Positions 1 through 64,000 of a stretch of 64,000 nucleotides of DNA are shown here, piece after piece; the first letter of the stretch is position 1, and each line of letters opens with the position of its first letter. Location of the stretch: positions 1 to 64,000 of the forward strand of contig PHDD01000016.1 in assembly GCA_002840905.1 (NCBI GenBank). Direction: 5' to 3'. The stretch comes from Bacteroidetes bacterium HGW-Bacteroidetes-4 (GTDB lineage: Bacteria; Bacteroidota; Bacteroidia; Bacteroidales; SZUA-534). Under the pieces are notes generated by a model, which was given only the letters and a program-made list of their open reading frames with translations, did not search any database and was not told the origin of the DNA. Position numbers and translations under genes: made by a program.

Positions 1-74
1 CGGTGGGTCGGTTCCACCATCTCAATTAAAGCATGCAATACTATTTATTGCCGAAATACTGCTTCTTGGCACAC

Positions 75-193
75 ATAAGCGTAGTGCGGGATTGCAGAGC
101 TATTAATTGTCTGTCCAGCGCAAAGTTTATAAGGAGCAAAAATTCTCATTTTCAGTTGATCAGCCCGCATTACGCTTATACAATGTTGGGGCA
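75..193. repeat. Inverted-repeat boundary element, left copy
   Basis: A structured spacer just beyond the 3' end of the big helicase gene. Arms at 75-90 and 164-179 are reverse complements at 15 of 16 positions (ATAAGCGTAGTGCGGG / CCCGCATTACGCTTAT). The outer motif AATGTTGGGGCA at 182-193 is found again, inverted, at 5091-5102 on the other side of the helicase gene (11 of 12). Long imperfect hairpins whose outer ends pair across the cargo are the layout of integron attC sites, or of terminal inverted repeats. No long ORF fits the spacer. The structure is seen directly; the recombination role is inferred. Confidence 0.6.
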
Positions 194-201
194 TCGTGCT
201 T

Positions 202-3200
202 TTATTCTTCATTCTGTTGTTTCTCAAAGTAAAGTTCCGGTAAAACAATTTTCACCTCGTGTTCTGCTCCTTCTTTCAACCAGTAAACAATAAAGTTTAC
301 TTTCACATTCTTCAGTTTATAATTCTTCTCTTTTAAGCTCTCAATTTGTCTCAAAAAGTGCTGTGAAAATTTCAAAACTGATTGTCCGTTTGAGTTCAAA
401 CATTCATCACCATTCAAAGTCAAAACATCCCCACTCATGAGTTGAGAAAGCAAATGCTGTCTGTTTACGAAGTAGTCAAGCCATACATCTTTGTAAGTCA
501 AGTGCATTGCCAACTCCTTTGGCGGAAGGTAAATTTCTCTGTCCTCAATTCGTTCTAAATTTTCTGCCAAAAAATTGTCAAGAAAATTTGAGTTAAGATG
601 CACAGTTAAATTCTGTTTGGCTCTTGTCATGGCAACATACAACTGTCGCTTAGCTTCGTCTGTTATGGGGTTGAAATTTTCAAGCATTAAAAAAACGTTG
701 TCAAACTCTTTACCTTTTGCTTTATGAATAGTTGAAACGAATATTGTTTCACCATTCTCGTTGAAAAAATCTTCAAGTTTGGATTCGCGAATGAAAGCTT
801 CTAAATCGGACTTGTATTTCTTCTTTGGATTGGTCGCTTCAAAATCTTTGATGATGTTGTTGCATGCTTCAAATTTTGTGCTGTTGCGAAACTTGTTTAT
901 TAATTCCCGTTTAGCATTTGCCCAAATATCATCGCTAATAATGAAAACATCTTTATCCAAATTGAGTAAGCTCAAAAAAAATCTGACTTCCAAAAGATTA
1001 TACAAACTGAAACCGTCATTCGTCTGAATCAATTTCGCCTGCATATCATTTTTTAAAAGTAAACCTGTAATTTGAAGTGCTTCCTCATTTGTTTTTGTAA
1101 GCACACATGTAGTGCCTGTCAGTCCAGTTTTAAGTAAGTCATGTACAAGCGGAGTAATGAGATTCCCACTTTGATACTGAACCAGTTTTATTATTCCATT
1201 GTCGGTTTGTTTGGCAATAATTGGAATGTCCTTTAAACGGTGATGAATTCCTGTTACATACTGATTTGTAAAATCAACAAGGTTGCTTTTGCTTCTGTAA
1301 TTCTCAACTAACTCATGTTTGACCGCCCTGTTCACTTGAATAAACTGCTCAAGATATTTTGAACTTGCTCCTCTGAACTCATAAATATTCTGGTCGTCAT
1401 CACCAACTGCAATTACTCGCATTTCCTCGTTCTGTTCCATCAAGGCATTTATCAGGTTGAATTCATCTTCATCCATGTCCTGTGCTTCGTCAATCACCAA
1501 AACGGTTTTTGTAATTCGACTTGGCTCAACTTCTCTACTCTTAATTTTATCAATCGTTTTTTTCAAAATCGCATCTGACTTTTCCAAGCTGCCAACCTTT
1601 CCCAATAAGTCAAAGCAATAGGAATGAAAGGTTTTTATTTCAATATAATTTGCGGCATTGCCAATCAGTTTTAGTAAACGCTTTTTGAATTCTGTTGCTG
1701 CCGCTCTTGAAAAAGTCACCATAAGCAACTGCTCATGTTTTACATCTTCCATCAAAAGCAGTGAAGCCAGTTTGTGAACCAATACTCTTGTCTTTCCACT
1801 CCCAGGCCCGGCAGCTACAACAATGTGTTTTGTTTCATTGTCATTTATGATTTTCAATTGTGTTGGCGAAAGTTCTCCGAAAAGTTGTCTGAACTTGGCA
1901 GGTGTTAAGTTGCGTTTGATTTCATTCTGACGGTTGCCTTTAAAATATTTATTGAGAAACGATTGATAGTTGAGTTGAAAATAGTCTTCTACAAATTGCA
2001 AAGCATCTTTGTAGTCGCTTATCATTTTCTTGGCATACTCGCCAACAATATGAATTTGTTGAACCTTGTTTTCGTAAAACTGATTCAGCTTTTGATAATC
2101 TTCAACTTTATAGCGTTTTTTGTTGTCTTGTTCAACTCGTTCAATAGTAAGTCGGTTATAAACAACAAGAAATCCCCCTTCGATTTTGATTGCCTCAATC
2201 CTTGAAAGGTAAAAGAGTGAATCCTCAATATCATCGATACCAATATCAAGTTTGAAAAGACTTTGATGATTTTCATAAGCGGCTTTTAATTCGTGAACTG
2301 AAAACTCAACTAATACTTCTTCTTTTTCAACTTCATCTTCGGTTACATTCAAATTACTCTTCTCATGAAGGTGTTCTATAATAAATTTAGCCAACTCATG
2401 CCGCTTCTCTAATTTATCTTTTAGTACTTCCTTTGGATGAAGTGAAATAGCTGCAATATGGTTCTTTGAGTATTGAAGGTTCTTTTGATTTATCCAATTT
2501 TTGATTGCCCAAAAATTGATGAGTGTTTTTATCTTATTCGGAGACACATCATCACACCCATTTTGCTCAGCTTCTTCATTCAGTTCTTTGATATGAAATG
2601 TTTTTTCCTGTTCCTCAAAAACTGACAAAAGAAAATTTTCAATTTTGCCAAATGATTCAACAATATTGAGAGAGCGATTTTTGTTTTCGCCTTTTTTGAT
2701 GAAGGCAGTCAAATCCTTTGCATCAGCCAAAATCTTTTCTTCACGAAGAAGATTCACAATGTTTATCACTTCTTCTTTCACAATTCCCAAGTGATCGCTG
2801 ATGTAGTCAATTCTTGATTCAGCAGGATCGTCATTTGACTGCTTTCTGCTTTTGCTTGAAAAAAGTTTCTTAATGATTCGGATTCCATTTTCTTTTTGCT
2901 TTTCTTCAAATCGTTCTGAACCATTGATTTTGTCAATAGCTTCTTGTGCATTCTTTGAAAGGATACTGTTTGCAAAAATTCTCGGCATATTTTGCCCTCG
3001 TTTTAAATACCCCGCATCTTCTAAGGCTGCAATAGCTGTTGTTACTCTGGTTTCAATTTCAACTACATTATCGTCCCAGCCTGCTTTTCGTGCAATTTCT
3101 AATGCAGAGTTTGAAACTTTTGAACGGAATCTAGTAATGTCTTTTATCGCTTTCCAGATTTGCTGAATCTCTTTGATTGAAAGTTTCGTTTGGTTCAATA

Positions 3201-5028
3201 GAATGAAATGTTTACTTAAGTCTTCTTCGTTGAACAATACGAAGCAGTCAGCAACAATATTTTCATCTCTGCCGGCTCTTCCTGCTTCCTGAATGTAGTT
3301 TTCAAGTGAATCGGAAATTTCATAATGAACCACCATACCAACGTCTTTTTTGTCAACTCCCATTCCGAAAGCAGAGGTTGCCACCATAATTTGGGTTTCA
3401 CCGTTGATAAATGAATCTTGATTTTCGGACTTCTCTTGTTTGTCCATCTTTCCATGGTAGGGTTTGGCATTAAAACCATCCTTGGTTAGTCGCTCTGCAA
3501 GCAGATAGGCTTTTCTGGTTCTTGAAACATAGATTATAGTCGGACAATTCTTCTCCTCAATCAATTCTCTTGCTGCCTGATATTTTTCTTCCTCGTTCCC
3601 CTTTTCAAAAACTTTGTACTGAAGATTTGTCCTTGATGCTTTGGATGTATAGAGCTCAAGGTCAAGAGAAAGCTTTTCTTTGAAGTATTCGCGAATATCT
3701 TCAATCACTTTCTGTTTTGCAGTTGCGGTAAAACACGAAACAGGAATGCCATCCTCAAGATTTTTCTTCTCCTGAAGTTGTTTAATGAAATCACCAATAT
3801 ACAGGTAGTCAACTCTAAAATCTTGACCCCATGAAGAAAAACAGTGTGCCTCGTCAATAACAAAACGGACAATCTTTCTACCCAAAATCAATCGTTCAAT
3901 TGTCTTTGAACGAAGTGATTCAGGCGAGATGTAAAGAATGGTTGCTGAACCATCTTCTACTCGTTCAAAAGATTTAGCTCTTTCAATCGGGTCAAGTAAA
4001 CCATTTATGGTTACCGCTTCTGTAATCCCTATTTTTTCAAGATTGTCAACTTGGTCTTTCATCAGCGACTGCAAGGGAGAAATCACAACCGTCAAGCCCT
4101 TGGCAGCTTCACCACTCATTAATGCAGGAACTTGAAAGGTAATTGACTTTCCGCCACCAGTTGGAAAAACTGCAAGTATCGATTTGTTGTTAATGGCTGC
4201 CTTAACCGCTTTTTCTTGGAGTGGCTCGCCTCCGTAAGTTCTAAACGAATCAAAGCCAAAAAACCTTTTCAATCCTTTATTAACGTCTAAGACGTTGTTG
4301 CAATACTCACAACCACTGATACAAGGCTGATTTCGCAAGCGAAACATGATTCTTTCAACTTCTGGATAATTTTTCAGTACCCAAGGTGGTGTGATTGAAT
4401 GAATTTTTTTGTGTTCAATGAAGGAGCTTACAAGCGATAAGCAGTAAGCAAGTTCAATTGGGTTTTCTGAAATTATTTTGGAAAGGTCAACTTGTTTGCA
4501 AATTTCATTTTCAAATTTTTGGTGAATCAATTTTTCAAGGTCCTTGGATTCACTTGTGTATGCTATGAAACGAAAAAAGGAGTGGAACTCCTTTTTATCA
4601 TACAGAAGCAAATAGAAAATTTGTTTAAGCGTTTCGTTAGTCTGTTTGAACGCTGCAACTTCATCATAGAACAAATCTTTTGCCTTGATGGAATCATTCA
4701 ATGGATTGTTTATGTCTTCTGATTGAAGCTTATCGTCTTTCAATAAAGAATGATAAGGTCTGGTCGGAAAAAGCAAGGGAGAAAGAAACAACGTGTCAAT
4801 GACGTTTGTAGAATTTATTCCAGCATCAGTGATTGCTTTACCAATATACTTTATATCGTGATTAAAAATGTTGTGTCCGCAGATGAAGCGTGTTCCGTTT
4901 AGAAACTGTATGAAGTCAGCAACCGAAGTTTTGTGAAAGGAACTTCCATCACCCTTAACGCTTCCAATGTCAAGAATCTTTCGGCTCTTTGGCTCAATCT
5001 CGGTATCAATGAATGCAATGGAGTTCAC
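202..5028 (-). CDS. Fused 3'-5' exonuclease / RecQ helicase / UvrD-like helicase
   Basis: A 1608-residue multidomain DNA-processing enzyme. Residues 1-125 form a DnaQ-type DEDD exonuclease: DTE at 8-10, GHNIFNHD ending at Asp58, HSLLKD at 93-98 and NPLND ending at 112. A cysteine cluster (C236, C240, C243) precedes a RecQ-type SF2 motor with Walker A TGGGKS near 290 and DEAH at 392-395, then SAFGMGVDK and QEAGRAGRD motifs. A second, SF1 UvrD/Rep motor follows, with AGPGSGKT near 1075, DEAQD near 1181, GDDDQNIYEFRGA and a C-terminal VAMTRAKQNL motif. The start keeps the exonuclease acidic pair. The gene stands alone between two inverted-repeat elements. Likely roles are repair of recombination intermediates or defence against foreign DNA; neither is proven by sequence. 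Confidence 0.88.
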   Translation of the reverse strand: MNSIAFIDTEIEPKSRKILDIGSVKGDGSSFHKTSVADFIQFLNGTRFICGHNIFNHDIKYIGKAITDAGINSTNVIDTLFLSPLLFPTRPYHSLLKDDKLQSEDINNPLNDSIKAKDLFYDEVAAFKQTNETLKQIFYLLLYDKKEFHSFFRFIAYTSESKDLEKLIHQKFENEICKQVDLSKIISENPIELAYCLSLVSSFIEHKKIHSITPPWVLKNYPEVERIMFRLRNQPCISGCEYCNNVLDVNKGLKRFFGFDSFRTYGGEPLQEKAVKAAINNKSILAVFPTGGGKSITFQVPALMSGEAAKGLTVVISPLQSLMKDQVDNLEKIGITEAVTINGLLDPIERAKSFERVEDGSATILYISPESLRSKTIERLILGRKIVRFVIDEAHCFSSWGQDFRVDYLYIGDFIKQLQEKKNLEDGIPVSCFTATAKQKVIEDIREYFKEKLSLDLELYTSKASRTNLQYKVFEKGNEEEKYQAARELIEEKNCPTIIYVSRTRKAYLLAERLTKDGFNAKPYHGKMDKQEKSENQDSFINGETQIMVATSAFGMGVDKKDVGMVVHYEISDSLENYIQEAGRAGRDENIVADCFVLFNEEDLSKHFILLNQTKLSIKEIQQIWKAIKDITRFRSKVSNSALEIARKAGWDDNVVEIETRVTTAIAALEDAGYLKRGQNMPRIFANSILSKNAQEAIDKINGSERFEEKQKENGIRIIKKLFSSKSRKQSNDDPAESRIDYISDHLGIVKEEVINIVNLLREEKILADAKDLTAFIKKGENKNRSLNIVESFGKIENFLLSVFEEQEKTFHIKELNEEAEQNGCDDVSPNKIKTLINFWAIKNWINQKNLQYSKNHIAAISLHPKEVLKDKLEKRHELAKFIIEHLHEKSNLNVTEDEVEKEEVLVEFSVHELKAAYENHQSLFKLDIGIDDIEDSLFYLSRIEAIKIEGGFLVVYNRLTIERVEQDNKKRYKVEDYQKLNQFYENKVQQIHIVGEYAKKMISDYKDALQFVEDYFQLNYQSFLNKYFKGNRQNEIKRNLTPAKFRQLFGELSPTQLKIINDNETKHIVVAAGPGSGKTRVLVHKLASLLLMEDVKHEQLLMVTFSRAAATEFKKRLLKLIGNAANYIEIKTFHSYCFDLLGKVGSLEKSDAILKKTIDKIKSREVEPSRITKTVLVIDEAQDMDEDEFNLINALMEQNEEMRVIAVGDDDQNIYEFRGASSKYLEQFIQVNRAVKHELVENYRSKSNLVDFTNQYVTGIHHRLKDIPIIAKQTDNGIIKLVQYQSGNLITPLVHDLLKTGLTGTTCVLTKTNEEALQITGLLLKNDMQAKLIQTNDGFSLYNLLEVRFFLSLLNLDKDVFIISDDIWANAKRELINKFRNSTKFEACNNIIKDFEATNPKKKYKSDLEAFIRESKLEDFFNENGETIFVSTIHKAKGKEFDNVFLMLENFNPITDEAKRQLYVAMTRAKQNLTVHLNSNFLDNFLAENLERIEDREIYLPPKELAMHLTYKDVWLDYFVNRQHLLSQLMSGDVLTLNGDECLNSNGQSVLKFSQHFLRQIESLKEKNYKLKNVKVNFIVYWLKEGAEHEVKIVLPELYFEKQQNEE

Positions 5029-5090
5029 GCTCAGTTATTCAGATTCAAATTGTTTGTCATTTTTTAATGTTTCTTTTGTCTTTTTGCATG

Positions 5091-5234
5091 TGCCCCAACG
5101 TTTTGCAGCTACCCGAAGGTGGCGATTTCGAAGCACTTCACTGTCAATCAAGCAGAAACCTTCATAAAAGCACAAAGCTTGATTTAACCACTGAACCGCC
5201 ACTTTTGGGTAGGTGCTGTTACCACGCGTTATTT
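5091..5234. repeat. Inverted-repeat boundary element, middle copy
   Basis: A 144-bp element between the helicase and the DUF5655 gene. Arms 5109-5124 (CTACCCGAAGGTGGCG) and 5197-5212 (CGCCACTTTTGGGTAG) pair at 13 of 16 positions around a 72-bp loop. The right outer motif GTTACCACGCGTTAT (5218-5232) contains the stop codon of the DUF5655 gene and is repeated inverted at 6777-6791 (14 of 15). The left outer motif TGCCCCAACGTT (5091-5102) is repeated inverted at 182-193. Each outer end therefore matches the far end of the neighbouring gene unit, as expected when attC R'' pairs with the start of its own cassette. Confidence 0.62.
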
Positions 5235-6146
5235 TTTGTTTTTCTTCAATGATTGTTTTATTAAACTCATTATATATTCAATGTCTTCGTCTGTTCGTAT
5301 TTGGATTTCATAGTTACCGTTCCCCCAATGTCCAACCGAAGAAACGTCTCTTGTTATTCCTTTTGGGTCGTCAAGTTGTCCTTGTTGAAGGTTAAGCCAT
5401 AATTTCAGTCCGTTTTTTTGAACGTGAACGTCAACAACATTTGAACTTGCTACAAAGGCAACATAAAATTTCTTTGGTTTAACTTCTAAACTGTCAAGAT
5501 TAAGAATGGCACTTTTTACTCTTTCATAAAGTTCCTTTGTCTCTTCTGTCGCTTTCTCTAAATGCTCTTGCTCGGTATAAACTTTGATTTCTCTTGTTAC
5601 CTTTTCAATATTTTCATCTTGCCTGCTTATTGTCTTAACGCTTTCTTGAGCACCCGAAGTTTGAATTTGGTTGTAATTTACAGTCTTATTGTTATAGCGT
5701 TTAATTTCCCAAAGTTCAATTGGCAAGTCTTTAAAATTAATTGCTTCTTTCTGGTAAGTTGTGAAACTTGGTGAAATGAAAAGCACTCTTGATTGTGACC
5801 AATCTATGTCGTCTCTTTTCAGGGTGTCTTTGTTGTTTTCGTTATATTCAAGTATGAAATCTGCTTTATTGTTAAGCATTAATGACAGGTAAGCATATCC
5901 TTGGTCGATTACGCTAAAATTTTTGTCTCTTTTATACTCAATAATTACAAAACTTACCGAGTCTTTGTCAAAAGCCAAAGTGTCAATACGGAAGTTGTTT
6001 AAACCGAATTCAGAACGAACAAATTCAAGTCCGAAAATGGTTTTTATATTCTTTTCTGTCAATTCTTGGATTTCCTTTTCAAGTTTGAATGGAAGTTCCT
6101 TGATTTGTTCTAAGCTGTCGTTATTCTCTATTTTAAAAAGTGCCAT
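5229..6146 (-). CDS. DUF5655-type protein with PD-(D/E)xK nuclease-like N-terminus
   Basis: 305 residues. The first ~120 residues have the order expected of a PD-(D/E)xK nuclease fold: an N-terminal helix rich in Glu, Asp55 in RIDTL, E70-Y-K72 at the end of a hydrophobic strand, and Q82 in the following helix (IDQGYAYLSLM). The C-terminal ~110 residues (LYERVKSAIL, then FYVAFVASSNVVDVHV and LKLWLNL) resemble the DUF5655 domain, often labelled predicted transport protein without support. Start and upstream stop share one base (TAATG at 6146), so it is translationally coupled to the glycosylase-like gene. The stop codon lies inside the middle repeat element. Nuclease activity is inferred from motif spacing only. 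Confidence 0.75.
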   Translation of the reverse strand: MALFKIENNDSLEQIKELPFKLEKEIQELTEKNIKTIFGLEFVRSEFGLNNFRIDTLAFDKDSVSFVIIEYKRDKNFSVIDQGYAYLSLMLNNKADFILEYNENNKDTLKRDDIDWSQSRVLFISPSFTTYQKEAINFKDLPIELWEIKRYNNKTVNYNQIQTSGAQESVKTISRQDENIEKVTREIKVYTEQEHLEKATEETKELYERVKSAILNLDSLEVKPKKFYVAFVASSNVVDVHVQKNGLKLWLNLQQGQLDDPKGITRDVSSVGHWGNGNYEIQIRTDEDIEYIMSLIKQSLKKNKK

Positions 6147-6763
6147 TAAATTTTCATTTCATTATTTAATCCTGCAATAAATTGATTCTTCCCACCATTT
6201 GCAGGGTGTCTTACATAAGAGCTTTGGATTCCTATGTCAGATAATTGTGATTCAGGTTTCCTGCCTAAAGCTAATATTTTTTGGATTTCAAAAATTTCTA
6301 ATAAATCAATAAGAAAACTTTTTCCTTCTTCGAGTTCTGTCTGATTTGGTGTTCTGTTAGTTTGAATGTCGTCAGACGAATGTGGGTGAAAGGGAAAGAT
6401 ATTCCAAATCAGAGGCTTTTCTTTAAGTCTAGATAATTCAGACCATACAATAGTTGCTGAAATTTCACTTTCAAGTTTACCTTGTTCATTTATAAACTGA
6501 ATTGGTTCATTTTTAAAGAAAGGATTTTCAAATAGCACTTTTTCGCTTGTAAATGCAATTCCCGAAAGTCTACAACCTTTGTAACCTGGTGCTTCTCCTA
6601 AAATTAAAAATCTCGGATTAACAGTCTTCATTTTATTCAGGTAAATTCTCAAGTTGTTTTTTCTTATTTCACTTTCTCGACTGTTACCAAAGTAAAGGTT
6701 AGTCGTCCCGTTTGTTTTTGGAATACTTGAAAGTCTTGATATGAAAGTGTCAATTTTATTCAA
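6146..6763 (-). CDS. Uracil-DNA glycosylase superfamily-like protein
   Basis: 205 residues with the UDG-fold landmarks: FLILGEAPGYKG (about 52-63, motif 1, water-activating loop), then LSGIAFTSE, a central WNIFPFHPH segment, and near the C-terminus ILALGRKPESQL followed by a SSYVRHPANGG loop comparable to the motif-2 His loop. Members excise uracil or other modified bases; some distant members have been reported in phage defence. The first gene of a two-gene unit, it overlaps the DUF5655 gene by one base, suggesting a glycosylase-nuclease pair. A repeat element lies immediately upstream. Substrate cannot be read from the sequence. Confidence 0.78.
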   Translation of the reverse strand: MNKIDTFISRLSSIPKTNGTTNLYFGNSRESEIRKNNLRIYLNKMKTVNPRFLILGEAPGYKGCRLSGIAFTSEKVLFENPFFKNEPIQFINEQGKLESEISATIVWSELSRLKEKPLIWNIFPFHPHSSDDIQTNRTPNQTELEEGKSFLIDLLEIFEIQKILALGRKPESQLSDIGIQSSYVRHPANGGKNQFIAGLNNEMKI

Positions 6764-6776
6764 TTCTGTGTCTTTT

Positions 6777-6859
6777 ATAATGCGTGGTAACTACAAGATA
6801 AACTCACCCCGACTCCCTTTATCCACCCAAATTTGGTTGGATAAACGCACCCAGGTGCG
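6777..6859. repeat. Inverted-repeat boundary element, right copy
   Basis: A spacer upstream of the glycosylase-like gene. It begins with ATAATGCGTGGTAAC (6777-6791), the inverted counterpart of 5218-5232. It also holds a 28-bp near-perfect palindrome at 6818-6845 (26 of 28, core TCCACCCAAATTTGGTTGGA) and a short hairpin CGCACCCAGGTGCG at 6846-6859. The internal structure differs from the other two copies, so only the outer motif links it securely to the set. It could also contain the promoter of the leftward two-gene unit. Confidence 0.5.
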
Positions 6860-6989
6860 GTTATTTCTATTATAGTTGCAGTTTGGGTTCATGTTATTTT
6901 GGTTTCAGTGTATCAAATATAAACTTTTTATTCAGAGAACAGGTCTATTGGAAAGGTAAATTTAGTTAACGGGTTTAGCAAAGTCCAGA

Positions 6990-7022
6990 GAAAAAAAAAT
7001 GCGCCTTAGTCCTTAGCGCATT
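6990..7022 (-). terminator. Rho-independent terminator
   Basis: On the minus strand AATGCGC pairs with GCGCATT (6998-7004 and 7016-7022) and is followed by nine T residues (A-tract 6991-6999). It lies just downstream of the leftward gene ending at 7048 and separates it from the accessory island. Confidence 0.8.
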
Positions 7023-7047
7023 ATCGTTTCGTTTCCCGCTTAATGGT

Positions 7048-7740
7048 TTATTCTTCATCGGCATTCTCCTCTTCGTCAGTTTCATAGGCTCCCCGTAAAT
7101 CAACAATTATCCGGGCAGCTTTATACTCATTGTAAAACACAGGCTCCTGCTCCTTAATCACCAGCATCAGTTTGTCCATTTCATCGTGCAACAACAAACC
7201 CACTTCCTTAAAAAGCTCCTTTAGCCGATGGGTGGCAGTGCTTCGGGCAACAATGGTGGTGCGTGGCTTGGCTATCAGTGCGGCAAAATCATCAATCTCT
7301 TTTTGTAATCCGCTGATAGTCTCCGGAAGCAAGCCATAAGGAGCCACTGCTTCTGCATCCAGGCCACTGGCAATTTGGAGAATCCGCCTGCAGCGATTCA
7401 GTAAGCTGCTGTCACCCTGCCTTTTTAAGTACCAGGGCGAGACCTTTACCTCTTCTTGTAGTTCCATATTCTTTTGGTTCGTAGCATACACGTAAATTGC
7501 CGCTGCAACGCGCAGGGTAATTTCTATCATTTCAGCTTCTTCCTTTTGCTTTTGCAGGGTAGTTCCGATGGACTTTCCTTCCTGAATTAGCTGAACTTCC
7601 TTTATTTCTTCCAGCAGTGCCATAAATCGGCTTACAACAGCTGCCAGTGCCGGCACAAGGGCCAGCTTCGCTTCATATTTAGTCAATACAATAGCCATGG
7701 CTAAATATGAAGACAATTGATTGCTTTGTTTTCGTTTCAT
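7048..7740 (-). CDS. Uncharacterised helical protein
   Basis: 230 residues, function not recognised. The sequence is almost entirely helix-forming, with an N-terminal MKRKQSNQLSSYLAMAIVL stretch, a charged heptad-like middle (QKQKEEAEMIE), a conserved-looking LIAKPRTTIVARSTAT segment and LMLVIKEQEPVFYNEYKAARIIVDLRG before a very acidic tail. There is no convincing signal peptide or membrane span. The pattern is familiar from uncharacterised Bacteroidota proteins, but I cannot name a family. It is single, with its own terminator, and separates the accessory island from housekeeping DNA. Confidence 0.7.
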   Translation of the reverse strand: MKRKQSNQLSSYLAMAIVLTKYEAKLALVPALAAVVSRFMALLEEIKEVQLIQEGKSIGTTLQKQKEEAEMIEITLRVAAAIYVYATNQKNMELQEEVKVSPWYLKRQGDSSLLNRCRRILQIASGLDAEAVAPYGLLPETISGLQKEIDDFAALIAKPRTTIVARSTATHRLKELFKEVGLLLHDEMDKLMLVIKEQEPVFYNEYKAARIIVDLRGAYETDEEENADEE

Positions 7741-8165
7741 TTTGTGTGATTTTAGTTATGGACTAAATAGTTCGGGAAACGCTTACTAAATTAAACCAAT
7801 TCCTCCAAAAATACAAGAGGCAAAAACATGTTTCTGGTCACATATCCACCTGACAATTAACCTACTAACTAAGGCGTAATCCGGTTTTACATCTGGCATC
7901 CCTCCCTTTTTCCAGTCGCCAAAACGGCATTAAATTACCTGCCAGGGGCAGCTTTGTGATAAGCTGTGCTAACCTGTGGTAAACAGAAATAATATGCAGT
8001 AACCAATAAATGGTCATTGGCTTGCAGTTCAGCCTTCCGTGTTTCGTATCCCCTGTGCGTTAAACACAACAGGGTTCCGGCTCAATCCATTGCAATTTTC
8101 TTTAGTATTCAGTCTTCATTCTAAAGTACAGTATCTTCTGTTCTTGTGTCTAAATGCTTACCATC
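7741..8165. other. Non-coding stretch before the tandem repeat
   Basis: No convincing gene. It should hold the promoter of the leftward gene starting at 7740, but no clear -33/-7 pair was found. Reading frames here lack family features and codon character. Confidence 0.4.
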
Positions 8166-8455
8166 GGGTTTTGCACCTCCTGCCAAAGGGTTTGCGCTAT
8201 ATTCCCTTCAATTTGCGCTACCGGCCGATGGGTTTGCGCTACATTCCCTTCAATTTGCGGTACCTGCCGAAGGGTTTAAGCTGCATTCCCTATAATATGC
8301 GCTACCGGCCGAAGGGTTTGCGCTGCATTCCCTTTAATATGCGCTACCGGCCGATGAGTTTGCGCTACATTCCCTTCAATATGCGCTACCTGTCGAAGGG
8401 TTTGCGCTACATTCCCTTCAATATGCGCTACCTGTCGAAGGGTTTGCGCTGAATC
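8166..8455. repeat. 42-bp tandem repeat array, about 6.5 copies
   Basis: Units begin at 8188, 8230, 8272, 8314, 8356, 8398 and 8440 (partial), exactly 42 bp apart, with a degenerate half copy from 8166. Each unit contains TTTGCGCTAC twice about 21 bp apart (a TTCCCTTCAATTTGCGCTAC half and a CCGGCCGATGGGTTTGCGC half), so it is a doubled 21-bp unit. Because 42 is a multiple of 3, frames stay open: rightwards it would give a 14-residue repeat around LRYIPFNMRY, leftwards one around AQTLRQVAHIEGN. Copy three has TTTAAG instead of TTTGCG, which introduces a stop in the leftward frame. It does not look like CRISPR because there are no unique spacers. Confidence 0.85.
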
Positions 8456-8669
8456 CATGGCCATATGCGATAAATCGTTGTCAGTATGCGCTGGCATCGA
8501 AGTCCCGGTTCTTAAGTCTTCTGTCATACGTCTTGGGTTTACCATCGATATTCTAACCATCAATTTCCCTCTTGCCAACATTACAATTTCCACAGCAAAA
8601 GGCACCCTGTAACAAGTCCGCATAAACATTTTGCCCCGCTCCTTGTTTTTCTGTTCAAACACCAAAATC

Positions 8670-9149
8670 ATGCGGAAGCAAAGTAATTTATTAAGCAACA
8701 CGCTTGTCGTTATATCGATTGTATTATTAAGTACCCCAGCTATGAGTCAGGATAAAGTCTACCGTAAATTAACTCCCGAAGAAACCCGGGTTATCATCCA
8801 TAAAGGAACCGAGATGCCCTATACCGGTGCCTATTACGCCACCAAAGAGCATGGTACCTATGTATGCCGGCAATGCAATGCAAAACTGTACCAATCGGAC
8901 GATAAATTCGACAGTCATTGCGGCTGGCCCAGCTTCGACGATGAAGTTCCGGGAGCGGTTACCCGGGTTCCCGATGCCGACGGCCGGCGGACCGAGATTA
9001 TTTGCACCAACTGCAAAGGACATCTGGGCCATGTTTTTTTAGGTGAAGGATTTACTCCAAAAGATACCCGGCATTGTGTCAATTCCATCTCCCTGCTTTT
9101 TATTCCCGACAGCGTTCAAACCGAAAAAAAAGTAGGTACTTCGCGTTAA
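8670..9149 (+). CDS. msrB: Peptide-methionine (R)-S-oxide reductase, exported
   Basis: Reduces methionine-R-sulfoxide in proteins. MsrB signatures are complete: the first zinc-binding pair CRQC, HCGWPSF, the second pair CTNC, GHLGHVF, and the catalytic cysteine in RHCVNS near the C-terminus. I start at 8670 rather than the in-frame ATG at 8631 because MRKQSN followed by a hydrophobic run ending at PAMSQ makes a clean signal peptide. The enzyme should therefore act in the periplasm, repairing oxidised envelope proteins. About 159 residues, a normal single-domain size; no MsrA partner in the window. Confidence 0.93.
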
Positions 9150-9225
9150 ACCGCACATTTTACCGCATATATTTTATTTTTTGCAAAAGATTAAACACTT
9201 TTGCACCATAATTCATTGATACACC

Positions 9226-9993
9226 ATGGCTATTATAATAAAAACCTCAGAACAAATTGAAGGAATCAGACGGAGTTCTAAACTGGCCGGCGAAACCCTA
9301 AATTATATTGCCCCCTATGTGGTTCCCGGAGTGAACACCGAATACCTCGACAATTTAATAGAGCAATACATACGCGATAATAAGGCCATTCCGGCCACCC
9401 TGAATTACAACGGATACACCAAATCGTCGTGTATTTCGCCCAATAATGTGGTTTGCCATGGCATTCCTTCAAAAGAAGTAATACTGCGCGAGGGCGATAT
9501 TGTAAATATTGACATTACCACCATACTCGATGGCTATTTTGGCGATACCAGCCGCATGTTTTCGCTGGGCGAAATTTCAAAAGAAGCGCAGGATTTGCTC
9601 GACACCACCAAGCACTGTCTGAACCTGGGGATTCAACAGGTTAAACCCGGAAATACCTTTGGAAACATTGGCTATTTTATCAGCCGCTATGCCCAGGCCA
9701 AGGGATACAGTGTGGTTTATGAGTTTTGCGGACATGGTGTAGGGCTTGAATTTCACGAAGATCCCCAGGTCGATCATGTGGGACGGAAAAACTCGGGCCC
9801 GCTTATGAAACCCGGTATGATTTTTACCATTGAACCCATGATTAACATGGGCAAACCCCGGGTTACCGTCGATCGTATCGATGGCTGGACAGCCCGTACC
9901 ATCGACAACAAACTTTCGGCGCAATACGAGCATACGGTATTGGTTACCGAAACCGGTGTCGAGGTTTTAACCGATGTTAATGGGGAATATTAA
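9226..9993 (+). CDS. map: Type I methionine aminopeptidase
   Basis: Removes the initiator methionine from nascent proteins. 255 residues without an N-terminal zinc-finger extension. Metal ligands of the pita-bread fold are visible: Asp in VNIDITTI, Asp in FGDTSRMF, His in CGHGVGLEFHEDP, Glu in FTIEPMI and Glu in YEHTVLVTE. CHGIPS carries the substrate-contact His. Its 3' end overlaps the convergent aminotransferase gene by 17 bases. Here it sits apart from the ribosomal protein operon where map is often found. Confidence 0.95.
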   Translation: MAIIIKTSEQIEGIRRSSKLAGETLNYIAPYVVPGVNTEYLDNLIEQYIRDNKAIPATLNYNGYTKSSCISPNNVVCHGIPSKEVILREGDIVNIDITTILDGYFGDTSRMFSLGEISKEAQDLLDTTKHCLNLGIQQVKPGNTFGNIGYFISRYAQAKGYSVVYEFCGHGVGLEFHEDPQVDHVGRKNSGPLMKPGMIFTIEPMINMGKPRVTVDRIDGWTARTIDNKLSAQYEHTVLVTETGVEVLTDVNGEY

Positions 9994-10819
9994 ACGAATT
10001 GTAGGCCGACAAATAATCCTGTACCAGGTCATTAAAGGTCTTAATAACCTGTCGCAAAACCGCATTCGATGTATTTAACACAATTCCATCGACCTGTTTA
10101 AGCGGCAATACTCCCGGTGAGGTACCACAAATAAAAGCAGCATCAAAGGTGCTTAATTCGTCCACAGCCGGTGCCTTTTCAATCAAAGGTACATTTAACC
10201 GATTCAGGACCTCAATCACGTATTTACGGGTAATACCCAATAAAACCAGAGAGGCGGGTGCGGTAATTACCTGATTGTTTCTGATAAAAAAAACATTGCT
10301 CCGGCTTCCTTCGGTAATTTTATTATCGGAGTTTACCAACAAAACTTCGAACACCCGATGTACTGCTAAAAAGGCATTGGCTTGTTTGCGGGTTTCGGTA
10401 TGTTTTACTTTGGCGTTTGGATTCGTTCGCTCACTTTTTAGGGTAGCCGTTGCAACTCCATGTATGTATTCGAGTGGCTCAGGGTATTGATGCGCAATAA
10501 AACCCAATTGGCTGATGCTTTTGTCGCCAGGGCAACTTATACGCAGTTCCATATTGCCAAAAAACTTTTGATTGATTTCGCACAGGGTTTTAATCCGTGA
10601 CCGGTAAATATCGGCCGGCTCTGCCGTTGCCTTAAAACCTGACAGACGCATGGAACGAACCATACGATGGTAATGGTCTTCAAAAAAAAGTGGAATACCC
10701 GCCACAATCTTAAAAACCTCATACACCGACCGAATAATTTCGTCTCTTTCAGAACCGGTATCTGTTTTACACAGTTCAGCACCGGAATAATAATAGGTAT
10801 CAGTAAAACCTGCACCCAT
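9977..10819 (-). CDS. PLP-dependent class IV aminotransferase / lyase
   Basis: 280 residues of fold-type IV PLP enzyme, the family of branched-chain aminotransferases, D-amino-acid aminotransferases and aminodeoxychorismate lyase (PabC). Visible features are the TETRKQANAFLA segment supplying the candidate Schiff-base lysine, the ITEGSRSNVFFI cofactor loop (typical E.S.SN), and the ITRKYVIEVL and FICGTSPGVLPL segments around the phosphate site. Substrate cannot be decided from sequence; PabC-like or branched-chain activity are the main options. It is followed leftwards into map by a convergent overlap; the PlsC-type gene lies 15 bases upstream, so the two may be co-transcribed. Confidence 0.82.
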   Translation of the reverse strand: MGAGFTDTYYYSGAELCKTDTGSERDEIIRSVYEVFKIVAGIPLFFEDHYHRMVRSMRLSGFKATAEPADIYRSRIKTLCEINQKFFGNMELRISCPGDKSISQLGFIAHQYPEPLEYIHGVATATLKSERTNPNAKVKHTETRKQANAFLAVHRVFEVLLVNSDNKITEGSRSNVFFIRNNQVITAPASLVLLGITRKYVIEVLNRLNVPLIEKAPAVDELSTFDAAFICGTSPGVLPLKQVDGIVLNTSNAVLRQVIKTFNDLVQDYLSAYNSFNIPH

Positions 10820-10834
10820 GGTAATGGCTATTTA

Positions 10835-12175
10835 TTAAAGTAAATTGGAAATTTGCCCCACTAAGATATCCCAATTTTCTGTCAAACGCTTCCAAGTCGG
10901 ATTGTTTTTTCGCTTATAAATAAACGCACGCCAACGGGCGTAGGTTTTTTTAAACCAAACATAATATTCATAGCTGAACAAACCCAACAGATAAATACCC
11001 AAAAAGGCAATCAGCGCATAATAAAAAGGCTCAACCAGTAACAAAAGGGCAATTAAATAACCCAGGTAAAACAGGGTGAATGTTATTATTGATGCAGCAA
11101 AGCGTATGGAACTAACAAACTGGGGATCTTTAATCCTATGTGCAGCCAGTACTGGCAGATAAAAAGGCGGAAAATTAAAGATAAAACCTACTACAAACAA
11201 AGGGAAAAGCACCAACTGGAGCAGCGTGTTAATCAAAGTCCATACGATAGGGAAATATCCTTTGGCAGGAACCCAAAAGCGCAAATTAAGCGATTTTAAA
11301 TCGTCCAGAACCTGTTTACCCCGACCTTCCATAGTTTCAAACTTTTCAGGGTTTTCTTTTTTAAAAGCAATCAGGGCATCGGAAATCTCCTGCGATTTGT
11401 CGCGTACTTTTGTATGTCGGGTATCAAGTCCTTTCCGGTAAAGCAGGTGATTAATATAAATATCTTTAAGGTATTGAATCGATTCGTAATGCTCCTCGTC
11501 GTTAATATGAAGCATTTGCGGCAACATCCGGTTTCGCAATTCTTCCATAAAAGCATTCATCCCCTTTTGGGGATTTTCAAGGTAAATTTCTTTAAACTGG
11601 TTAACTGAAAAAGGCTTGCCAAAATGCACCAGCAAATCCGATCCAAAATTAATATAGTTGGTGTAATCGAGCCCCACTGGAACCACCTGAATGTCCAATT
11701 CAAAATTACTGCGTTCTTCGGCCTGAAAAGCAATACGGGCAATACCCTTTTTCAATACACGCAAACGTCGTTGCCCAAAATGGTTACCTTCAGGAAGTAT
11801 GGCCAGGCGTTTTTTATTCAACAATACCCCTACGGCTTCTTCAAAAACCGCATCGTTGTTTTGCAGGCTCTTAATGCCATCACGAATGCGGAAAATGGGC
11901 AGGATTTTAAACGAACGCAGAATTTTTGCAATTACTTGATTTTTAAAAATATCGGCCCGCGCCATAAAAACCGGCTGACTTTTAAGCACACACAGTACGG
12001 TAAGTGCATCCATCAGCGCATTTTGGTGGTTAATGGCTATAATTACCGGTTTGTTTTCGGGAATGTTATTTTTTCCGACAACCGTAATCCGGTTATAGAA
12101 AGAGTATAAATAAATATCTACATACGATCGTAAAAACCCGTGCAAAAAACTGTGTTGATGTATCGGTTTCTTCAT
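10835..12175 (-). CDS. PlsC-type 1-acylglycerol-3-phosphate acyltransferase, membrane-anchored
   Basis: 446 residues. The acyltransferase core has the catalytic NHQNALMD (HxxxxD) block near residue 50 and LPEGNHFGQ as the glycerophosphate-binding motif, followed by a long insertion. The C-terminal third has three or four hydrophobic spans (LINTLLQLVLFPLFVVGF, ITFTLFYLGYLIALLLL, ALIAFLGIYLLGLF). Expected to acylate lysophosphatidate or a related lipid at the inner membrane. Larger than canonical PlsC (~240 residues) because of the tail, so the exact acceptor is uncertain. Confidence 0.85.
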   Translation of the reverse strand: MKKPIHQHSFLHGFLRSYVDIYLYSFYNRITVVGKNNIPENKPVIIAINHQNALMDALTVLCVLKSQPVFMARADIFKNQVIAKILRSFKILPIFRIRDGIKSLQNNDAVFEEAVGVLLNKKRLAILPEGNHFGQRRLRVLKKGIARIAFQAEERSNFELDIQVVPVGLDYTNYINFGSDLLVHFGKPFSVNQFKEIYLENPQKGMNAFMEELRNRMLPQMLHINDEEHYESIQYLKDIYINHLLYRKGLDTRHTKVRDKSQEISDALIAFKKENPEKFETMEGRGKQVLDDLKSLNLRFWVPAKGYFPIVWTLINTLLQLVLFPLFVVGFIFNFPPFYLPVLAAHRIKDPQFVSSIRFAASIITFTLFYLGYLIALLLLVEPFYYALIAFLGIYLLGLFSYEYYVWFKKTYARWRAFIYKRKNNPTWKRLTENWDILVGQISNLL

Positions 12176-12242
12176 GTATTTCCGTTTTCCTTATCTAACT
12201 TAAACTGCTCTGTTGCCAATAATTTTAAAGGGTTTGTATTTC

Positions 12243-13178
12243 TTAGGTAGGTAATTTCCGAACCGACCAAAAACTGGACACAACCAATCCCGATAAAATA
12301 TGCCATACGCCCCACCAGGCGGCTATTATAGCCATTCCTCCTGTTCCAAGTTCGGGAGGAAATATCTTGGGATTAAAAATTAGCACCAAAGCCAACCCAC
12401 TGTTCTGAATTCCTGTTTCAATGGAAATGGTACGTCGATTCTGCCGGCCTACCTTAAAAATACTTGCCAGGGTAAATCCGGTTGTAAGAGCCAGAAAATT
12501 GTGAATTAAAACCAGCAGAAATACGTACTTGATGTATTTTAAAAAGTGATCTAAATTTCCGGCAAAGGCAATCACCACATAAGCCAAAAAAATAATGATA
12601 GAAAGTATTTTAATCGGTTTTTTTATCTTTTGGGTTAGTTCGGGGAATTTACTATTGAACAGCATACCCAGAATTATAGGCAAGCCCAGCAATAACAACA
12701 CGGTCTGAAACATTTGCATCGGATCAATCTCAATAGGAACCAATAAAGGGTTTTTGTTGCTGTACATACCCCCCCAGAACGAAAAATTTAAAGGCGTTAA
12801 TACAATGGCCGAAAGGGTTGCAATGGCTGTTAAACTAACCGATAACGCAGCATTCCCGTTGGCATGCGACGACATAAAATTTGATATATTACCTCCGGGA
12901 CACGAAGCTACCAGAATCATTCCCATGGCCACTCCTGCTGTTATATTGCCGTTTAAAAACCAAACAAATAAGAACGTGATGGCCGGCAAAGCAATAAACT
13001 GACTGAAGATACCAATAATAGCAGCTTTGGGTTTATAAAAAACCTGTTTAATGTGATTTAACTTAATATCGAGAGCAACACCAAACATGATGAAAAAGAG
13101 CGTGAAATTCAAGGCCAACAAGCCCCCCTGCGAAAAGTTTAACTTGATATTATCTAATAATTCTAATCCTTCAAACAT
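12243..13178 (-). CDS. Bile acid:sodium symporter (BASS) family transporter
   Basis: 311 residues with about nine hydrophobic segments and the family signature VASCPGGNISNFMSSHANGN around the crossover helix, plus the second-half SIETGIQNSGLAL motif. BASS proteins are Na+-driven importers of organic anions; bacterial members also carry pantoate, pyruvate or 2-keto acids, so the substrate is unknown here. It reads alone, with the acyltransferase gene 67 bases downstream in the same direction. Confidence 0.88.
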   Translation of the reverse strand: MFEGLELLDNIKLNFSQGGLLALNFTLFFIMFGVALDIKLNHIKQVFYKPKAAIIGIFSQFIALPAITFLFVWFLNGNITAGVAMGMILVASCPGGNISNFMSSHANGNAALSVSLTAIATLSAIVLTPLNFSFWGGMYSNKNPLLVPIEIDPMQMFQTVLLLLGLPIILGMLFNSKFPELTQKIKKPIKILSIIIFLAYVVIAFAGNLDHFLKYIKYVFLLVLIHNFLALTTGFTLASIFKVGRQNRRTISIETGIQNSGLALVLIFNPKIFPPELGTGGMAIIAAWWGVWHILSGLVVSSFWSVRKLPT

Positions 13179-13336
13179 AATTCCCTGCTTTAAGTGCGCA
13201 AAAGTAATATTTTATGCCCCCAATAAAGGTGGTGAAAATACCACTTTTCCACAATTTCCTGTTTGTTGTATTTTTACAATCAACCAATTTTTATTTTAAA
13301 TATATACTAAGAATAACTTAATCTATTGTACTGTAT

Positions 13337-14632
13337 TTAAACAGGTTCTGCAAACAAATCGTATTCATCGGCATCAATAATCCGCACTTGCCTGAAAGTA
13401 CCAATTGGTAAACGCTTGGTGGTTTTTATCAAGATCTCATTATCCACTTCGGGACTGTCAAACTCCGACCTACCGATATAATATTCCCCCTCACGCCTGT
13501 CTATTAGTACCTTTACCCTGGTGCCAATCCGTTCCTGGTTCAGTTCGAACGATATTTGCTGCTGAATTTCCATTATTTCGTCGGCACGCTGCTGTTTAAC
13601 GTCTTCAGGAATGTTATCCTCATAATGATTCCAGGCATAGGTATTTTCTTCGTGCGAATAAGGAAATACTCCCAGTCGCTCAAACCGAATATCGCGTACA
13701 AACTGTTTGAGTTCCTCAAAATCAGCTTCGGTTTCACCCGGATGCCCAACCAATAGTGTGGTTCTAAGTGCTATTCCGGGTACTTCAGTACGGAAGCGTT
13801 GAATCAATTCATAGGTTTCCTTTTTGTTAACCCTGCGTCGCATCAATTTCAGCATGTTATCGCTGATGTGCTGCAAGGCAATATCCATATAGTTACAGAT
13901 GTTCGGGTATTTGGCCATTACAGGCAGTATATCCATCGGAAATTGTGCCGGGTAGGTATAATGAATACGCAGCCACTCCAGTCCCTTAATTTGAGCCAAT
14001 TGTTCCATTAGCGGAGCCAACATGGGTTTGCGATACAAATCCCGTCCATAATACGATAAATCCTGGGCAATCAGAATAACTTCCTTTACCCCTTGTTCAA
14101 CCAGGGCACGGGTTTCATCAACCAGCGATTCCAGTGTGCGTGACTTGTGACCACCGGTAATTACCGGAATAGCACAGTACGAACAGGTTCGGTTGCATCC
14201 TTCCGAAAGTTTTAAAAAAGCATAATGCGAGGGCGTAGTAAGTATCCGTTGTGGCCTGAGGCCTTCAAATTCTTTGGCTTTAAGCGATTTTAACATGGCT
14301 TGCAACTCAAATTTGCCAAACCAGCCATCTACTTCAGGTATTTCATCTTTAAGCTCCTGTTTGTACCGCTCCGATAAACAACCAAAAACCAGTATTTTTT
14401 CAACCAGACCATTTTCCTTAGCCTGGGCATAGTTTAAAATGGTTTCGATGCTTTCTTCTTTGGCATCGCCAATAAAGCCACAGGTATTTATCAATACATA
14501 TTCGGCCTTTTCTTTATCCGATTCGTGGGTTACCTCATAACCATTTGCACTGAGTTGTTTCATCAACACTTCAGAATCAACCCGGTTCTTGGAACAACCT
14601 AAAGTGATAATATTAATACGCTTTTGCTTCAT
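13337..14632 (-). CDS. rimO: Ribosomal protein S12 methylthiotransferase
   Basis: Radical-SAM enzyme that methylthiolates Asp88 of ribosomal protein S12. 431 residues: the N-terminal methylthiotransferase domain has LGCSKNRVDSE, NTCGFIGDAKEES and FGCLSERY, which carry the three cysteines of the auxiliary cluster; the radical-SAM core has CNRTCSYCAIP; a C-terminal TRAM domain ends the protein. IPVITGGHKSR and GHPGETE are typical of RimO. It lies 30 bases after ftsY with a terminator between, so it is probably read through partially from the ftsY transcript. Confidence 0.95.
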   Translation of the reverse strand: MKQKRINIITLGCSKNRVDSEVLMKQLSANGYEVTHESDKEKAEYVLINTCGFIGDAKEESIETILNYAQAKENGLVEKILVFGCLSERYKQELKDEIPEVDGWFGKFELQAMLKSLKAKEFEGLRPQRILTTPSHYAFLKLSEGCNRTCSYCAIPVITGGHKSRTLESLVDETRALVEQGVKEVILIAQDLSYYGRDLYRKPMLAPLMEQLAQIKGLEWLRIHYTYPAQFPMDILPVMAKYPNICNYMDIALQHISDNMLKLMRRRVNKKETYELIQRFRTEVPGIALRTTLLVGHPGETEADFEELKQFVRDIRFERLGVFPYSHEENTYAWNHYEDNIPEDVKQQRADEIMEIQQQISFELNQERIGTRVKVLIDRREGEYYIGRSEFDSPEVDNEILIKTTKRLPIGTFRQVRIIDADEYDLFAEPV

Positions 14633-14633
14633 A

Positions 14634-14656
14634 ACAAAAAAAGGTCCTTTCGGACC
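14634..14656 (-). terminator. Terminator or attenuator between ftsY and rimO
   Basis: On the minus strand GGTCC-GAAA-GGACC (14643-14656) is followed by seven T residues. The GNRA loop and U-tract are strong despite a 5-bp stem. It sits in the 30-base gap between ftsY and rimO. Confidence 0.7.
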
Positions 14657-14662
14657 CTACCG

Positions 14663-15619
14663 CTATTGTTTAAATAATGAATCGACAAACTCGAGTCGGT
14701 TAAATACCTGTAAATCATCAATTCCTTCGCCAATACCGATGTATTTAACCGGAATTTTAAACTGATCGGAAATACCAATTACCACACCGCCTTTTGCTGT
14801 GCCATCGAGCTTGGTAAGTGCCAGCGCACTTACTTCAGTTGCTTTGGTAAATTGCCTGGCTTGTTCAAAAGCATTTTGACCGGTAGAGCCATCGAGAACC
14901 AGTAACACCTCATTGGGTGCATGGGGTGCCAGCTTTTGCATCACTTTCTTTACCTTCGACAACTCGTTCATCAGGTTAATTTTATTGTGCAACCTACCTG
15001 CAGTATCAATCAGTACCACATCGGCTTTTGCAGTAATAGCCGATTGCACCGTATCAAAAGCCACAGAAGCCGGATCGGAGCCCATTTTTTGTTTTATAAT
15101 GGGAACATCAACCCGCTGAGCCCAGATTTCCAACTGATTGATAGCTGCTGCGCGAAAAGTGTCGGCTGCACCAATAACCACCGACTTGCCTGCTTTTTTA
15201 AACTGATGGGCCAGTTTCCCAATGGTGGTAGTTTTTCCCACCCCATTTACTCCCACTACCATAATTACATAAGGCAACCCGTCGCTGGTCTGCGGAACTT
15301 CAAATTCAATCACATCGCGGGTATTGTTTTCCTGAAGCAAAGCGGCTATTTCTTCCTTCAAAAGCGTGTGCAATTCGTCGGTTCCCAAATATTTATCACG
15401 GGCAGTACGTTTTTCAATCCGTTCAATAATCCGTAAAGTAGTTTCTACTCCCACATCTGAGGTTATCAGCACTTCTTCAAGGTTATCTAATACTTCATCG
15501 TCGACAGTAGATTTACCCACAACTACTCTTGAGAGTTTTTTAAAGACACTCTCTTTGGTTTTAGCCAAACCTTTATCGAGGTTTTCTTTTTTTGTTTTCG
15601 AAAAAAGACCCATGTCCAA
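14663..15619 (-). CDS. ftsY: Signal recognition particle receptor FtsY
   Basis: SRP-receptor GTPase that docks ribosome-nascent chain complexes at the inner membrane. 318 residues: a short N-domain without the long acidic A-domain, then GTPase motifs VNGVGKTTT (P-loop), DTFRAAA, DTAGRLHNK and TKLDGTAKGG, ending in the KYIGIGEGIDDL segment. An alternative start two codons in (15613, MGLFSK) is equally plausible. It is downstream of the L28-L33-DUF4295 genes, the usual Bacteroidota order. Confidence 0.95.
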   Translation of the reverse strand: MDMGLFSKTKKENLDKGLAKTKESVFKKLSRVVVGKSTVDDEVLDNLEEVLITSDVGVETTLRIIERIEKRTARDKYLGTDELHTLLKEEIAALLQENNTRDVIEFEVPQTSDGLPYVIMVVGVNGVGKTTTIGKLAHQFKKAGKSVVIGAADTFRAAAINQLEIWAQRVDVPIIKQKMGSDPASVAFDTVQSAITAKADVVLIDTAGRLHNKINLMNELSKVKKVMQKLAPHAPNEVLLVLDGSTGQNAFEQARQFTKATEVSALALTKLDGTAKGGVVIGISDQFKIPVKYIGIGEGIDDLQVFNRLEFVDSLFKQ

Positions 15620-15666
15620 TTGAATTTAAAATCGGTTGAAAATATACAAAATCGGTCAGTAAACAA

Positions 15667-15701
15667 AAAAAGCCTTCTTCAACCGGAAGAAAGCTTTTTT
15701 T
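15667..15701. terminator. Terminator between the DUF4295 gene and ftsY
   Basis: AAAGCCTTCTTC and GAAGAAAGCTTT pair around AACCG, with A- and T-tracts on both sides. It works in principle in both directions; here it closes the leftward ribosomal protein transcript before ftsY. Confidence 0.75.
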
Positions 15702-15719
15702 GTTATAATTTTTTTAAGC

Positions 15720-15872
15720 TTATTTTTTGAAGAAATCAGCCACGTGATCAGCGTTTACTACTTCTTCTTTAAACTGATAAGAACCAGTTTTTGGTGATTT
15801 TACCATCTTAATTACTTTCGCATAAGATTTAGCATCACCTGATTTTAATGTTGCAACAACCTTCTTAGCCAT
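15720..15872 (-). CDS. DUF4295 small protein
   Basis: A 50-residue protein found by reading the gap between rpmG and ftsY. It starts MAKKVVATLKSGDAK and ends DHVADFFKK. It is strongly basic and matches DUF4295, a short family found next to rpmG in Bacteroidota and probably ribosome-associated by context; no function has been established that I know of. The gap to rpmG is 7 bases, so it is the last gene of the L28-L33 operon. Confidence 0.88.
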   Translation of the reverse strand: MAKKVVATLKSGDAKSYAKVIKMVKSPKTGSYQFKEEVVNADHVADFFKK

Positions 15873-15879
15873 GACTTAC

Positions 15880-16068
15880 TTATTTAATTTCTTTATGTAC
15901 AGTTACTTTTTTAAGAATGGGGTTGTATTTTTTCAACTCCATACGTTCCGGGGTGTTTTTCTTGTTCTTTTTGGTAATGTATCTTGAAGTACCCGGCATT
16001 CCACTTTCTTTATGTTCAGTACATTCTAAAATTACCTGAACCCTATTACCTTTTGCCTTTTTAGCCAT
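15880..16068 (-). CDS. rpmG: 50S ribosomal protein L33
   Basis: 62 residues, basic, with the L33 pattern [35 protein letters not shown] and a lysine-rich end. Only one cysteine is present, so it is a zinc-free (C-) form, not the four-cysteine ribbon type. It lies 15 bases after rpmB and 7 bases before the DUF4295 gene. Confidence 0.95.
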
Positions 16069-16083
16069 CTCTTAATTTCTTTT

Positions 16084-16329
16084 TTAGTACTGATTAATAA
16101 AACCTTGGGCTTTTGCCTTTTTCAATACGTTATTCAAACCGTTTTTGTTGATGGTACGAATACCAGCAGCAGATACTTTTAAGGTAATCCAACGGTCTTC
16201 CTCTGGTAAATAAAACTTTTTAGTAAATAAATTGGGGTAAAACCTTCTCTTTGTTTTTACGTTCGAGTGGCTTACATTATTACCCACCATCATTTTTTTT
16301 CCTGTAACTTGACAAATTCTTGACATCAC
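16084..16329 (-). CDS. rpmB: 50S ribosomal protein L28
   Basis: 81 residues, beginning [11 protein letters not shown] after an extra Met, with [15 protein letters not shown] and [19 protein letters not shown] typical of L28. It is a zinc-free version lacking the CxxC pairs. First gene of the rpmB-rpmG-DUF4295 unit; the AT-rich 177-base gap upstream to cinA should contain its promoter, but I saw no good consensus. Confidence 0.95.
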
Positions 16330-16506
16330 TATATCATTTAAGATTCTTCATTTCAAAATTCGGTTCGCAAAATACGTGTTTTTTCTTCAATTAATCAAAT
16401 AATTACCGTGCTTTTTCACAAAAAAAATGATTTTTTGGTTTAAGTTTTTGATGCAAAGCCAATTCTCAATACAAAAGATAATTTTAATGTGTTGTTTTTT
16501 TGATTT

Positions 16507-17751
16507 TTACAAGTCGTTTAAAATGATTTTGCGAAGCAGGTTTAATCCTGCAAATGATGACCTTGTTACGTTTATTTCGCGCTCATTTCCGAATTTAAAA
16601 AGCTTTGAAACCACATTATTATCATCAGCAACAGCAATCCAAACGGTACCCACCGGTTTTTCATCGCTTCCTCCATCGGGTCCTGCAATACCTGAAGTGG
16701 CAATGGCATAATGGGTTTTCAGCAGCTTCCGGACCGACAAGGCCATTTGTTCAACTACCTGCTGGCTAACCGCACCGTACGCTTCAATAAGTTCCGGATT
16801 AATGCCCAATACCTGAGTTTTTATTTCATTGGCATAAGCAACCAAACTCCCTTTAAAATAAGCCGAAGAACCCGGCACCGAAGTTATCAGCCTGGCCATA
16901 TTTCCACCGGTACAACTTTCAGCAGTCGAAAGTGTTTTATTACTATTAATTAACAAGTTACCTATTACTACCGGTAGTGATTCTTCATTCAGCGAAACAA
17001 TATTCTTAGGAATGAATTGCTTTAGTTTTTGAAGCTCTGCATCCAATAATTTTTTTGTTTCCTGCTTATTACCTGCTGTCATTCCCAAACGTAACCGCAC
17101 CATACCCGGCGATGGCAAATAAGCCAGTTTCATGCCCTGCGGTAATTTGTTCTCCCAGTCTTCAATTTTAAGGGCCAATTGCGATTCACCTATTTCCGTT
17201 ATCGTTGCCGTTTGATATACCACAGCCGGCAATTGAAAAAACGCTTGCACCCTGGGAAGCACTTCGATTTTCATCAACGATTTCATCTCGAAAGGAACTC
17301 CGGGAAGGCTCACAACTATTTTACCTTCCTCCTCGAACCAAATGCCCGGCGCCGTTCCATTCAGGTTGCGAAGTAATTTTGCTTTTTCCGGAAACAAAGC
17401 CTGATCGCGATTCAGGGTATTCATTTGAGAACCGCGTCGTTCAATAAAACTAATCACGTCGTTATAAACTTCCTCATTAAAAACCAATGAGCTATCGAAG
17501 TATTTTGCCAGGGTATTCTTGGTAATGTCGTCCTTTGTAGGTCCCAGCCCGCCGGTAATAATTACCAGCTCCACATCGGCCAGTGCATCGCGCAGGGTAT
17601 TTTCAATAGCCCAGGCATCGTCCGAAACAGAACGTACCTGTTTCACCGTAATGCCAATTTGAGTTAGTTCTGAAGCAATCCAGGCTGAGTTGGTATCTAC
17701 AATCTGGCCTATCAATATTTCGTCGCCTATAGTTATTATATATGCATTCAT
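16507..17751 (-). CDS. cinA: CinA: nicotinamide-nucleotide amidase with MoaB/Mog-like domain
   Basis: 414 residues in the two-domain CinA layout. The N-terminal ~250 residues are the molybdopterin-binding-like (COG1058) domain with IGDEILIGQIVDTN, ITGGLGPTKDD and LPGVPFEMKSL. The C-terminal ~160 residues are the amidase (PncC) with STAESCTGGNMARLITSVPG, ATSGIAGPDGG and KPVGTVWIAV. Family members deamidate NMN to nicotinate mononucleotide and hydrolyse damaged pyridine nucleotides. The start just after 17752 is the only one that preserves the first strand. Confidence 0.94.
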   Translation of the reverse strand: MNAYIITIGDEILIGQIVDTNSAWIASELTQIGITVKQVRSVSDDAWAIENTLRDALADVELVIITGGLGPTKDDITKNTLAKYFDSSLVFNEEVYNDVISFIERRGSQMNTLNRDQALFPEKAKLLRNLNGTAPGIWFEEEGKIVVSLPGVPFEMKSLMKIEVLPRVQAFFQLPAVVYQTATITEIGESQLALKIEDWENKLPQGMKLAYLPSPGMVRLRLGMTAGNKQETKKLLDAELQKLKQFIPKNIVSLNEESLPVVIGNLLINSNKTLSTAESCTGGNMARLITSVPGSSAYFKGSLVAYANEIKTQVLGINPELIEAYGAVSQQVVEQMALSVRKLLKTHYAIATSGIAGPDGGSDEKPVGTVWIAVADDNNVVSKLFKFGNEREINVTRSSFAGLNLLRKIILNDL

Positions 17752-17800
17752 TTAACGATTGATTTTTTTTTGTTGCTCAAAAAATATGTTTAAACCAGTT

Positions 17801-20521
17801 TTAATAAGCGTTGTCGTACCAGCTTCGGTTTTTATTGTATTTTAAATCCTGTAATACTGATGCTTTAACTCCAATGGCAAAATTATAGCTCTGACGAGGG
17901 CCAAAAGGTATTAAACTTAGTGTAGCCACCCAACAATGCAAATCGCGACTTAAATTAAAACTGGTGTACGAAAAATCTTTGGCTTTAAAATCCCAGCCTG
18001 AGCGAAAACCTATTTTCCAAAGGGGTGTAAGGCTAAAATCGCCTGAGAAACTCATGTTTTGGGTTATTTCAGCCGTTTTCTTTGGTTTTGAATAACTTAG
18101 TGAATAATCGACACGCAGGTTCCATGGAATCTTAAAGTAATCGTAACCATAATATTCCGAGTGGTTGTGTGGGTGTTCATCAGGATTCCCTGTCATCGGC
18201 AAATCGTTTATCTCACCAGCAGGTGCCCCCAAATTCGAGTCTGAATCTTTACCTTTATCTTTTCCAAAAAGGGTATTTGAATTAAATGTCAACCCCGTAC
18301 TTGCTCTGGCTGAGGTTAAACGAAACAGTTGCCCCGGATTATGCTTTAAATGAAAAGTGTTAATGAGATTACCTGTAGAATCATCTAAAGCATAAAAGTT
18401 TCCAGTAGCCGACATATTGATACTTAATATTTTAAATAATGTAGTACGTGCCGAAATGTTCAGGGGAGCCCAGTTAAACTCTTCGGCGAGCATGTTGTAT
18501 GAGGTTGAAAAATTTAATGATTCCAGAATCTTAACTTTAGCATCGGTGCCGGTAGTATCTTTTTTATTGGCCACTTTCATTTCCACATTATTATTCAGCG
18601 AAAAACTAACTGAACCCGATTTTCCGGCACCGGGTATGCCCCCAATATTGTCGCTAAAGGGTGAATAATAAACCATTCGGCTGGTATCGGTATTGCTTGG
18701 ATCCAACTCATAATAGCCCCATTTTGCCTCCTGAAAATCGGGTCTGAAATTCATCGAAACTGAGGGAGTAGCCACATGTCTGATGGCTTTAAGGTATTTG
18801 TTTTTAAACTGAAACATCCCATAAAGAGTTGTTCCTAAACCCAAACTATAGCCATAGTCGTAGATATTATAAAAACCTTTTTCTTCACGGATTATAACCG
18901 TATCGAGCTTTCCCTCATCATTGTAAACGGCATCTTTATATTTAGCATTAAAGTACATTCGATCAGTGAAATTGATGCTTGGCGAAAGGTTAAAGTATTT
19001 CATTACTTTTAACGAGGTACTTATCGGAATGGAATGTTTAATACCATTCTTTAAGTAGTCTCTCACCTGAGGGGTAAATATCACAGAATCGTGGGCTGTT
19101 ACCCGGTTTTCGAAATTTCCTGTGTAGGTTATACCTATATTTTCGTACCATTTTGATTTTCCGGTACTGTTTTTACTGCGAAAAGGAAAAATACGGTTCA
19201 TATTCACCGTCATTTGTGGAAGTGTAAGATTAACGATGCTATCACGTGTATTTTGTGAATGCCGTAAACTCATCGACATACTGAAGGGTGTATTGGCGAA
19301 AGTTTTACGGTACGAGATGCTTGAGCTTGTAGTATTGGTCAGGTAATCTTCTGAGGTAGTGGAATTGTATTTTTGATTCCCCATGGAACTGAAGTTCACA
19401 CTGGCACTAAAGTTACTGTTGGGCCGTGCTTTGGCATCCTGGGCATGCGTCCATTGAATGCGGTATTCACTCGACTCATGGTAATTAAGCAATTCAGGTT
19501 CCCCAACCACTACTTTACTGTATTCCAGATTAACACTACCGTTAAACTTGTATCGGAGTTTGTATTTCGATTGCGCCCCAAGCAACCAGGTTCCTTTGGA
19601 ATAAACATCGCCTTTTAATGCCAAATCGAAAAAGTCGTTAAAAGCAAAATAATAACCTCCTTCGCGCAGGAAAAATCCCCGTGAATTCTCTTCTCCAAAT
19701 TTAGGTATTAGAAAACCAGATGCTTTTTCTTTGGTCGATGGGAAAAAACCAAAGGGAACCATTATGGGGTATAACGGAATATCTTCAATAACCAAAAATG
19801 AAAAACTGGCTACTATGGCCTTGTCGGGAATTACCTTTCCCTTTGAAAGCCATAAATAAAAGTGTGGATCTTCCAGTTCGCAGGTTGAGTATTTTCCGCG
19901 GTATAAATTAATAGCATTGGAGGGATCTTTTTTAGTTTCCTGACTGTGCAGGTATCCTTCTTCCTGTTCGGTATAAAGTCCTTTAATAAAACCTTTTTCA
20001 GTTTTCACGTTGTAGGTAAGCGACTTGGCTTGCATGGTTTCGTTTCCCTGAGTAAAAACCGGTTGTCCCTGTAAAACACCAGCTGAATCGACTACCCCTT
20101 CAGCATATAAGATGTTTTGTTCCATGTCCACCTCAATATAAGCAGCTTTCAGTTCAATATCCTCATATTTAATAGATGCATCACCAAATAAAAACACCTT
20201 TTTCCCATCGAGTGAATAAAGAGTTGAATCCTTAGCATTATAAATAACTTTATCTTTAAAAACCGGACTGGGTCGCTCGGGGTGTTTATTTTTATCGCGA
20301 TTGATACCAAATCCTGGATTACTCAGTTCGTAATCAGCATCAAGCGAATCATTCACCTGTTTTTCGACAGGTATTATCTGCTTCCTTACAATACTGTCTG
20401 GTGTTTGGCTGTAATAAATTGAATCCGAGTTATGTAATTCGTATTCAATTATTTGCCCATGGAGTATTGAACTATATATTAAAAGCAGTAGGATTGTTGT
20501 GCTTAGGCTTTTTGTTTTCAA
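17801..20521 (-). CDS. lptD: LptD-like outer-membrane LPS assembly protein
   Basis: 906 residues. A signal peptide (MKTKSLSTTILLLLIYSSILHG) leads to an OstA/LptA-like beta-jellyroll (VIYNAKDSTLYSLDGKKVFLFGDASIKYED is the region, about 90-120), then a long C-terminal beta-barrel with alternating aromatic strands ending in YNKNRSWYDNAY. LptD places lipopolysaccharide in the outer leaflet together with LptE. It diverges from the amidase gene across a 48-base promoter region, next to other envelope genes. Bacteroidota LptD is divergent, so the assignment rests on domain layout. Confidence 0.85.
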   Translation of the reverse strand: MKTKSLSTTILLLLIYSSILHGQIIEYELHNSDSIYYSQTPDSIVRKQIIPVEKQVNDSLDADYELSNPGFGINRDKNKHPERPSPVFKDKVIYNAKDSTLYSLDGKKVFLFGDASIKYEDIELKAAYIEVDMEQNILYAEGVVDSAGVLQGQPVFTQGNETMQAKSLTYNVKTEKGFIKGLYTEQEEGYLHSQETKKDPSNAINLYRGKYSTCELEDPHFYLWLSKGKVIPDKAIVASFSFLVIEDIPLYPIMVPFGFFPSTKEKASGFLIPKFGEENSRGFFLREGGYYFAFNDFFDLALKGDVYSKGTWLLGAQSKYKLRYKFNGSVNLEYSKVVVGEPELLNYHESSEYRIQWTHAQDAKARPNSNFSASVNFSSMGNQKYNSTTSEDYLTNTTSSSISYRKTFANTPFSMSMSLRHSQNTRDSIVNLTLPQMTVNMNRIFPFRSKNSTGKSKWYENIGITYTGNFENRVTAHDSVIFTPQVRDYLKNGIKHSIPISTSLKVMKYFNLSPSINFTDRMYFNAKYKDAVYNDEGKLDTVIIREEKGFYNIYDYGYSLGLGTTLYGMFQFKNKYLKAIRHVATPSVSMNFRPDFQEAKWGYYELDPSNTDTSRMVYYSPFSDNIGGIPGAGKSGSVSFSLNNNVEMKVANKKDTTGTDAKVKILESLNFSTSYNMLAEEFNWAPLNISARTTLFKILSINMSATGNFYALDDSTGNLINTFHLKHNPGQLFRLTSARASTGLTFNSNTLFGKDKGKDSDSNLGAPAGEINDLPMTGNPDEHPHNHSEYYGYDYFKIPWNLRVDYSLSYSKPKKTAEITQNMSFSGDFSLTPLWKIGFRSGWDFKAKDFSYTSFNLSRDLHCWVATLSLIPFGPRQSYNFAIGVKASVLQDLKYNKNRSWYDNAY

Positions 20522-20545
20522 ATCAGATATAATATGCTATTTTTG
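20511..20545 (+). promoter_or_regulatory. Bacteroidota-type promoter for the amidase gene
   Basis: TATTTTTG at 20538-20545 matches the -7 consensus TAnnTTTG exactly, with TTTG at 20511-20514 as a -33 element (23-base spacing, slightly long). It overlaps the upstream in-frame ATG at 20534, which supports translation from 20570 instead. Confidence 0.5.
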
Positions 20546-20569
20546 TACAATAATTTTAGAAATCGAAAA

Positions 20570-21697
20570 ATGCGCACCAAAACTAATGAATTTTTAAGGT
20601 TTTCGGGTACTATAAAAAGAAAAATTCTTTTAGTTGTTCTGCTTACTGCAGGCATTCCCTACATTCAGGGAAATGGTTCGGAACCCATAACAAAAAAGAA
20701 AATAGTTGTACTCGATGCAGGGCATGGAGGACAAGACACTGGTGCTCTGGGTAAAAAGTCGAAAGAAAAAGACATTGTTTTATCCATTACATTAAAAGTT
20801 GGTTCGTATATCGAAAAAAACTTACCTCAAGTAGAAGTAATTTATACCCGGAAAACCGATGTTTTTATTCCTCTGCACGAACGGGCAATGATTGCAAACA
20901 AGAATAATGCCGATATTTTTATTTCTATCCACGCCAACTCGAACCCAAGCAGTAAGCCATCTGGAACAGAGACGTTTGCCATGGGTTTACATAAAACACA
21001 AGGAAACCTCGAAGTAGCCAAAAAAGAGAATGCAGTAATTGTTTACGAGCAAGATTACAACGTAAAATACGAGGGATTCGATCCCAAATCGGCCGAATCG
21101 TACATTATTTTTTCGCTGATGCAAAATACCTATCTCGATCAAAGCTTACGCCTGGCCTCCTATGTTCAGGATGAATTCAGAGAAAAGGCCCAGCGTAAAG
21201 ACCGCGGTGTTAAACAAGCTGGTTTTTTGGTACTTTGGAACACTTCGATGCCAAGCATTTTAGTTGAAACGGGCTTTATTTCGCACGAACCGGAAGAAAA
21301 GTACCTGATGTCTGATAATGGGCAGGAATATCTTGCATCAGCCATCTATAGGGCTATTAAGCGTTATATTCTGGAACTGGAAGCAGATGAAAAAACTATG
21401 GATGCCTTATCCACTGCTAAAAAAACTGAGGCAAATACCAATAGCGAAGTCGAGTTTCGCGTTCAGATTACTTCCTCATCGAAGCAATTATCAATTGAAC
21501 ATCCTGTTTTTGTTGGGTATTCGAATATATTTGAATATTTTGAGAATGGTTTGTATAAATACGCTGTTGGAAAATTCAGCGATTACGAATCGGTAAAAAA
21601 ATACCAGGAAGAGTTAAAGCAAAATTTTCCGGGTGCTTTTATTGTAGCTTTTCAGAACAATCAAAAAATAGAACTAAAAAAAATCTTAGCAAACTAA
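20570..21697 (+). CDS. N-acetylmuramoyl-L-alanine amidase with C-terminal SPOR-like domain
   Basis: Zinc amidase (Amidase_3, AmiC type) that cuts the peptide from peptidoglycan. The start at 20570 gives a basic N-terminus and signal peptide (IKRKILLVVLLTAGIPYIQG); the ATG at 20534 lies inside the -7 box. Core motifs are VLDAGHGGQDTGA, LHERAMIANKNNADIFISIHAN and SILVETGFISH, supplying the zinc ligands and catalytic Glu. After a linker the last ~80 residues (FRVQITSSSK ... KYAVGKFSDYESVKKYQEEL ... GAFIVAF) look like a SPOR-type glycan-binding domain. The MCE gene follows 12 bases later and ends in a related domain. Confidence 0.92.
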   Translation: MRTKTNEFLRFSGTIKRKILLVVLLTAGIPYIQGNGSEPITKKKIVVLDAGHGGQDTGALGKKSKEKDIVLSITLKVGSYIEKNLPQVEVIYTRKTDVFIPLHERAMIANKNNADIFISIHANSNPSSKPSGTETFAMGLHKTQGNLEVAKKENAVIVYEQDYNVKYEGFDPKSAESYIIFSLMQNTYLDQSLRLASYVQDEFREKAQRKDRGVKQAGFLVLWNTSMPSILVETGFISHEPEEKYLMSDNGQEYLASAIYRAIKRYILELEADEKTMDALSTAKKTEANTNSEVEFRVQITSSSKQLSIEHPVFVGYSNIFEYFENGLYKYAVGKFSDYESVKKYQEELKQNFPGAFIVAFQNNQKIELKKILAN

Positions 21698-21709
21698 AAA
21701 ATTACAACC

Positions 21710-22954
21710 TTGAAACGGAGTACATATATTAAAATAGGAGTCGTAATAAGTTTATCGATAATAGCCCTGATTTGGGGATTAAATTTCCTAAAAGGTAAAG
21801 GAGCTTTTACCAACGACCATCAATTTCGTGTGGTTTACGAGCGCATCGACGGGCTTGAAATAACCAATCCGGTGCTGATAAATGGATATAAAGTGGGTCA
21901 GGTTCGCGACATTCACTTTTTACCCAATTTATCGGGTAAACTGGTTGTGGTGGTTGCCATTAAACCTGAAATACTACTTCCCAAAGGAACCATTGCCCGG
22001 ATTTATTCCAGCGATTTAATGGGAACCAAAGCCATTGAACTCATTTTAGGGAAAGAAGCAAAACAATTGCAGGTTCCTGGCGATACACTCATTGCCGATT
22101 TTGAAGGAAGTTTGCAGGAATTGGTCAGCATTCAGATGCTTCCACTTAAAAACAAAGCTGAAAACCTGATGAAAGAAATGGAAGACGCCATTGAAATTGT
22201 AAAATACATTTTTAACGAAGAAACCCGAAACGACATTACCAGCAGTTTTAAAAATATAAAATCAACTTTTGCCCATCTCGAAAAGTCATCGTCGAATCTC
22301 GACTCCATCGTTTCTGATGGTAAAACCCGAATTGATAATATTTTAATTTATACCGAATCAATTACAAAAAATCTGGAAGCCCACAATAAGGATTTGGCAA
22401 ATGCCATGCACAACATTTCAAACATCAGCGATTCGTTGGCACAGGCAAATCTGAAACAAACTTTATTGGCTACACACAGTGTAATAAATCAATTGGATGA
22501 AATTACCCGAAAAATAAACAGCCGCGAAGGAACCCTGGGCTTATTACTGAACAACGATACCTTGTACCAGAACCTTGAAGATGTGTCGTACAATTTAAAT
22601 CGCCTGGTTGAAGATTTGCGTTTGAATCCCAAACGTTACGTGCAATTTTCGGCATTTAACCTGGGAAAGACGGTTTATGTTGATCAAGACCAAAGTGATA
22701 CCCGTGGTAAAAAAGAAAAAATTGTATATAAAATTCAAATTCACACTTCAACCGAACCAATTGCACTTAAAGCAGAAAATTTTAAAGGGTACAAAAATGT
22801 AGACGAAGTTTTAGTCGATGGCGTATATATTTACTTATTGGGAAACAAAAAGAATTTGGAAAGTGCCCGTCATTTTTTAAAAGAAGTTTCCAGCGACTAT
22901 CCTGAAGCATTTATTGTTGAAATTAAGGAACGAAGCTACACTCCGGTTAATTAA
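21710..22954 (+). CDS. MlaD-like MCE-domain lipid transport protein with SPOR-like tail
   Basis: 414 residues. One N-terminal membrane helix (IGVVISLSIIALIWGLNFL) anchors a single MCE domain (FRVVYERIDGLEITNPVLI ... VVVAIKPEILLPKGTIARI), the substrate-binding unit of phospholipid/ABC (Mla, Mce) systems between inner and outer membrane. A coiled-coil region follows (about 140-300). The last ~75 residues (VYKIQIHTSTEPI ... DGVYIYLLGNKKNLESARHFLKEV ... EAFIVEI) resemble a SPOR domain, an unusual addition for an MCE protein. It forms a two-gene unit with the amidase; the ATPase and permease partners are not in the window. Confidence 0.88.
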   Translation: MKRSTYIKIGVVISLSIIALIWGLNFLKGKGAFTNDHQFRVVYERIDGLEITNPVLINGYKVGQVRDIHFLPNLSGKLVVVVAIKPEILLPKGTIARIYSSDLMGTKAIELILGKEAKQLQVPGDTLIADFEGSLQELVSIQMLPLKNKAENLMKEMEDAIEIVKYIFNEETRNDITSSFKNIKSTFAHLEKSSSNLDSIVSDGKTRIDNILIYTESITKNLEAHNKDLANAMHNISNISDSLAQANLKQTLLATHSVINQLDEITRKINSREGTLGLLLNNDTLYQNLEDVSYNLNRLVEDLRLNPKRYVQFSAFNLGKTVYVDQDQSDTRGKKEKIVYKIQIHTSTEPIALKAENFKGYKNVDEVLVDGVYIYLLGNKKNLESARHFLKEVSSDYPEAFIVEIKERSYTPVN

Positions 22955-22987
22955 CATTTTTCTTAACAATAAAGCCTATAAGTTTTT

Positions 22988-23006
22988 TTAACTCATAGTG
23001 AGTTAA
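22988..23006. promoter_or_regulatory. 19-bp palindrome upstream of dnaA
   Basis: TTAACTCATAGTGAGTTAA is symmetric around its three central bases, with no T-run after it, so it looks like a protein-binding site rather than a terminator. It lies 209 bases before the dnaA start in a very AT-rich 260-base spacer. Confidence 0.4.
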
Positions 23007-23214
23007 CATTCAGTTAATTGGAATAATTGTTGTTGTATTTGCCTAATTATCAGTATTTTAAAAAAAATAAAAATATTTTTTTTCCTAATAAATTGAAAGA
23101 GAAACCCATATAAAACTTTTTAGAAAGTCAATAGCATTTTGATTTTTTTTTTACTTTTTTTTTCACAAAATTGCTTTCCGATTTAGGGGAATCAAAAAAA
23201 ATAACATTTAACCA

Positions 23215-24642
23215 ATGAATAAAGATTACCACCAGGTTTGGAGCAATTGTTTACGTGTAATTAAAGACAATGTTCCAGCTATAAGTTTTCGAACGTGGTT
23301 TGAGCCCATTGTTCCTATTAGAGTTGACAAAAATGTGTTAACCATTCAGGTACCCAGTCCGTTTTTTTACGAATACCTTGAAGAACAATACATTGACATA
23401 TTGAGACGCACCCTGCGCAATGAATTGGGTGAAAATGCCAAATTAGAGTACAGTGTTATTATGGAAAATAATGTATACTCAAACAATACACCTTATACCG
23501 TTAAATTACCAACAAACGATCGTCGGGAATTAAGCAACAAACCCCTATCCTTGCCTCTCGACGAACAAAAAACCATAAAAAATCCGTTTATAATACCCGG
23601 CATTCAAAAATTGCATATCGACCCGCAACTAAACCCATCAAATAACTTTAATAATTTTGTTGAAGGTGAATGCAACCGACTTGCCCGTTCGGCTGGTTAT
23701 GCAGTAGCCAACAATCCGGGAAAAACGGCTTTTAATCCTTTATTTTTATATGGATCTTCGGGATTGGGAAAATCGCATTTGGCTCAAGCCATTGGAATCG
23801 AAGTAAAAGAAAAATATCCCGAGAAGGTTGTGCTTTATGTAAATGGAAATAAATTCCATACCCAATTTGTAGAGGCGATACTAAACAATAATCGTAACGA
23901 TTTTGTGCACTTCTATCAGATGATTGATGTATTAATTATTGATGATGTGCATGAGTTTGCCGGAAAAGAAAAAACACAGGATATTTTCTTCCATATTTTT
24001 AATCACTTGCATCAGAATAGCAAACAATTGATACTTACTTCCGACAAATCGCCTGTCGATTTACAGGGAATGGAACAGCGCCTGTTATCGCGCTTTAAAT
24101 GGGGGCTTTCAGCCGATTTGCAGATACCTGATTATGAAACAAGGATTGCCATCTTAAAACAAAAAGTTTATAACGACGGTATTGAACTCACCGATGAAGT
24201 AGTTGAATACATTTCGTCGCACATTACCACAAATATTCGTGAGCTTGAAGGAGCGCTGATTTCGTTACTGGCTCAGAGTACCCTGAATAAAAAAGAAATT
24301 ACCATCGATTTAGCCCGCAAAATGATTGATCGCCTGGTGAAAAACACCAAACGCGAAATCTCTATCGACTACATTCAAAAAGTTGTTTGCGACTATTTTA
24401 ACATGCCGCCTGAGATTATTAACTCCAAAACCCGCAAACGCGAAATTGTTCAGGCCCGCCAAATTGCTATGTTTTTTGCTAAAAGTCTAACCAAGTCATC
24501 GCTGGCTACCATTGGCAGCCAGATTGGAGGAAAAGATCACGCAACCGTGCTTCATGCCTGTAAGACGGTGAATAACCTGATAGACACAGATAAACGTTTC
24601 CGTGGGTTTATTGATGAAATAGAAAAGAAATTAAAAATATAA
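23215..24642 (+). CDS. dnaA: Chromosomal replication initiator DnaA
   Basis: 475 residues in the four-domain DnaA layout: N-terminal domain I (VWSNCLRVIKDNVPAISFRTWF), a linker, the AAA+ domain with FLYGSSGLGKSHLAQAIG (Walker A), LIIDDVHEF (Walker B) and MEQRLLSRFKWGL (Arg finger region), and domain IV with IGGKDHATVLHACKTV binding DnaA boxes. Starts replication at oriC. dnaN and gyrB, often neighbours elsewhere, are absent. The upstream spacer holds only one DnaA-box-like TTTTTCACA (23159-23167). Confidence 0.97.
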   Translation: MNKDYHQVWSNCLRVIKDNVPAISFRTWFEPIVPIRVDKNVLTIQVPSPFFYEYLEEQYIDILRRTLRNELGENAKLEYSVIMENNVYSNNTPYTVKLPTNDRRELSNKPLSLPLDEQKTIKNPFIIPGIQKLHIDPQLNPSNNFNNFVEGECNRLARSAGYAVANNPGKTAFNPLFLYGSSGLGKSHLAQAIGIEVKEKYPEKVVLYVNGNKFHTQFVEAILNNNRNDFVHFYQMIDVLIIDDVHEFAGKEKTQDIFFHIFNHLHQNSKQLILTSDKSPVDLQGMEQRLLSRFKWGLSADLQIPDYETRIAILKQKVYNDGIELTDEVVEYISSHITTNIRELEGALISLLAQSTLNKKEITIDLARKMIDRLVKNTKREISIDYIQKVVCDYFNMPPEIINSKTRKREIVQARQIAMFFAKSLTKSSLATIGSQIGGKDHATVLHACKTVNNLIDTDKRFRGFIDEIEKKLKI

Positions 24643-24656
24643 ACTGCATTTAGCGA

Positions 24657-24685
24657 AAAGCTGCTTTTTTAAAGCAGCTTTTTTT
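24657..24685 (+). terminator. Terminator after dnaA
   Basis: AAAGCTGCTTT and AAAGCAGCTTT (24657-24667 and 24671-24681) form an 11-bp stem with a 3-base loop followed by Ts, 15 bases after the dnaA stop. Confidence 0.88.
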
Positions 24686-24724
24686 GATTTTGTTTTTACC
24701 CTTTTTTCTGAGCGTTGAATTTAC

Positions 24725-24732
24725 TACTTTTG
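24725..24732 (+). promoter_or_regulatory. Possible -7 box for the LysM gene
   Basis: TACTTTTG matches TAnnTTTG exactly. No TTTG at the expected -33 spacing. It would give a leader of about 130 bases before the start at 24870. Confidence 0.3.
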
Positions 24733-24869
24733 CTTCCTGTATTTAGCTTTTGGCTCATAAACCAAAACTTTTATCCTTTTTTGATTATTTTAACAGCCAC
24801 ATATTTTTATACCAACTGCTTAAATAAATCGTAATTGTTTAGTAGAAATTAATTGTAGAAAACAGATAC

Positions 24870-27014
24870 ATGAAAGCAATACTGGCCTTATTGATATTCT
24901 TATTTAGTTTTGGAGCGCTTCAGCAAACTTTTTCTCAGGATGTTCAGGTTAATCGCTCAAACAATAAAGTAAGTCTTGGCGGAAAACCTTATTATATTCA
25001 CATTGTGCGCAAAGGAGAAACGTTGTTTGCCATAAGCCAGGCCTATCAGGTTCCGATTGATTCCTTAAAAAAAGACAACCTGCACCTTACCAACGATATT
25101 AAAGTAAATCAATACATTAAAATCAGGATTCAGGAAGTAAAAAAAGCACCGGAACAATCTTTTACCTATCACAAAGTTGCAAAAGGCGATACTCCTTTTA
25201 ATATAAGCAGAAAATACCAGCTTTCTATCGATGAACTCTACCAACACAATCCGGATGCAAAACTTGGAATTCGCATTGGCGAATTACTAAAAATACCTGT
25301 AAATAAGGCTATATCTGTTGTAAGCGACACGTTGGATAATGAGCCTACAGTGAGTTCTCAAGCCATTTCAAACGACACTTCGTTTATAACGCATGTGGTA
25401 AAACGAAAACAAACCAAATTTGGCATTTCGGCCAGTTATAAAATTAGCATAGAGGAACTTGAATCGGCAAACCCGGGTTTAAAAGATCGGATGATTCAGC
25501 CGGGAGAATTATTAAAAATTCCACAAACTAAGAGTGAACTACTTGAAAATGAAGATTTTGTTTTTCACAAAGTCGCAAAACAGGAAACACTTTTTGGACT
25601 GGCTAAAAAGTACGACCTAAAAGAACGTCATTTAATAAAAGCAAATCCTTTTCTTAAAGAACGGGGTTTGCAGGAAGGCGATTTACTTAAAATAGAACGA
25701 AATCCGAAGGCCGATTCCTTAAGTATGGCCTCGTTTACACCAGACACCATAGTTCAGAAAAAACAAAGACCACAAGAAACAGTTATTCAAAAAGACAGTC
25801 TTATCCGACAAATTTGTCCAATACCGGAGCCCGATACACTGACTAATTATAAAGTAGCATTATTTTTACCGCTTTACCTGAATATTAACGACACACTCGG
25901 AAAATTTTTCGATATTATAACAAAAGATGTCGATGGAAATGAAATACTTGAGTCGGTAATGCGAAACGGAAAAATTGAAGATAAAATCTATCCCCGCTCA
26001 AAAATATTTCTGGAATTTTATCAGGGCGCTTTGTTGGCTTTAAGAGATCTAAAAGAACTTGGCATTTCACTCGAGGTACATGTTGTCGACACCCGGAACG
26101 ATAGTCTTTATATGGCCGAATTGTTAAAAACGCGCGATTATAGCGACTTTAATCTGTTTATTGGGCCCGTATTTGGTGAGTTGTTGAGTTTGGTAGGCGA
26201 TTATGCCTGGGAGCATCAAATAAATATTGTTTCTCCACTATCCATAAAAAGTGGTTTTATTGATCATAATCCCTATGCTTTCCAGGTTTCACCCCCATTC
26301 AATGTGCAAATGCTACATGCTTCAGAGTTTTTAAATAATTTTGATATTAAAAACTATATTGTAATACACGACGGAAATAATCTGGATCAGGAATATATTT
26401 CCTATTTCAAAGAGCAGTTGTTTTCACAAATGAACGAATCAAATATCGATCAGATTAAGTACAACGAGGTTTTTTACTACGATGCCCAGGATAGCGTACT
26501 TAAATCGGTATTTACGCCCGGAATGGAAAATATTGTTATTGTACCCTCAAGCAGTCAGGCTTTTGTAACCGATGTGATGGGAAAACTAAACGGCTATTCG
26601 TACGAATTTAATATTACAACCTTTGGACAACCCCGGTGGGTCAGGTTTGAGAATATTGAACTCGATAACTTTCATAATACACATACCCATATTTTTTCCA
26701 ATTCGTATATTGATTACGGAAATCGAAATGTCATAAATTTTGTGACTGAATACCGGAAGCAATTCAGTGCCGAACCTGATAAATATGCTTTTCAAGGCTA
26801 TGATATCACCAAATATTTTTGTCAGGCTTTAAACCTTTACGGACACGATTTCAGGAAATGCGTTCACCAATACCGGCCAGAGCTTTTGCAGACCCGTTTG
26901 TATTTTGTTCCGTATTCTGAACAAGGAGGGTATCAAAACACTGCTATTTACATCTTAGCTTACACAAAAGATTACCGGTTGATAAAGGCAGCTTCCTATC
27001 CTTCAGGTTTTTAG
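24870..27014 (+). CDS. LysM repeat protein with receptor-type ligand-binding domain
   Basis: 714 residues. A signal peptide (MKAILALLIFLFSFGALQQTFS) precedes four LysM repeats at roughly 40-300, each with the pattern HxVxKxxTxFxISxxY ... GxLLKIP, which bind peptidoglycan. From about 330 onwards the chain resembles a type-1 periplasmic ligand-binding protein (KVALFLPLYL ... FLEFYQGALLALRDLKELGI ... LFIGPVFGELLSLVGDYAW ... NIVSPLS). This fusion is common in Bacteroidota; its ligand is unknown. A cell-wall-linked sensor or scaffold is the simplest inference. Single gene, with its own leader. Confidence 0.85.
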   Translation: MKAILALLIFLFSFGALQQTFSQDVQVNRSNNKVSLGGKPYYIHIVRKGETLFAISQAYQVPIDSLKKDNLHLTNDIKVNQYIKIRIQEVKKAPEQSFTYHKVAKGDTPFNISRKYQLSIDELYQHNPDAKLGIRIGELLKIPVNKAISVVSDTLDNEPTVSSQAISNDTSFITHVVKRKQTKFGISASYKISIEELESANPGLKDRMIQPGELLKIPQTKSELLENEDFVFHKVAKQETLFGLAKKYDLKERHLIKANPFLKERGLQEGDLLKIERNPKADSLSMASFTPDTIVQKKQRPQETVIQKDSLIRQICPIPEPDTLTNYKVALFLPLYLNINDTLGKFFDIITKDVDGNEILESVMRNGKIEDKIYPRSKIFLEFYQGALLALRDLKELGISLEVHVVDTRNDSLYMAELLKTRDYSDFNLFIGPVFGELLSLVGDYAWEHQINIVSPLSIKSGFIDHNPYAFQVSPPFNVQMLHASEFLNNFDIKNYIVIHDGNNLDQEYISYFKEQLFSQMNESNIDQIKYNEVFYYDAQDSVLKSVFTPGMENIVIVPSSSQAFVTDVMGKLNGYSYEFNITTFGQPRWVRFENIELDNFHNTHTHIFSNSYIDYGNRNVINFVTEYRKQFSAEPDKYAFQGYDITKYFCQALNLYGHDFRKCVHQYRPELLQTRLYFVPYSEQGGYQNTAIYILAYTKDYRLIKAASYPSGF

Positions 27015-27350
27015 TGTAAAATAGGCCTCGAATAAACGCATAATTAGACTTTATTGGCAGCATCAAACCTATTGTTTAATTTTGTAGTGTGATTTTTTCT
27101 GCACCAAAGAATCCCTTATATATAGCTAATAAACAGCTTATTAATCATGAATATCAGCTTTTAGAAGCGGCTGGACATAAAAAGATTGACTCCGGCCTTT
27201 AAATATTTCAGTAAAAATAAGGTTTTACAATGCAAAATTTTAAAATAGGCACAATGCCAATAATTGGGTAAAGAAAAATGATAATCAGGGTAAGGTGCAA
27301 TAAAAAGAGCGATTGATAACATATGTAAACACACAAATTTTTTTAAGCAT
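27015..27350. other. AT-rich intergenic region
   Basis: It lies between the LysM gene and the convergent pyrD. No gene, hairpin terminator or repeat stands out, apart from an ACATATGT at 27320-27327 that resembles the operator-like palindrome at 27351. Confidence 0.35.
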
Positions 27351-27362
27351 TTACATTTGTAA
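27351..27362. promoter_or_regulatory. TTACATTTGTAA palindrome downstream of pyrD
   Basis: TTACATTTGTAA, identical to one of the copies upstream of the XRE regulator (29036-29047). It begins two bases beyond the pyrD stop. Probably a further binding site of the same regulator, though here it is not upstream of any gene. Confidence 0.4.
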
Positions 27363-27364
27363 TA

Positions 27365-28411
27365 TTATTTTCGATTACTTTTGTAACTCTTTAAAATCCG
27401 TTTGTTAATCCTTTTAGCAAGTCCCGGACCTTCATAAATAAAACCTGTATAAACCTGAACTAAGCTCGCACCGGCCTTCAATTTATTAAGCGCATCTTCA
27501 GGAGTAAAAATGCCTCCTACACCAATAATGGGAAGTTTTCCCTGGGTTTTGTCGTTGATATAAGCTATTAGCTCAGTAGCACGCTCTGCAATAGGCTCAC
27601 CACTCAGTCCACCATTTGCAATCCGGATAATAACTTCCTTCGGAGTACTTAAACCTTGTCGTGCAGTGCTTGTATTGCTTACAACAACACCATCTATACC
27701 AAGTCGCTTAATTACGTCCAGGGTTTCATCTAACTGAAGTTGGTTTAAATCGGGAGATATTTTTAAAAACACCGGTTTTTTATCGGACTGATTAGCCCGC
27801 CAATTCATTAAATCAGTTAATAATAACTCCAGTTCTTCTTGGTCTTGCAACTTATGTAAATCGGTAATATTGGGACAGCTTACATTAACTACCAGATAAT
27901 CAACATAGGGATAAAGTCCGATAAAGCAGGTTCTGTAATCATTTATTGCATCCTGGTTTGGAGTTAGGGTGTTTTTTCCAATATTTCCACCTATTATTAG
28001 GCTGCGGTTTCGCTTTTTAAGCCGTTCAATAGCGTGTTCCAGTCCTTTATTATTGAAGCCCATCCGGTTTATTAAAGCTTTGTCGTCAGGCAAGCGGAAC
28101 AGCCGTGGTTTTGGATTCCCCTTTTGAGCAAGTGGGGTAACTGTACCTATTTCGACATGGCCAAAGCCAAAACTTTCCAGTACATCATAAACATCAGCAT
28201 TTTTATCGAAACCTGCTGCAACACCCACTTTATTTGGAAATTTTATTCCGCATACTTCTGTTTCCATTTGTAAACATTCGTGGTTATAAATAGCAGAAAC
28301 AATTTTTTTTAGGTATAAAAAGCGTATTATCCGAAAGAAAAAGAAAACAAGGGCATGTGCCGTTTCTGGGCCAAATATGAAAAATAACGGGCGAATAAGT
28401 CGTTTATACAT
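27365..28411 (-). CDS. pyrD: Quinone-dependent dihydroorotate dehydrogenase
   Basis: Class 2 enzyme oxidising dihydroorotate to orotate in pyrimidine synthesis and passing electrons to quinone. I prefer the start at 28411 (MYKRLIRPLFFIFGPETAHAL), which matches the membrane-associating N-terminal helices of the class; 28444 adds 11 residues without support. Motifs are VGVAAGFDKN, GFGHVEIGTVT, NRMGFNN, GGNIGKN, YLVVNVSCPN, FLKISPDL, VVSNTSTAR and IGVGGIFTPEDA for FMN and substrate. 45 bases downstream of the XRE regulator gene and in the same direction, so it may be co-transcribed with it. Confidence 0.94.
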   Translation of the reverse strand: MYKRLIRPLFFIFGPETAHALVFFFFRIIRFLYLKKIVSAIYNHECLQMETEVCGIKFPNKVGVAAGFDKNADVYDVLESFGFGHVEIGTVTPLAQKGNPKPRLFRLPDDKALINRMGFNNKGLEHAIERLKKRNRSLIIGGNIGKNTLTPNQDAINDYRTCFIGLYPYVDYLVVNVSCPNITDLHKLQDQEELELLLTDLMNWRANQSDKKPVFLKISPDLNQLQLDETLDVIKRLGIDGVVVSNTSTARQGLSTPKEVIIRIANGGLSGEPIAERATELIAYINDKTQGKLPIIGVGGIFTPEDALNKLKAGASLVQVYTGFIYEGPGLAKRINKRILKSYKSNRK

Positions 28412-28488
28412 GATTATTGCAGTTTTTTGCTGCAAATATAGCATAAATAGCTGTAATCTTAATCCCGTTCCAGGGGGATATCGTCCTG

Positions 28489-28944
28489 TTAATTGTTAGG
28501 CCGGTAAGCGCTGAATGTCCCGTCGGTATAGAAAATCAGCACTTTTTCAATCGCTTTCTCCGATTTTTTAATTTCACTGTTTTTTCCATAGAGGTTTAAC
28601 GTTTCATCATTTGAAATATTAGCATGTTGAAAATCATTATTTTTTTCCACGGATTGAACGTTCTTGTCCATTGTGTCTTCTTCTGATGCTTTATCCGTTG
28701 GTACATCAAATAATGAGGACTGTTTCGGTGCTTTATACACCTGCCCTGTTCCCATAACCAACCATTCGGCATTGTATTTGGGATAGGCACCTAATATCTT
28801 CTCCAGAAAGTCTAAACTTGGCTTATTTCTACCCGATAGTATATGCGATATACTTGAGCGCTGTACACCTATTCTGTCTGCAAATAATGAAGCATTCAAG
28901 CCTTCGGAATTCATAATACGTACCAACCGTTCTTTTATACTCAT
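28489..28944 (-). CDS. XRE-family transcriptional regulator
   Basis: 151 residues. The N-terminal 65 residues are a Cro/CI-type helix-turn-helix (LNASLFADRIGVQRSSISHI, then LSGRNKPSLDFLEKIL), followed by YNAEWLVMGTGQVYK, a pattern frequent in Bacteroidota XRE proteins. The C-terminal part is polar and low in complexity (KNNDFQHANISNDET) and ends in a short basic segment with FYTDGTFSAYRP. At least four TTACATTTGTAA-like palindromes lie in the ~100 bases upstream, the first one base before the start codon, which strongly suggests autoregulation. pyrD follows. Ligand or stress signal unknown. Confidence 0.9.
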   Translation of the reverse strand: MSIKERLVRIMNSEGLNASLFADRIGVQRSSISHILSGRNKPSLDFLEKILGAYPKYNAEWLVMGTGQVYKAPKQSSLFDVPTDKASEEDTMDKNVQSVEKNNDFQHANISNDETLNLYGKNSEIKKSEKAIEKVLIFYTDGTFSAYRPNN

Positions 28945-28945
28945 A

Positions 28946-29047
28946 TTACATTTGTTTGCGAACTAATAATTACAAATGTAGGCATATGTTTCAAATGTAA
29001 ATTCACATTTGGATACTTTATTATATTACATTTGTAACATATTCAAA
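28946..29047. promoter_or_regulatory. Cluster of TTACATTTGTAA-like operators upstream of the XRE gene
   Basis: Copies at 28946-28957 (TTACATTTGTTT), 28970-28981 (TTACAAATGTAG), 28989-29000 (TTTCAAATGTAA) and 29036-29047 (TTACATTTGTAA), plus a degenerate CACATTTGG at 29004-29012. The palindrome TTACAWWTGTAA is a size suited to an HTH dimer. The nearest copy touches the start codon, so a bound protein would block the transcript. Confidence 0.65.
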
Positions 29048-29639
29048 ACCGATCCAGTAAAAACAAAGCTTATCTATTAATTAAAATAAACATTATATAT
29101 TTCTGATATATTGCATGTTGCGTTGATTCAATTCGTAAATATTTGCTTTTAAATCAAATTTAATGGATTTTAATTGATGTTTTAGTTCTAATAAACATTT
29201 TATAATGCTGATATTATGATTGTTGGATATCTATTAATAAGGTGTTTAATAATGTGAAAATGCCCATTTTTACAGGTAATTCTAACTTTTATTTGTTGAA
29301 AATTTTTTTTTTTAGATACGTGACTTTGTTAAGTCAAACAATATTTTTTATCCTTCCTGGAATGCTCTCCTATTTTATTGCGTTTTTATTATCTTTTTTT
29401 TGGGGATTCCTTTCGGAGCATCGCCTATTTACCATAGTTCGTAAGGATAGCTATAAAATATTCAATTCTCAACGAGTTAACATGCATGAAAAACACCTGT
29501 AAATAGCTGGCAATAAATGCAAAGACTAAAATTTTATTGAGATTGATTTTTAATCAAACTATAGAAAAACGGTGTAAATGAATAAAACTGAAAGGCTTTA
29601 AGCTAATTTGCATGCGGAATTATTGAAAAATGCGGAAAA
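29048..29639. other. AT-rich intergenic region, no convincing gene
   Basis: About 590 bases between the operator cluster and the glycerate kinase gene. One 86-codon frame (29242-29502, rightward) exists but has a poly-T-derived Phe-rich product and no family features. No clear hairpin or repeat was seen. Confidence 0.4.
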
Positions 29640-30791
29640 CTATAAGACAACCAATGAGCCTTGAATAATTTTTGCCAACATTTGGGCTGCATCTTCCAAC
29701 CAAATACTAGCTTTTAGTAAGGCCTCGGTAATGTTTACAGGGCGTTTGCTAATTGGAATTAATGCGGTAAATAATTTGCTTAAGTTTTCAGGTATTTCAT
29801 CTGAAAAATTTCCAGCCATTAAAAATACCGGCTTTTCGTTTTTCCTTGCTAAAGTTGCAACTCCTACAGGAGTTTTCCCATAAGCCGATTGGTAATCGAA
29901 CGTTCCTTCGGCAGTGATTACAATATCGTGTTTGATGATTTGTTGTTCCAAATCGACCCATTCTGAAATCACCTCAAATCCTGATTTAATTGATGCTCCT
30001 AAAAAACAAACCAAACCTGCTCCCAATCCACCCGCAGCTCCTCCTCCAACTATCTTTGCTGCATCCAGATTCAAATCCTTTTTTATTTGCTTCGATAAAA
30101 TTCCCAGGTGTTTATCCAATTTTTCAACCAGACCCTGATCTGCTCCTTTTTGGTGTGCATAAACAAATGAAGCTCCTTGTGGGCCTATCAGAGTATTGGT
30201 TACATCGGAAGCAACCGTAATTCTCACCGTGGCTATTCGTTTGTCAAGATTCAAAGTGTCAATTCGATACAATTTATTAAAAACACCGGGACCATCACCA
30301 ATATCTTTTCCCTGTTTATCCAGAAACTTTACTCCTAGGGCTTTTGCCATTCCTACACCTCCGTCATTGGTAGCACTTCCACCAATTCCAATAATTAACT
30401 CATTGCACCCCAAATCGAGGGCTTTCTTAATTAAAAGTCCGGTTCCGTAAGTAGATGCAATCCAGGGGTTCAGTTCCTTAGGTTTATGAAGTTCCAAACC
30501 ATTAGCCGCTGCCATCTCAATAATTGCCGTCTTTTTATTGGGCAAAATTCCCAGAAATGCTTTATGAGGGCGTAAAAATGAATCTACTACCTCTACTGTA
30601 ACCTTTTCACCTCCATGAACTGATAATATAGTTTCTACAGTTCCTTCGCCTCCATCAGCCATTGGGATTACTGATACAACGGTATCGGGAAATACTTTTA
30701 AGATACCTTGCTGTATAGCTGTTCCAGCTTGTTGAGCTGTAAGACAGTTTTTAAAAGAATCGGGTACTATTAAGAAACGTGGGATTATCAT
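29640..30791 (-). CDS. Glycerate kinase
   Basis: 383 residues of the GlxK/GarK-type glycerate 2-kinase family, which phosphorylates D-glycerate. Motifs: VPDSFKNCLTAQQAG at the N-terminus, VIPMADGGEGTVE, IIGIGGSATNDGGVGMAKALG (nucleotide loop), GGGAAGGLGAGL and ITAEGTFDYQSAYGKTPVGVA. The upstream neighbour in the same direction is a glucosyl-3-phosphoglycerate-synthase-like enzyme, 106 bases away, so phosphoglycerate supply for glucosylglycerate is one possible role besides glyoxylate/glycerate metabolism. Confidence 0.92.
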   Translation of the reverse strand: MIIPRFLIVPDSFKNCLTAQQAGTAIQQGILKVFPDTVVSVIPMADGGEGTVETILSVHGGEKVTVEVVDSFLRPHKAFLGILPNKKTAIIEMAAANGLELHKPKELNPWIASTYGTGLLIKKALDLGCNELIIGIGGSATNDGGVGMAKALGVKFLDKQGKDIGDGPGVFNKLYRIDTLNLDKRIATVRITVASDVTNTLIGPQGASFVYAHQKGADQGLVEKLDKHLGILSKQIKKDLNLDAAKIVGGGAAGGLGAGLVCFLGASIKSGFEVISEWVDLEQQIIKHDIVITAEGTFDYQSAYGKTPVGVATLARKNEKPVFLMAGNFSDEIPENLSKLFTALIPISKRPVNITEALLKASIWLEDAAQMLAKIIQGSLVVL

Positions 30792-30897
30792 GCAAACTTA
30801 ATATGCTACTTATTAAAGATCAAGTTCCCTATACCAGAATCAACGCTAGGATTGGAACTTCAATTCAAATTAAAAAAACAAATACGTTTTATAAAGT

Positions 30898-32112
30898 TTA
30901 CTTCTCGTTTTCTTTTTTTACCAGCAATACAAATTCCTCTCCAATATCGGGAAGTGTGCTAAAAACTCTTTTCCAGCTGGGCAGTCCCGGCACCATGTTT
31001 GGATTACTCAAAAAATTGACTCCAGCCTGGTATACATTTCGAGACAATAAATCGACAAGGCGCTCTTCTTTAAACCGGTCGAAAGCATATCCGTTCATAA
31101 CAGCATCGTTTTGGTACTGTTCTAGAATTTCAAAAGCAATGGTTTGATAAGTTGCTTTTATACTGCGAAAAAGTCCTTCGTTAAAAACACATCCCTCTGA
31201 GGCCAGTTTCGAAAAAATAATCCGGGCAATATCGATACTCATTTTTGACAATCCTTTTTCTTGATTATCAAATGATTCGGTATGATGCTTGTGATCGTAA
31301 CGATCGGCAATTTCAACCTGACAAATCCGATTTAACGTATAATTTTTATAAACTTCAGCCAGCATGCCCAGTTCAAGTCCCCAATCGTTTGGAATTCGGA
31401 TAGAATTCAACACATCGGCTTGCATGGCACACTCGCCTGAAAGCGCATATCGAAAACCATCTAAATAATCGAGATAATCCAATGGCCCCAAAATTCTTTT
31501 TAGGGATCGAAGTAGCGGTGTTACCAACAACCTAACCATGCGACCGTTGATTTTGGTATCGTCGGCTCTAAAATAATACCCCTTACAAAAACGATAATTA
31601 AAACCAGGAGTGGCAACCGGATAGATTAGGCGGGCCAAAAACTCCCTGTTGTATGTTATAATATCGGCACCATGCATAGCTACAACATCAGCTTTTTGTG
31701 AAGCCAGCGCATACCCAAAACAAAACCACAAGTTTTTGCCTAAATTTGAATTACCTAACTGAATATTTGCCTCGTTTATTCTGAATTGAAGGTTTTTCAT
31801 TCCGGGTCCCTCATTCCATATTATTTGATGATGCTGTGGAAGTTCTGAAAAAATTTCACGCGCCTGATTAAAATCTGCAGCATTGGCGGCCTCAAGTCCG
31901 ACCACAACCTGATTCAAATAAGGAATTTCTTTTATTACCTGAACCATGTTTTTCAATGCTGGACGGGCAAGGTCACTACCAGGCATCGGGATAATTAAAC
32001 TAATTGGTTGCAAATTATTGCATTGAATAAGCTCTTGCTCCATATCGGCTATTGGCCGGTGTTTAAAATTATGAAAGGTCGTAACACAGGAATTCTGATA
32101 AAAATCGCCCAT
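30898..32112 (-). CDS. Glucosyl-3-phosphoglycerate synthase-like glycosyltransferase
   Basis: 404 residues. The start MGDFYQNSCVTTFHNF, the ISLIIPMPGSDLARPAL Rossmann strand-loop, VVVGLEAAN, WNEGPGMKNL, VVAMHGADIITY (metal/nucleotide-sugar loop) and the DWGLELGMLAEVY acidic region with a later DRYDHKHH fit the GT-A fold GT81 family. GpgS enzymes transfer glucose from a nucleotide sugar to 3-phosphoglycerate, giving the precursor of the solute glucosylglycerate. No phosphatase (GpgP) is adjacent. Mannosyl-glycerate synthesis is an alternative. Cytoplasmic, no membrane spans. Confidence 0.8.
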   Translation of the reverse strand: MGDFYQNSCVTTFHNFKHRPIADMEQELIQCNNLQPISLIIPMPGSDLARPALKNMVQVIKEIPYLNQVVVGLEAANAADFNQAREIFSELPQHHQIIWNEGPGMKNLQFRINEANIQLGNSNLGKNLWFCFGYALASQKADVVAMHGADIITYNREFLARLIYPVATPGFNYRFCKGYYFRADDTKINGRMVRLLVTPLLRSLKRILGPLDYLDYLDGFRYALSGECAMQADVLNSIRIPNDWGLELGMLAEVYKNYTLNRICQVEIADRYDHKHHTESFDNQEKGLSKMSIDIARIIFSKLASEGCVFNEGLFRSIKATYQTIAFEILEQYQNDAVMNGYAFDRFKEERLVDLLSRNVYQAGVNFLSNPNMVPGLPSWKRVFSTLPDIGEEFVLLVKKENEK

Positions 32113-32242
32113 AATACAAAATATTTAAATTTCCTTTAAAATATCTGCCTAAAGTTAAGTAAATTGATCTGAATTTTAATCGCATTAGCGATGTGGTTTT
32201 TTTAATAAAAAAACAATTGCTCGCTTATAAAAAATTTGAACC

Positions 32243-33007
32243 ATGAATAAGATTTGGATATTGTTATTTACAGGATGCTTAACATGTTTATTTATAAACT
32301 GTTCGAATTTAAAAAAAGCAGAAGTTGAAAATCAAAACCCGGCAAATACTTACCTGGCTTTGCGGACTCAAATTCCTCCAAAAATCGATGGCTTATTAAA
32401 TGATAAATGCTGGAAATCAGCTTCCTGGGACACCCTGGATCAAAACTGGTTGGGAAATACTTATAATTCTGAAGATTTTCAAGGACGCTATGCCATAACC
32501 TGGGACGATAGCTTATTGTATCTCTCGTTAGAAATAACAGATGATTCCCTGGTGAATTTTTACAGCAATCCATTGATTCAGTATTGGGACGATGATTGTG
32601 TAGAAGTATTTATTGATGAAGATTATTCAGGAGGAATCCACCAATACAGCCATCAGGCTTTTGCTTACCACATTAGTCCTGCAATGGATGCTATCGACAT
32701 TGGACCTGATAAACAAGCCCATTATTACAACCATCACATTAAAGGAGCCGTTACAAAAAACCAAACAAAATATTCATGGGAGCTTGCTATTCGTGTCTAT
32801 GGAAAAGATTACACCGATACCATGAACACCCACAAACCTATCAAATTATCAGCTAACAAAACCTTGGGGTTTAGTCTGGCTTATTGCGATAACGACAGTT
32901 CTGTGTTTCGTGAAAATTTTATTGGTTCAGTAAATAGTCCGGGTCATTTTAAAAACGAAGGATGGATTGATGCAAGCTGCTTTGGCAAATTAATTTTAGC
33001 CGATTAA
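32243..33007 (+). CDS. CBM9-like lipoprotein
   Basis: 254 residues. The N-terminus MNKIWILLFTGCLTCLFINC ends in a lipobox, so the mature protein starts at Cys20 and is membrane anchored, probably facing the periplasm or surface. The rest is a carbohydrate-binding module family 9-like beta-sandwich: PPKIDGLLNDKCWKSA, ITWDDSLLYLSLEITDD, WDDDCVEVFID and SWELAIRVYGKDY. Such domains bind sugar ends or occur in sugar-acting enzymes; there is no catalytic domain here. Ligand unknown. Confidence 0.82.
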   Translation: MNKIWILLFTGCLTCLFINCSNLKKAEVENQNPANTYLALRTQIPPKIDGLLNDKCWKSASWDTLDQNWLGNTYNSEDFQGRYAITWDDSLLYLSLEITDDSLVNFYSNPLIQYWDDDCVEVFIDEDYSGGIHQYSHQAFAYHISPAMDAIDIGPDKQAHYYNHHIKGAVTKNQTKYSWELAIRVYGKDYTDTMNTHKPIKLSANKTLGFSLAYCDNDSSVFRENFIGSVNSPGHFKNEGWIDASCFGKLILAD

Positions 33008-33015
33008 TTCAATAT

Positions 33016-33450
33016 TTATGCAACCAGCCATAAGGTAAAATAAGCCCAAACGGCATAACGGACAGCTTTTCCGATCAGCATTCCAATACCTGTCCGCAGC
33101 GGAGACAAGTGCAGTAAGCCCATCGTTACGGCAATAACATCACCAACCAAAGGCAACCAACAAAAAAATGCTATCCAGGCTTCTTTACCCGAAATAAAAT
33201 TCTTAAACCGCTCTATTTTTATTTTATCAATTTTCAGGTATTTTTCTATCCAGAATTCCTTGCCCAAGTACCCCAGATAAAATGAGCTAAGACCCCCAAG
33301 CCAATTTCCTAAAGTAGCAAGCATCAGACTTGGAATTACATTATAGCCGGCAGCCAACATTCCCGACAAAATAACTTCGGAACTAAAAGGCACTACCGTT
33401 GCAGCCAAAAAGCTGGCTATAAAAAGCCCCAAATATCCTAATTCAAACAT
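33016..33450 (-). CDS. YqaA/DedA-type small membrane protein
   Basis: 144 residues with about four hydrophobic segments. FLAATVVPFSSEVILSGMLAAG and LGNWLGGLSSFYLGYLGK are the usual YqaA/SNARE-associated (DedA superfamily) pattern; the Pro/Gly-rich re-entrant loop near the start is clear. Relatives are implicated in lipid flipping and membrane homeostasis, but this subgroup is uncharacterised. It converges with the CBM9-like gene, 8 bases apart. Confidence 0.85.
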   Translation of the reverse strand: MFELGYLGLFIASFLAATVVPFSSEVILSGMLAAGYNVIPSLMLATLGNWLGGLSSFYLGYLGKEFWIEKYLKIDKIKIERFKNFISGKEAWIAFFCWLPLVGDVIAVTMGLLHLSPLRTGIGMLIGKAVRYAVWAYFTLWLVA

Positions 33451-33669
33451 TTTACCTATTTTCTTGTGATATCAAATCTGAAAAAAATCCGGCACAATTT
33501 TTATTGTTGCCATCGGGCTCAAAAATAGGAAAAGAAAACAAAGAAAAGTAAACGGAGTCCTCTTTCAGCATTACATTACTTTAGCTGCTGCAATTTTTTT
33601 TCTACTTTAAATAGAACTGAATCGAAGAATATCATAAGCAAATATGTTTTCAAGTGGTAGGTGATTTCT

Positions 33670-33699
33670 TTTGTATAAGCGCTTTTTTAGCTTCTTTTG
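33670..33699 (+). promoter_or_regulatory. Candidate -33/-7 promoter for mntP
   Basis: TTTG at 33670-33673 and TTCTTTTG at 33692-33699 are 18 bases apart. The second differs from TAnnTTTG at one base. The start codon follows 15 bases later. No manganese riboswitch fold was recognised in the 264-base spacer. Confidence 0.4.
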
Positions 33700-33714
33700 T
33701 GAAAAAATATTACA

Positions 33715-34278
33715 ATGGCATTTCTTACCTTGTTTATTATAGCTGTCGGACTGGCAATGGATAGTGTTACCGTTTCTATTTCGTGTGGATTGATTCTCTA
33801 TAAATTCAATTTCAGAAACAGCCTTCGTATTGCTCTGTTTATGGGTTTTTTTCAAGGGGTAATGCCGCTTATTGGCTGGCTTTTAGGCAATACCTTCAAC
33901 CAATATGTTATTTCCGTTGACCACTGGATTGCTTTTGCCATTCTTGTGTTTCTGGGTATTCGAATGATTTATGAATACTTTACCACACGCGACGATTTCA
34001 AATGCTTTGATCCAACCAATTACAAAGTCTTAACCGGCCTGGCCATTGCAACCAGTATCGATGCACTGGCCGTTGGAATTACATTCAGCCTGATTGAAAT
34101 TTCTATTGTTTATTCCGGATTTTTAATTGGTTTTACTTCGTTTGTGCTGTCATTTCTTGCAGTTTGGCTGGGCAGCACCTTCAAACAAAAAATGAAGGTG
34201 CCCTTTGAATTAATTGGAGGTATAATATTGCTATTAATTGGCACCAAAATTCTTGTTGAACATTTATGGACTCATTAA
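33715..34278 (+). CDS. mntP: Manganese efflux pump MntP
   Basis: 187 residues with six membrane helices and the twin MntP repeats: AVGLAMDSVTVSISCG in the first half and IATSIDALAVGITFS in the second, each with the Asp needed for Mn2+ binding. Exports Mn2+ to prevent toxicity. The end overlaps the in-frame ATG upstream of the DPP III gene by 13 bases, but that gene probably starts later, at 34332. Confidence 0.94.
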   Translation: MAFLTLFIIAVGLAMDSVTVSISCGLILYKFNFRNSLRIALFMGFFQGVMPLIGWLLGNTFNQYVISVDHWIAFAILVFLGIRMIYEYFTTRDDFKCFDPTNYKVLTGLAIATSIDALAVGITFSLIEISIVYSGFLIGFTSFVLSFLAVWLGSTFKQKMKVPFELIGGIILLLIGTKILVEHLWTH

Positions 34279-34331
34279 ATTATATATTTGTCAGCAAACT
34301 TTATAAACAAACCTTTGTTAAACTATTTTTT

Positions 34332-36374
34332 ATGAAAAAACTATTATTTATGATAACTACAGTAGGGATGCTGGCAGCAGGCTGTCAGAACACTTCCAAT
34401 GAACCTGAGAATAAAAACAATTTCAATTATTTAGTAGAGCAGTTCGCCGATCTCAAAATAATGCGCTACCAGGTTCCCGGTTTCGATTCCTTGTCGCTGA
34501 AACAAAAGGAATTGGTTTATTATTTAAGTCAGGCCGCTTTATGCGGACGTGATATTTTATTCGATCAGTTTTATATGCATAACCTGCTGGTAAGAAAAAC
34601 CAACGAAGCCATTATTGAAAGCTACTCCGGAAAAAGAGATTCCGAAAATTTTAAAAAATTTGAAACCTATGCAAAAAGAGTCTGGTTTAGTAATGGCATT
34701 CACCATCATTACAGTACCGATAAGTTTTTCCCGGAAATTGAACCCGCTTACTTTACCGAATTAATACAGCAAAGTAATCAGTCCCTGTTTCCCTTAAAAA
34801 ACAACGAATCGATAGACGAATTTATTCAACGAATCACACCGATAATTTTTGATAGGGAACTGGATGCCAAACGCATTGTTCTCGACAGTTCAAAAGATAT
34901 TGTTAAGGCATCTGCTTCAAACTTTTACAAAAACATATCACAAGTAGAAGTCGAGGCTTTCAATGCTTCGTATAAACAACCTAATCCTGAAAAACCACTT
35001 TCTGTTGGATTGAACAGCCAATTGGTCAAAGAAAATGGTAAAATTAAAGAGCGCGTTTACAAAGCCGATGGCCTGTATGGAGCTGCCATACAACAAATTG
35101 TATTTTGGCTTGAAAAAGCCAAATCGGTTGCTGAAAACCATCAACAGGAAAAAACCATTGAGTTGCTAATTTCCTATTATAAAACAGGCGATTTGAAAAC
35201 CTGGGACGATTTGAACGTAGTTTGGGTCGAAGATTCCTTATCAAGCATCGATTTTGTAAATGGTTTTATCGAAAACTATGGCGATCCAATGGGAATGAAA
35301 GCTACCTGGGAAAGTGTAGTTAACTTTAAAGATTTTGAGGCCACCAAACGAACAGAAATTATTAGTTCAAATGCACAGTGGTTCGAAGACCATGCGCCTA
35401 TCGATCCCCGCTTTAAAAAGCCTGAAGTAAAAGGTGTTACGGCTAAAGTTATTACCGTTGCGCAACTGGGTGGTGACTGTTATCCTTCAACGCCCATAGG
35501 CATAAACCTACCCAATGCCGACTGGATTCGCCGCGATCACGGTTCAAAATCAGTAACCATGGAAAACATTACTTACGCATACGACAAAGCTGCCGAAGGC
35601 AATGGTTTTCTGGAAGAATTTGCTGCGTCGGAAGAAGAAATCCATCTTTCTAAAACCTATGGACCCAAAGCCGGAAATCTGCATACCGATTTACACGAAT
35701 GCCTGGGGCATGGTTCTGGCCAATTGCTGCCCGGAACCAGTTCCGAAGCTTTAAAAAACTATAGCTCAGCATTGGAAGAAGCGCGTGCCGATTTATTTGC
35801 ACTTTATTACCTGGGCGATGAAAAAATGATTGAACTGGGACTTATTGAATCGTTCGATGTGGCCAAAGCAGAATACAACAGCTATTTACGAAACGGACTT
35901 ATGACACAACTTACCCGAATTCAACCCGGAAAAAATATTGAACAGGCTCACATGCGCAACCGCCAGCTTATTTCACAATGGTGCCTCGAAAAAGGAGCCG
36001 CCGACAAAGTAGTTGAAATGATTAAGAAAGAAAATAAAACCTACGTAGTAATTAACGATTACCATAAACTACGCAGCTTATTTGGTGAATTGTTGGCCGA
36101 AATACAACGCATTAAATCGGAAGGCGATTTCGAGGCCGGTAAACATTTGGTTGAAACTTACGGAGTAATTGTTGATCCTGGACTTCATGCCGAAATTTTG
36201 GAACGCTACAAAAAACTCAATATTGCTCCTTATGGAGGTTTTGTAAATCCAGTTTTCACTCCGGTATATGAAGGAAATCAACTGGTTGATATTAAGGCTG
36301 ATTACAGCGAAGGATATACTGAACAAATGCTTCGATACAGCAAAGAATTTTCGTTTTTACCCGTTGAAAATTAA
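34332..36374 (+). CDS. Dipeptidyl-peptidase III-like zinc metallopeptidase (M49), lipoprotein
   Basis: About 680 residues. The start at 34332 gives a lipoprotein signal (MKKLLFMITTVGMLAAGC); the ATG at 34266 would place 22 residues in front of it. The catalytic block HECLGHGSG contains HExxGH, with Cys as in the Bacteroides thetaiotaomicron enzyme, and the second motif EEARAD provides the Glu ligand. M49 enzymes remove dipeptides from the N-terminus of peptides; such Bacteroidota proteins are sometimes mislabelled dihydrofolate reductase. Lipid anchoring suggests peptide processing in the envelope. A strong terminator follows. Confidence 0.9.
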   Translation: MKKLLFMITTVGMLAAGCQNTSNEPENKNNFNYLVEQFADLKIMRYQVPGFDSLSLKQKELVYYLSQAALCGRDILFDQFYMHNLLVRKTNEAIIESYSGKRDSENFKKFETYAKRVWFSNGIHHHYSTDKFFPEIEPAYFTELIQQSNQSLFPLKNNESIDEFIQRITPIIFDRELDAKRIVLDSSKDIVKASASNFYKNISQVEVEAFNASYKQPNPEKPLSVGLNSQLVKENGKIKERVYKADGLYGAAIQQIVFWLEKAKSVAENHQQEKTIELLISYYKTGDLKTWDDLNVVWVEDSLSSIDFVNGFIENYGDPMGMKATWESVVNFKDFEATKRTEIISSNAQWFEDHAPIDPRFKKPEVKGVTAKVITVAQLGGDCYPSTPIGINLPNADWIRRDHGSKSVTMENITYAYDKAAEGNGFLEEFAASEEEIHLSKTYGPKAGNLHTDLHECLGHGSGQLLPGTSSEALKNYSSALEEARADLFALYYLGDEKMIELGLIESFDVAKAEYNSYLRNGLMTQLTRIQPGKNIEQAHMRNRQLISQWCLEKGAADKVVEMIKKENKTYVVINDYHKLRSLFGELLAEIQRIKSEGDFEAGKHLVETYGVIVDPGLHAEILERYKKLNIAPYGGFVNPVFTPVYEGNQLVDIKADYSEGYTEQMLRYSKEFSFLPVEN

Positions 36375-36394
36375 GAATAGTATATTTCAAGTCA

Positions 36395-36433
36395 AGTCAG
36401 GCTGGAATAATTATTTACCAGCCTGACTTTTTT
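36395..36433 (+). terminator. Terminator after the DPP III gene
   Basis: AGTCAGGCTGG (36395-36405) and CCAGCCTGACT (36418-36428) form a perfect 11-bp stem followed by a T-run. Confidence 0.92.
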
Positions 36434-36552
36434 GTTCCTTCCTGGCAATTCTTATACCTCTATGCCAAAAGTTAAACTAAACTATTCAACCTTTAGTCAA
36501 TATCTAAATGTCATTAAGACCTTTTTATCTTATTTTAATTCAAAAGAATTAC

Positions 36553-36560
36553 TAATTTTG
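36553..36560 (+). promoter_or_regulatory. -7 box upstream of the first FNR-like gene
   Basis: TAATTTTG matches TAnnTTTG and lies 18 bases before the start codon at 36579. No convincing -33 TTTG. Confidence 0.4.
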
Positions 36561-36578
36561 CGCAAATTTTAGCAAGCA

Positions 36579-37241
36579 ATGAGCGAAACATATTATCACA
36601 ATATGCACAAAGTGTTGCAGGTTCAACATTTAACCGAACATACTTTTGTAGTACAATTTGAACGAAAAGAAATGCCTTTTATACCAGGCCAGCATCTGGT
36701 TGTTGGTAAAAAAGGCGACAAGGAATTCCGGCAGTATTCCATTTACAGCGGGTTAAACGATCCACACTTCGAAATATTGGTACGCGAAGTGGAAACCGGG
36801 TTGGTAACACCCAAACTTAAGCAGTTAAAACCTGGTGACGAACTGGAAATTAATGGCCCCATGGGATATTTTACGGTTAGCGAACAGCGCTGTCTGAATC
36901 ATCCCATTGTAATGATTGCAACCGGTACTGGAATTGCTCCTTTCAATAGCTGGGTAAAATCGTTTCCCGATATGAATTACAAAATGATTCATGGTGTACG
37001 TAAGGCCGAGGAAGCCTATGGCATCGATCGTTATAAAAAAGATCGTTTTGTACTGTGTACCTCGCAGGAAAAATCGGGAAATTTTAACGGACGGGTAACC
37101 GATTACCTTCAAAAAGCTTATTTTCCGAGCAACACCCTGTTTTATTTATGCGGTAACAGCGAAATGATTTTTGACGCCATGGAATTACTTAAAGATAAGG
37201 GATTGAATACAAATCAGATGTTTGCTGAAGTGTATTTTTAA
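36579..37241 (+). CDS. Ferredoxin-NADP reductase-like flavoprotein (paralogue 1)
   Basis: 220 residues of the FNR superfamily: an FAD-binding barrel with FRQYSIYSGL (RxYS) and a C-terminal NAD(P) domain with MIATGTGIAPF, then FYLCGNSEMI and a terminal aromatic EVYF end. Transfers electrons between a nicotinamide cofactor and a one-electron carrier. A second copy of similar length and motifs is at 52545-53192, so the genome has at least two. First gene of the rightward run to 50134, but 116 bases from the next gene. Confidence 0.87.
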   Translation: MSETYYHNMHKVLQVQHLTEHTFVVQFERKEMPFIPGQHLVVGKKGDKEFRQYSIYSGLNDPHFEILVREVETGLVTPKLKQLKPGDELEINGPMGYFTVSEQRCLNHPIVMIATGTGIAPFNSWVKSFPDMNYKMIHGVRKAEEAYGIDRYKKDRFVLCTSQEKSGNFNGRVTDYLQKAYFPSNTLFYLCGNSEMIFDAMELLKDKGLNTNQMFAEVYF

Positions 37242-37295
37242 TAAATGTTTTTTCATTTGTCTGAGAAAATTGTACTTAATGAAATTCTAATAATC

Positions 37296-37303
37296 TAATT
37301 TTG
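37296..37303 (+). promoter_or_regulatory. -7 box upstream of the MiaB-like gene
   Basis: TAATTTTG matches TAnnTTTG, 54 bases before the start at 37358. No clear -33 element. Confidence 0.35.
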
Positions 37304-37357
37304 CATGCAAGGAACGGTATAATTTTCTGTTCTAAAAAATTGAAATAGTTACTAATT

Positions 37358-38821
37358 ATGAAATATCACCTGGTAGTTTTAGGTTGTCAAATGAATATGT
37401 CTGACAGCGAACGGGTTAAATCAGTTATTGAATCGATGGGATTTACCCATACCGACAATGAAGACGAAGCCTCTTTGTTGGGTGTGCTGTCGTGTTCGGT
37501 CCGGCAAAAACCCATCGATAAAGTTTATAACCGGATTCATGTGTGGAACAGGCAAAAAAACAAGCGAAACATCATAACTTTTGTATCGGGGTGTGTACTG
37601 CCAGACGACAGGGAAAAATTCCTGAAACTTTTCGACTTTGTTTTCCCCATGAGCGAATTGGGTGAATTCCCGCAAATGCTTCGTGAGTATGGAGTTGCTT
37701 CTCCCCTTTCTTTAAGTCAGGACAGAGAAAGTACCCATAATGTTGAAGATGTATTAAGTGAAGTTGAAACCAAAAGTAAAAAACAAAGCCTGCTTAATCC
37801 TTTAACAAAATATTCGGCTTCAAAACCTGTTTTACCAAACAATAAAGATATTTTCCAGCTTTGGAACGTAAAACCTCAATATCAATCGGAGTTTGAAGCC
37901 TATGTTCCTATTCAAAACGGATGCGATAAGTTTTGTTCCTTTTGTGCAGTTCCTTATACCCGGGGACGAGAGGTTTCACGTCCATCAGCGGAAATAATTG
38001 ATGAGGTGGTACAATTAATGAAAAATGGTTACAAATCGATCACTCTTTTGGGACAAAACGTAAATTCATACGGATTAGATCGCGATGAAGAGCTTTCATT
38101 TGCTGAATTGCTTACAGAAATTGGAAAAGCGGGCGACTCACTTCAAAATCCATCATGGGTCTATTTTACTTCGCCTCATCCACGCGATATGAGCCGCGAT
38201 GTAATTGAAGCCATAGCTAAATACCCGGTGCTGGCAAAACAAATTCACCTTCCCTTGCAAAGCGGCGACGATAAGGTACTCATTAAAATGAACCGCAAAC
38301 ACAATTTGGATCGCTATCGCGAAAGTGTTGCAGATATTCGCGAATTAATTCCTCAGGCCACCCTGTTTACTGATATTATTGTGGGTTTTACCGGTGAAAC
38401 CGAAGAGCAGTTTATGAATACCTTGCAATGCTTTGATGAATTTCAATACAACATGGCATACATTGCCATGTATTCTCCCCGTCCTGGTGCCCAAAGTTAC
38501 CGTTGGGAAGATGATATTCCCCAGGCTACCAAAAAAGACCGGTTAAAGCGCCTTAGCGAAAAACTGGAAGAAATATCCGCAGCATACAATCACCGGTTGC
38601 TGGGAAAAGAATTGCAGGTATTGATTCGATCAACCGAACGCAAAACCGGGTTCCTTTCGGGACACACTGAAGGAAAACTGGTTACCCGGATTAAAAGTAA
38701 AGACCAATCGCTAATTGGAAAATTTGTAAAGGTTAAAATTACTGAAAGTGCCGATTTATCTATAGCTGGTGAATTAGTTACCGTTTTGAAAGACAAAAGA
38801 ATTCCGGTTTCAGCAGATTAA
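37358..38821 (+). CDS. MiaB-like tRNA methylthiotransferase
   Basis: 487 residues. Methylthiotransferase domain cysteines are in LGCQMNMSDSE, VLSCSVRQKP and VSGCVLPDD; the radical-SAM core has CDKFCSFCAVPYTRGREVSRP; TRAM domain at the C-terminus. It is MiaB-like (2-methylthiolation of i6A37 in tRNA) but has an unusual insertion of about 60 residues between the two domains (EVETKSKKQSLLNPLTKYSA region) and SCSVRQKP instead of the common NTCSIREKA. It may be a divergent MiaB or another specificity. An MtaB-like paralogue follows 117 bases later. Confidence 0.85.
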   Translation: MKYHLVVLGCQMNMSDSERVKSVIESMGFTHTDNEDEASLLGVLSCSVRQKPIDKVYNRIHVWNRQKNKRNIITFVSGCVLPDDREKFLKLFDFVFPMSELGEFPQMLREYGVASPLSLSQDRESTHNVEDVLSEVETKSKKQSLLNPLTKYSASKPVLPNNKDIFQLWNVKPQYQSEFEAYVPIQNGCDKFCSFCAVPYTRGREVSRPSAEIIDEVVQLMKNGYKSITLLGQNVNSYGLDRDEELSFAELLTEIGKAGDSLQNPSWVYFTSPHPRDMSRDVIEAIAKYPVLAKQIHLPLQSGDDKVLIKMNRKHNLDRYRESVADIRELIPQATLFTDIIVGFTGETEEQFMNTLQCFDEFQYNMAYIAMYSPRPGAQSYRWEDDIPQATKKDRLKRLSEKLEEISAAYNHRLLGKELQVLIRSTERKTGFLSGHTEGKLVTRIKSKDQSLIGKFVKVKITESADLSIAGELVTVLKDKRIPVSAD

Positions 38822-38938
38822 AAGAATAATGACCATTTTTTCATGTTTTTTAATTTATATTATTAAGATATTCGCATCTTATTTAGCTTATAAGCGTAGG
38901 AAATCGAATATTTTCAATATTTCAAAAGGAACAATAAA

Positions 38939-40282
38939 ATGAATATATCGTTTAAAACACTGGGTTGCCGTTTAAATCAACACGAAACCGATGCTTTGGT
39001 TTCAGCTTTTTATAGAGCCGGCTACCAAATAGTCGACTTTAAAGAGCAGGCTGATATTACCATAATAAATACCTGTACCGTAACCAGTCAGAGCGACCAT
39101 AAATCGCGTAACATAATTCAACAAGCCATACAAAACAATCCCAACGGACAAGTTATTGTTACCGGCTGCATGGCAGAGCAATACAAAACCGATTTGGAAC
39201 AAATTCCCGGTGTGGCCATGGTAATAAGCAACAACGATAAGAGCAATATTTTAAACATAGTCGAGCAAAAACTTGGTTTTGCTACTTCAACTAAAATTTC
39301 GTCAGGGGTTTTTAATTACCAGCCGGTTCAAAAAAGTCTTCACACGCGTGCGGCCATAAAAATACAAGATGGATGCGATAATTATTGTACATTTTGCATC
39401 ATTCCACAGGTACGTGGTAGAGCAATCAGCCGTCCGGTAAACGAAGTAATTCAGGCAGTTAAAGACACCATTGCCAATGGTTTTAAAGAAATAGTGCTTA
39501 CCGGAGTTAATATTGGCCGGTATTATCATGAGGGAACCCGTTTTACCGGATTATTAAAACAAATACTGGATATTTCTGGTGATTTTCGCATCCGGATTTC
39601 ATCGCTCGAACCCGATGGTTTTGGCACTGAATTCGTTGAATTGTTCCGTCATCCCAAACTCATGCCGCATCTACACCTTTGTTTGCAATCGGGGTCCGAC
39701 CAAATATTGCTTAAAATGAGGCGTATGTATACCATCAGCAGCTACATGCAACTTATCGGTATAATAAAAGCCACGTACACCGATTTTAATCTGACTACTG
39801 ATATAATTGTTGGCTTTCCGGGTGAAACCGACCGACACTTTAAAGAATCTTTAAATATTGTTAAACAAATAGGCTTTAGTCACGTTCATACCTTTAAATA
39901 TTCGGTGCGTCAGGGAACATATGCCGAACGAATGCCAAATCAGGTTAATGAAAAAATAAAAAGTAAACGAAGTGAAATGCTCCGCTTGCTATCAGAAAAA
40001 AACAAAAAAGATTATTATCAACAATTTATTGGAAAAACCGACCGAGTGTTGGTAGAAAAAGATTTAGGAAACAATTGGTATATGGGATATGGCGAACATT
40101 ATATTCCGGTTATGTTTCGGTATCCTCAGTATTTAAAGAACCAATGGATGGAAGTAAAAATAACAAAATTAACAGGTGGAGAGCGATTAATGGTTCAGGG
40201 TATTGCAGTTACAAATGGAATAGTAACAACTAATAAACATAATAAAACATATGGACTCCCAAGCTATCAAATCGCTGATTGA
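38939..40282 (+). CDS. mtaB: MtaB-like tRNA t6A37 methylthiotransferase
   Basis: 447 residues. LGCRLNQHETD (the MtaB form of the first cysteine motif), NTCTVTSQSDHKSR and VTGCMAEQY give the auxiliary-cluster cysteines; CDNYCTFCIIPQVRGRAISR is the radical-SAM site; FPGETDRHF and a terminal TRAM-like stretch follow. MtaB adds methylthio to t6A37 of tRNAs reading ANN codons. Its 3' end overlaps the start of the carboxylase beta gene by 32 bases, coupling a tRNA-modification gene to the leucine-degradation set. Confidence 0.92.
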   Translation: MNISFKTLGCRLNQHETDALVSAFYRAGYQIVDFKEQADITIINTCTVTSQSDHKSRNIIQQAIQNNPNGQVIVTGCMAEQYKTDLEQIPGVAMVISNNDKSNILNIVEQKLGFATSTKISSGVFNYQPVQKSLHTRAAIKIQDGCDNYCTFCIIPQVRGRAISRPVNEVIQAVKDTIANGFKEIVLTGVNIGRYYHEGTRFTGLLKQILDISGDFRIRISSLEPDGFGTEFVELFRHPKLMPHLHLCLQSGSDQILLKMRRMYTISSYMQLIGIIKATYTDFNLTTDIIVGFPGETDRHFKESLNIVKQIGFSHVHTFKYSVRQGTYAERMPNQVNEKIKSKRSEMLRLLSEKNKKDYYQQFIGKTDRVLVEKDLGNNWYMGYGEHYIPVMFRYPQYLKNQWMEVKITKLTGGERLMVQGIAVTNGIVTTNKHNKTYGLPSYQIAD

Positions 40283-41819
40283 TAAAAGTTCACTTGTGTT
40301 TAAAGAAAACTTTGAACACAACCTGAAATTAGCAAACGAGCTAAAAGAACGGTTGTTAAATGTAATCGATCATGCTAACAAACAGGCTATTGAAAAGCAT
40401 AAAGAACGCGGAAAGTTACTGGCCAGGCAGCGCATAGACATACTAATTGACGAGGGAACTCCATTTTTGGAATTATCGGCTTTGGCCGCGTGTAATCAAT
40501 GGGAAAACCAGTTTCCATCAGCAGGTGTTGTGGCCGGAATTGGCTTGGTTGAAGGCGTGCAATGCATGATATTAGCCAATGATGCTACAGTAAAAGGAGG
40601 AACTTATATAAAAGAAACTATCAAAAAACACGTTCGTGCTCAGGAAATTGCCTTACAAAATAATTTACCTTGCATTTATTTGGTCGATTCCGGTGGAGTT
40701 TTCCTGCCCGAACAGGCAAACGTTTTCCCCGACCGCTTCGATTTTGGAAGGGTTTTTTACAACCAATCCAAATTATCGGCCAAAGGAATCCCTCAGATTT
40801 CAGTAGTAATGGGCTCATGCACTGCCGGAGGGGCTTATGTTCCAGCCATGAGCGACCAAACCATAATTGTTAAAAACCAGGGAACAATTTTCATTGGAGG
40901 GCCACCTCTGGTTAAAGCAGCAACTGGCGAAGAAGTTACTGCCGAGGAACTAGGTGGTGCTTATGTTCACACAGCCATATCGGGCGTTGCTGATTATCTG
41001 GCCGAAAACGATTTGGATGCATTGAAAATTTGCCGAAACCTGATTCAGCAAGCCAATCAGAAAAAGGCACCAAAAATATTGGATTACAGCGAACCCAAAT
41101 ATGCTATCTCTGAATTATATGGTTTGATACCAGCAGAAAATAAAAAAACAGTGCATCCTTACGAAATAATTGCACGTATTACCGATGGCAGCCTGTTTCA
41201 TGAGTTCAAACAAAACTACGCAACCAATTTAGTTACCGGATTTGCAGCCATTGGCGGGTTCCAAATCGGAATTATTGCAAACAATGGTTTTTTAAATGCC
41301 GAAGCCGCCCGTAAAGGGACACATTTTATTGAATTGTGCGATCAACGCGGAATACCCCTGCTGTTTTTACAAAACATTACAGGTTTTATAGTCGGTAAAT
41401 CTCATGAACATCAAGGGATTGCCCGCGACGGAGCAAAAATGATTCATGCCGTAGCCAATACCGGAGTTCCAAAAATTACCCTGGTAATTGGTGGTTCCTT
41501 TGGCGCCGGAAATTATGCCATGTCTGGCCGGGCTTACGATCCCGAGTTTTTATTTTTATGGCCCAATGCTAAAACAGCAGTTATGGGAGGCGAACAGGCA
41601 GCCTCGGTTCTGCAAACCATTAAGAACGATACCAATGAAAAAGAGCATCCTTTGGTTCAACAGTTTTATAACGAGAGTTCGGCTTATTTTTCTACCTCAC
41701 GCTTATGGGACGACGGCATTATTGACCCAATGGATACCAGAAAAATACTGGCTCTGGCACTTTCTATTGTAACCAACAAAAAAATTGATAAAGGGACCTT
41801 CGGGGTTTACCGTATGTAA
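40251..41819 (+). CDS. Methylcrotonyl-CoA carboxylase, carboxyltransferase (beta) subunit
   Basis: 522 residues of the acyl-CoA carboxyltransferase family: SAGVVAGIGLV, LVDSGGVFLPEQ, MGSCTAGGAYVPAMSD (oxyanion/substrate loop), FLQNITGFIVGKSHE and FGAGNYAMSGRAYDPEFLF with WPNAKTAVMGGEQAA. The FLFLWPNA block is characteristic of methylcrotonyl-CoA rather than propionyl-CoA carboxylases. With the biotin subunit at 42741 it converts 3-methylcrotonyl-CoA to 3-methylglutaconyl-CoA in leucine breakdown. A 114-base gap precedes the hydratase gene. Confidence 0.9.
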   Translation: MDSQAIKSLIDKSSLVFKENFEHNLKLANELKERLLNVIDHANKQAIEKHKERGKLLARQRIDILIDEGTPFLELSALAACNQWENQFPSAGVVAGIGLVEGVQCMILANDATVKGGTYIKETIKKHVRAQEIALQNNLPCIYLVDSGGVFLPEQANVFPDRFDFGRVFYNQSKLSAKGIPQISVVMGSCTAGGAYVPAMSDQTIIVKNQGTIFIGGPPLVKAATGEEVTAEELGGAYVHTAISGVADYLAENDLDALKICRNLIQQANQKKAPKILDYSEPKYAISELYGLIPAENKKTVHPYEIIARITDGSLFHEFKQNYATNLVTGFAAIGGFQIGIIANNGFLNAEAARKGTHFIELCDQRGIPLLFLQNITGFIVGKSHEHQGIARDGAKMIHAVANTGVPKITLVIGGSFGAGNYAMSGRAYDPEFLFLWPNAKTAVMGGEQAASVLQTIKNDTNEKEHPLVQQFYNESSAYFSTSRLWDDGIIDPMDTRKILALALSIVTNKKIDKGTFGVYRM

Positions 41820-41933
41820 TACCTATTTATGAAAAAGACTACAAACAATAGTAAATTATCAGGCAACATTCTTATTGAATTAACTGTTAAATGGATAACT
41901 TAGTATCATACATACCAACATAATATTACCATC

Positions 41934-42719
41934 ATGACAGATTTGATTCAAATTGAAAAAAACAATAATGTAATGACGGTGCGTCTTAATCGTCCAGAAA
42001 AACGAAATGCGCTCAACGCAAAAATGATTCAGGCTCTAATGACGCTCACGCAGGAACTGCAACACGACACCAGCATCGACATTGTGGTTTTAAAAGGTAA
42101 AGGCGAAAATTTTTGTGCCGGAGCCGATTTATGCTGGTTCAAAAAAGCAATGGAAATGCCTGAAAAAGAGCGCATCGAAACATTAAAAGTGCTTCCGGTT
42201 TTTCTACGCACCTGGAACCGGCTGCCCCAAACAACCATTACCGTAGGTCATGGCTTTTTGTACGGTGGAGCTCTGGGATTACTGGCTGTAAGCGATTTCG
42301 TAATTCTTGAACAAAACAGTCATTTGCGCCTGAGCGAAGTGTTATTGGGAGTTATTCCGGCCTCCATTGCACCCTATTTAATCCGAAGGATGGGATTTAA
42401 ACGCAGTAAAGCGCTGATGCTTTCGGCTGAAGCTATTAATGCCCAACTGGCCCTGGCATATGGTTTAGCAGATAAAATTGGCCCCTTCGAAAAATTGCTT
42501 GAAATTGAACAGCGCCTGATAGAAAACATACAACGCTCGGCTCCAGAAACCCGTCGAATGTTAAAAAAATACCTTTTTAACATTGTAAACAAAGAGATAA
42601 ACGAAGAATTGTCGGAAATTGCCGCTCGTGGACTTTCCGATGCCTTAAACACAGATATTGCCAAGGAATTTATTCAGTCCTTTGCCGACCAAAACGGGCA
42701 AAGTTCATGTGATGATTAA
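41934..42719 (+). CDS. Enoyl-CoA hydratase family, probable methylglutaconyl-CoA hydratase
   Basis: 261 residues of the crotonase fold: ENFCAGADLCWF and FLYGGALGLLAVSD form the oxyanion hole, LRLSEVLLGVIPA carries a catalytic-region Glu, and MLSAEAINAQLALAYGLAD follows. Between the two carboxylase subunit genes and near the dehydrogenase, the natural reading is hydration of 3-methylglutaconyl-CoA to HMG-CoA. Substrate is assigned by context; the family also includes many other hydratases. 21 bases from the next gene. Confidence 0.85.
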   Translation: MTDLIQIEKNNNVMTVRLNRPEKRNALNAKMIQALMTLTQELQHDTSIDIVVLKGKGENFCAGADLCWFKKAMEMPEKERIETLKVLPVFLRTWNRLPQTTITVGHGFLYGGALGLLAVSDFVILEQNSHLRLSEVLLGVIPASIAPYLIRRMGFKRSKALMLSAEAINAQLALAYGLADKIGPFEKLLEIEQRLIENIQRSAPETRRMLKKYLFNIVNKEINEELSEIAARGLSDALNTDIAKEFIQSFADQNGQSSCDD

Positions 42720-42740
42720 ATTAAAGGAACTAAAAAGTTA

Positions 42741-44702
42741 ATGATAACAAAAATATTAATCGCAAACCGGGGCGAAATTGCTCGTCGAATTATTAAAACA
42801 GCCAGAAAGCAAGGCATTTTAACAGTGGGCATTTACACCAACGACGAACCCGATAATGCCTGGGCTGATGAAGCAGACGAAAAAGTTATTCTCTCGGGAA
42901 ATTCCTTATCCGAAACCTGGCTAAATGCTGATAAAATTATAGCATTAGCCCACGAAACTTCAAGTAATGCCATTCATCCCGGCTATGGATTTTTATCAGA
43001 AAATGCCTCCTTTGCCCGTAAATGTGAAGAACAAAAAATAATTTTTATAGGACCATCGGCCGATACCATTGAGTTGATGGGAAATAAAACTGAAGCCCGC
43101 CGTTTTGCTAAAAATGTAGGTGTTCCACTTGCGTTTGCTCTTGAGGGTAACCTTAAAACTCTAGTTGAAAAAGCAGATACCCTGCCTTACCCGGTAATTA
43201 TTAAAGCCAATGCTGGTGGCGGTGGAAAAGGAATGCACATAGTATATACTGCCGATGAACTTAAAAACAAGCTCGAAAAAGCTCAGCGCGAAGCAAGTGC
43301 TTGGTTTGGCATCGACACAGTTTATGTGGAACAGTATTTTGAAAAAGCCCGACATATTGAAGTTCAGATTTTTGGCGATAATTATGGAAATGTAATTCAC
43401 CTTTATGAACGGGAATGTACCTTGCAACGAAATTACCAAAAAATAATTGAAGAGGCTCCTTCACCCACACTAACCCAGCAACAAAGAGAAACTATTTGTG
43501 AAACTGCGGTTAAGCTTGCAAAAGCTGCTAATTACACCAATGCAGGAACCATTGAGTTTTTATGGGCCAACAATGAATTCTATTTCCTGGAAATGAATAC
43601 CCGAATTCAGGTGGAACATCCAGTAACCGAAATGATAACCGGATTAGACCTGGTAGCATTGCAATTGGATGTCAGTAATAATTTGCCTCTTCAAATCGGA
43701 CAAAAAGATGTTAAAATTAACGGAGTAGCTGTTGAAGCACGTATTTACGCCGAAAAACCCGAGGAAAATTTTAAACCCACCGCTGGAATTCTTCACCACG
43801 TAAAAACATTATCGCATCCCTTGGTGCGATTCGATAATACCTACGAATCGGGAAACGAAGTGGTTACCAACTATGATGGAATGATAGGAAAACTCATTGT
43901 GCATCAAAACCAGCGCAGCAAGGCATTCCATTGGCTGGCACAATGCCTTTACGAAACGCAAATTCATGGTGTTGACACCAATTTACCGTTTTTATACCGT
44001 CTGGTTACCCATTCTAATGTAATGAGCAACACTGTTTACACCCGGTTTATAAATAACGAATTGGAACAATTAAACAGGGTTGAAAGCAGCGATTATTCCT
44101 TAATTATTATTGCTATTGCTTATGCTGCCGCTATACTAAATACAAAACCTGAGAAAAAAATCACCTGGCTCCAATACAGCAGCATCCTGGGTGTTACAAA
44201 GCAAACAATACTCATTAATGGAACCCCAATTGAATATAAGCTAATTACCCAACCCAAGGGCTTTCAATTCCTTCTAAACGAAAAAATGTTTAATGTTTTT
44301 TACCATTCTTTAAACAACAGTGCAATTAATCTTGTTATAGACGGAGTTAAATACAAAACAGTGGTAACAAAAGGAAATGATGCTTTTTGGGTTGAATACA
44401 AGAACCAGCTTTCGGTTGTGCGGAGCCAACATTTATTAAGCCAGGCCAGTTTGCAAAAAAAAGCAGGAATAAATAGAACGGTCGGCGATTTTGAAATAAA
44501 ATCGCCGCTCCATGGAAAGATAGCTTCCATTATGGTTCAACCAGGACAAACCGTTGAGCAGGGAACCAACATACTTACGATTGATTCGATGAAAACAGAA
44601 AATCATATTACTTCACCTGCAAAAGGAACTGTTGAAACGATTTGGATAGAACAGGATGCTTTGGTTAAAGAGAATCAACTATTAATGACTTTTAAAAACT
44701 AA
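42741..44702 (+). CDS. Methylcrotonyl-CoA carboxylase, biotin carboxylase/biotin carrier (alpha) subunit
   Basis: 653 residues. Biotin carboxylase: KILIANRGEIARRI, HPGYGFLSENASFA, IIKANAGGGGKGMHIV (ATP loop), ERECTLQRNYQKIIEEAPSP, EFLEMNTRIQVEHPVTE region. An acyl-CoA carboxylase linker domain follows, then a biotinyl domain at about 580-650 with the acceptor Lys618 in DSMKTE (the usual motif is AMKM, so Ser and Thr flank it here). Partner of the beta subunit two genes upstream. Methylcrotonyl specificity is from context and from the hydratase next door. Confidence 0.88.
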   Translation: MITKILIANRGEIARRIIKTARKQGILTVGIYTNDEPDNAWADEADEKVILSGNSLSETWLNADKIIALAHETSSNAIHPGYGFLSENASFARKCEEQKIIFIGPSADTIELMGNKTEARRFAKNVGVPLAFALEGNLKTLVEKADTLPYPVIIKANAGGGGKGMHIVYTADELKNKLEKAQREASAWFGIDTVYVEQYFEKARHIEVQIFGDNYGNVIHLYERECTLQRNYQKIIEEAPSPTLTQQQRETICETAVKLAKAANYTNAGTIEFLWANNEFYFLEMNTRIQVEHPVTEMITGLDLVALQLDVSNNLPLQIGQKDVKINGVAVEARIYAEKPEENFKPTAGILHHVKTLSHPLVRFDNTYESGNEVVTNYDGMIGKLIVHQNQRSKAFHWLAQCLYETQIHGVDTNLPFLYRLVTHSNVMSNTVYTRFINNELEQLNRVESSDYSLIIIAIAYAAAILNTKPEKKITWLQYSSILGVTKQTILINGTPIEYKLITQPKGFQFLLNEKMFNVFYHSLNNSAINLVIDGVKYKTVVTKGNDAFWVEYKNQLSVVRSQHLLSQASLQKKAGINRTVGDFEIKSPLHGKIASIMVQPGQTVEQGTNILTIDSMKTENHITSPAKGTVETIWIEQDALVKENQLLMTFKN

Positions 44703-44748
44703 GAAATAGTTTTACACATAAATTAACACCTTAATATAATTACTAAAG

Positions 44749-45906
44749 ATGAACGCATTACTTAAAGATCATCATAATTACTGGAGGCAAAAAATAAGAA
44801 CCTTTGCCGAAGAAAAAGTAAAACCGGTTATTGGGGCTTACGATCGCAAAGCACTTTTTCCCCATGAGTTGATTGAAACCTTGGGTCAGGAAACCGGTGT
44901 TTTTGGCATGTATATTCCCGAGCAATATGGTGGTAAAGGAACCGACACCTTGTCGTATATAATAGCCGTTGAAGAACTGGCCCGTATTGACAGTTCAGTA
45001 GCAGCTACCGTAGCAGCCCACAACAGCCTGGGTATAGGCCCCATATTAAATTTTGGAACCGAAGAGCAGAAAATGAAATGGCTACCCCAACTTTGTACCG
45101 GTAAGTCTTTATGGGCAATGGGATTAACTGAAATAAATGCGGGTAGCGATGCAAAAGCCGTTGAAACCACGGCCGATTTTAAAGACGGTAAGTGGATCAT
45201 TAACGGCACCAAACTATACATTACCAATGCTGCATCGGTTTTATCGAAAGGAATTACCGTTGCTGCAAAAACCGGTGAAAAAAATGGAAAAACAGAATTT
45301 TCAGCCATCCTGCTTCCCTATCCAACACCAGGATTTGAACGAAAACTTATGGAAGACAAACTGGTTTGGCGCGCTGCCGACAATGGAGAGCTGTTTTTTA
45401 ATCATTGTGAAGTTCCTGAAAACTACCTGTTAGGTAATCGGGGCGACGGCTTAAAAATTATTTTAAAAACCATTGATGCCGGAAGACTTTCCATAGCCGC
45501 CATGGGAGTTGGTTTGGCGCAAGGTGCGTTTGAAATGGCTCGCGAATATGCCATGAACCGTTTTCAGTTTGGAAAACCTATTGCGCATCTGCAATCCATT
45601 GCCTTTAAACTGGCCGACATGGCGGTGAAAATTGAAAATGCCCGTAATACCCTTTATAACGCCTGTTGGATGAAAGATCAAGGTTTACCTTTTGGCACCC
45701 AATCGGCTATGGCAAAATTATACGCCAGCGAAATTGCCCGTGAGGTAGCCGACGAGGCCGTTCAGATTTTTGGTGGAGCCGGTTTGTTAGAGTCAAATCC
45801 TATCGCCCGCTTTTATCGCGACCAAAGACTTTTGCAAATTGGCGAAGGAACTTCTGAAATTCTGCGCCTGGTAATATCGCGCAGCGTACTTGATGAAAAT
45901 AAATAA
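44749..45906 (+). CDS. Acyl-CoA dehydrogenase, probable isovaleryl-CoA step
   Basis: 385 residues of the FAD-dependent acyl-CoA dehydrogenase family, with GVFGMYIPEQYGGKG, GLTEINAGSDA, ITNAASV, YAMNRFQFGKPIA and GGAGLLESNPIARFYRDQR. In the operon it should make 3-methylcrotonyl-CoA from isovaleryl-CoA. Oddly, its catalytic Glu is in the general position (Glu366 in GEGTSE) and the residue at the isovaleryl-specific base is Gly245, so it looks more like a short/branched-chain acyl-CoA dehydrogenase than a classical isovaleryl one. HMG-CoA reductase starts 8 bases after it. Confidence 0.85.
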   Translation: MNALLKDHHNYWRQKIRTFAEEKVKPVIGAYDRKALFPHELIETLGQETGVFGMYIPEQYGGKGTDTLSYIIAVEELARIDSSVAATVAAHNSLGIGPILNFGTEEQKMKWLPQLCTGKSLWAMGLTEINAGSDAKAVETTADFKDGKWIINGTKLYITNAASVLSKGITVAAKTGEKNGKTEFSAILLPYPTPGFERKLMEDKLVWRAADNGELFFNHCEVPENYLLGNRGDGLKIILKTIDAGRLSIAAMGVGLAQGAFEMAREYAMNRFQFGKPIAHLQSIAFKLADMAVKIENARNTLYNACWMKDQGLPFGTQSAMAKLYASEIAREVADEAVQIFGGAGLLESNPIARFYRDQRLLQIGEGTSEILRLVISRSVLDENK

Positions 45907-45914
45907 GCCTTTGA

Positions 45915-47216
45915 ATGGATAAAAAAGAAACTATCGAAGGATTCTACAAACTCAGCCGACAGGAAAAGATAGCTCTGCTTAATTTAAGCAACGAGTCAAA
46001 AAAGCTACTTTATGACGCCCTGATTACAGAGCCCAAAATAGCTGGTATTATTGATGAACTGAGTGAAAATACCATCTCACATTACTCATTCCCAATGGGA
46101 GTTGCTCCCAATGTGTGGATTAATAACAAATTATATACCCTTCCTTTAGTTACTGAAGAAAGTTCAGTAGTTGCTGCCATAGCTAAGGCTGCCAAATTTT
46201 GGGCGGCCTACGGAGGTTTTCAGGCTACCGTGCTTGGAACGAAAAAAAAAGGTCAGGTTCATTTTTTCTGGAAAGGAGAAAAAAGTTTACTTATCAATAA
46301 GTTTGATGCTTTAAAGGATTTTATTCTTTTTCGAATCAGGCCCTATATCCGACGCATGCAAAAACGTGGCGGAGGCATTTCGAACATTGAGTTAGTAGAT
46401 AAAACTGCTATTCTCGATAATTATTATCAGCTCGATGTTTCGTTCGAAACCCTCGATGCCATGGGAGCAAATTTTATAAATTCCTGTTTGGAAGACATGG
46501 CCAAATCGCTCCGACAATTTGTGAGCTGTGATTTGGAGATGGACGAAAACCTGCTCGAAATTAACATGGCCATTCTTTCGAACTACACTCCCAATTGCCG
46601 GGTTAAAGCCTGGGCTTCAATTCCGATTGCCGATTTAAACCGCTATGGTGATCAACTAAACATCAGCAATCTGGCTTCAAAACTGGAACATGCGGTTGCT
46701 ATTGCTTCAATCGATGTTGGCAGGGCGGTAACCCATAACAAAGGCATCTTTAACGGCATTGATGCGGTTGCCTTAGCCACAGGTAATGACTGGCGGGCTT
46801 TGGAAGCCGGGGCTCATGCCTATGCTTCGCGTAAGGGTTCCTATGCATCTTTATCGAAAGTCGCGATGAATAATACCAGTTTTACCATTGAACTTGAGAT
46901 TCCCTTAGCTGTTGGTACTGTGGGAGGAATTACCAATTTGCATCCATTGGCTAAAATTGCCATGGAAATCCTTGGAAAACCCGGTGCTGAAGAGTTGATG
47001 CAAATAATGGCTGTTAGTGGTCTGGCAGCTAACCTTTCGGCACTTTTGGCTTTGACAACTTCGGGCATACAAAAAGGACATATGAGTATGCACTTGTCAA
47101 ACATATTGCGCCAATTAGATGCTACCGAAGAGCAAAAGGAAGCTGCTAAAAACTTTTTTAAGGAAAAAACCATCAGTTATTCTGAGGTAGCAGAGTTTTT
47201 AAAGTCTTATAGTTAA
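45915..47216 (+). CDS. Hydroxymethylglutaryl-CoA reductase, class II type
   Basis: 433 residues. Key HMGR elements: ISHYSFPMGVAPN, Glu81/82 in TEESSVVAA, DAMGANFINSC (181-191), a candidate catalytic Lys231 in RVKAWASIP, Asp292 in GNDWRALEAGAHAYA, GTVGGITNLHP and His389 in QKGHMSMH. No membrane anchor, as usual for class II. These enzymes interconvert HMG-CoA and mevalonate. Location between leucine-degradation genes and the mevalonate kinase/decarboxylase genes suggests the biosynthetic direction here; cofactor preference (NADH or NADPH) cannot be told by eye. Confidence 0.93.
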   Translation: MDKKETIEGFYKLSRQEKIALLNLSNESKKLLYDALITEPKIAGIIDELSENTISHYSFPMGVAPNVWINNKLYTLPLVTEESSVVAAIAKAAKFWAAYGGFQATVLGTKKKGQVHFFWKGEKSLLINKFDALKDFILFRIRPYIRRMQKRGGGISNIELVDKTAILDNYYQLDVSFETLDAMGANFINSCLEDMAKSLRQFVSCDLEMDENLLEINMAILSNYTPNCRVKAWASIPIADLNRYGDQLNISNLASKLEHAVAIASIDVGRAVTHNKGIFNGIDAVALATGNDWRALEAGAHAYASRKGSYASLSKVAMNNTSFTIELEIPLAVGTVGGITNLHPLAKIAMEILGKPGAEELMQIMAVSGLAANLSALLALTTSGIQKGHMSMHLSNILRQLDATEEQKEAAKNFFKEKTISYSEVAEFLKSYS

Positions 47217-47228
47217 CCCCTAATACCC

Positions 47229-48149
47229 GTGCAGGTTCAAGAATTCAAGAGCAACGGAAAACTCTTACTCACCGGAGAATATCTTGTATTAAAGGGAGCC
47301 AGAGCTTTGGCCTTACCTTTAATACCGGGGCAAAGTATGCGTATTGAAGCTACACAAACAGCTATTCTTGAATGGAGCAGTACCGAAAACGAGAAGCTTT
47401 TTTTTACTGCAAATTTCCGTACAGATAATCTGGAACTTGTTGACAGTAATGATACAGAACGCGCAACTTACATTCAGAAACTTATAAGGGAGGCAAAAAT
47501 AATAAACCCTGATTTTTTAATGGGAAAACAGGGCTATAAGATTAACACTAACATTGAATTTGACAAATCGTGGGGACTAGGCTCCAGTAGCACTCTTATT
47601 AACAACCTGGCCCAATGGGCACAGATCGATGCTTTTTTGCTTAATCAAAAGGTTTCAAAAGGTTCGGGGTTTGATATCGCCTGTGCGCAACAATCACATC
47701 CTATTGTTTATCAATTACATAATAATAAACCACATATTAAAACGGTGCGTTTCAATCCTCCCTTTTTAAAACAATTAAACCTGATTTACCTTAACCAAAA
47801 AATGCCTACCGAAGCCAATATTGGTTCTTTTCTAAAAAATAATACCCTGTCGGCATCGCTGATAAAAAACATCAATTTACTTACTGATGAAGTTTTGGTT
47901 TGTAATGAATTGAATAAATTTCAGCACTTAATGCAGGAACATGAAGATTTATTGGCAAATCAATTACAGATGCCTGCAGTGAAAGAGCGGCATTTCAGCG
48001 ATTTTAACGGAACCCTTAAATCACTCGGAGCCTGGGGTGGTGATTTTATTCTAAGCATCTCGGATAAATCATTTGAAGAACAAAAAGCCTATTTTGCCTC
48101 ACGCGGGTATAAAACAATTATACCGCTTGAGCCGTTAATATGGAAATAA
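47229..48149 (+). CDS. GHMP kinase of the mevalonate cluster, candidate phosphomevalonate kinase
   Basis: 306 residues, starting with GTG at 47229, 12 bases after the reductase. The GHMP fold is shown by FKSNGKLLLTGEYLVLKGARA, the ATP loop WGLGSSSTLINNLA, GSGFDIACAQ (the GYDIA-type signature, here with Phe) and GAWGGDFILS. Bacteroidota mevalonate clusters carry this uncharacterised kinase where a phosphomevalonate kinase is expected; it is the only kinase in the cluster free for that step. The assignment is by elimination. Confidence 0.82.
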   Translation: MQVQEFKSNGKLLLTGEYLVLKGARALALPLIPGQSMRIEATQTAILEWSSTENEKLFFTANFRTDNLELVDSNDTERATYIQKLIREAKIINPDFLMGKQGYKINTNIEFDKSWGLGSSSTLINNLAQWAQIDAFLLNQKVSKGSGFDIACAQQSHPIVYQLHNNKPHIKTVRFNPPFLKQLNLIYLNQKMPTEANIGSFLKNNTLSASLIKNINLLTDEVLVCNELNKFQHLMQEHEDLLANQLQMPAVKERHFSDFNGTLKSLGAWGGDFILSISDKSFEEQKAYFASRGYKTIIPLEPLIWK

Positions 48150-48188
48150 ACCTTTCCAATCTTAGCATATATTCTTAGATAACACAAC

Positions 48189-49229
48189 ATGAATAAAATA
48201 AGCTGGCAAAGTCCGTCGAATATAGCATTGATAAAGTACTGGGGAAAAACCGGTGACCAAATACCAACAAATCCATCCATTAGCTTTACACTTGAAAAAT
48301 CTTTTACCGAAACCACGCTTATTTATGAAAAAACGGACAAGAAAAAGGGCATTTCCGTGGATTTTTTATTTGATGGAGAATCCAAACCTGACTTTGAAAA
48401 ACGATTGGTAAATTACCTGAATCGAATTTCGGAATACATTCCAGCAATGCAAGGACTGCAACTGAAAATTGAGAGTCGAAATAGTTTTCCCCACTCATCG
48501 GGAATTGCCAGTTCTGCCAGCAGCTACAGTGCTTTAGCCTTGTGTTTGGTTAGCATGGAAGAAAAACTAATGGGAACCCCTTTTACAACGGATGCCTTTT
48601 ATCAAAAAGCTTCGCTTTTAGCCCGCCTGGGTTCCGGAAGTGCAGCACGCAGCGTTTATAGTGGTTGTAATCTGTGGGGAAAAACACCGGGTATTGTAGA
48701 ATCGAGCCAATTATATTCGATTCCGATAAATCATCAGGTACATTCCGACTTTTTGAACTATAAAGATGCCATATTATTGGTTTCAAAAAGCACTAAAAAA
48801 GTTTCCAGTTCTGCCGGACACCAATTGATGGACAAACATCCCTTTGCTGAAGCTAAGTTTAAGGAGTCATTCAAAAACACCGAAAAAATGTTGAGCATCC
48901 TAAAAACCGGCGATGCCATGGAGTTTGCCAACCTGGTTGAAGCTGAAGCGCTCTCCCTGCATGCCATGATGATGACCAGTAATCCGGCTTTCCTGTTGAT
49001 GGAACCGCACACCCTGGCTATTATCCGTAAAATTGGTAATTTTCGTCACGAAACCGGTATTCCGGCCTGCTTTACATTAGATGCAGGAGCCAATGTTCAC
49101 CTGCTCTATCCGTCCTACGCCATAGAGCAAATACAAACATTCATTAAAAAGACACTTATGCCTTATTGTTTCAACTACCAATGGATTGATGATCAATTTG
49201 GAAACGGGCCCGTGCAACAAACTGTTTAA
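48189..49229 (+). CDS. mvaD: Diphosphomevalonate decarboxylase
   Basis: 346 residues. SPSNIALIKYWGK, PTNPSISFTLE, SFPHSSGIASSASSYSAL (ATP loop), LARLGSGSAARSVYSG and TLDAGANVHLLYP are the standard MDD motifs; the last carries the catalytic Asp. Converts mevalonate 5-diphosphate with ATP to isopentenyl diphosphate, CO2 and phosphate. Positioned between the GHMP kinase and mevalonate kinase genes, 39 and 23 bases away, as part of one transcript. Confidence 0.94.
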   Translation: MNKISWQSPSNIALIKYWGKTGDQIPTNPSISFTLEKSFTETTLIYEKTDKKKGISVDFLFDGESKPDFEKRLVNYLNRISEYIPAMQGLQLKIESRNSFPHSSGIASSASSYSALALCLVSMEEKLMGTPFTTDAFYQKASLLARLGSGSAARSVYSGCNLWGKTPGIVESSQLYSIPINHQVHSDFLNYKDAILLVSKSTKKVSSSAGHQLMDKHPFAEAKFKESFKNTEKMLSILKTGDAMEFANLVEAEALSLHAMMMTSNPAFLLMEPHTLAIIRKIGNFRHETGIPACFTLDAGANVHLLYPSYAIEQIQTFIKKTLMPYCFNYQWIDDQFGNGPVQQTV

Positions 49230-49252
49230 GGGACTTATGCTTAAACTTTACC

Positions 49253-50134
49253 ATGAAATCATTCTCAGCTAAAATTATTCTCTTTGGTGAATACAGTATT
49301 CTGAATGGTTCAAAAGCCCTGGCCATTCCTTTTCCAGCTTTTTCCGGCAGACTGCTGGCGCAACACACAAAAAACGAAAGTTCCCAGGCTTCGGCAAATA
49401 GCATTAAAGATATTTTTACCTACCTGAAGAATCAACAATTTGAAGCTATTCCCAATTTTGAAACACTTCAACAACAAATTACACAAGGTTTGTATTTTGA
49501 CAGCAACATACCTGAAGGATATGGCTTAGGTAGTTCAGGAGCCCTGGTAGCAGCTGTTTATTCAACTTTTTTTAACGGATTTGAAGAATTGAGCACAAAG
49601 CAGATTAAAACCGATTTGGCACGTATGGAATCGTTTTTTCACGGTACCAGTTCAGGAATTGATCCCCTGGTTTCTTTTTTAAATGCCCAGGTATTGGTCA
49701 AACAGGAATCTGTTGAAACCCTTCAGATAGCTCCATGCACTGAATTTAAATTGGTATTGATTGATACGGGTCAAAAAGCAGCTACACAGGGTCTGGTTCA
49801 GTATTATAAAAACCTTATCAACGATAAAAGCCAATCCTACAATTTGGAGCAACTCAAACAAACTACCAACCGATGTATAGCTGGCTATTTGCAAAACAAA
49901 CTACTTTTTGATGATATAAAAAAACTTTCTGAACTTCAACAACAATTGCTAAAACCCATGTTTGTATTAAACACCCCTTTGCTCGAAGCTATGAATCGTT
50001 TTAAGGATGATGTATCTTTAAAACTTTGCGGTTCAGGAGGTGGGGGTTTTGTTTCCGCCTGGGTGCGCAAAAGCAAAAGCCAGGAATTCATCGATTATCT
50101 TAACCATCATATGCTGACTTACCATCAGGTATAA
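49253..50134 (+). CDS. Mevalonate kinase
   Basis: 293 residues, GHMP family: SAKIILFGEYSILNGSKALAI, PEGYGLGSSGALVAAVYS (ATP loop), FFHGTSSGIDPLVSF (catalytic Asp region) and LCGSGGGGFVSAW. Phosphorylates mevalonate to mevalonate 5-phosphate. Assigned among the cluster's kinases by its closer match to mevalonate kinase motif 3 and GIDPLVS. Last gene of the rightward run; it converges with NDH-2, 9 bases apart, without a visible terminator. Confidence 0.88.
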   Translation: MKSFSAKIILFGEYSILNGSKALAIPFPAFSGRLLAQHTKNESSQASANSIKDIFTYLKNQQFEAIPNFETLQQQITQGLYFDSNIPEGYGLGSSGALVAAVYSTFFNGFEELSTKQIKTDLARMESFFHGTSSGIDPLVSFLNAQVLVKQESVETLQIAPCTEFKLVLIDTGQKAATQGLVQYYKNLINDKSQSYNLEQLKQTTNRCIAGYLQNKLLFDDIKKLSELQQQLLKPMFVLNTPLLEAMNRFKDDVSLKLCGSGGGGFVSAWVRKSKSQEFIDYLNHHMLTYHQV

Positions 50135-50143
50135 AACCAGGCT

Positions 50144-51415
50144 CTATTCCTGCATGCGAAATGGTTTTATCATTACCCGCAACGATTGATCACGTAGCAA
50201 ATAACATTGTGCCCAGTTGATAAAAATAAACACCCGGTTTTTCACTCCAACTATCGACATCAGGTGCACAAACAACCATAGTAACCAAGCTATAAATCCC
50301 GATAAACGCAATGCGGGCAAATCGGCAACAGCCATATTCCGTCCAATGGTTGCCAAACTGCCCTTATCGCGGTAGTTAAAAGCTTTCCATTTTCCTGTTT
50401 TTAAATTTTTTGCCAGGTTCTTTGCCTGTTGAATAGCAACCTGAGCTACCTGCGGATGGCCATCAGGATAGTTATTTTCTGTTTGATAAGCCATGTCGCC
50501 AATGGCAAAAACCCGGGGTACGTCATCTACCTGATTAAAAGCATCAACCTTTATTCGGTTGCCCCGGGCGTAAACACTTTCGGGTAAGCCCGAGATGGTG
50601 AATCCTCTGACCCCGGCAGTCCACAACAAATTGCGGCAATTTACCACAGTTCCGGAACCCAGACTTACTTTTTGTCCATCATAATTTTCTATCTTTTCGT
50701 TCAGGAACACCTGTACATCCAGGCGCTGAAGGTATTTTAAAGCATCACCCCCGGCTTTTTCACTCATACCATTAAGCAAGCGGGGTTCGGCTTCATAAAG
50801 CTGAATCTGCATCAACGAAAAGTCCAGTTCGGGATAATCCTTAAACAGCACGTTGTTTTTCATCTCAGCAATGGCTCCCGAAAGTTCAACACCTGTGGGT
50901 CCGCCTCCCACAATCACCACCGACATCAATTGGGCCTGTTCTTCTATATTTTGCGTAAGAATGGCCTTTTCAAAGCTTTCCAAAATTCGATTTCTAACAT
51001 AAATAGCTTTAGCAGTCGACTTCATGGGTAAGCCAAATTTTTCGAGCGATTCCGAGCCAAAGTAATTATTACCTACCCCTGTTGCCAGTACCAGGTAGTC
51101 GTAGGGCAATAGTCCGTCGGCTGTTTCTATATGTTTAGCTGATAAATTTATCTGCTTTAAGGCGGTATTGCGAAAATGCAGGTTGGCATGCTTCTGAAAT
51201 ATTTTACGCACCGGAAAGGAAATGGAAGCAGGCTCAATGCCTGAAGTGGCTACCTGATAGAAGAGGGGCTGAAACTGATGAAAATTGTTTTTATCGATAA
51301 GCACCAACTGATATTTTGAAGCGGCCAGACTGCGAGCCAGTTTCAGTCCGGCAAAACCCGCGCCAACAATTACTACGCGCTCTTTTCCATTTTGTGGAAG
51401 ATTAAATGTCTTCAT
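50144..51415 (-). CDS. Type II NADH:quinone oxidoreductase-like flavoprotein
   Basis: 423 residues, two-dinucleotide-binding-domain flavoprotein: ERVVIVGAGFAGLKLARSLA for FAD, VVIVGGGPTGVELSGAIAEM for NADH, VFAIGDMAYQ near the C-terminus, and the hydrophobic C-terminal helix (LSGFIAWLLWLFVHLMSIVG) that attaches NDH-2 to the membrane. Feeds electrons from NADH to (mena)quinone without pumping protons, linking it functionally to the menaquinone genes at 62-64 kb. Confidence 0.92.
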   Translation of the reverse strand: MKTFNLPQNGKERVVIVGAGFAGLKLARSLAASKYQLVLIDKNNFHQFQPLFYQVATSGIEPASISFPVRKIFQKHANLHFRNTALKQINLSAKHIETADGLLPYDYLVLATGVGNNYFGSESLEKFGLPMKSTAKAIYVRNRILESFEKAILTQNIEEQAQLMSVVIVGGGPTGVELSGAIAEMKNNVLFKDYPELDFSLMQIQLYEAEPRLLNGMSEKAGGDALKYLQRLDVQVFLNEKIENYDGQKVSLGSGTVVNCRNLLWTAGVRGFTISGLPESVYARGNRIKVDAFNQVDDVPRVFAIGDMAYQTENNYPDGHPQVAQVAIQQAKNLAKNLKTGKWKAFNYRDKGSLATIGRNMAVADLPALRLSGFIAWLLWLFVHLMSIVGVKNRVFIFINWAQCYLLRDQSLRVMIKPFRMQE

Positions 51416-51552
51416 AAAGAACTTTTTAATGATGAGTCCGGGCCGTTTATAAAAAATGAATCCTTAATAAGACCCGCGAATCTTTTAATCTTAAAACAAT
51501 TTGCCGGCAAGGTTGTTTTTCCGCTGTAAGCATCATTTTAGTATTAGAAAAC

Positions 51553-52461
51553 ATGGAATTTCAACTCGATAAAACACAACATAAGGATACACCTAACACC
51601 CAGCAAAAGGCAAAAGGCCGGCTTCCTCACTGGATGAAGGCGCAGATGCCCAAAGGAAAAACCTACAGCCAGGTGTACAACCTGATTAATGAGCACAAAC
51701 TGCACACCATCTGTACCAGCGGGAATTGTCCGAATAAAGGTGAATGTTGGAATGCCGGAACCGCCAGTTTTATGATACTGGGCGAGAAATGCACCCGGAA
51801 TTGTCGTTTCTGTTCGGTTATCAACAAGATTCCCGATCCGGTTGACTGGCACGAAGCCGATCGCCTGGCACGCACCATTCAGACCCTGAAATTAAAGCAT
51901 GCGGTAATTACTTCGGTTACCCGCGACGATTTGGACGATGGCGGGGCAAAATTCTGGGCTTATACCCTCTCAAAAGTTAAGGAAATAAATCCGGGCATTA
52001 CCCAGGAGGCTTTGATTCCCGATTTTAACGGCAACACCTCGCTGGTTCAACAAGTGATTGACGCACAACCTGAAGTTATTTCGCATAATCTGGAAACCGT
52101 AAAACGCCTTACCTCAAAAGTACGCAGTACCGCCCGCTATTCACGCAGTTTAGCTGTTCTCAAATACATTGCCGATTCCGGAATTACCGCCAAATCGGGA
52201 ATTATGGTTGGCCTGGGCGAAAAACCCGACGAAGTGCTGGAAACCCTCGACGATTTAAGAGCTGTAGGTGTAAAGATTGTCACTATTGGACAATACCTGC
52301 AACCCAATTCGCACCTGTTGCCTGTTGAGGAATACATTACTCCTGAACAATTTAAGTTTTACAAGAGCGAAGGCCTGAAACGGGGTTTTGCTTTTGTGGA
52401 GAGCAGTCCGATGGTTCGTTCGAGCTATCACGCCGAGCGACATGCCAGAATCGCCAAATAA
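51553..52461 (+). CDS. lipA: Lipoyl synthase
   Basis: 302 residues. Radical-SAM enzyme inserting two sulfurs into octanoyl groups on lipoyl domains. The auxiliary cluster cysteines are in CTSGNCPNKGECW and the SAM cluster cysteines in CTRNCRFC; GTASFMILG, KSGIMVGLGE and the terminal VRSSYHAERH (conserved RSSY serine) are diagnostic. lipB is not adjacent. Promoter region overlaps the NDH-2 start side, so the two genes are divergent over 137 bases. Confidence 0.96.
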   Translation: MEFQLDKTQHKDTPNTQQKAKGRLPHWMKAQMPKGKTYSQVYNLINEHKLHTICTSGNCPNKGECWNAGTASFMILGEKCTRNCRFCSVINKIPDPVDWHEADRLARTIQTLKLKHAVITSVTRDDLDDGGAKFWAYTLSKVKEINPGITQEALIPDFNGNTSLVQQVIDAQPEVISHNLETVKRLTSKVRSTARYSRSLAVLKYIADSGITAKSGIMVGLGEKPDEVLETLDDLRAVGVKIVTIGQYLQPNSHLLPVEEYITPEQFKFYKSEGLKRGFAFVESSPMVRSSYHAERHARIAK

Positions 52462-52544
52462 GGGCATTATATTTTTACTCTTATCAGTTAACCTTTTTAT
52501 TTTGAATTTGTTAATTATTCAAATCAACTTGTCATTTATACCTA

Positions 52545-53192
52545 ATGAAATACCGATCAAAAGTACTATCAAAACGCATCATCAATAAAGACACGCTGGT
52601 GTTGGAGCTCGAAAAAGGCGACATCCGTTTTAAAGCCGGACAATACCTGGTACTGTCTTTTCCTAACGAAAAAGAAGCCCGCGAATATTCCGTGTATAAC
52701 GGCGAAAACGCTTCCACTATCGAAATTCTGATAAAAACTCTGCCCGAAGGCAGCTTTTCGATGCGTCTGGGCGACTTAAACGTGGGTGATCCCCTGCTGA
52801 TTGACGGACCTTTTGGTTTTTTTGTAATGAAGGAGCATGAAGTGAAAACCAAACCCCATGTTTTTATTGCTTCTGGAACCGGTATTTCGCCTTTCCGGAG
52901 TTATATTCAAACCTATTCGAAGTTGAATTACCACTTATTACACGGTATCCGCAAACTCGACGACCGGATTGAACCCGAAAATTATCCCGATGATAAGCTT
53001 ACCTATTGCATCAGTCGTGAAACCTCGCCCTATTTTAACGGACGGGTTACTGACTATCTAAAACAGCAGCCCATCGACAAGCAGGCCATTTACCACTTGT
53101 GTGGAAACTCGGCCATGATTAATGATGTTACTGATTTATTGGAAACCAACGGAATACGTCCTGAAAACATTCGCACCGAAGTGTTTTTTTAA
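52545..53192 (+). CDS. Ferredoxin-NADP reductase-like flavoprotein (paralogue 2)
   Basis: 215 residues, same architecture as the protein at 36579-37241: AGQYLVLSFPNEKEAREYSVYNG (FAD region), IASGTGISPF, YHLCGNSAMI and the terminal EVFF. The two are clear paralogues by motif and length. Redox partner unknown. A terminator-like hairpin follows at 53251. Confidence 0.86.
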   Translation: MKYRSKVLSKRIINKDTLVLELEKGDIRFKAGQYLVLSFPNEKEAREYSVYNGENASTIEILIKTLPEGSFSMRLGDLNVGDPLLIDGPFGFFVMKEHEVKTKPHVFIASGTGISPFRSYIQTYSKLNYHLLHGIRKLDDRIEPENYPDDKLTYCISRETSPYFNGRVTDYLKQQPIDKQAIYHLCGNSAMINDVTDLLETNGIRPENIRTEVFF

Positions 53193-53250
53193 TTTTACTA
53201 TGAAGTACCGGAACATAACACGGGTCGCCAAAAAGCCTTTTTAACTTATC

Positions 53251-53270
53251 GCCTGATTTATCAGGCTTTT
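53251..53270 (+). terminator. Terminator after FNR paralogue 2
   Basis: GCCTGATTTATCAGGC followed by TTTT: a 6-7-bp stem with a tight loop, 58 bases after the stop codon. Confidence 0.7.
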
Positions 53271-53440
53271 GTTGTTTAGTTAGGCTCGAGTTTTATCAAA
53301 AAGTGAATGTTATCTTACAATAATTCATCATCACCCCCGTTATAATGCTGATAAATACCTTAACTTTTTCAGCGCATGAAGCAATAATACACGTAAGATT
53401 ATTACCTATCACAGAGTATTAACAACAAATTGTAAGGTGT

Positions 53441-54955
53441 ATGAAAAAAAATACTGCGTTGCTTCTTATCCTGGTTCATGCAATGGTTTTTGTATGGCTC
53501 TTTCACAAACAACAGCCTGGGCTGAATCTGTTTATTTATGAACTTTTGGCTCTTTCCTCTTTACGCTTTATACTCAAGGAACGGCCGGTCTCACTTGTCT
53601 CAAAAAGCGTGCTGGCCGGTACGCTGATTTCAGGAGTAGCCATGATCTGGCATTTTTCAGACTGGGCCATCTTTATCAACCTATGCTCGTTTTACCTCTA
53701 TACAGGCAGCATAGTTTACTCCCAATCGCGTTCGCTCATTAGCACTGGCCTGTTTTCGCTTACCAATGCTTTTCAGGCACCAGGTAGATTTATAATACTG
53801 TTGGCTAACCGGAACGGAAAGAACAAAACGGTAAGTAAAGGTTTCAGGGCACTTAAACTAGCCATACTGCCACTAATTGTCATAATGATTTTTATTGCGC
53901 TGTATAAGGCATCGAATCCTTTGTTTGATAAAGGAGTAGCACAACTGACCACTTTTATCGACCGTTATTGGCAGGCCCTGTTGCATGACATTGATTTGGC
54001 CTGGTTGTTTACCTTTATATTTGGCTTGTTTTTCAGCATACTTCTCTTTATTCATGTGCAACACAAACGGGTACTGGCTTACGAAACCAACAGTCAAGAC
54101 CAGTTAACACGCATTCGTAATAAACACCCCTTTGGTTTTAAGCTTACGGCTCTTAATGATGAGCTTAAATCGGCGCTGTTTCTACTGGTTATGTTGAACC
54201 TGCTTTTGCTGATCATCAACGGCATCGATATTTACTGGGTTTGGTTTAATTTTGAGTGGGAAGGCGAATACCTGAAACAATTTGTGCACGAAGGGACTTA
54301 CCTGCTGATTATTTCCATTCTGATATCGATGGCACTGGTGCTTTTCTTTTTCCGGCGAAACCTGAACTTTTATGCCCGCAACAAAACGTTAAAGCTGCTC
54401 TCCTATGCCTGGCTGGCGCAGAATGCCTTTTTGGCCCTTTCGGTAGCCATGCGAAATTTCTGGTACATCAAGTACTTTGCCCTGGCCTACAAGCGCATCG
54501 GCGTATTGGTTTTTCTGCTGTTGACGCTCTACGGCATCTTTACCGTGTATCAAAAAGTACGGCATCAAAAATCGGCGTATTACCTCTGGCGCACCAACAG
54601 CCTGGCTACTTTTGTGGTGCTGGTATTGTTAACCCTGGTGAACTGGGACGCGGTAATAGCGCGTTACAATTTTTCACATTACCGAACGGCTTTTGTCCAC
54701 CTTAATTTTCTGTCGAATCTTTCAGATAAGACCTTGCCGCTGCTCAACAAGTCGCTTGAAGAGCTCAAAGCCATGGAGACGGTTCAAAAGGAGCTTTTCC
54801 CCTTCGAAGAACAGTACATGAATGCTGATGCCTATCATAAAAAAATACAACAACGAAAGGAATATTTCATGAGCCGCTGGAACGAAAAAAACTTACGTTC
54901 GTGGAACTTTGCCGAAGCAAGGGCGTACAAAGCATTGAGTGTTGTTAATAAGTAG
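53441..54955 (+). CDS. DUF4173-type multi-spanning membrane protein
   Basis: 504 residues with about ten hydrophobic segments (ALLLILVHAMVFVWLF, LAILPLIVIMIFIALY, LAWLFTFIFGLFFSILLFI, LFLLVMLNLLLLIINGIDI, LLIISILISMALVLFF and others). LNDELKSALFLLVMLNLLLL and RRNLNFYARN with YLWRTNSLATF fit the DUF4173 pattern. The C-terminal ~90 residues are soluble and charged (QKELFPFEEQYMNADAYHKK). Function unknown; inner-membrane location. Long 248-base upstream spacer suggests independent transcription. Confidence 0.8.
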   Translation: MKKNTALLLILVHAMVFVWLFHKQQPGLNLFIYELLALSSLRFILKERPVSLVSKSVLAGTLISGVAMIWHFSDWAIFINLCSFYLYTGSIVYSQSRSLISTGLFSLTNAFQAPGRFIILLANRNGKNKTVSKGFRALKLAILPLIVIMIFIALYKASNPLFDKGVAQLTTFIDRYWQALLHDIDLAWLFTFIFGLFFSILLFIHVQHKRVLAYETNSQDQLTRIRNKHPFGFKLTALNDELKSALFLLVMLNLLLLIINGIDIYWVWFNFEWEGEYLKQFVHEGTYLLIISILISMALVLFFFRRNLNFYARNKTLKLLSYAWLAQNAFLALSVAMRNFWYIKYFALAYKRIGVLVFLLLTLYGIFTVYQKVRHQKSAYYLWRTNSLATFVVLVLLTLVNWDAVIARYNFSHYRTAFVHLNFLSNLSDKTLPLLNKSLEELKAMETVQKELFPFEEQYMNADAYHKKIQQRKEYFMSRWNEKNLRSWNFAEARAYKALSVVNK

Positions 54956-54989
54956 TTTTTTTCATAAGGATTAGGTTAATAAGTTAGTT

Positions 54990-55024
54990 AAGCCTCCGGG
55001 ATACGAGCCCCTGGAGGCTTTTTT
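54990..55024. terminator. Bidirectional terminator between convergent genes
   Basis: AAGCCTCC (54990-54997) pairs with GGAGGCTT (55013-55020), followed by Ts rightwards. It separates the DUF4173 gene from the methyltransferase gene; the leftward A-tract is weak. Confidence 0.75.
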
Positions 55025-55757
55025 ATGTTTCAGCCCGCTCTGCTTCAAGCACCAAAGGCTGTGTAGCTTCGCTCCACGCCTGCCGCTTAAACCCGCCGTA
55101 AGCTTTGAGTTTTACAAATCCTGCTGCATTAATTTGCGCCATCAGTTCATCCTTTTTTAATGGCAACAATAACTGACTGTTTTCTATAACCTGTCCGCTG
55201 GCTTTAAAGGTAAGGCGGGTACGGAAATCGATACGATGTTGCGCTTCGAGGTAATGGTACTTGCGCACAAACTCAATTTCGGCGTTATCGATGGTGGGCA
55301 AGCCGTTGATGTGCTGGTTTAAAATGCGGTCGTAGTTAATAATCTGAAGGAACAGTCGCCCTCCCGGTTTTAAAACCTGAAAAGCCTGACGGGCAAAAAC
55401 ACCTACTGCATCCTCGTCGGGAAGGTGAACCAGGGTATTACCAAAGCACAGCAGCGCATCGAAACTTTGGGACTGAAAACGGGCATCGAGCTCCAACATA
55501 TTTTGTTCGTAAAAGCATGCCGACTTGTAACTATTTCCGGCCACCGCACGGGCAACCATCTCTTTGTTTAAATCGATGCCTGTTACCCGATGCCCCTGTT
55601 GGGCCAGCGCCTGGGCCAGCTTACCGGTTCCGCAGCCCACATCGAGTATAGCCAGGTTCGCAGATACCTGCGTTGCAGTTGCAACAAAATTCACTATTTC
55701 GGGGTTTAGCGGAAAAATGGCATCGTAAGCATCGGCAATGGAAGTATAAAAATTCAT
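55023..55757 (-). CDS. Class I SAM-dependent methyltransferase
   Basis: 244 residues. LAILDVGCGTGKLAQALAQQG is SAM motif I, RVTGIDLN motif II, FDALLCFGNTLVHLPD motif III region and LKPGGRLFLQIINYD the following strand. A conventional small methyltransferase; substrate cannot be inferred. A dispersed repeat occupies the upstream spacer (55776-55875), so its promoter must lie within or beyond it. Confidence 0.86.
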   Translation of the reverse strand: MNFYTSIADAYDAIFPLNPEIVNFVATATQVSANLAILDVGCGTGKLAQALAQQGHRVTGIDLNKEMVARAVAGNSYKSACFYEQNMLELDARFQSQSFDALLCFGNTLVHLPDEDAVGVFARQAFQVLKPGGRLFLQIINYDRILNQHINGLPTIDNAEIEFVRKYHYLEAQHRIDFRTRLTFKASGQVIENSQLLLPLKKDELMAQINAAGFVKLKAYGGFKRQAWSEATQPLVLEAERAET

Positions 55758-55775
55758 ATTTGTTTTGAGATTAGA

Positions 55776-55875
55776 TGTTGGAGTTTGGAAATTAGACTTA
55801 AGATTTAAGACTCAAGAATGTTTAATATTTCATTATTCACTATTCACTGTTCATTATTCATTGATAATTGATAAT
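55776..55875 (-). repeat. Dispersed intergenic repeat, copy A
   Basis: On the minus strand it reads from a TTATCAATGAATAATGAAC stretch to a block whose plus-strand form starts TGTTGGAGTTT (55776-55786) and continues with ATTAGAC and AGATTT. Copy B at 59053-59187 has the same parts in the same order, inverted. The end of the symporter gene (stop at 55844) lies within this copy. Confidence 0.6.
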
Positions 55876-57328
55876 TGTTTCTTTCCGGCTTTATCAAAAA
55901 AGTACTGAGCACCGCTGCTGCCAAAGCTACAAAAAAAGTAAGGAGGCGCGAGGTAATTTGCTTATCGAGTCCGCTGCTTATCCAGAAAATGGTAAAGGCC
56001 AAGCCGCTGATAATGGTGATAATAACGGCAATGCCATGGTAACGCTTCCAGAACAGGGTAAGCAGGATAACCACCGAAAAGGTGCCCCCGATGCCCGCCC
56101 AGACGTAGCTCACCAGTGAATAAATAAGGGTGGTTTTTCCAAAATAGGCTATACTTAAGGCGATGGCAGCAATTAAACCGGTTATCAGGCGCGAGAACAG
56201 CAGGCTCCGCTTCTGAAAAAAGGCCTTTCCGAAAAGGGGTTGCAACAGGTTGTCGGTAAGCTCGGTGGCCGATAGAATTAGCAGGGAATCGGCCGTAGAT
56301 ATCATAGCGGCGATAGCCCCGGTAATCAGTATGGCTGCAATTACCGGAGGAAAAATGGTTAACAACACCGAAGGCATCACCAGCTCGCGGTCGGTCAGAC
56401 CAGTGGGCCCGAACAGGGCCAGCCCTATCCAGCCAATGCATAGCGCGCCCAGGTAGGCTACTAGTGTCCAGACAATGCCAATATTCCGTGCTTTTTTAGC
56501 CTGTCGGGCATCTTTAATGGCCATAAAGCGCATGCTAAGCTGGGGTTGGCCACCCAGGTAACCAAAAAACCAACTGAATCCGCCCACCAGGGCAATACCT
56601 GCTGTAAAGCCCTGCAATCCGCCGCTTAGCGAAGTGTATTCGCTTCCGGCCTGATGCAAGGCCTGCGAAATATTTGTTGCATAAAGGTCGGGATGATTGG
56701 CCAGGTAAATAAAGCCGACAATGGGACCGGCTATCAGGGTAATAATCATCATCAGGGACTGAATCACATCGGTATAAACCACACTCATAAAGCCTCCGTA
56801 AATGGTGTAAGGCACAATAATGGCTGCGGTAATCAGCATGCCCGTTTTGGCATCGATGGCAAACATAGTGTTCAGCGTTTTTCCCCCACCCAAAAACTGG
56901 GCACCCACATAAAAGAAAAAGAAGAAAACGATGGTGGCGCTGCCTATCATACGGATGTATTGCTCCACCTCGCCATGTTTGCGGGCAATAAAAGCAGTAA
57001 AGGTACTTACCTGGTATTTTTCAGCGGCATCGCGCAAGCGCCAGGCTATGAGCGCCCAGGCCGTAATAATACCTGTTACACAACCCAGCGCCGTCCAAAT
57101 TTCGAGCAGTCCGGTGGCATAAGCTGCTCCGGGCAGTCCCAGCAAGGCCCACGACGATTCGCCCGTGGCTCGCTCCGATAAGGCGGCTACCCAGCCGGGC
57201 AGTTGACGTCCTGCTATGGCGTAATCGGCACTGTTTTTAACTTTTCGTCCCTGGTAAATGCCCCAGGCTATAAGCAGCGAGAGGTAGGTAACCATTACCA
57301 GCAGCAGTTGGGTGTTTTGTAGTTCCAT
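55844..57328 (-). CDS. Sodium:solute symporter, PutP-like
   Basis: About 494 residues, SSSF family, with some 13 membrane helices: ADYAIAGRQLPGWVAALSERATGESSWALLGLPG is the conserved region around helix 1-2 (about 30-65), and STADSLLILSATELTDNL is the Na2-site helix. Proline is the best guess from PutP likeness, but substrate is uncertain. I start at 57328 (MELQNTQLLL) because the 17 residues from the upstream ATG at 57379 precede the first helix without homology. The last residues, QLSMNNEQ, are encoded by dispersed repeat copy A. Confidence 0.88.
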   Translation of the reverse strand: MELQNTQLLLVMVTYLSLLIAWGIYQGRKVKNSADYAIAGRQLPGWVAALSERATGESSWALLGLPGAAYATGLLEIWTALGCVTGIITAWALIAWRLRDAAEKYQVSTFTAFIARKHGEVEQYIRMIGSATIVFFFFFYVGAQFLGGGKTLNTMFAIDAKTGMLITAAIIVPYTIYGGFMSVVYTDVIQSLMMIITLIAGPIVGFIYLANHPDLYATNISQALHQAGSEYTSLSGGLQGFTAGIALVGGFSWFFGYLGGQPQLSMRFMAIKDARQAKKARNIGIVWTLVAYLGALCIGWIGLALFGPTGLTDRELVMPSVLLTIFPPVIAAILITGAIAAMISTADSLLILSATELTDNLLQPLFGKAFFQKRSLLFSRLITGLIAAIALSIAYFGKTTLIYSLVSYVWAGIGGTFSVVILLTLFWKRYHGIAVIITIISGLAFTIFWISSGLDKQITSRLLTFFVALAAAVLSTFLIKPERNNYQLSMNNEQ

Positions 57329-57451
57329 ACGTTGCTTTGTTTTAGGCAAACTAAGATAAGAAAATTCTGTTTCGTACAAAAAGGATTACTGGTTGCTGGT
57401 CACCCGATCGATGCAACGCGGTTTTATAAACCATGTTGTATTTTGATTTAC

Positions 57452-57481
57452 AAAAAAAAGGGAGTACCTCGCAGCACTCCC
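57452..57481 (-). terminator. Terminator after the OmpA/coiled-coil pair
   Basis: On the minus strand GGGAGT and ACTCCC (57476-57481, 57460-57465) form a stem followed by eight Ts, 29 bases downstream of the small membrane protein gene. Confidence 0.75.
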
Positions 57482-57509
57482 CGTAAAAATGGAATTCCCT
57501 ACTGCTTTG

Positions 57510-57752
57510 TTATTCCAATTTTTCCTTTAATTCTTTTTCCAGTTTGTTAACTTGTTGCTGCAAGGAACTAAGCTGATTTTTCAGCTTATCGTTATCGTCC
57601 TGTATTTTGTTTAACTTTTGTGTGTAGATGGCCTTGTGATAAAAATAAGCAGTCAGGTAACCAATGAGTGCAGCTACCACCAGAAGTATCACCATCTCAA
57701 TAATAGACCCAGTACGGGTTTGTGCCAAAATAATAGTCAATGTATTCATCAT
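57510..57752 (-). CDS. Small membrane-anchored coiled-coil protein
   Basis: 80 residues. One N-terminal hydrophobic helix (IEMVILLVVAALIGYLTAYFY, about 17-37) is followed by a charged heptad stretch to the end (KIQDDNDKLKNQLSSLQQQ, then VNKLEKELKEKLE). No family recognised. The OmpA-like gene is 4 bases upstream, so the two are translated together; a scaffold or spacer between membrane and cell wall is an inference only. Confidence 0.75.
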   Translation of the reverse strand: MMNTLTIILAQTRTGSIIEMVILLVVAALIGYLTAYFYHKAIYTQKLNKIQDDNDKLKNQLSSLQQQVNKLEKELKEKLE

Positions 57753-57756
57753 GTCT

Positions 57757-58278
57757 TTATTTAAAGGTTATTTCTGCTCTTCGATTCATCGCCCGCCCTT
57801 TTTGAGTGGCATTATCAGCTATGGGTTGGGTTTCTCCTTTCGACGAAACCTTTATGCGTTCGACAGCCAGCCCCTGGCCTTCGAACCAGGCTTGCACTGC
57901 CTGAGCCCTTCGTAATCCCAGCTTTTGATTGTATTCCATGGCTCCCACGGCATCGGTATGCCCCACCACATCAAGGTAGCGTGCAGGTTCCTCATCGAGG
58001 TACGGTTTCACTTTGTTCAGGTAAAGCTCCAGTGTGGCTTCCGATTTGAGTACCGCTTTATCAAAATCAAAATGCATAAGTTCTGTCCGGGTAATCTCGT
58101 CGGTGAGTGGCAGCTTTTCAGGTACTTTAACCTCCAGTGTGTCTTTAACAAGAGGTTCGACCTGCATGGTTGTGGCTTCGGGAATCGCTATTCCTGTCTT
58201 TATTTTGTTCACGTACCACCAGGTAGCCAGCCATGCCCAAAGACAAAATACCAGAAATCCAGTAATTAGTATTCTCAT
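57757..58278 (-). CDS. OmpA-family peptidoglycan-binding protein
   Basis: 173 residues. A single N-terminal membrane helix (ILITGFLVFCLWAWLATWWYV) is followed by a linker and a C-terminal OmpA domain: MHFDFDKAVLK, LDVVGHTDAVGAMEYNQKLGLRRAQAV and KGRAMNRRAEITF. The NxxLGLRRA..V and NRR segments contain the diaminopimelate-binding residues. It has no beta-barrel, so it is anchored in the inner membrane and holds peptidoglycan, together with the coiled-coil partner encoded 4 bases later. Confidence 0.9.
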   Translation of the reverse strand: MRILITGFLVFCLWAWLATWWYVNKIKTGIAIPEATTMQVEPLVKDTLEVKVPEKLPLTDEITRTELMHFDFDKAVLKSEATLELYLNKVKPYLDEEPARYLDVVGHTDAVGAMEYNQKLGLRRAQAVQAWFEGQGLAVERIKVSSKGETQPIADNATQKGRAMNRRAEITFK

Positions 58279-58493
58279 AAGGCAGATAAATTAAATGAAT
58301 TGTAAAAATAGCCTTAGCAATTTAATAAATTATTAGCAGAATATTAGCTAAATTTTTAACTTTTAACACCTTGACAAAGCAAAAAAATTGCAAATACCTG
58401 TTTAATAAAAATAAGCATGGGCTCGGGAATGAACAAGCAAGACAGAAAATTGTAACTTTAGCACACCATACCACAAATAATAAACCACTGCTT

Positions 58494-59078
58494 ATGGAAA
58501 CAATAAAACGCTGCGCCTGGGCCGAAAAACAACTGGATGCCTACAAAGACTATCACGACAACGAATGGGGCGTACCCGTGTACGACGATCAAAAACTCTT
58601 TGAATTTCTGATTCTTGAAGGAGCGCAGGCCGGATTGTCGTGGCTTACCATACTAAAGCGCCGTGAAGGCTACCGCAAAGCCTTTGCCGGTTTTGATGTG
58701 GAAAAGGTAGCCCGTTTCAATGCCAAAAAAGTTGAAGAACTGATGCAGGATGCAGGCATCATCCGTAACCGACTTAAAATTAAAGCCGCCATATCGAACG
58801 CCAAAGTATTTCTTGCTATTCAAAAAGAGTTTGGTTCGTTCAGCCAGTACATGTGGAACTTTGTTAATGGCAAGCCCATTCAAAACAATTTCCGGCACAT
58901 TAGTGAACTACCGGCAACTACATCGCTGTCTGATCTCATCTCAAAGGATCTTAAAAAGCGTGGAATGAAGTTCGTAGGCTCTACCATAATTTACGCACAC
59001 ATGCAGGCTACAGGCATGGTAAACGATCACACTACCGATTGCTTCCGGCACAGACAATTAACAATGAACAATGAGTAA
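58494..59078 (+). CDS. tag: DNA-3-methyladenine glycosylase I
   Basis: About 194 residues. Zinc-containing helix-hairpin-helix glycosylase removing 3-methyladenine. RCAWAEKQLDAYKDYHDNEWG (split here: RCAW, DYHDNEWGVP), FEFLILEGAQAGLSW, RFNAKK, MKFVGSTIIYAHMQATGMVNDH and CFRH provide the zinc Cys/His and substrate residues. The start at 58494 (METIKRCAW) is preferred; the ATG at 58371 would add 41 residues absent from the family. The last residues, RQLTMNNE, are encoded by dispersed repeat copy B. Confidence 0.93.
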   Translation: METIKRCAWAEKQLDAYKDYHDNEWGVPVYDDQKLFEFLILEGAQAGLSWLTILKRREGYRKAFAGFDVEKVARFNAKKVEELMQDAGIIRNRLKIKAAISNAKVFLAIQKEFGSFSQYMWNFVNGKPIQNNFRHISELPATTSLSDLISKDLKKRGMKFVGSTIIYAHMQATGMVNDHTTDCFRHRQLTMNNE

Positions 59079-59187
59079 TTAACAATTAGAAATAGAACAA
59101 TAGAGCAATAAATAGTGAAAAAAGAAAAATAAGTAATGAATTATGTTTTGTGTCTAAAATCTAATGTCTAATCTCTAAACTCCAACA
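59053..59187 (+). repeat. Dispersed intergenic repeat, copy B
   Basis: Inverted relative to copy A. It runs from ACAATTAACAATGAACAATG to the block AAACTCCAACA (59177-59187), with TCTAA/GTCTAAT units between. The tag stop codon (59076-59078) is inside it. A and B flank a 3.2-kb segment holding the symporter, OmpA pair and tag. Confidence 0.6.
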
Positions 59188-59196
59188 CCTACATCA

Positions 59197-59718
59197 ATGA
59201 AAAACACCATCCTAATCCCTCTAATCCTGATTTCTTTATTCAGTTGTAAAACCAATAGTCAGATGATAAATAATCAAACCATTAAAGAACTCGATGTGGA
59301 ACGGTACATGGGAACATGGTACGAACTGGCCCACTTTAACCACCGCTTCGAAAAAGGCCTGGTAGGTGTTACAGCCACTTATACACTGCACGACAACGGA
59401 AAAATACAAGTAGTAAATGCCGGCTACAAAAACACCCTCGACGGTAAATACAGTAAAGCCAATGCAAAAGCAAAGATTCCCAATACGGCCGAACCGGGAA
59501 AACTGAAAGTTTATTTTGTGCCTTTCTTTGGGGCCGATTATTACATTCTCGACATCGACCCCGATTACCAATGGGTGCTGGTGGGCAGCTCATCGCCAAA
59601 CTACCTTTGGATATTGAGCCGAACCCCAAACCTGCCCGAAACTACCTATCAGATGATTCTCGGTAAAGCCAAATCAAGGGGCTATGCTACCGATGCCCTC
59701 ATTCGTGTGGAACACTAA
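59197..59718 (+). CDS. Lipocalin-family lipoprotein (Blc-like)
   Basis: 173 residues. MKNTILIPLILISLFSC is a lipoprotein signal (Cys17). The mature part is a lipocalin barrel: DVERYMGTWYELAHFNHRFE (the GxW motif), VTATYTL, LKVYFVPFFGADYYILDIDPDYQWVLVG is the barrel's later strands (about 115-140), and WILSRTPNLPE the closing motif. Bacterial lipocalins of this type bind lysophospholipids or fatty acids at the outer membrane. It overlaps the reading frame of the next protein only if a doubtful upstream start is used. Confidence 0.9.
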   Translation: MKNTILIPLILISLFSCKTNSQMINNQTIKELDVERYMGTWYELAHFNHRFEKGLVGVTATYTLHDNGKIQVVNAGYKNTLDGKYSKANAKAKIPNTAEPGKLKVYFVPFFGADYYILDIDPDYQWVLVGSSSPNYLWILSRTPNLPETTYQMILGKAKSRGYATDALIRVEH

Positions 59719-59860
59719 AATACTTATCGAAATTTACCAGTGTTTACCGGCAAATTTTAATGCTTTACCTATTTTTTGTGGTATAAAAGGTTCTATTAAG
59801 CAACTTTTGTTGCGGAAAAACGTCTTTCCGCTGTTATTGATCCTTAAAACCCTTTTTACC

Positions 59861-61024
59861 ATGTTTAACAGCCCATACAACCTGGAAACAAAAACCGGAA
59901 ATCCGGTTCAGTTTTACGACGACCTGAATGCCTTTACCGATTTGGTGCTTCAAAAGGGCCGACAGCCTATGCAAAATTATCTGAACGACTTTTCATCGTT
60001 TACAAAAAAGAGAAAACTGCGTAGCTACCAGCCCGAGGAACATTTGATGGAAATACTGATGAGCGGCATCTTTTGGAAGAACTATCAAAGTTTCCTGTCA
60101 ATCGATGCATTGTTTTACGAACCCCTGTTCAATAGCTTGTACCAATGGCGTAAGAAATATCCAAGGTTCAAAGCCCGCATCGATGCATTTCGGGGCAAAC
60201 TGGCTTACCGCTACCTGAGTCAGAAGCGCAACAGCCAAATTCCGCTTTATCGCCGCTTTGAGTACCTGAACAGTTGGCTAAACTGCTCCAAAGAATTTGT
60301 TCAGGAAGCAGAAAGACTCAATCAGTGGAAACTTTTTCTCGAAGCTCAACCCCTGACCTATCAGGAAAACTTTTGGCAGGCTGCTGAGGCCTTTGCCAAC
60401 TGGTTTATCTTACAGGGTGCCATACATTTATCGGAATACACCAAAGGATGGGACGATTTTATGATGGACCACTATGCTGAATACCAACAACGCGAAGATT
60501 TTATTTTCAGTACCCGAAAACCCTCAGAATACCATTTGAATATGGTGGCCGCCGAAATAATGAACCGTTCTTTGCGAAAAGGATTTGAAAATACCCGCCA
60601 GAAAATACTCCTGGTCCCAACCTGCATGGCTCAATTGAATGGATGTCTGGCCAGAATGGAGGATGGAAATATAGTATGCCAAAACTGTTCCCCCGAATGC
60701 CATGTGGCCAAATTAAACCAGAGCATGAACAAACTGGGGGTTCGTACTGTTCTAATACCGCATTCAACGGGTTTCTCAAAATACTTAAAACCCTGGAGAA
60801 ATTCGAGTGACACGGGACTGATTGGTGTTGCTTGTGTTTTGAATCTGCTAACTGGGGGTTATGAGATGCAAAAATTGAATATTCCCTCACAATGTGTATT
60901 TTTGGACTCGTGTGGATGCAAAAAACACTGGTTAAGCGGCCAACCAACCCGGCTTAACCTGCAACAGTTAAATAAGTTATTATTACATGAAGAATCAAAA
61001 AAACCAGTTAATTGCACTTGTTGA
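59861..61024 (+). CDS. DUF116-like cysteine-rich protein
   Basis: About 387 residues. I start at 59861 (MFNSPYNLE); the ATG at 59684 would overlap the lipocalin gene and add 59 unsupported residues. The N-terminal two thirds are helical (GRQPMQNYLNDFSSF, AYRYLSQKRNSQIP). The last ~140 residues have the DUF116 pattern of cysteines: PTCMAQLNGCLA, CQNCSPECHVA, GVACVLNLLTGG and VFLDSCGCKKHW, suggesting an Fe-S or zinc site. Its end overlaps idi by 38 bases, implying coupling. Function unknown. Confidence 0.8.
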   Translation: MFNSPYNLETKTGNPVQFYDDLNAFTDLVLQKGRQPMQNYLNDFSSFTKKRKLRSYQPEEHLMEILMSGIFWKNYQSFLSIDALFYEPLFNSLYQWRKKYPRFKARIDAFRGKLAYRYLSQKRNSQIPLYRRFEYLNSWLNCSKEFVQEAERLNQWKLFLEAQPLTYQENFWQAAEAFANWFILQGAIHLSEYTKGWDDFMMDHYAEYQQREDFIFSTRKPSEYHLNMVAAEIMNRSLRKGFENTRQKILLVPTCMAQLNGCLARMEDGNIVCQNCSPECHVAKLNQSMNKLGVRTVLIPHSTGFSKYLKPWRNSSDTGLIGVACVLNLLTGGYEMQKLNIPSQCVFLDSCGCKKHWLSGQPTRLNLQQLNKLLLHEESKKPVNCTC

Positions 61025-61514
61025 TGCAGACGATAAAATAATTGGATACGATGAAAAAATAAAAGTGCACGAAGAAGGAATCCTTCATCGTGCATTTTCA
61101 GTTTTTGTTTTCAATAAAAAAGGCGATTTGCTACTACAACAGCGGGCTCACGAAAAATACCACTCCCCGGGTTTGTGGACCAATACCTGTTGTAGCCATT
61201 TGCTGCCCGACATGAGCATGGAGGAATGCGTGCACGACCGCTTACAGTTTGAAATGGGTTTCGATTGCCCGGTGAATTTCCGCTTTTCATTCACCTATCA
61301 CATTCCCTTCGACAACGGGTTGACTGAGCATGAAACCGACCACGTATATTTTGCCACCTGGGAAGGCAAACCCAATATAAATCAGGCAGAAGTTGCCCGA
61401 TATAAATGGGTATCGGTACCCGAACTTAAACGCGACATGGCAGCATATCCCGAAAACTATACTTACTGGTTTAAGTACATCATGGAACACCACGAAAAAG
61501 AACTTTTTGCTTAG
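60987..61514 (+). CDS. idi: Isopentenyl-diphosphate delta-isomerase, type 1
   Basis: 175 residues. Interconverts isopentenyl and dimethylallyl diphosphate. Nudix-type features: ILHRAFSVFVFNKKGDLLLQQR, active-site Cys in WTNTCCSH, ECVHDRLQFEMGFDC and the metal/Glu region EHETDHVYFATW. It completes the route begun by the mevalonate genes at 45.9-50.1 kb and feeds the polyprenyl chain needed for menaquinone made by the following genes. Overlaps the DUF116-like gene by 38 bases. Confidence 0.93.
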   Translation: MKNQKNQLIALVDADDKIIGYDEKIKVHEEGILHRAFSVFVFNKKGDLLLQQRAHEKYHSPGLWTNTCCSHLLPDMSMEECVHDRLQFEMGFDCPVNFRFSFTYHIPFDNGLTEHETDHVYFATWEGKPNINQAEVARYKWVSVPELKRDMAAYPENYTYWFKYIMEHHEKELFA

Positions 61515-61644
61515 CTGTGTTAACAAACATGAACCGTTCATAAACGTTACTTAGCACGAATCGTTAAATTTCAGCAGGCAATAATCGTCAATATTGCCTC
61601 AAAATTGGTTCAATTTCGTTTAATTTGCACCAAAATTCATAAAA

Positions 61645-62064
61645 GTGAATAAAGCAGTACTATTACAAAATATAAACAATCATGTAAAAAACACCATGAT
61701 TGATTTTCTGGGTATAGAATTTACCGATGCCGGCGACGATTTTCTGGTGGCCACCATGCCTATTGCACAACATACCTACAACCCGGCCCGCATTTTACAT
61801 GGCGGCGCGTTGATGGCCCTGGCCGAAACGGTGGGCAGTGCCCTCTCGTACCTACACATCGACCGCGAATTGCAGGATGTGCGTGGACTTGAGATTAACG
61901 GCAATCATGTTAAGAGTGCATCCAAGGGCATAGCCATAGCCTGTGCAAAATTGATTCACAAAGGACGCAATACCCATGTAAGCGAAATAAAAATATCGGA
62001 TCAGGATGGGAAATTGCTTAACATTAGCCGAATGACCAATATGATAGTAACAAAAAACGCATAA
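61645..62064 (+). CDS. Hotdog-fold thioesterase, candidate MenI
   Basis: 139 residues, starting with GTG at 61645. PaaI/YdiI-type hotdog fold with NPARILHGGALMALAETVGSAL (catalytic Glu/Asp helix region) and GLEINGNHVKSA. Five bases before menF and in the same operon, it is the natural candidate for 1,4-dihydroxy-2-naphthoyl-CoA thioesterase of menaquinone synthesis. The substrate is assigned by context only. Confidence 0.83.
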   Translation: MNKAVLLQNINNHVKNTMIDFLGIEFTDAGDDFLVATMPIAQHTYNPARILHGGALMALAETVGSALSYLHIDRELQDVRGLEINGNHVKSASKGIAIACAKLIHKGRNTHVSEIKISDQDGKLLNISRMTNMIVTKNA

Positions 62065-62069
62065 AAGGG

Positions 62070-63161
62070 ATGATTGAGACTATTGATCAGGTAAAAAAAG
62101 CGTTGGAATACGGAATACCCTTTGCTGTTTGGGCAAAGCCCGGCGAGCAAAAGGTAAACCACTTGTTTTGTAATCCCGAAGCGGTAATTAAAACCTACAC
62201 CCTAAGCCAGCTCGATAAGCATAAGGGTTTTGTGTTTGCTCCTTTCCATGTCTGCAAGCACTTGCCCATCTATATTTTGCCTTTCGATGCACAAATAGGC
62301 ATGGCCGATTTTAAAGGAAGCAAACCCCGTAAACGTTTTGATGCCCACAGCAATACCGAAACTTTCATCGTTGAAAAATCGCGAAAAGAACACATCCGGC
62401 AGGTTGAAGTTTTTTTAAAAACCTTTAAAGAAACAGGAATACAAAAGGCTGTATTGTCACGAAACAAATGGCTGCCTGATTATTCTATTGAGCACATTCC
62501 TGAATTGTTTACTGAATTGCACCACAATTACCCAAATGCTTTTGTTTACCAAATCTACCTGCCTCAGGTGGGATATTGGATAGGTGCCACACCCGAATTG
62601 CTATTTTCAACTCAAAATGGAAGCGCCACCACCGTTTCGCTGGCTGGTACCCAGCCATTAAAAAATACAGATAAAGTTGTATGGGATAAAAAAGAAGCCC
62701 GGGAACAGGAACTGGTAACTGAGCATATCCGTAGCGTATTAAACTCGTTTCAGATAAACGATTTTAGCGAACAGGGACCCGAAACCGCAGTAGCAGGTAA
62801 CATGGTTCACCTTAAAACGGTGCTTGAATTCAGTAAGGAAAATATTAAAAACCGCATCGGAACATTTATCGATAAATTACACCCTACACCTGCAGTTTGC
62901 GGCCTTCCGGTGAAAGAATCGATGGAACTGATTCTCGAAACCGAAGGCTATGACCGGGAATACTATACGGGTTTTTTAGGCCCGTTCGATCCCAGCCAAA
63001 CCATCGATTTGTTTGTAAACCTCCGATGCTTGCAGGCCTTCGATAATGGAGTGGTTTTGTATGCAGGAGGTGGCATTACACCCGAATCGGAACCGGAAAA
63101 AGAATGGGAAGAAACCCGCATCAAAATACAAACCCTGGAACGCATTCTGGAAAAAATTTAA
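62070..63161 (+). CDS. menF: Isochorismate synthase
   Basis: 363 residues of the chorismate-binding family: IQKAVLSRNKWLP, WIGATPELLFS, VSLAGTQPL, REQELVTEHI, LHPTPAVCGLPVKESMELI (salicylate/isochorismate-type loop), LGPFDPSQTIDLFVNLRC and YAGGGITPESEPEKEWEET. Converts chorismate to isochorismate, the first menaquinone step. 363 residues is short of the usual ~400-430, but the conserved C-terminal half is intact. menD begins 2 bases after the stop codon. Confidence 0.9.
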   Translation: MIETIDQVKKALEYGIPFAVWAKPGEQKVNHLFCNPEAVIKTYTLSQLDKHKGFVFAPFHVCKHLPIYILPFDAQIGMADFKGSKPRKRFDAHSNTETFIVEKSRKEHIRQVEVFLKTFKETGIQKAVLSRNKWLPDYSIEHIPELFTELHHNYPNAFVYQIYLPQVGYWIGATPELLFSTQNGSATTVSLAGTQPLKNTDKVVWDKKEAREQELVTEHIRSVLNSFQINDFSEQGPETAVAGNMVHLKTVLEFSKENIKNRIGTFIDKLHPTPAVCGLPVKESMELILETEGYDREYYTGFLGPFDPSQTIDLFVNLRCLQAFDNGVVLYAGGGITPESEPEKEWEETRIKIQTLERILEKI

Positions 63162-63163
63162 TT

Positions 63164-64000
63164 ATGCAATATACCGGCAGCAATAAACCCGTTGTTAAGC
63201 TTCTGCTGGAGCAATGTTTTATTCATGGAATAAAACAGGTAGTCATTGCTCCCGGTTCGCGTAATGCCCCTTTAATTATTTCGTTTGCCAATCATCCCGG
63301 ATTCACTTGTTATTCTATTCCCGACGAACGCAGTGCCGGATTTTATGCCCTGGGAATGGCGCGTCAGCTAAATGAGCCGGTAGCTGTGGTTTGCACTTCG
63401 GGAACTGCAGTTTTAAACCTGGCTCCTGCACTTACCGAAGCGTATTATCAGGAAATACCTGTAATTGCTATTACAGCCGATCGCCCACCCGAATGGATCG
63501 ATCAGGAAGATGGCCAAACCATTCGTCAGGAATTTATCTTTCAGAATCACATACGCTCTTCCGTTTCACTGCCATCAGGACTTCAGGATTGCGATTTAAT
63601 GAATGCACGAGCTATGCTCGATCAGGCTTTAGTCAAAGCACACGGGTATCCCAAAGGTCCTGTACATATCAATGTACCTTTTCACGAGCCGCTTTACGAA
63701 ACCCAGTCCTGGTCTTTTGAGGTACAAACAGGAGTTTTTGAGCCTCAAATAAAATCGAATTATGCTGAAGTTAAAAGCGAAGTATTGCAACAAGTAAGTC
63801 TATTTCAAAAAATTCTGATAATAGTTGGAGTTAAGCTTCCCAATAAGGAAATTGAACAATGGTTAAACCGTCTGGCTGATAATAAAAAGTTTGTTGTACT
63901 CGCTCCGGCTTCGGCCAACATTCGGGGAGCAAACATCCTAAACCTGGCCGAAGCACTGGCTTTATCGCTGAATGCCAATCAGGATCTGAGTTTAAAACCC
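63164..64000 (+). CDS. menD: MenD, SEPHCHC synthase (partial, cut by the window end)
   Basis: The first 279 codons are in view, beginning MQYTGSNKPVVKLLLEQC. HGIKQVVIAPGSRNAPLI, IPDERSAGFYALGMA (thiamine diphosphate Glu) and VVCTSGTAVLNLAPAL, then AYYQEIPVIAITADRPPEW, are characteristic of 2-succinyl-5-enolpyruvyl-6-hydroxy-3-cyclohexene-1-carboxylate synthase. It condenses isochorismate with 2-oxoglutarate using thiamine diphosphate. Follows menF by 2 bases. The gene continues beyond 64000. Confidence 0.92.
   Translation, partial: MQYTGSNKPVVKLLLEQCFIHGIKQVVIAPGSRNAPLIISFANHPGFTCYSIPDERSAGFYALGMARQLNEPVAVVCTSGTAVLNLAPALTEAYYQEIPVIAITADRPPEWIDQEDGQTIRQEFIFQNHIRSSVSLPSGLQDCDLMNARAMLDQALVKAHGYPKGPVHINVPFHEPLYETQSWSFEVQTGVFEPQIKSNYAEVKSEVLQQVSLFQKILIIVGVKLPNKEIEQWLNRLADNKKFVVLAPASANIRGANILNLAEALALSLNANQDLSLKP

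Follow-up and report, generated by a model that had tools for sequence, protein, structure and literature searches.

The left end of the window, the 64-kb stretch analysed here, holds two gene units bounded by structured spacers, and the question it raises is whether each unit is a mobile cassette and, if so, which enzyme would move it. The window belongs to contig C21 in a 4.3-Mb draft assembly, which 66 matches to the Por-secretion tail place in Bacteroidota. Sequence comparisons indicate that the two units are very probably cassettes of an integron-like site-specific recombination system. We propose that a cassette would consist of one gene unit plus one attC-like hairpin, that a tyrosine recombinase related to XerA and IntI would cut attC at G|TT on its folded bottom strand, and that the cut cassette would be joined either to a second attC or to an attI-like site. 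With joining at G|TT, the outer 15-nt stem would re-form only in a circle that brings together both ends of one cassette. The window array would start at a dispersed attI-like site (6791) and comprise two cassettes, the second attC being broken by a repeat. We infer that the enzyme of this reaction is a recombinase encoded on contig C15 next to another attI copy, and that it would work by single-strand chemistry, through circular intermediates and in trans.

Gene units and their ends in the window

Read leftwards, the order is a 230-aa gene (7048-7740), element C, cassette 2, element B, cassette 1, element A and the contig end; both cassettes with their genes, the three elements and the terminal repeat are on the minus strand. 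Cassette 2 (5099..6790; 1,692 bp; TTACCAC...GCGTGGTAAC-attC B-G) encodes a 205-aa protein of the uracil-DNA-glycosylase (UDG) superfamily (6146..6763; PF03167, E 9e-9) and a 305-aa DUF5655 protein (5229..6146; PF18899), the latter matching the PADLOC candidate defence protein PDC-S18 (PDLC04945, 468 bits). Cassette 1 (75..5098; TTGGGGCA...TGCCCCAAC-attC A), delimited by its end motifs and by matches at both ends to the covariance model R1 described below, encodes a 1,608-aa fusion of a RecQ-like and a UvrD-like helicase (202..5028; PF00270/PF00271 and PF00580/PF13361), whose match to defence helicases is confined to the helicase domains. Relatives of the window UDG were found in 2 of 295 genomes, neither of them in a detectable cassette. 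No empty site for the window array was found in the genus, the relatives being without the window flank.

The ends of cassette 2 are inverted copies of each other: GTTACCACGCGTTAT (5218-5232) and ATAATGCGTGGTAAC (6777-6791) match at 14 of 15 positions and have the C·A pair at position 11 that is typical of the site family. When the 64 kb were scanned for GTT plus 12 nt against 12 nt plus AAC, this pair was the sole 11/12 closure outside the core, with a few others scoring 10. Closure of cassette 1, whose attC is cut, is weaker; TGCCCCAACGTT and AATGTTGGGGCA have the 9-nt core TGCCCCAAC in common and pair further if one base is bulged, with 6/12 matching ungapped. The outer motifs to which the earlier note drew attention, around the helicase and around the glycosylase/DUF5655 pair, are correct in position and letters, and the internal hairpins it described are real. 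Own matching inverted ends for each unit, and an IS-like repeat adjoining site A, might also suggest a transposon-like family with terminal inverted repeats, each unit being moved by a DDE or HUH transposase. This is highly improbable, as the ends differ between the units and match only within a unit, the window units hold no transposase, and the sites have a conserved GTT core and are of attC and attI type.

Under the cassette reading, elements B and A are attC-like sites. Site B (5095..5224), with R'' at 5218-5232 and R' beginning at 5099, folds on its bottom strand (z = -3.2), and the predicted energy of the cassette 2 site changes from -24.8 kcal/mol in the linear form to -37.4 kcal/mol when reconstituted (bottom strand; z -7.3). 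The model R1 was built from relatives of site B, which itself scores 129 bits. Site A (75..193), although absent from the training set, is detected by R1 (35 bits, E 1e-5, match 56-191), and its arms (75-90/164-179) are 94% complementary. No curated Rfam model matches at E up to 1. Element A, which had been counted as one more structured spacer, is incomplete: its right arm stops at base 75, and bases 1..74 are the terminal part of a multi-copy repeat, which is found again at the ends of contigs C7, C16 and C37. Of these four repeat copies, three lie within an attC right arm, each in the same position, after CTTAT (target-like CTTAY). The repeat is probably an insertion sequence, and its position is as expected of one that prefers attC. 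The end common to all four copies is GTGTGCCAAGAAGCAG..., and the body of the repeat is unassembled.

Element C (6789..6921) is of another kind. The earlier note had grouped three like elements; A and B do belong together, but C as a third attC was rejected, since it gives no match to R1 and the homology of its copies stops at GTT. It is instead a left attI-like half-site, conserved as ...GGGTGAGTTTATCTTGTA|GTT, where we infer a crossover between G (6791) and T (6790). It is present at about eight places in the genome, the other copies being on contigs C7, C17 (two), C28, C34, C37 and C38; homology ends at or next to ...TTATCTTGTA|GTT, with unrelated DNA beyond. At four loci (C7, C17, C21 and C37) the GTT of the attI-like copy closes with an attC-type end at 11/12. 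A terminator-like palindrome in element C (6777-6900) falls in the left half of the attI-like repeat. Several additional features of this repeat were observed: the window segment (6792-6921) and its copies have two direct copies of about GGGTGCGTTTATC, and several copies have an inverted pair, GATAAACGCA-6 nt-TGCGTTTATC, that resembles a Xer-type 10-6-10 site. Short tandem-repeat stretches that are open in several frames (window 8039-8701; L272 5434-5996; L275 5124-5640) sit between a few hundred and some 1,500 bases upstream of three of the attI-like copies.

A family of attC-like sites in Bacteroidota

Other families of the order have relatives of site B at 70-78% identity, in which conservation spans AAC to GTT and goes no further. 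Compensatory changes are seen in 14 of the 19 stem pairs across 17 elements. R1 yielded 99 matches in 41 loci, mostly arrays of a single polarity, and in a survey of 198 sampled genomes of Bacteroidota, R1 sites are present in 103, organized in head-to-tail arrays. They occur beside many unrelated genes, an observation that the earlier note had set out as a test, and its suggestion that the sites are degenerate is replaced by a coherent family across the phylum. AAC/GTT and mostly TAAC/GTTA are kept in the R box, and the outer letters differ between cassettes; the R box consensus of integrons is RYYYAAC / GTTRRRY. A metagenome-assembled genome titled Desulfobulbaceae (G508, locus L209), in the same phylum sample as the window genome, has about 11 to 13 R1 sites; its title is probably wrong, and it cannot serve as an outgroup for R1.

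Statistics over many arrays bear out the proposal that R'' pairs with the beginning of the cassette to which it belongs. For 42 unselected neighbouring elements, the start after the GTT of one and the end before the AAC of the next match at 7.5/12, as against 4.14±0.25 for permuted end pairs (0 of 20,000 permutations reach the observed value) and 4.5 for the two ends of one element compared with each other. An independent set was collected with an internal 20-mer. Of its 56 elements, 31 close at 10/12 or better with a partner that lies upstream on their own strand; the corresponding controls are 0/34 downstream, 1/56 on the opposite strand and 0/56 with the end of another element. The sequence before the closing GTT is either an attC right arm or attI-like. 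Median length among the 149 closed cassettes is 952 bp, and the longest open reading frame points towards attC in 136 of 144; since this list was chosen by end match, these figures describe the cassettes and do not test them. These comparisons bear on a reading of the hairpins as transcription terminators or structural intergenic elements whose end matching is coincidental. The elements are indeed intergenic and fold, and element C has its terminator-like palindrome, but the ends match across a gene and not within an element, the arrays have one-strand polarity, and gain and loss occur precisely at GTT (see below), so that the probability of this explanation is close to nil.

The cassette ends also have a strand signal. 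Among 29 reconstituted circle sites, picked because their ends match at 10/12 or better, position 11 is C on the left and A on the right in 28; this is a mismatch on the top strand and a G·T wobble on the bottom strand, and the bottom-strand fold is the more stable one at all 29 (by 4.6 kcal/mol on average). When all elements are considered, the right +11 position is A in 70 of 76 and the left -11 position is C in 65 of 87. A long end match as a feature unique to the Bacteroidota family was rejected, as a 12-nt match is found in class 1 cassettes too, with perfect pairing at 11 in the three cases seen; what sets the family apart is the fixed C·A at 11 and a match that reaches 15 nt.

The recombinase associated with the arrays

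The earlier note saw no integrase, and this is correct for the 64-kb window, as it is for tyrosine recombinases on the whole of contig C21; a candidate is, however, encoded on contig C15 of the same genome, a 482-aa tyrosine recombinase beside an attI-like copy, with the last 34 nt of element C recurring 68 nt behind the gene. The genome also encodes XerD and a XerC-like protein. CALINs are defined by at least two attC sites without a nearby integrase, and this label, offered previously, fits the window with its sites A and B.

At about ten loci in other genomes, a GTT comes after the recombinase gene, mostly within ~23-210 nt, and forms a closing match with the first attC of the array. The recombinase was detected in 70 of the 198 genomes, 61 of which have R1 sites, compared with 42 of the 128 genomes without it (p = 5e-14); these 42 have sites without a detected recombinase, and the co-occurrence may partly follow phylogeny. 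On 20 of 22 shared contigs the nearest array is headed by the recombinase, which is co-directional on 18; it is divergent in four of the shared-contig cases and also in genome G045. In the array of that genome (L045, contig C48, 364-8269) most genes and the recombinase (266 aa) run against the attC direction, as in phages.

The closest sequences to the array recombinase are XerA (5hxy) and a XerC-like structure, followed by Vibrio IntI (2a3v); it differs from XerA, XerC and XerD in its array adjacency and often in a long N-terminal extension. IntI proteins are marked by scores above the TIGR02249 cut-off and by the I2 insertion before patch III. The recombinase at L003 scores 187.8 bits against TIGR02249, under the cut-off of 265, and the IntI stretch of ~40 residues is present in two canonical IntI proteins of related genomes and absent in the array-linked recombinases. 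Lack of this insertion weighs against the integron-like explanation, in which recognition of folded DNA by the enzyme is putative.

Could these be ordinary cassettes moved by a true IntI with the I2 insertion, the Xer-like recombinase being a hitchhiker? Genome G006 encodes a canonical IntI (470 bits; L125 8676-9641) whose gene shares contig and strand with an R1 site, and class 1 cassettes follow the same closure logic over 12 nt. Furthermore, IntI1 recombined one site (attC2) of Polaribacter phage P12002L, giving recombinants from the bottom strand only (PMC9892861). Against these stand the rarity of IntI, the cut-off being exceeded in only 2 of 60 relatives and not in genome G000; the Xer-like family, which adjoins the arrays and tracks them; the lack of an R1 match at four canonical integron loci; and P12002L itself, which is not a significant R1 member (best E 0.13). 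We regard this alternative as unlikely, and the IntI in G006 implies that more than one enzyme may use such sites.

Cassette gain and loss and the relation to integrons

Returning to the integron-like system with its own recombinase, cassette gain and loss can be seen in near-identical phages. Baltic Flavobacterium phages contain about 11 closed cassettes, and hemulen6-1 is without an annotated integrase. The compared stretches of sniff9-1 and sniff9-2 are identical save for 439 bp; hemulen6-1 and stinky9-1 differ by 1181 bp, including a methyltransferase gene, mumin6-1 and mumin6-3 by 506 bp, and snork6-1 and snork6-2 by 342 bp. In all four pairs both breakpoints lie in GTT, with 6 to 12 nt common at the breaks, always including GTT, so that units are missing precisely between matching ends, as the earlier note had proposed to look for. 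These events do not point to a particular enzyme, and their falling four times at exactly the GTT core makes ordinary recombination among short GTT repeats an unlikely cause. Arrays with DNA methyltransferase cassettes were noted in hemulen, sniff, snork, stinky, mumin and lillamy phages (L295 = MN812208.1, 1.9-9.9 kb; L296-L305), and the array genes of the Flavobacterium phages run against the attC direction. Methyltransferase content has been linked to plating efficiency (PMC7077304).

Plasmids also carry such arrays. In the complete plasmid of Chryseobacterium sp. SNU WT5 (L293, NZ_CP041688.1, 1-17075) a recombinase gene is followed by a cassette array, which is broken by two well-known kinds of integron invader, an IS110 transposase gene and a group II intron. 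The conjugative plasmid pEMTOL01 of Emticicia oligotrophica (L291, NC_018742.1) has at least three clear sites beside the kwaA/kwaB defence genes. Of 124 scanned cassette proteins, 5 are DNA cytosine methylases, several match defence models and most are assorted; the defence-type cargo includes DNA methylases, the PDC-S18 protein, SLATT and restriction proteins.

These arrays share with class 1 and sedentary chromosomal integrons and with CALINs folded attC-like sites with AAC...GTT ends, an end match that is confined to the cassette, head-to-tail order, an attI-like site, a tyrosine recombinase adjoining the array, a bottom-strand bias and breakpoints at G|TT. In the Bacteroidota arrays the R''/R' complementarity would be restored only in the cassette circle, an attI-like site lies next to the recombinase gene and ahead of the first cassette, and whole cassettes are gained and lost at G|TT. 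The earlier integron reading is largely right, with ends joining at G|TT and A (truncated) and B as attC-like hairpins; as the enzyme is not an IntI-family integrase, we consider this a variant of the integron kind and not a strict member. It differs from integrons in having a recombinase without the IntI insertion, mostly upstream and co-directional, in a site family absent at the four canonical loci, and, in the window genome, in one recombinase with many dispersed attI-like sites. On balance, we cautiously favour a distinct, phylum-wide Bacteroidota integron class, in which a Xer-like recombinase without the IntI insertion would act on folded attC sites, with strand choice set by a conserved C·A/G·T pair, and would serve in trans several attI sites dispersed over one genome, and cassettes would be exchanged with plasmids and enzyme-less phages.

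Integrons have been listed for Bacteroidota (PMC9668308), and IntegronFinder 2.0 named a single complete integron in Bacteroidetes proper, in Salinibacter ruber (PMC9024848). CALINs are already known from phages. The P12002L CALIN, in a phage of a Bacteroidota host, resembles the Flavobacterium phages in having attC arrays with DNA methyltransferases, and those phages are absent from the main text of that paper (PMC9892861). No description of the site family, its partner recombinase family, the dispersed attI copies or the strand signal was found in the open-access literature; the phylum-wide family, the IntI-less recombinase and the dispersed attI sites look new, whereas the integron logic is known.

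Defence genes and others appear to be shuffled by a recombinase other than the classical integrase, and even to reach plasmids and phages in this way. If the sites are used, a system of integron-like exchange has gone mostly unnoticed in a very common phylum, in about half of the genomes sampled, and its cargo, defence-type among many other genes, would be common to plasmids and phages. It would also raise the question of how single-stranded hairpins are dealt with by a recombinase that lacks the IntI insertion. The Baltic Flavobacterium phages, in which cassette-borne methyltransferases come and go, provide a ready test system.
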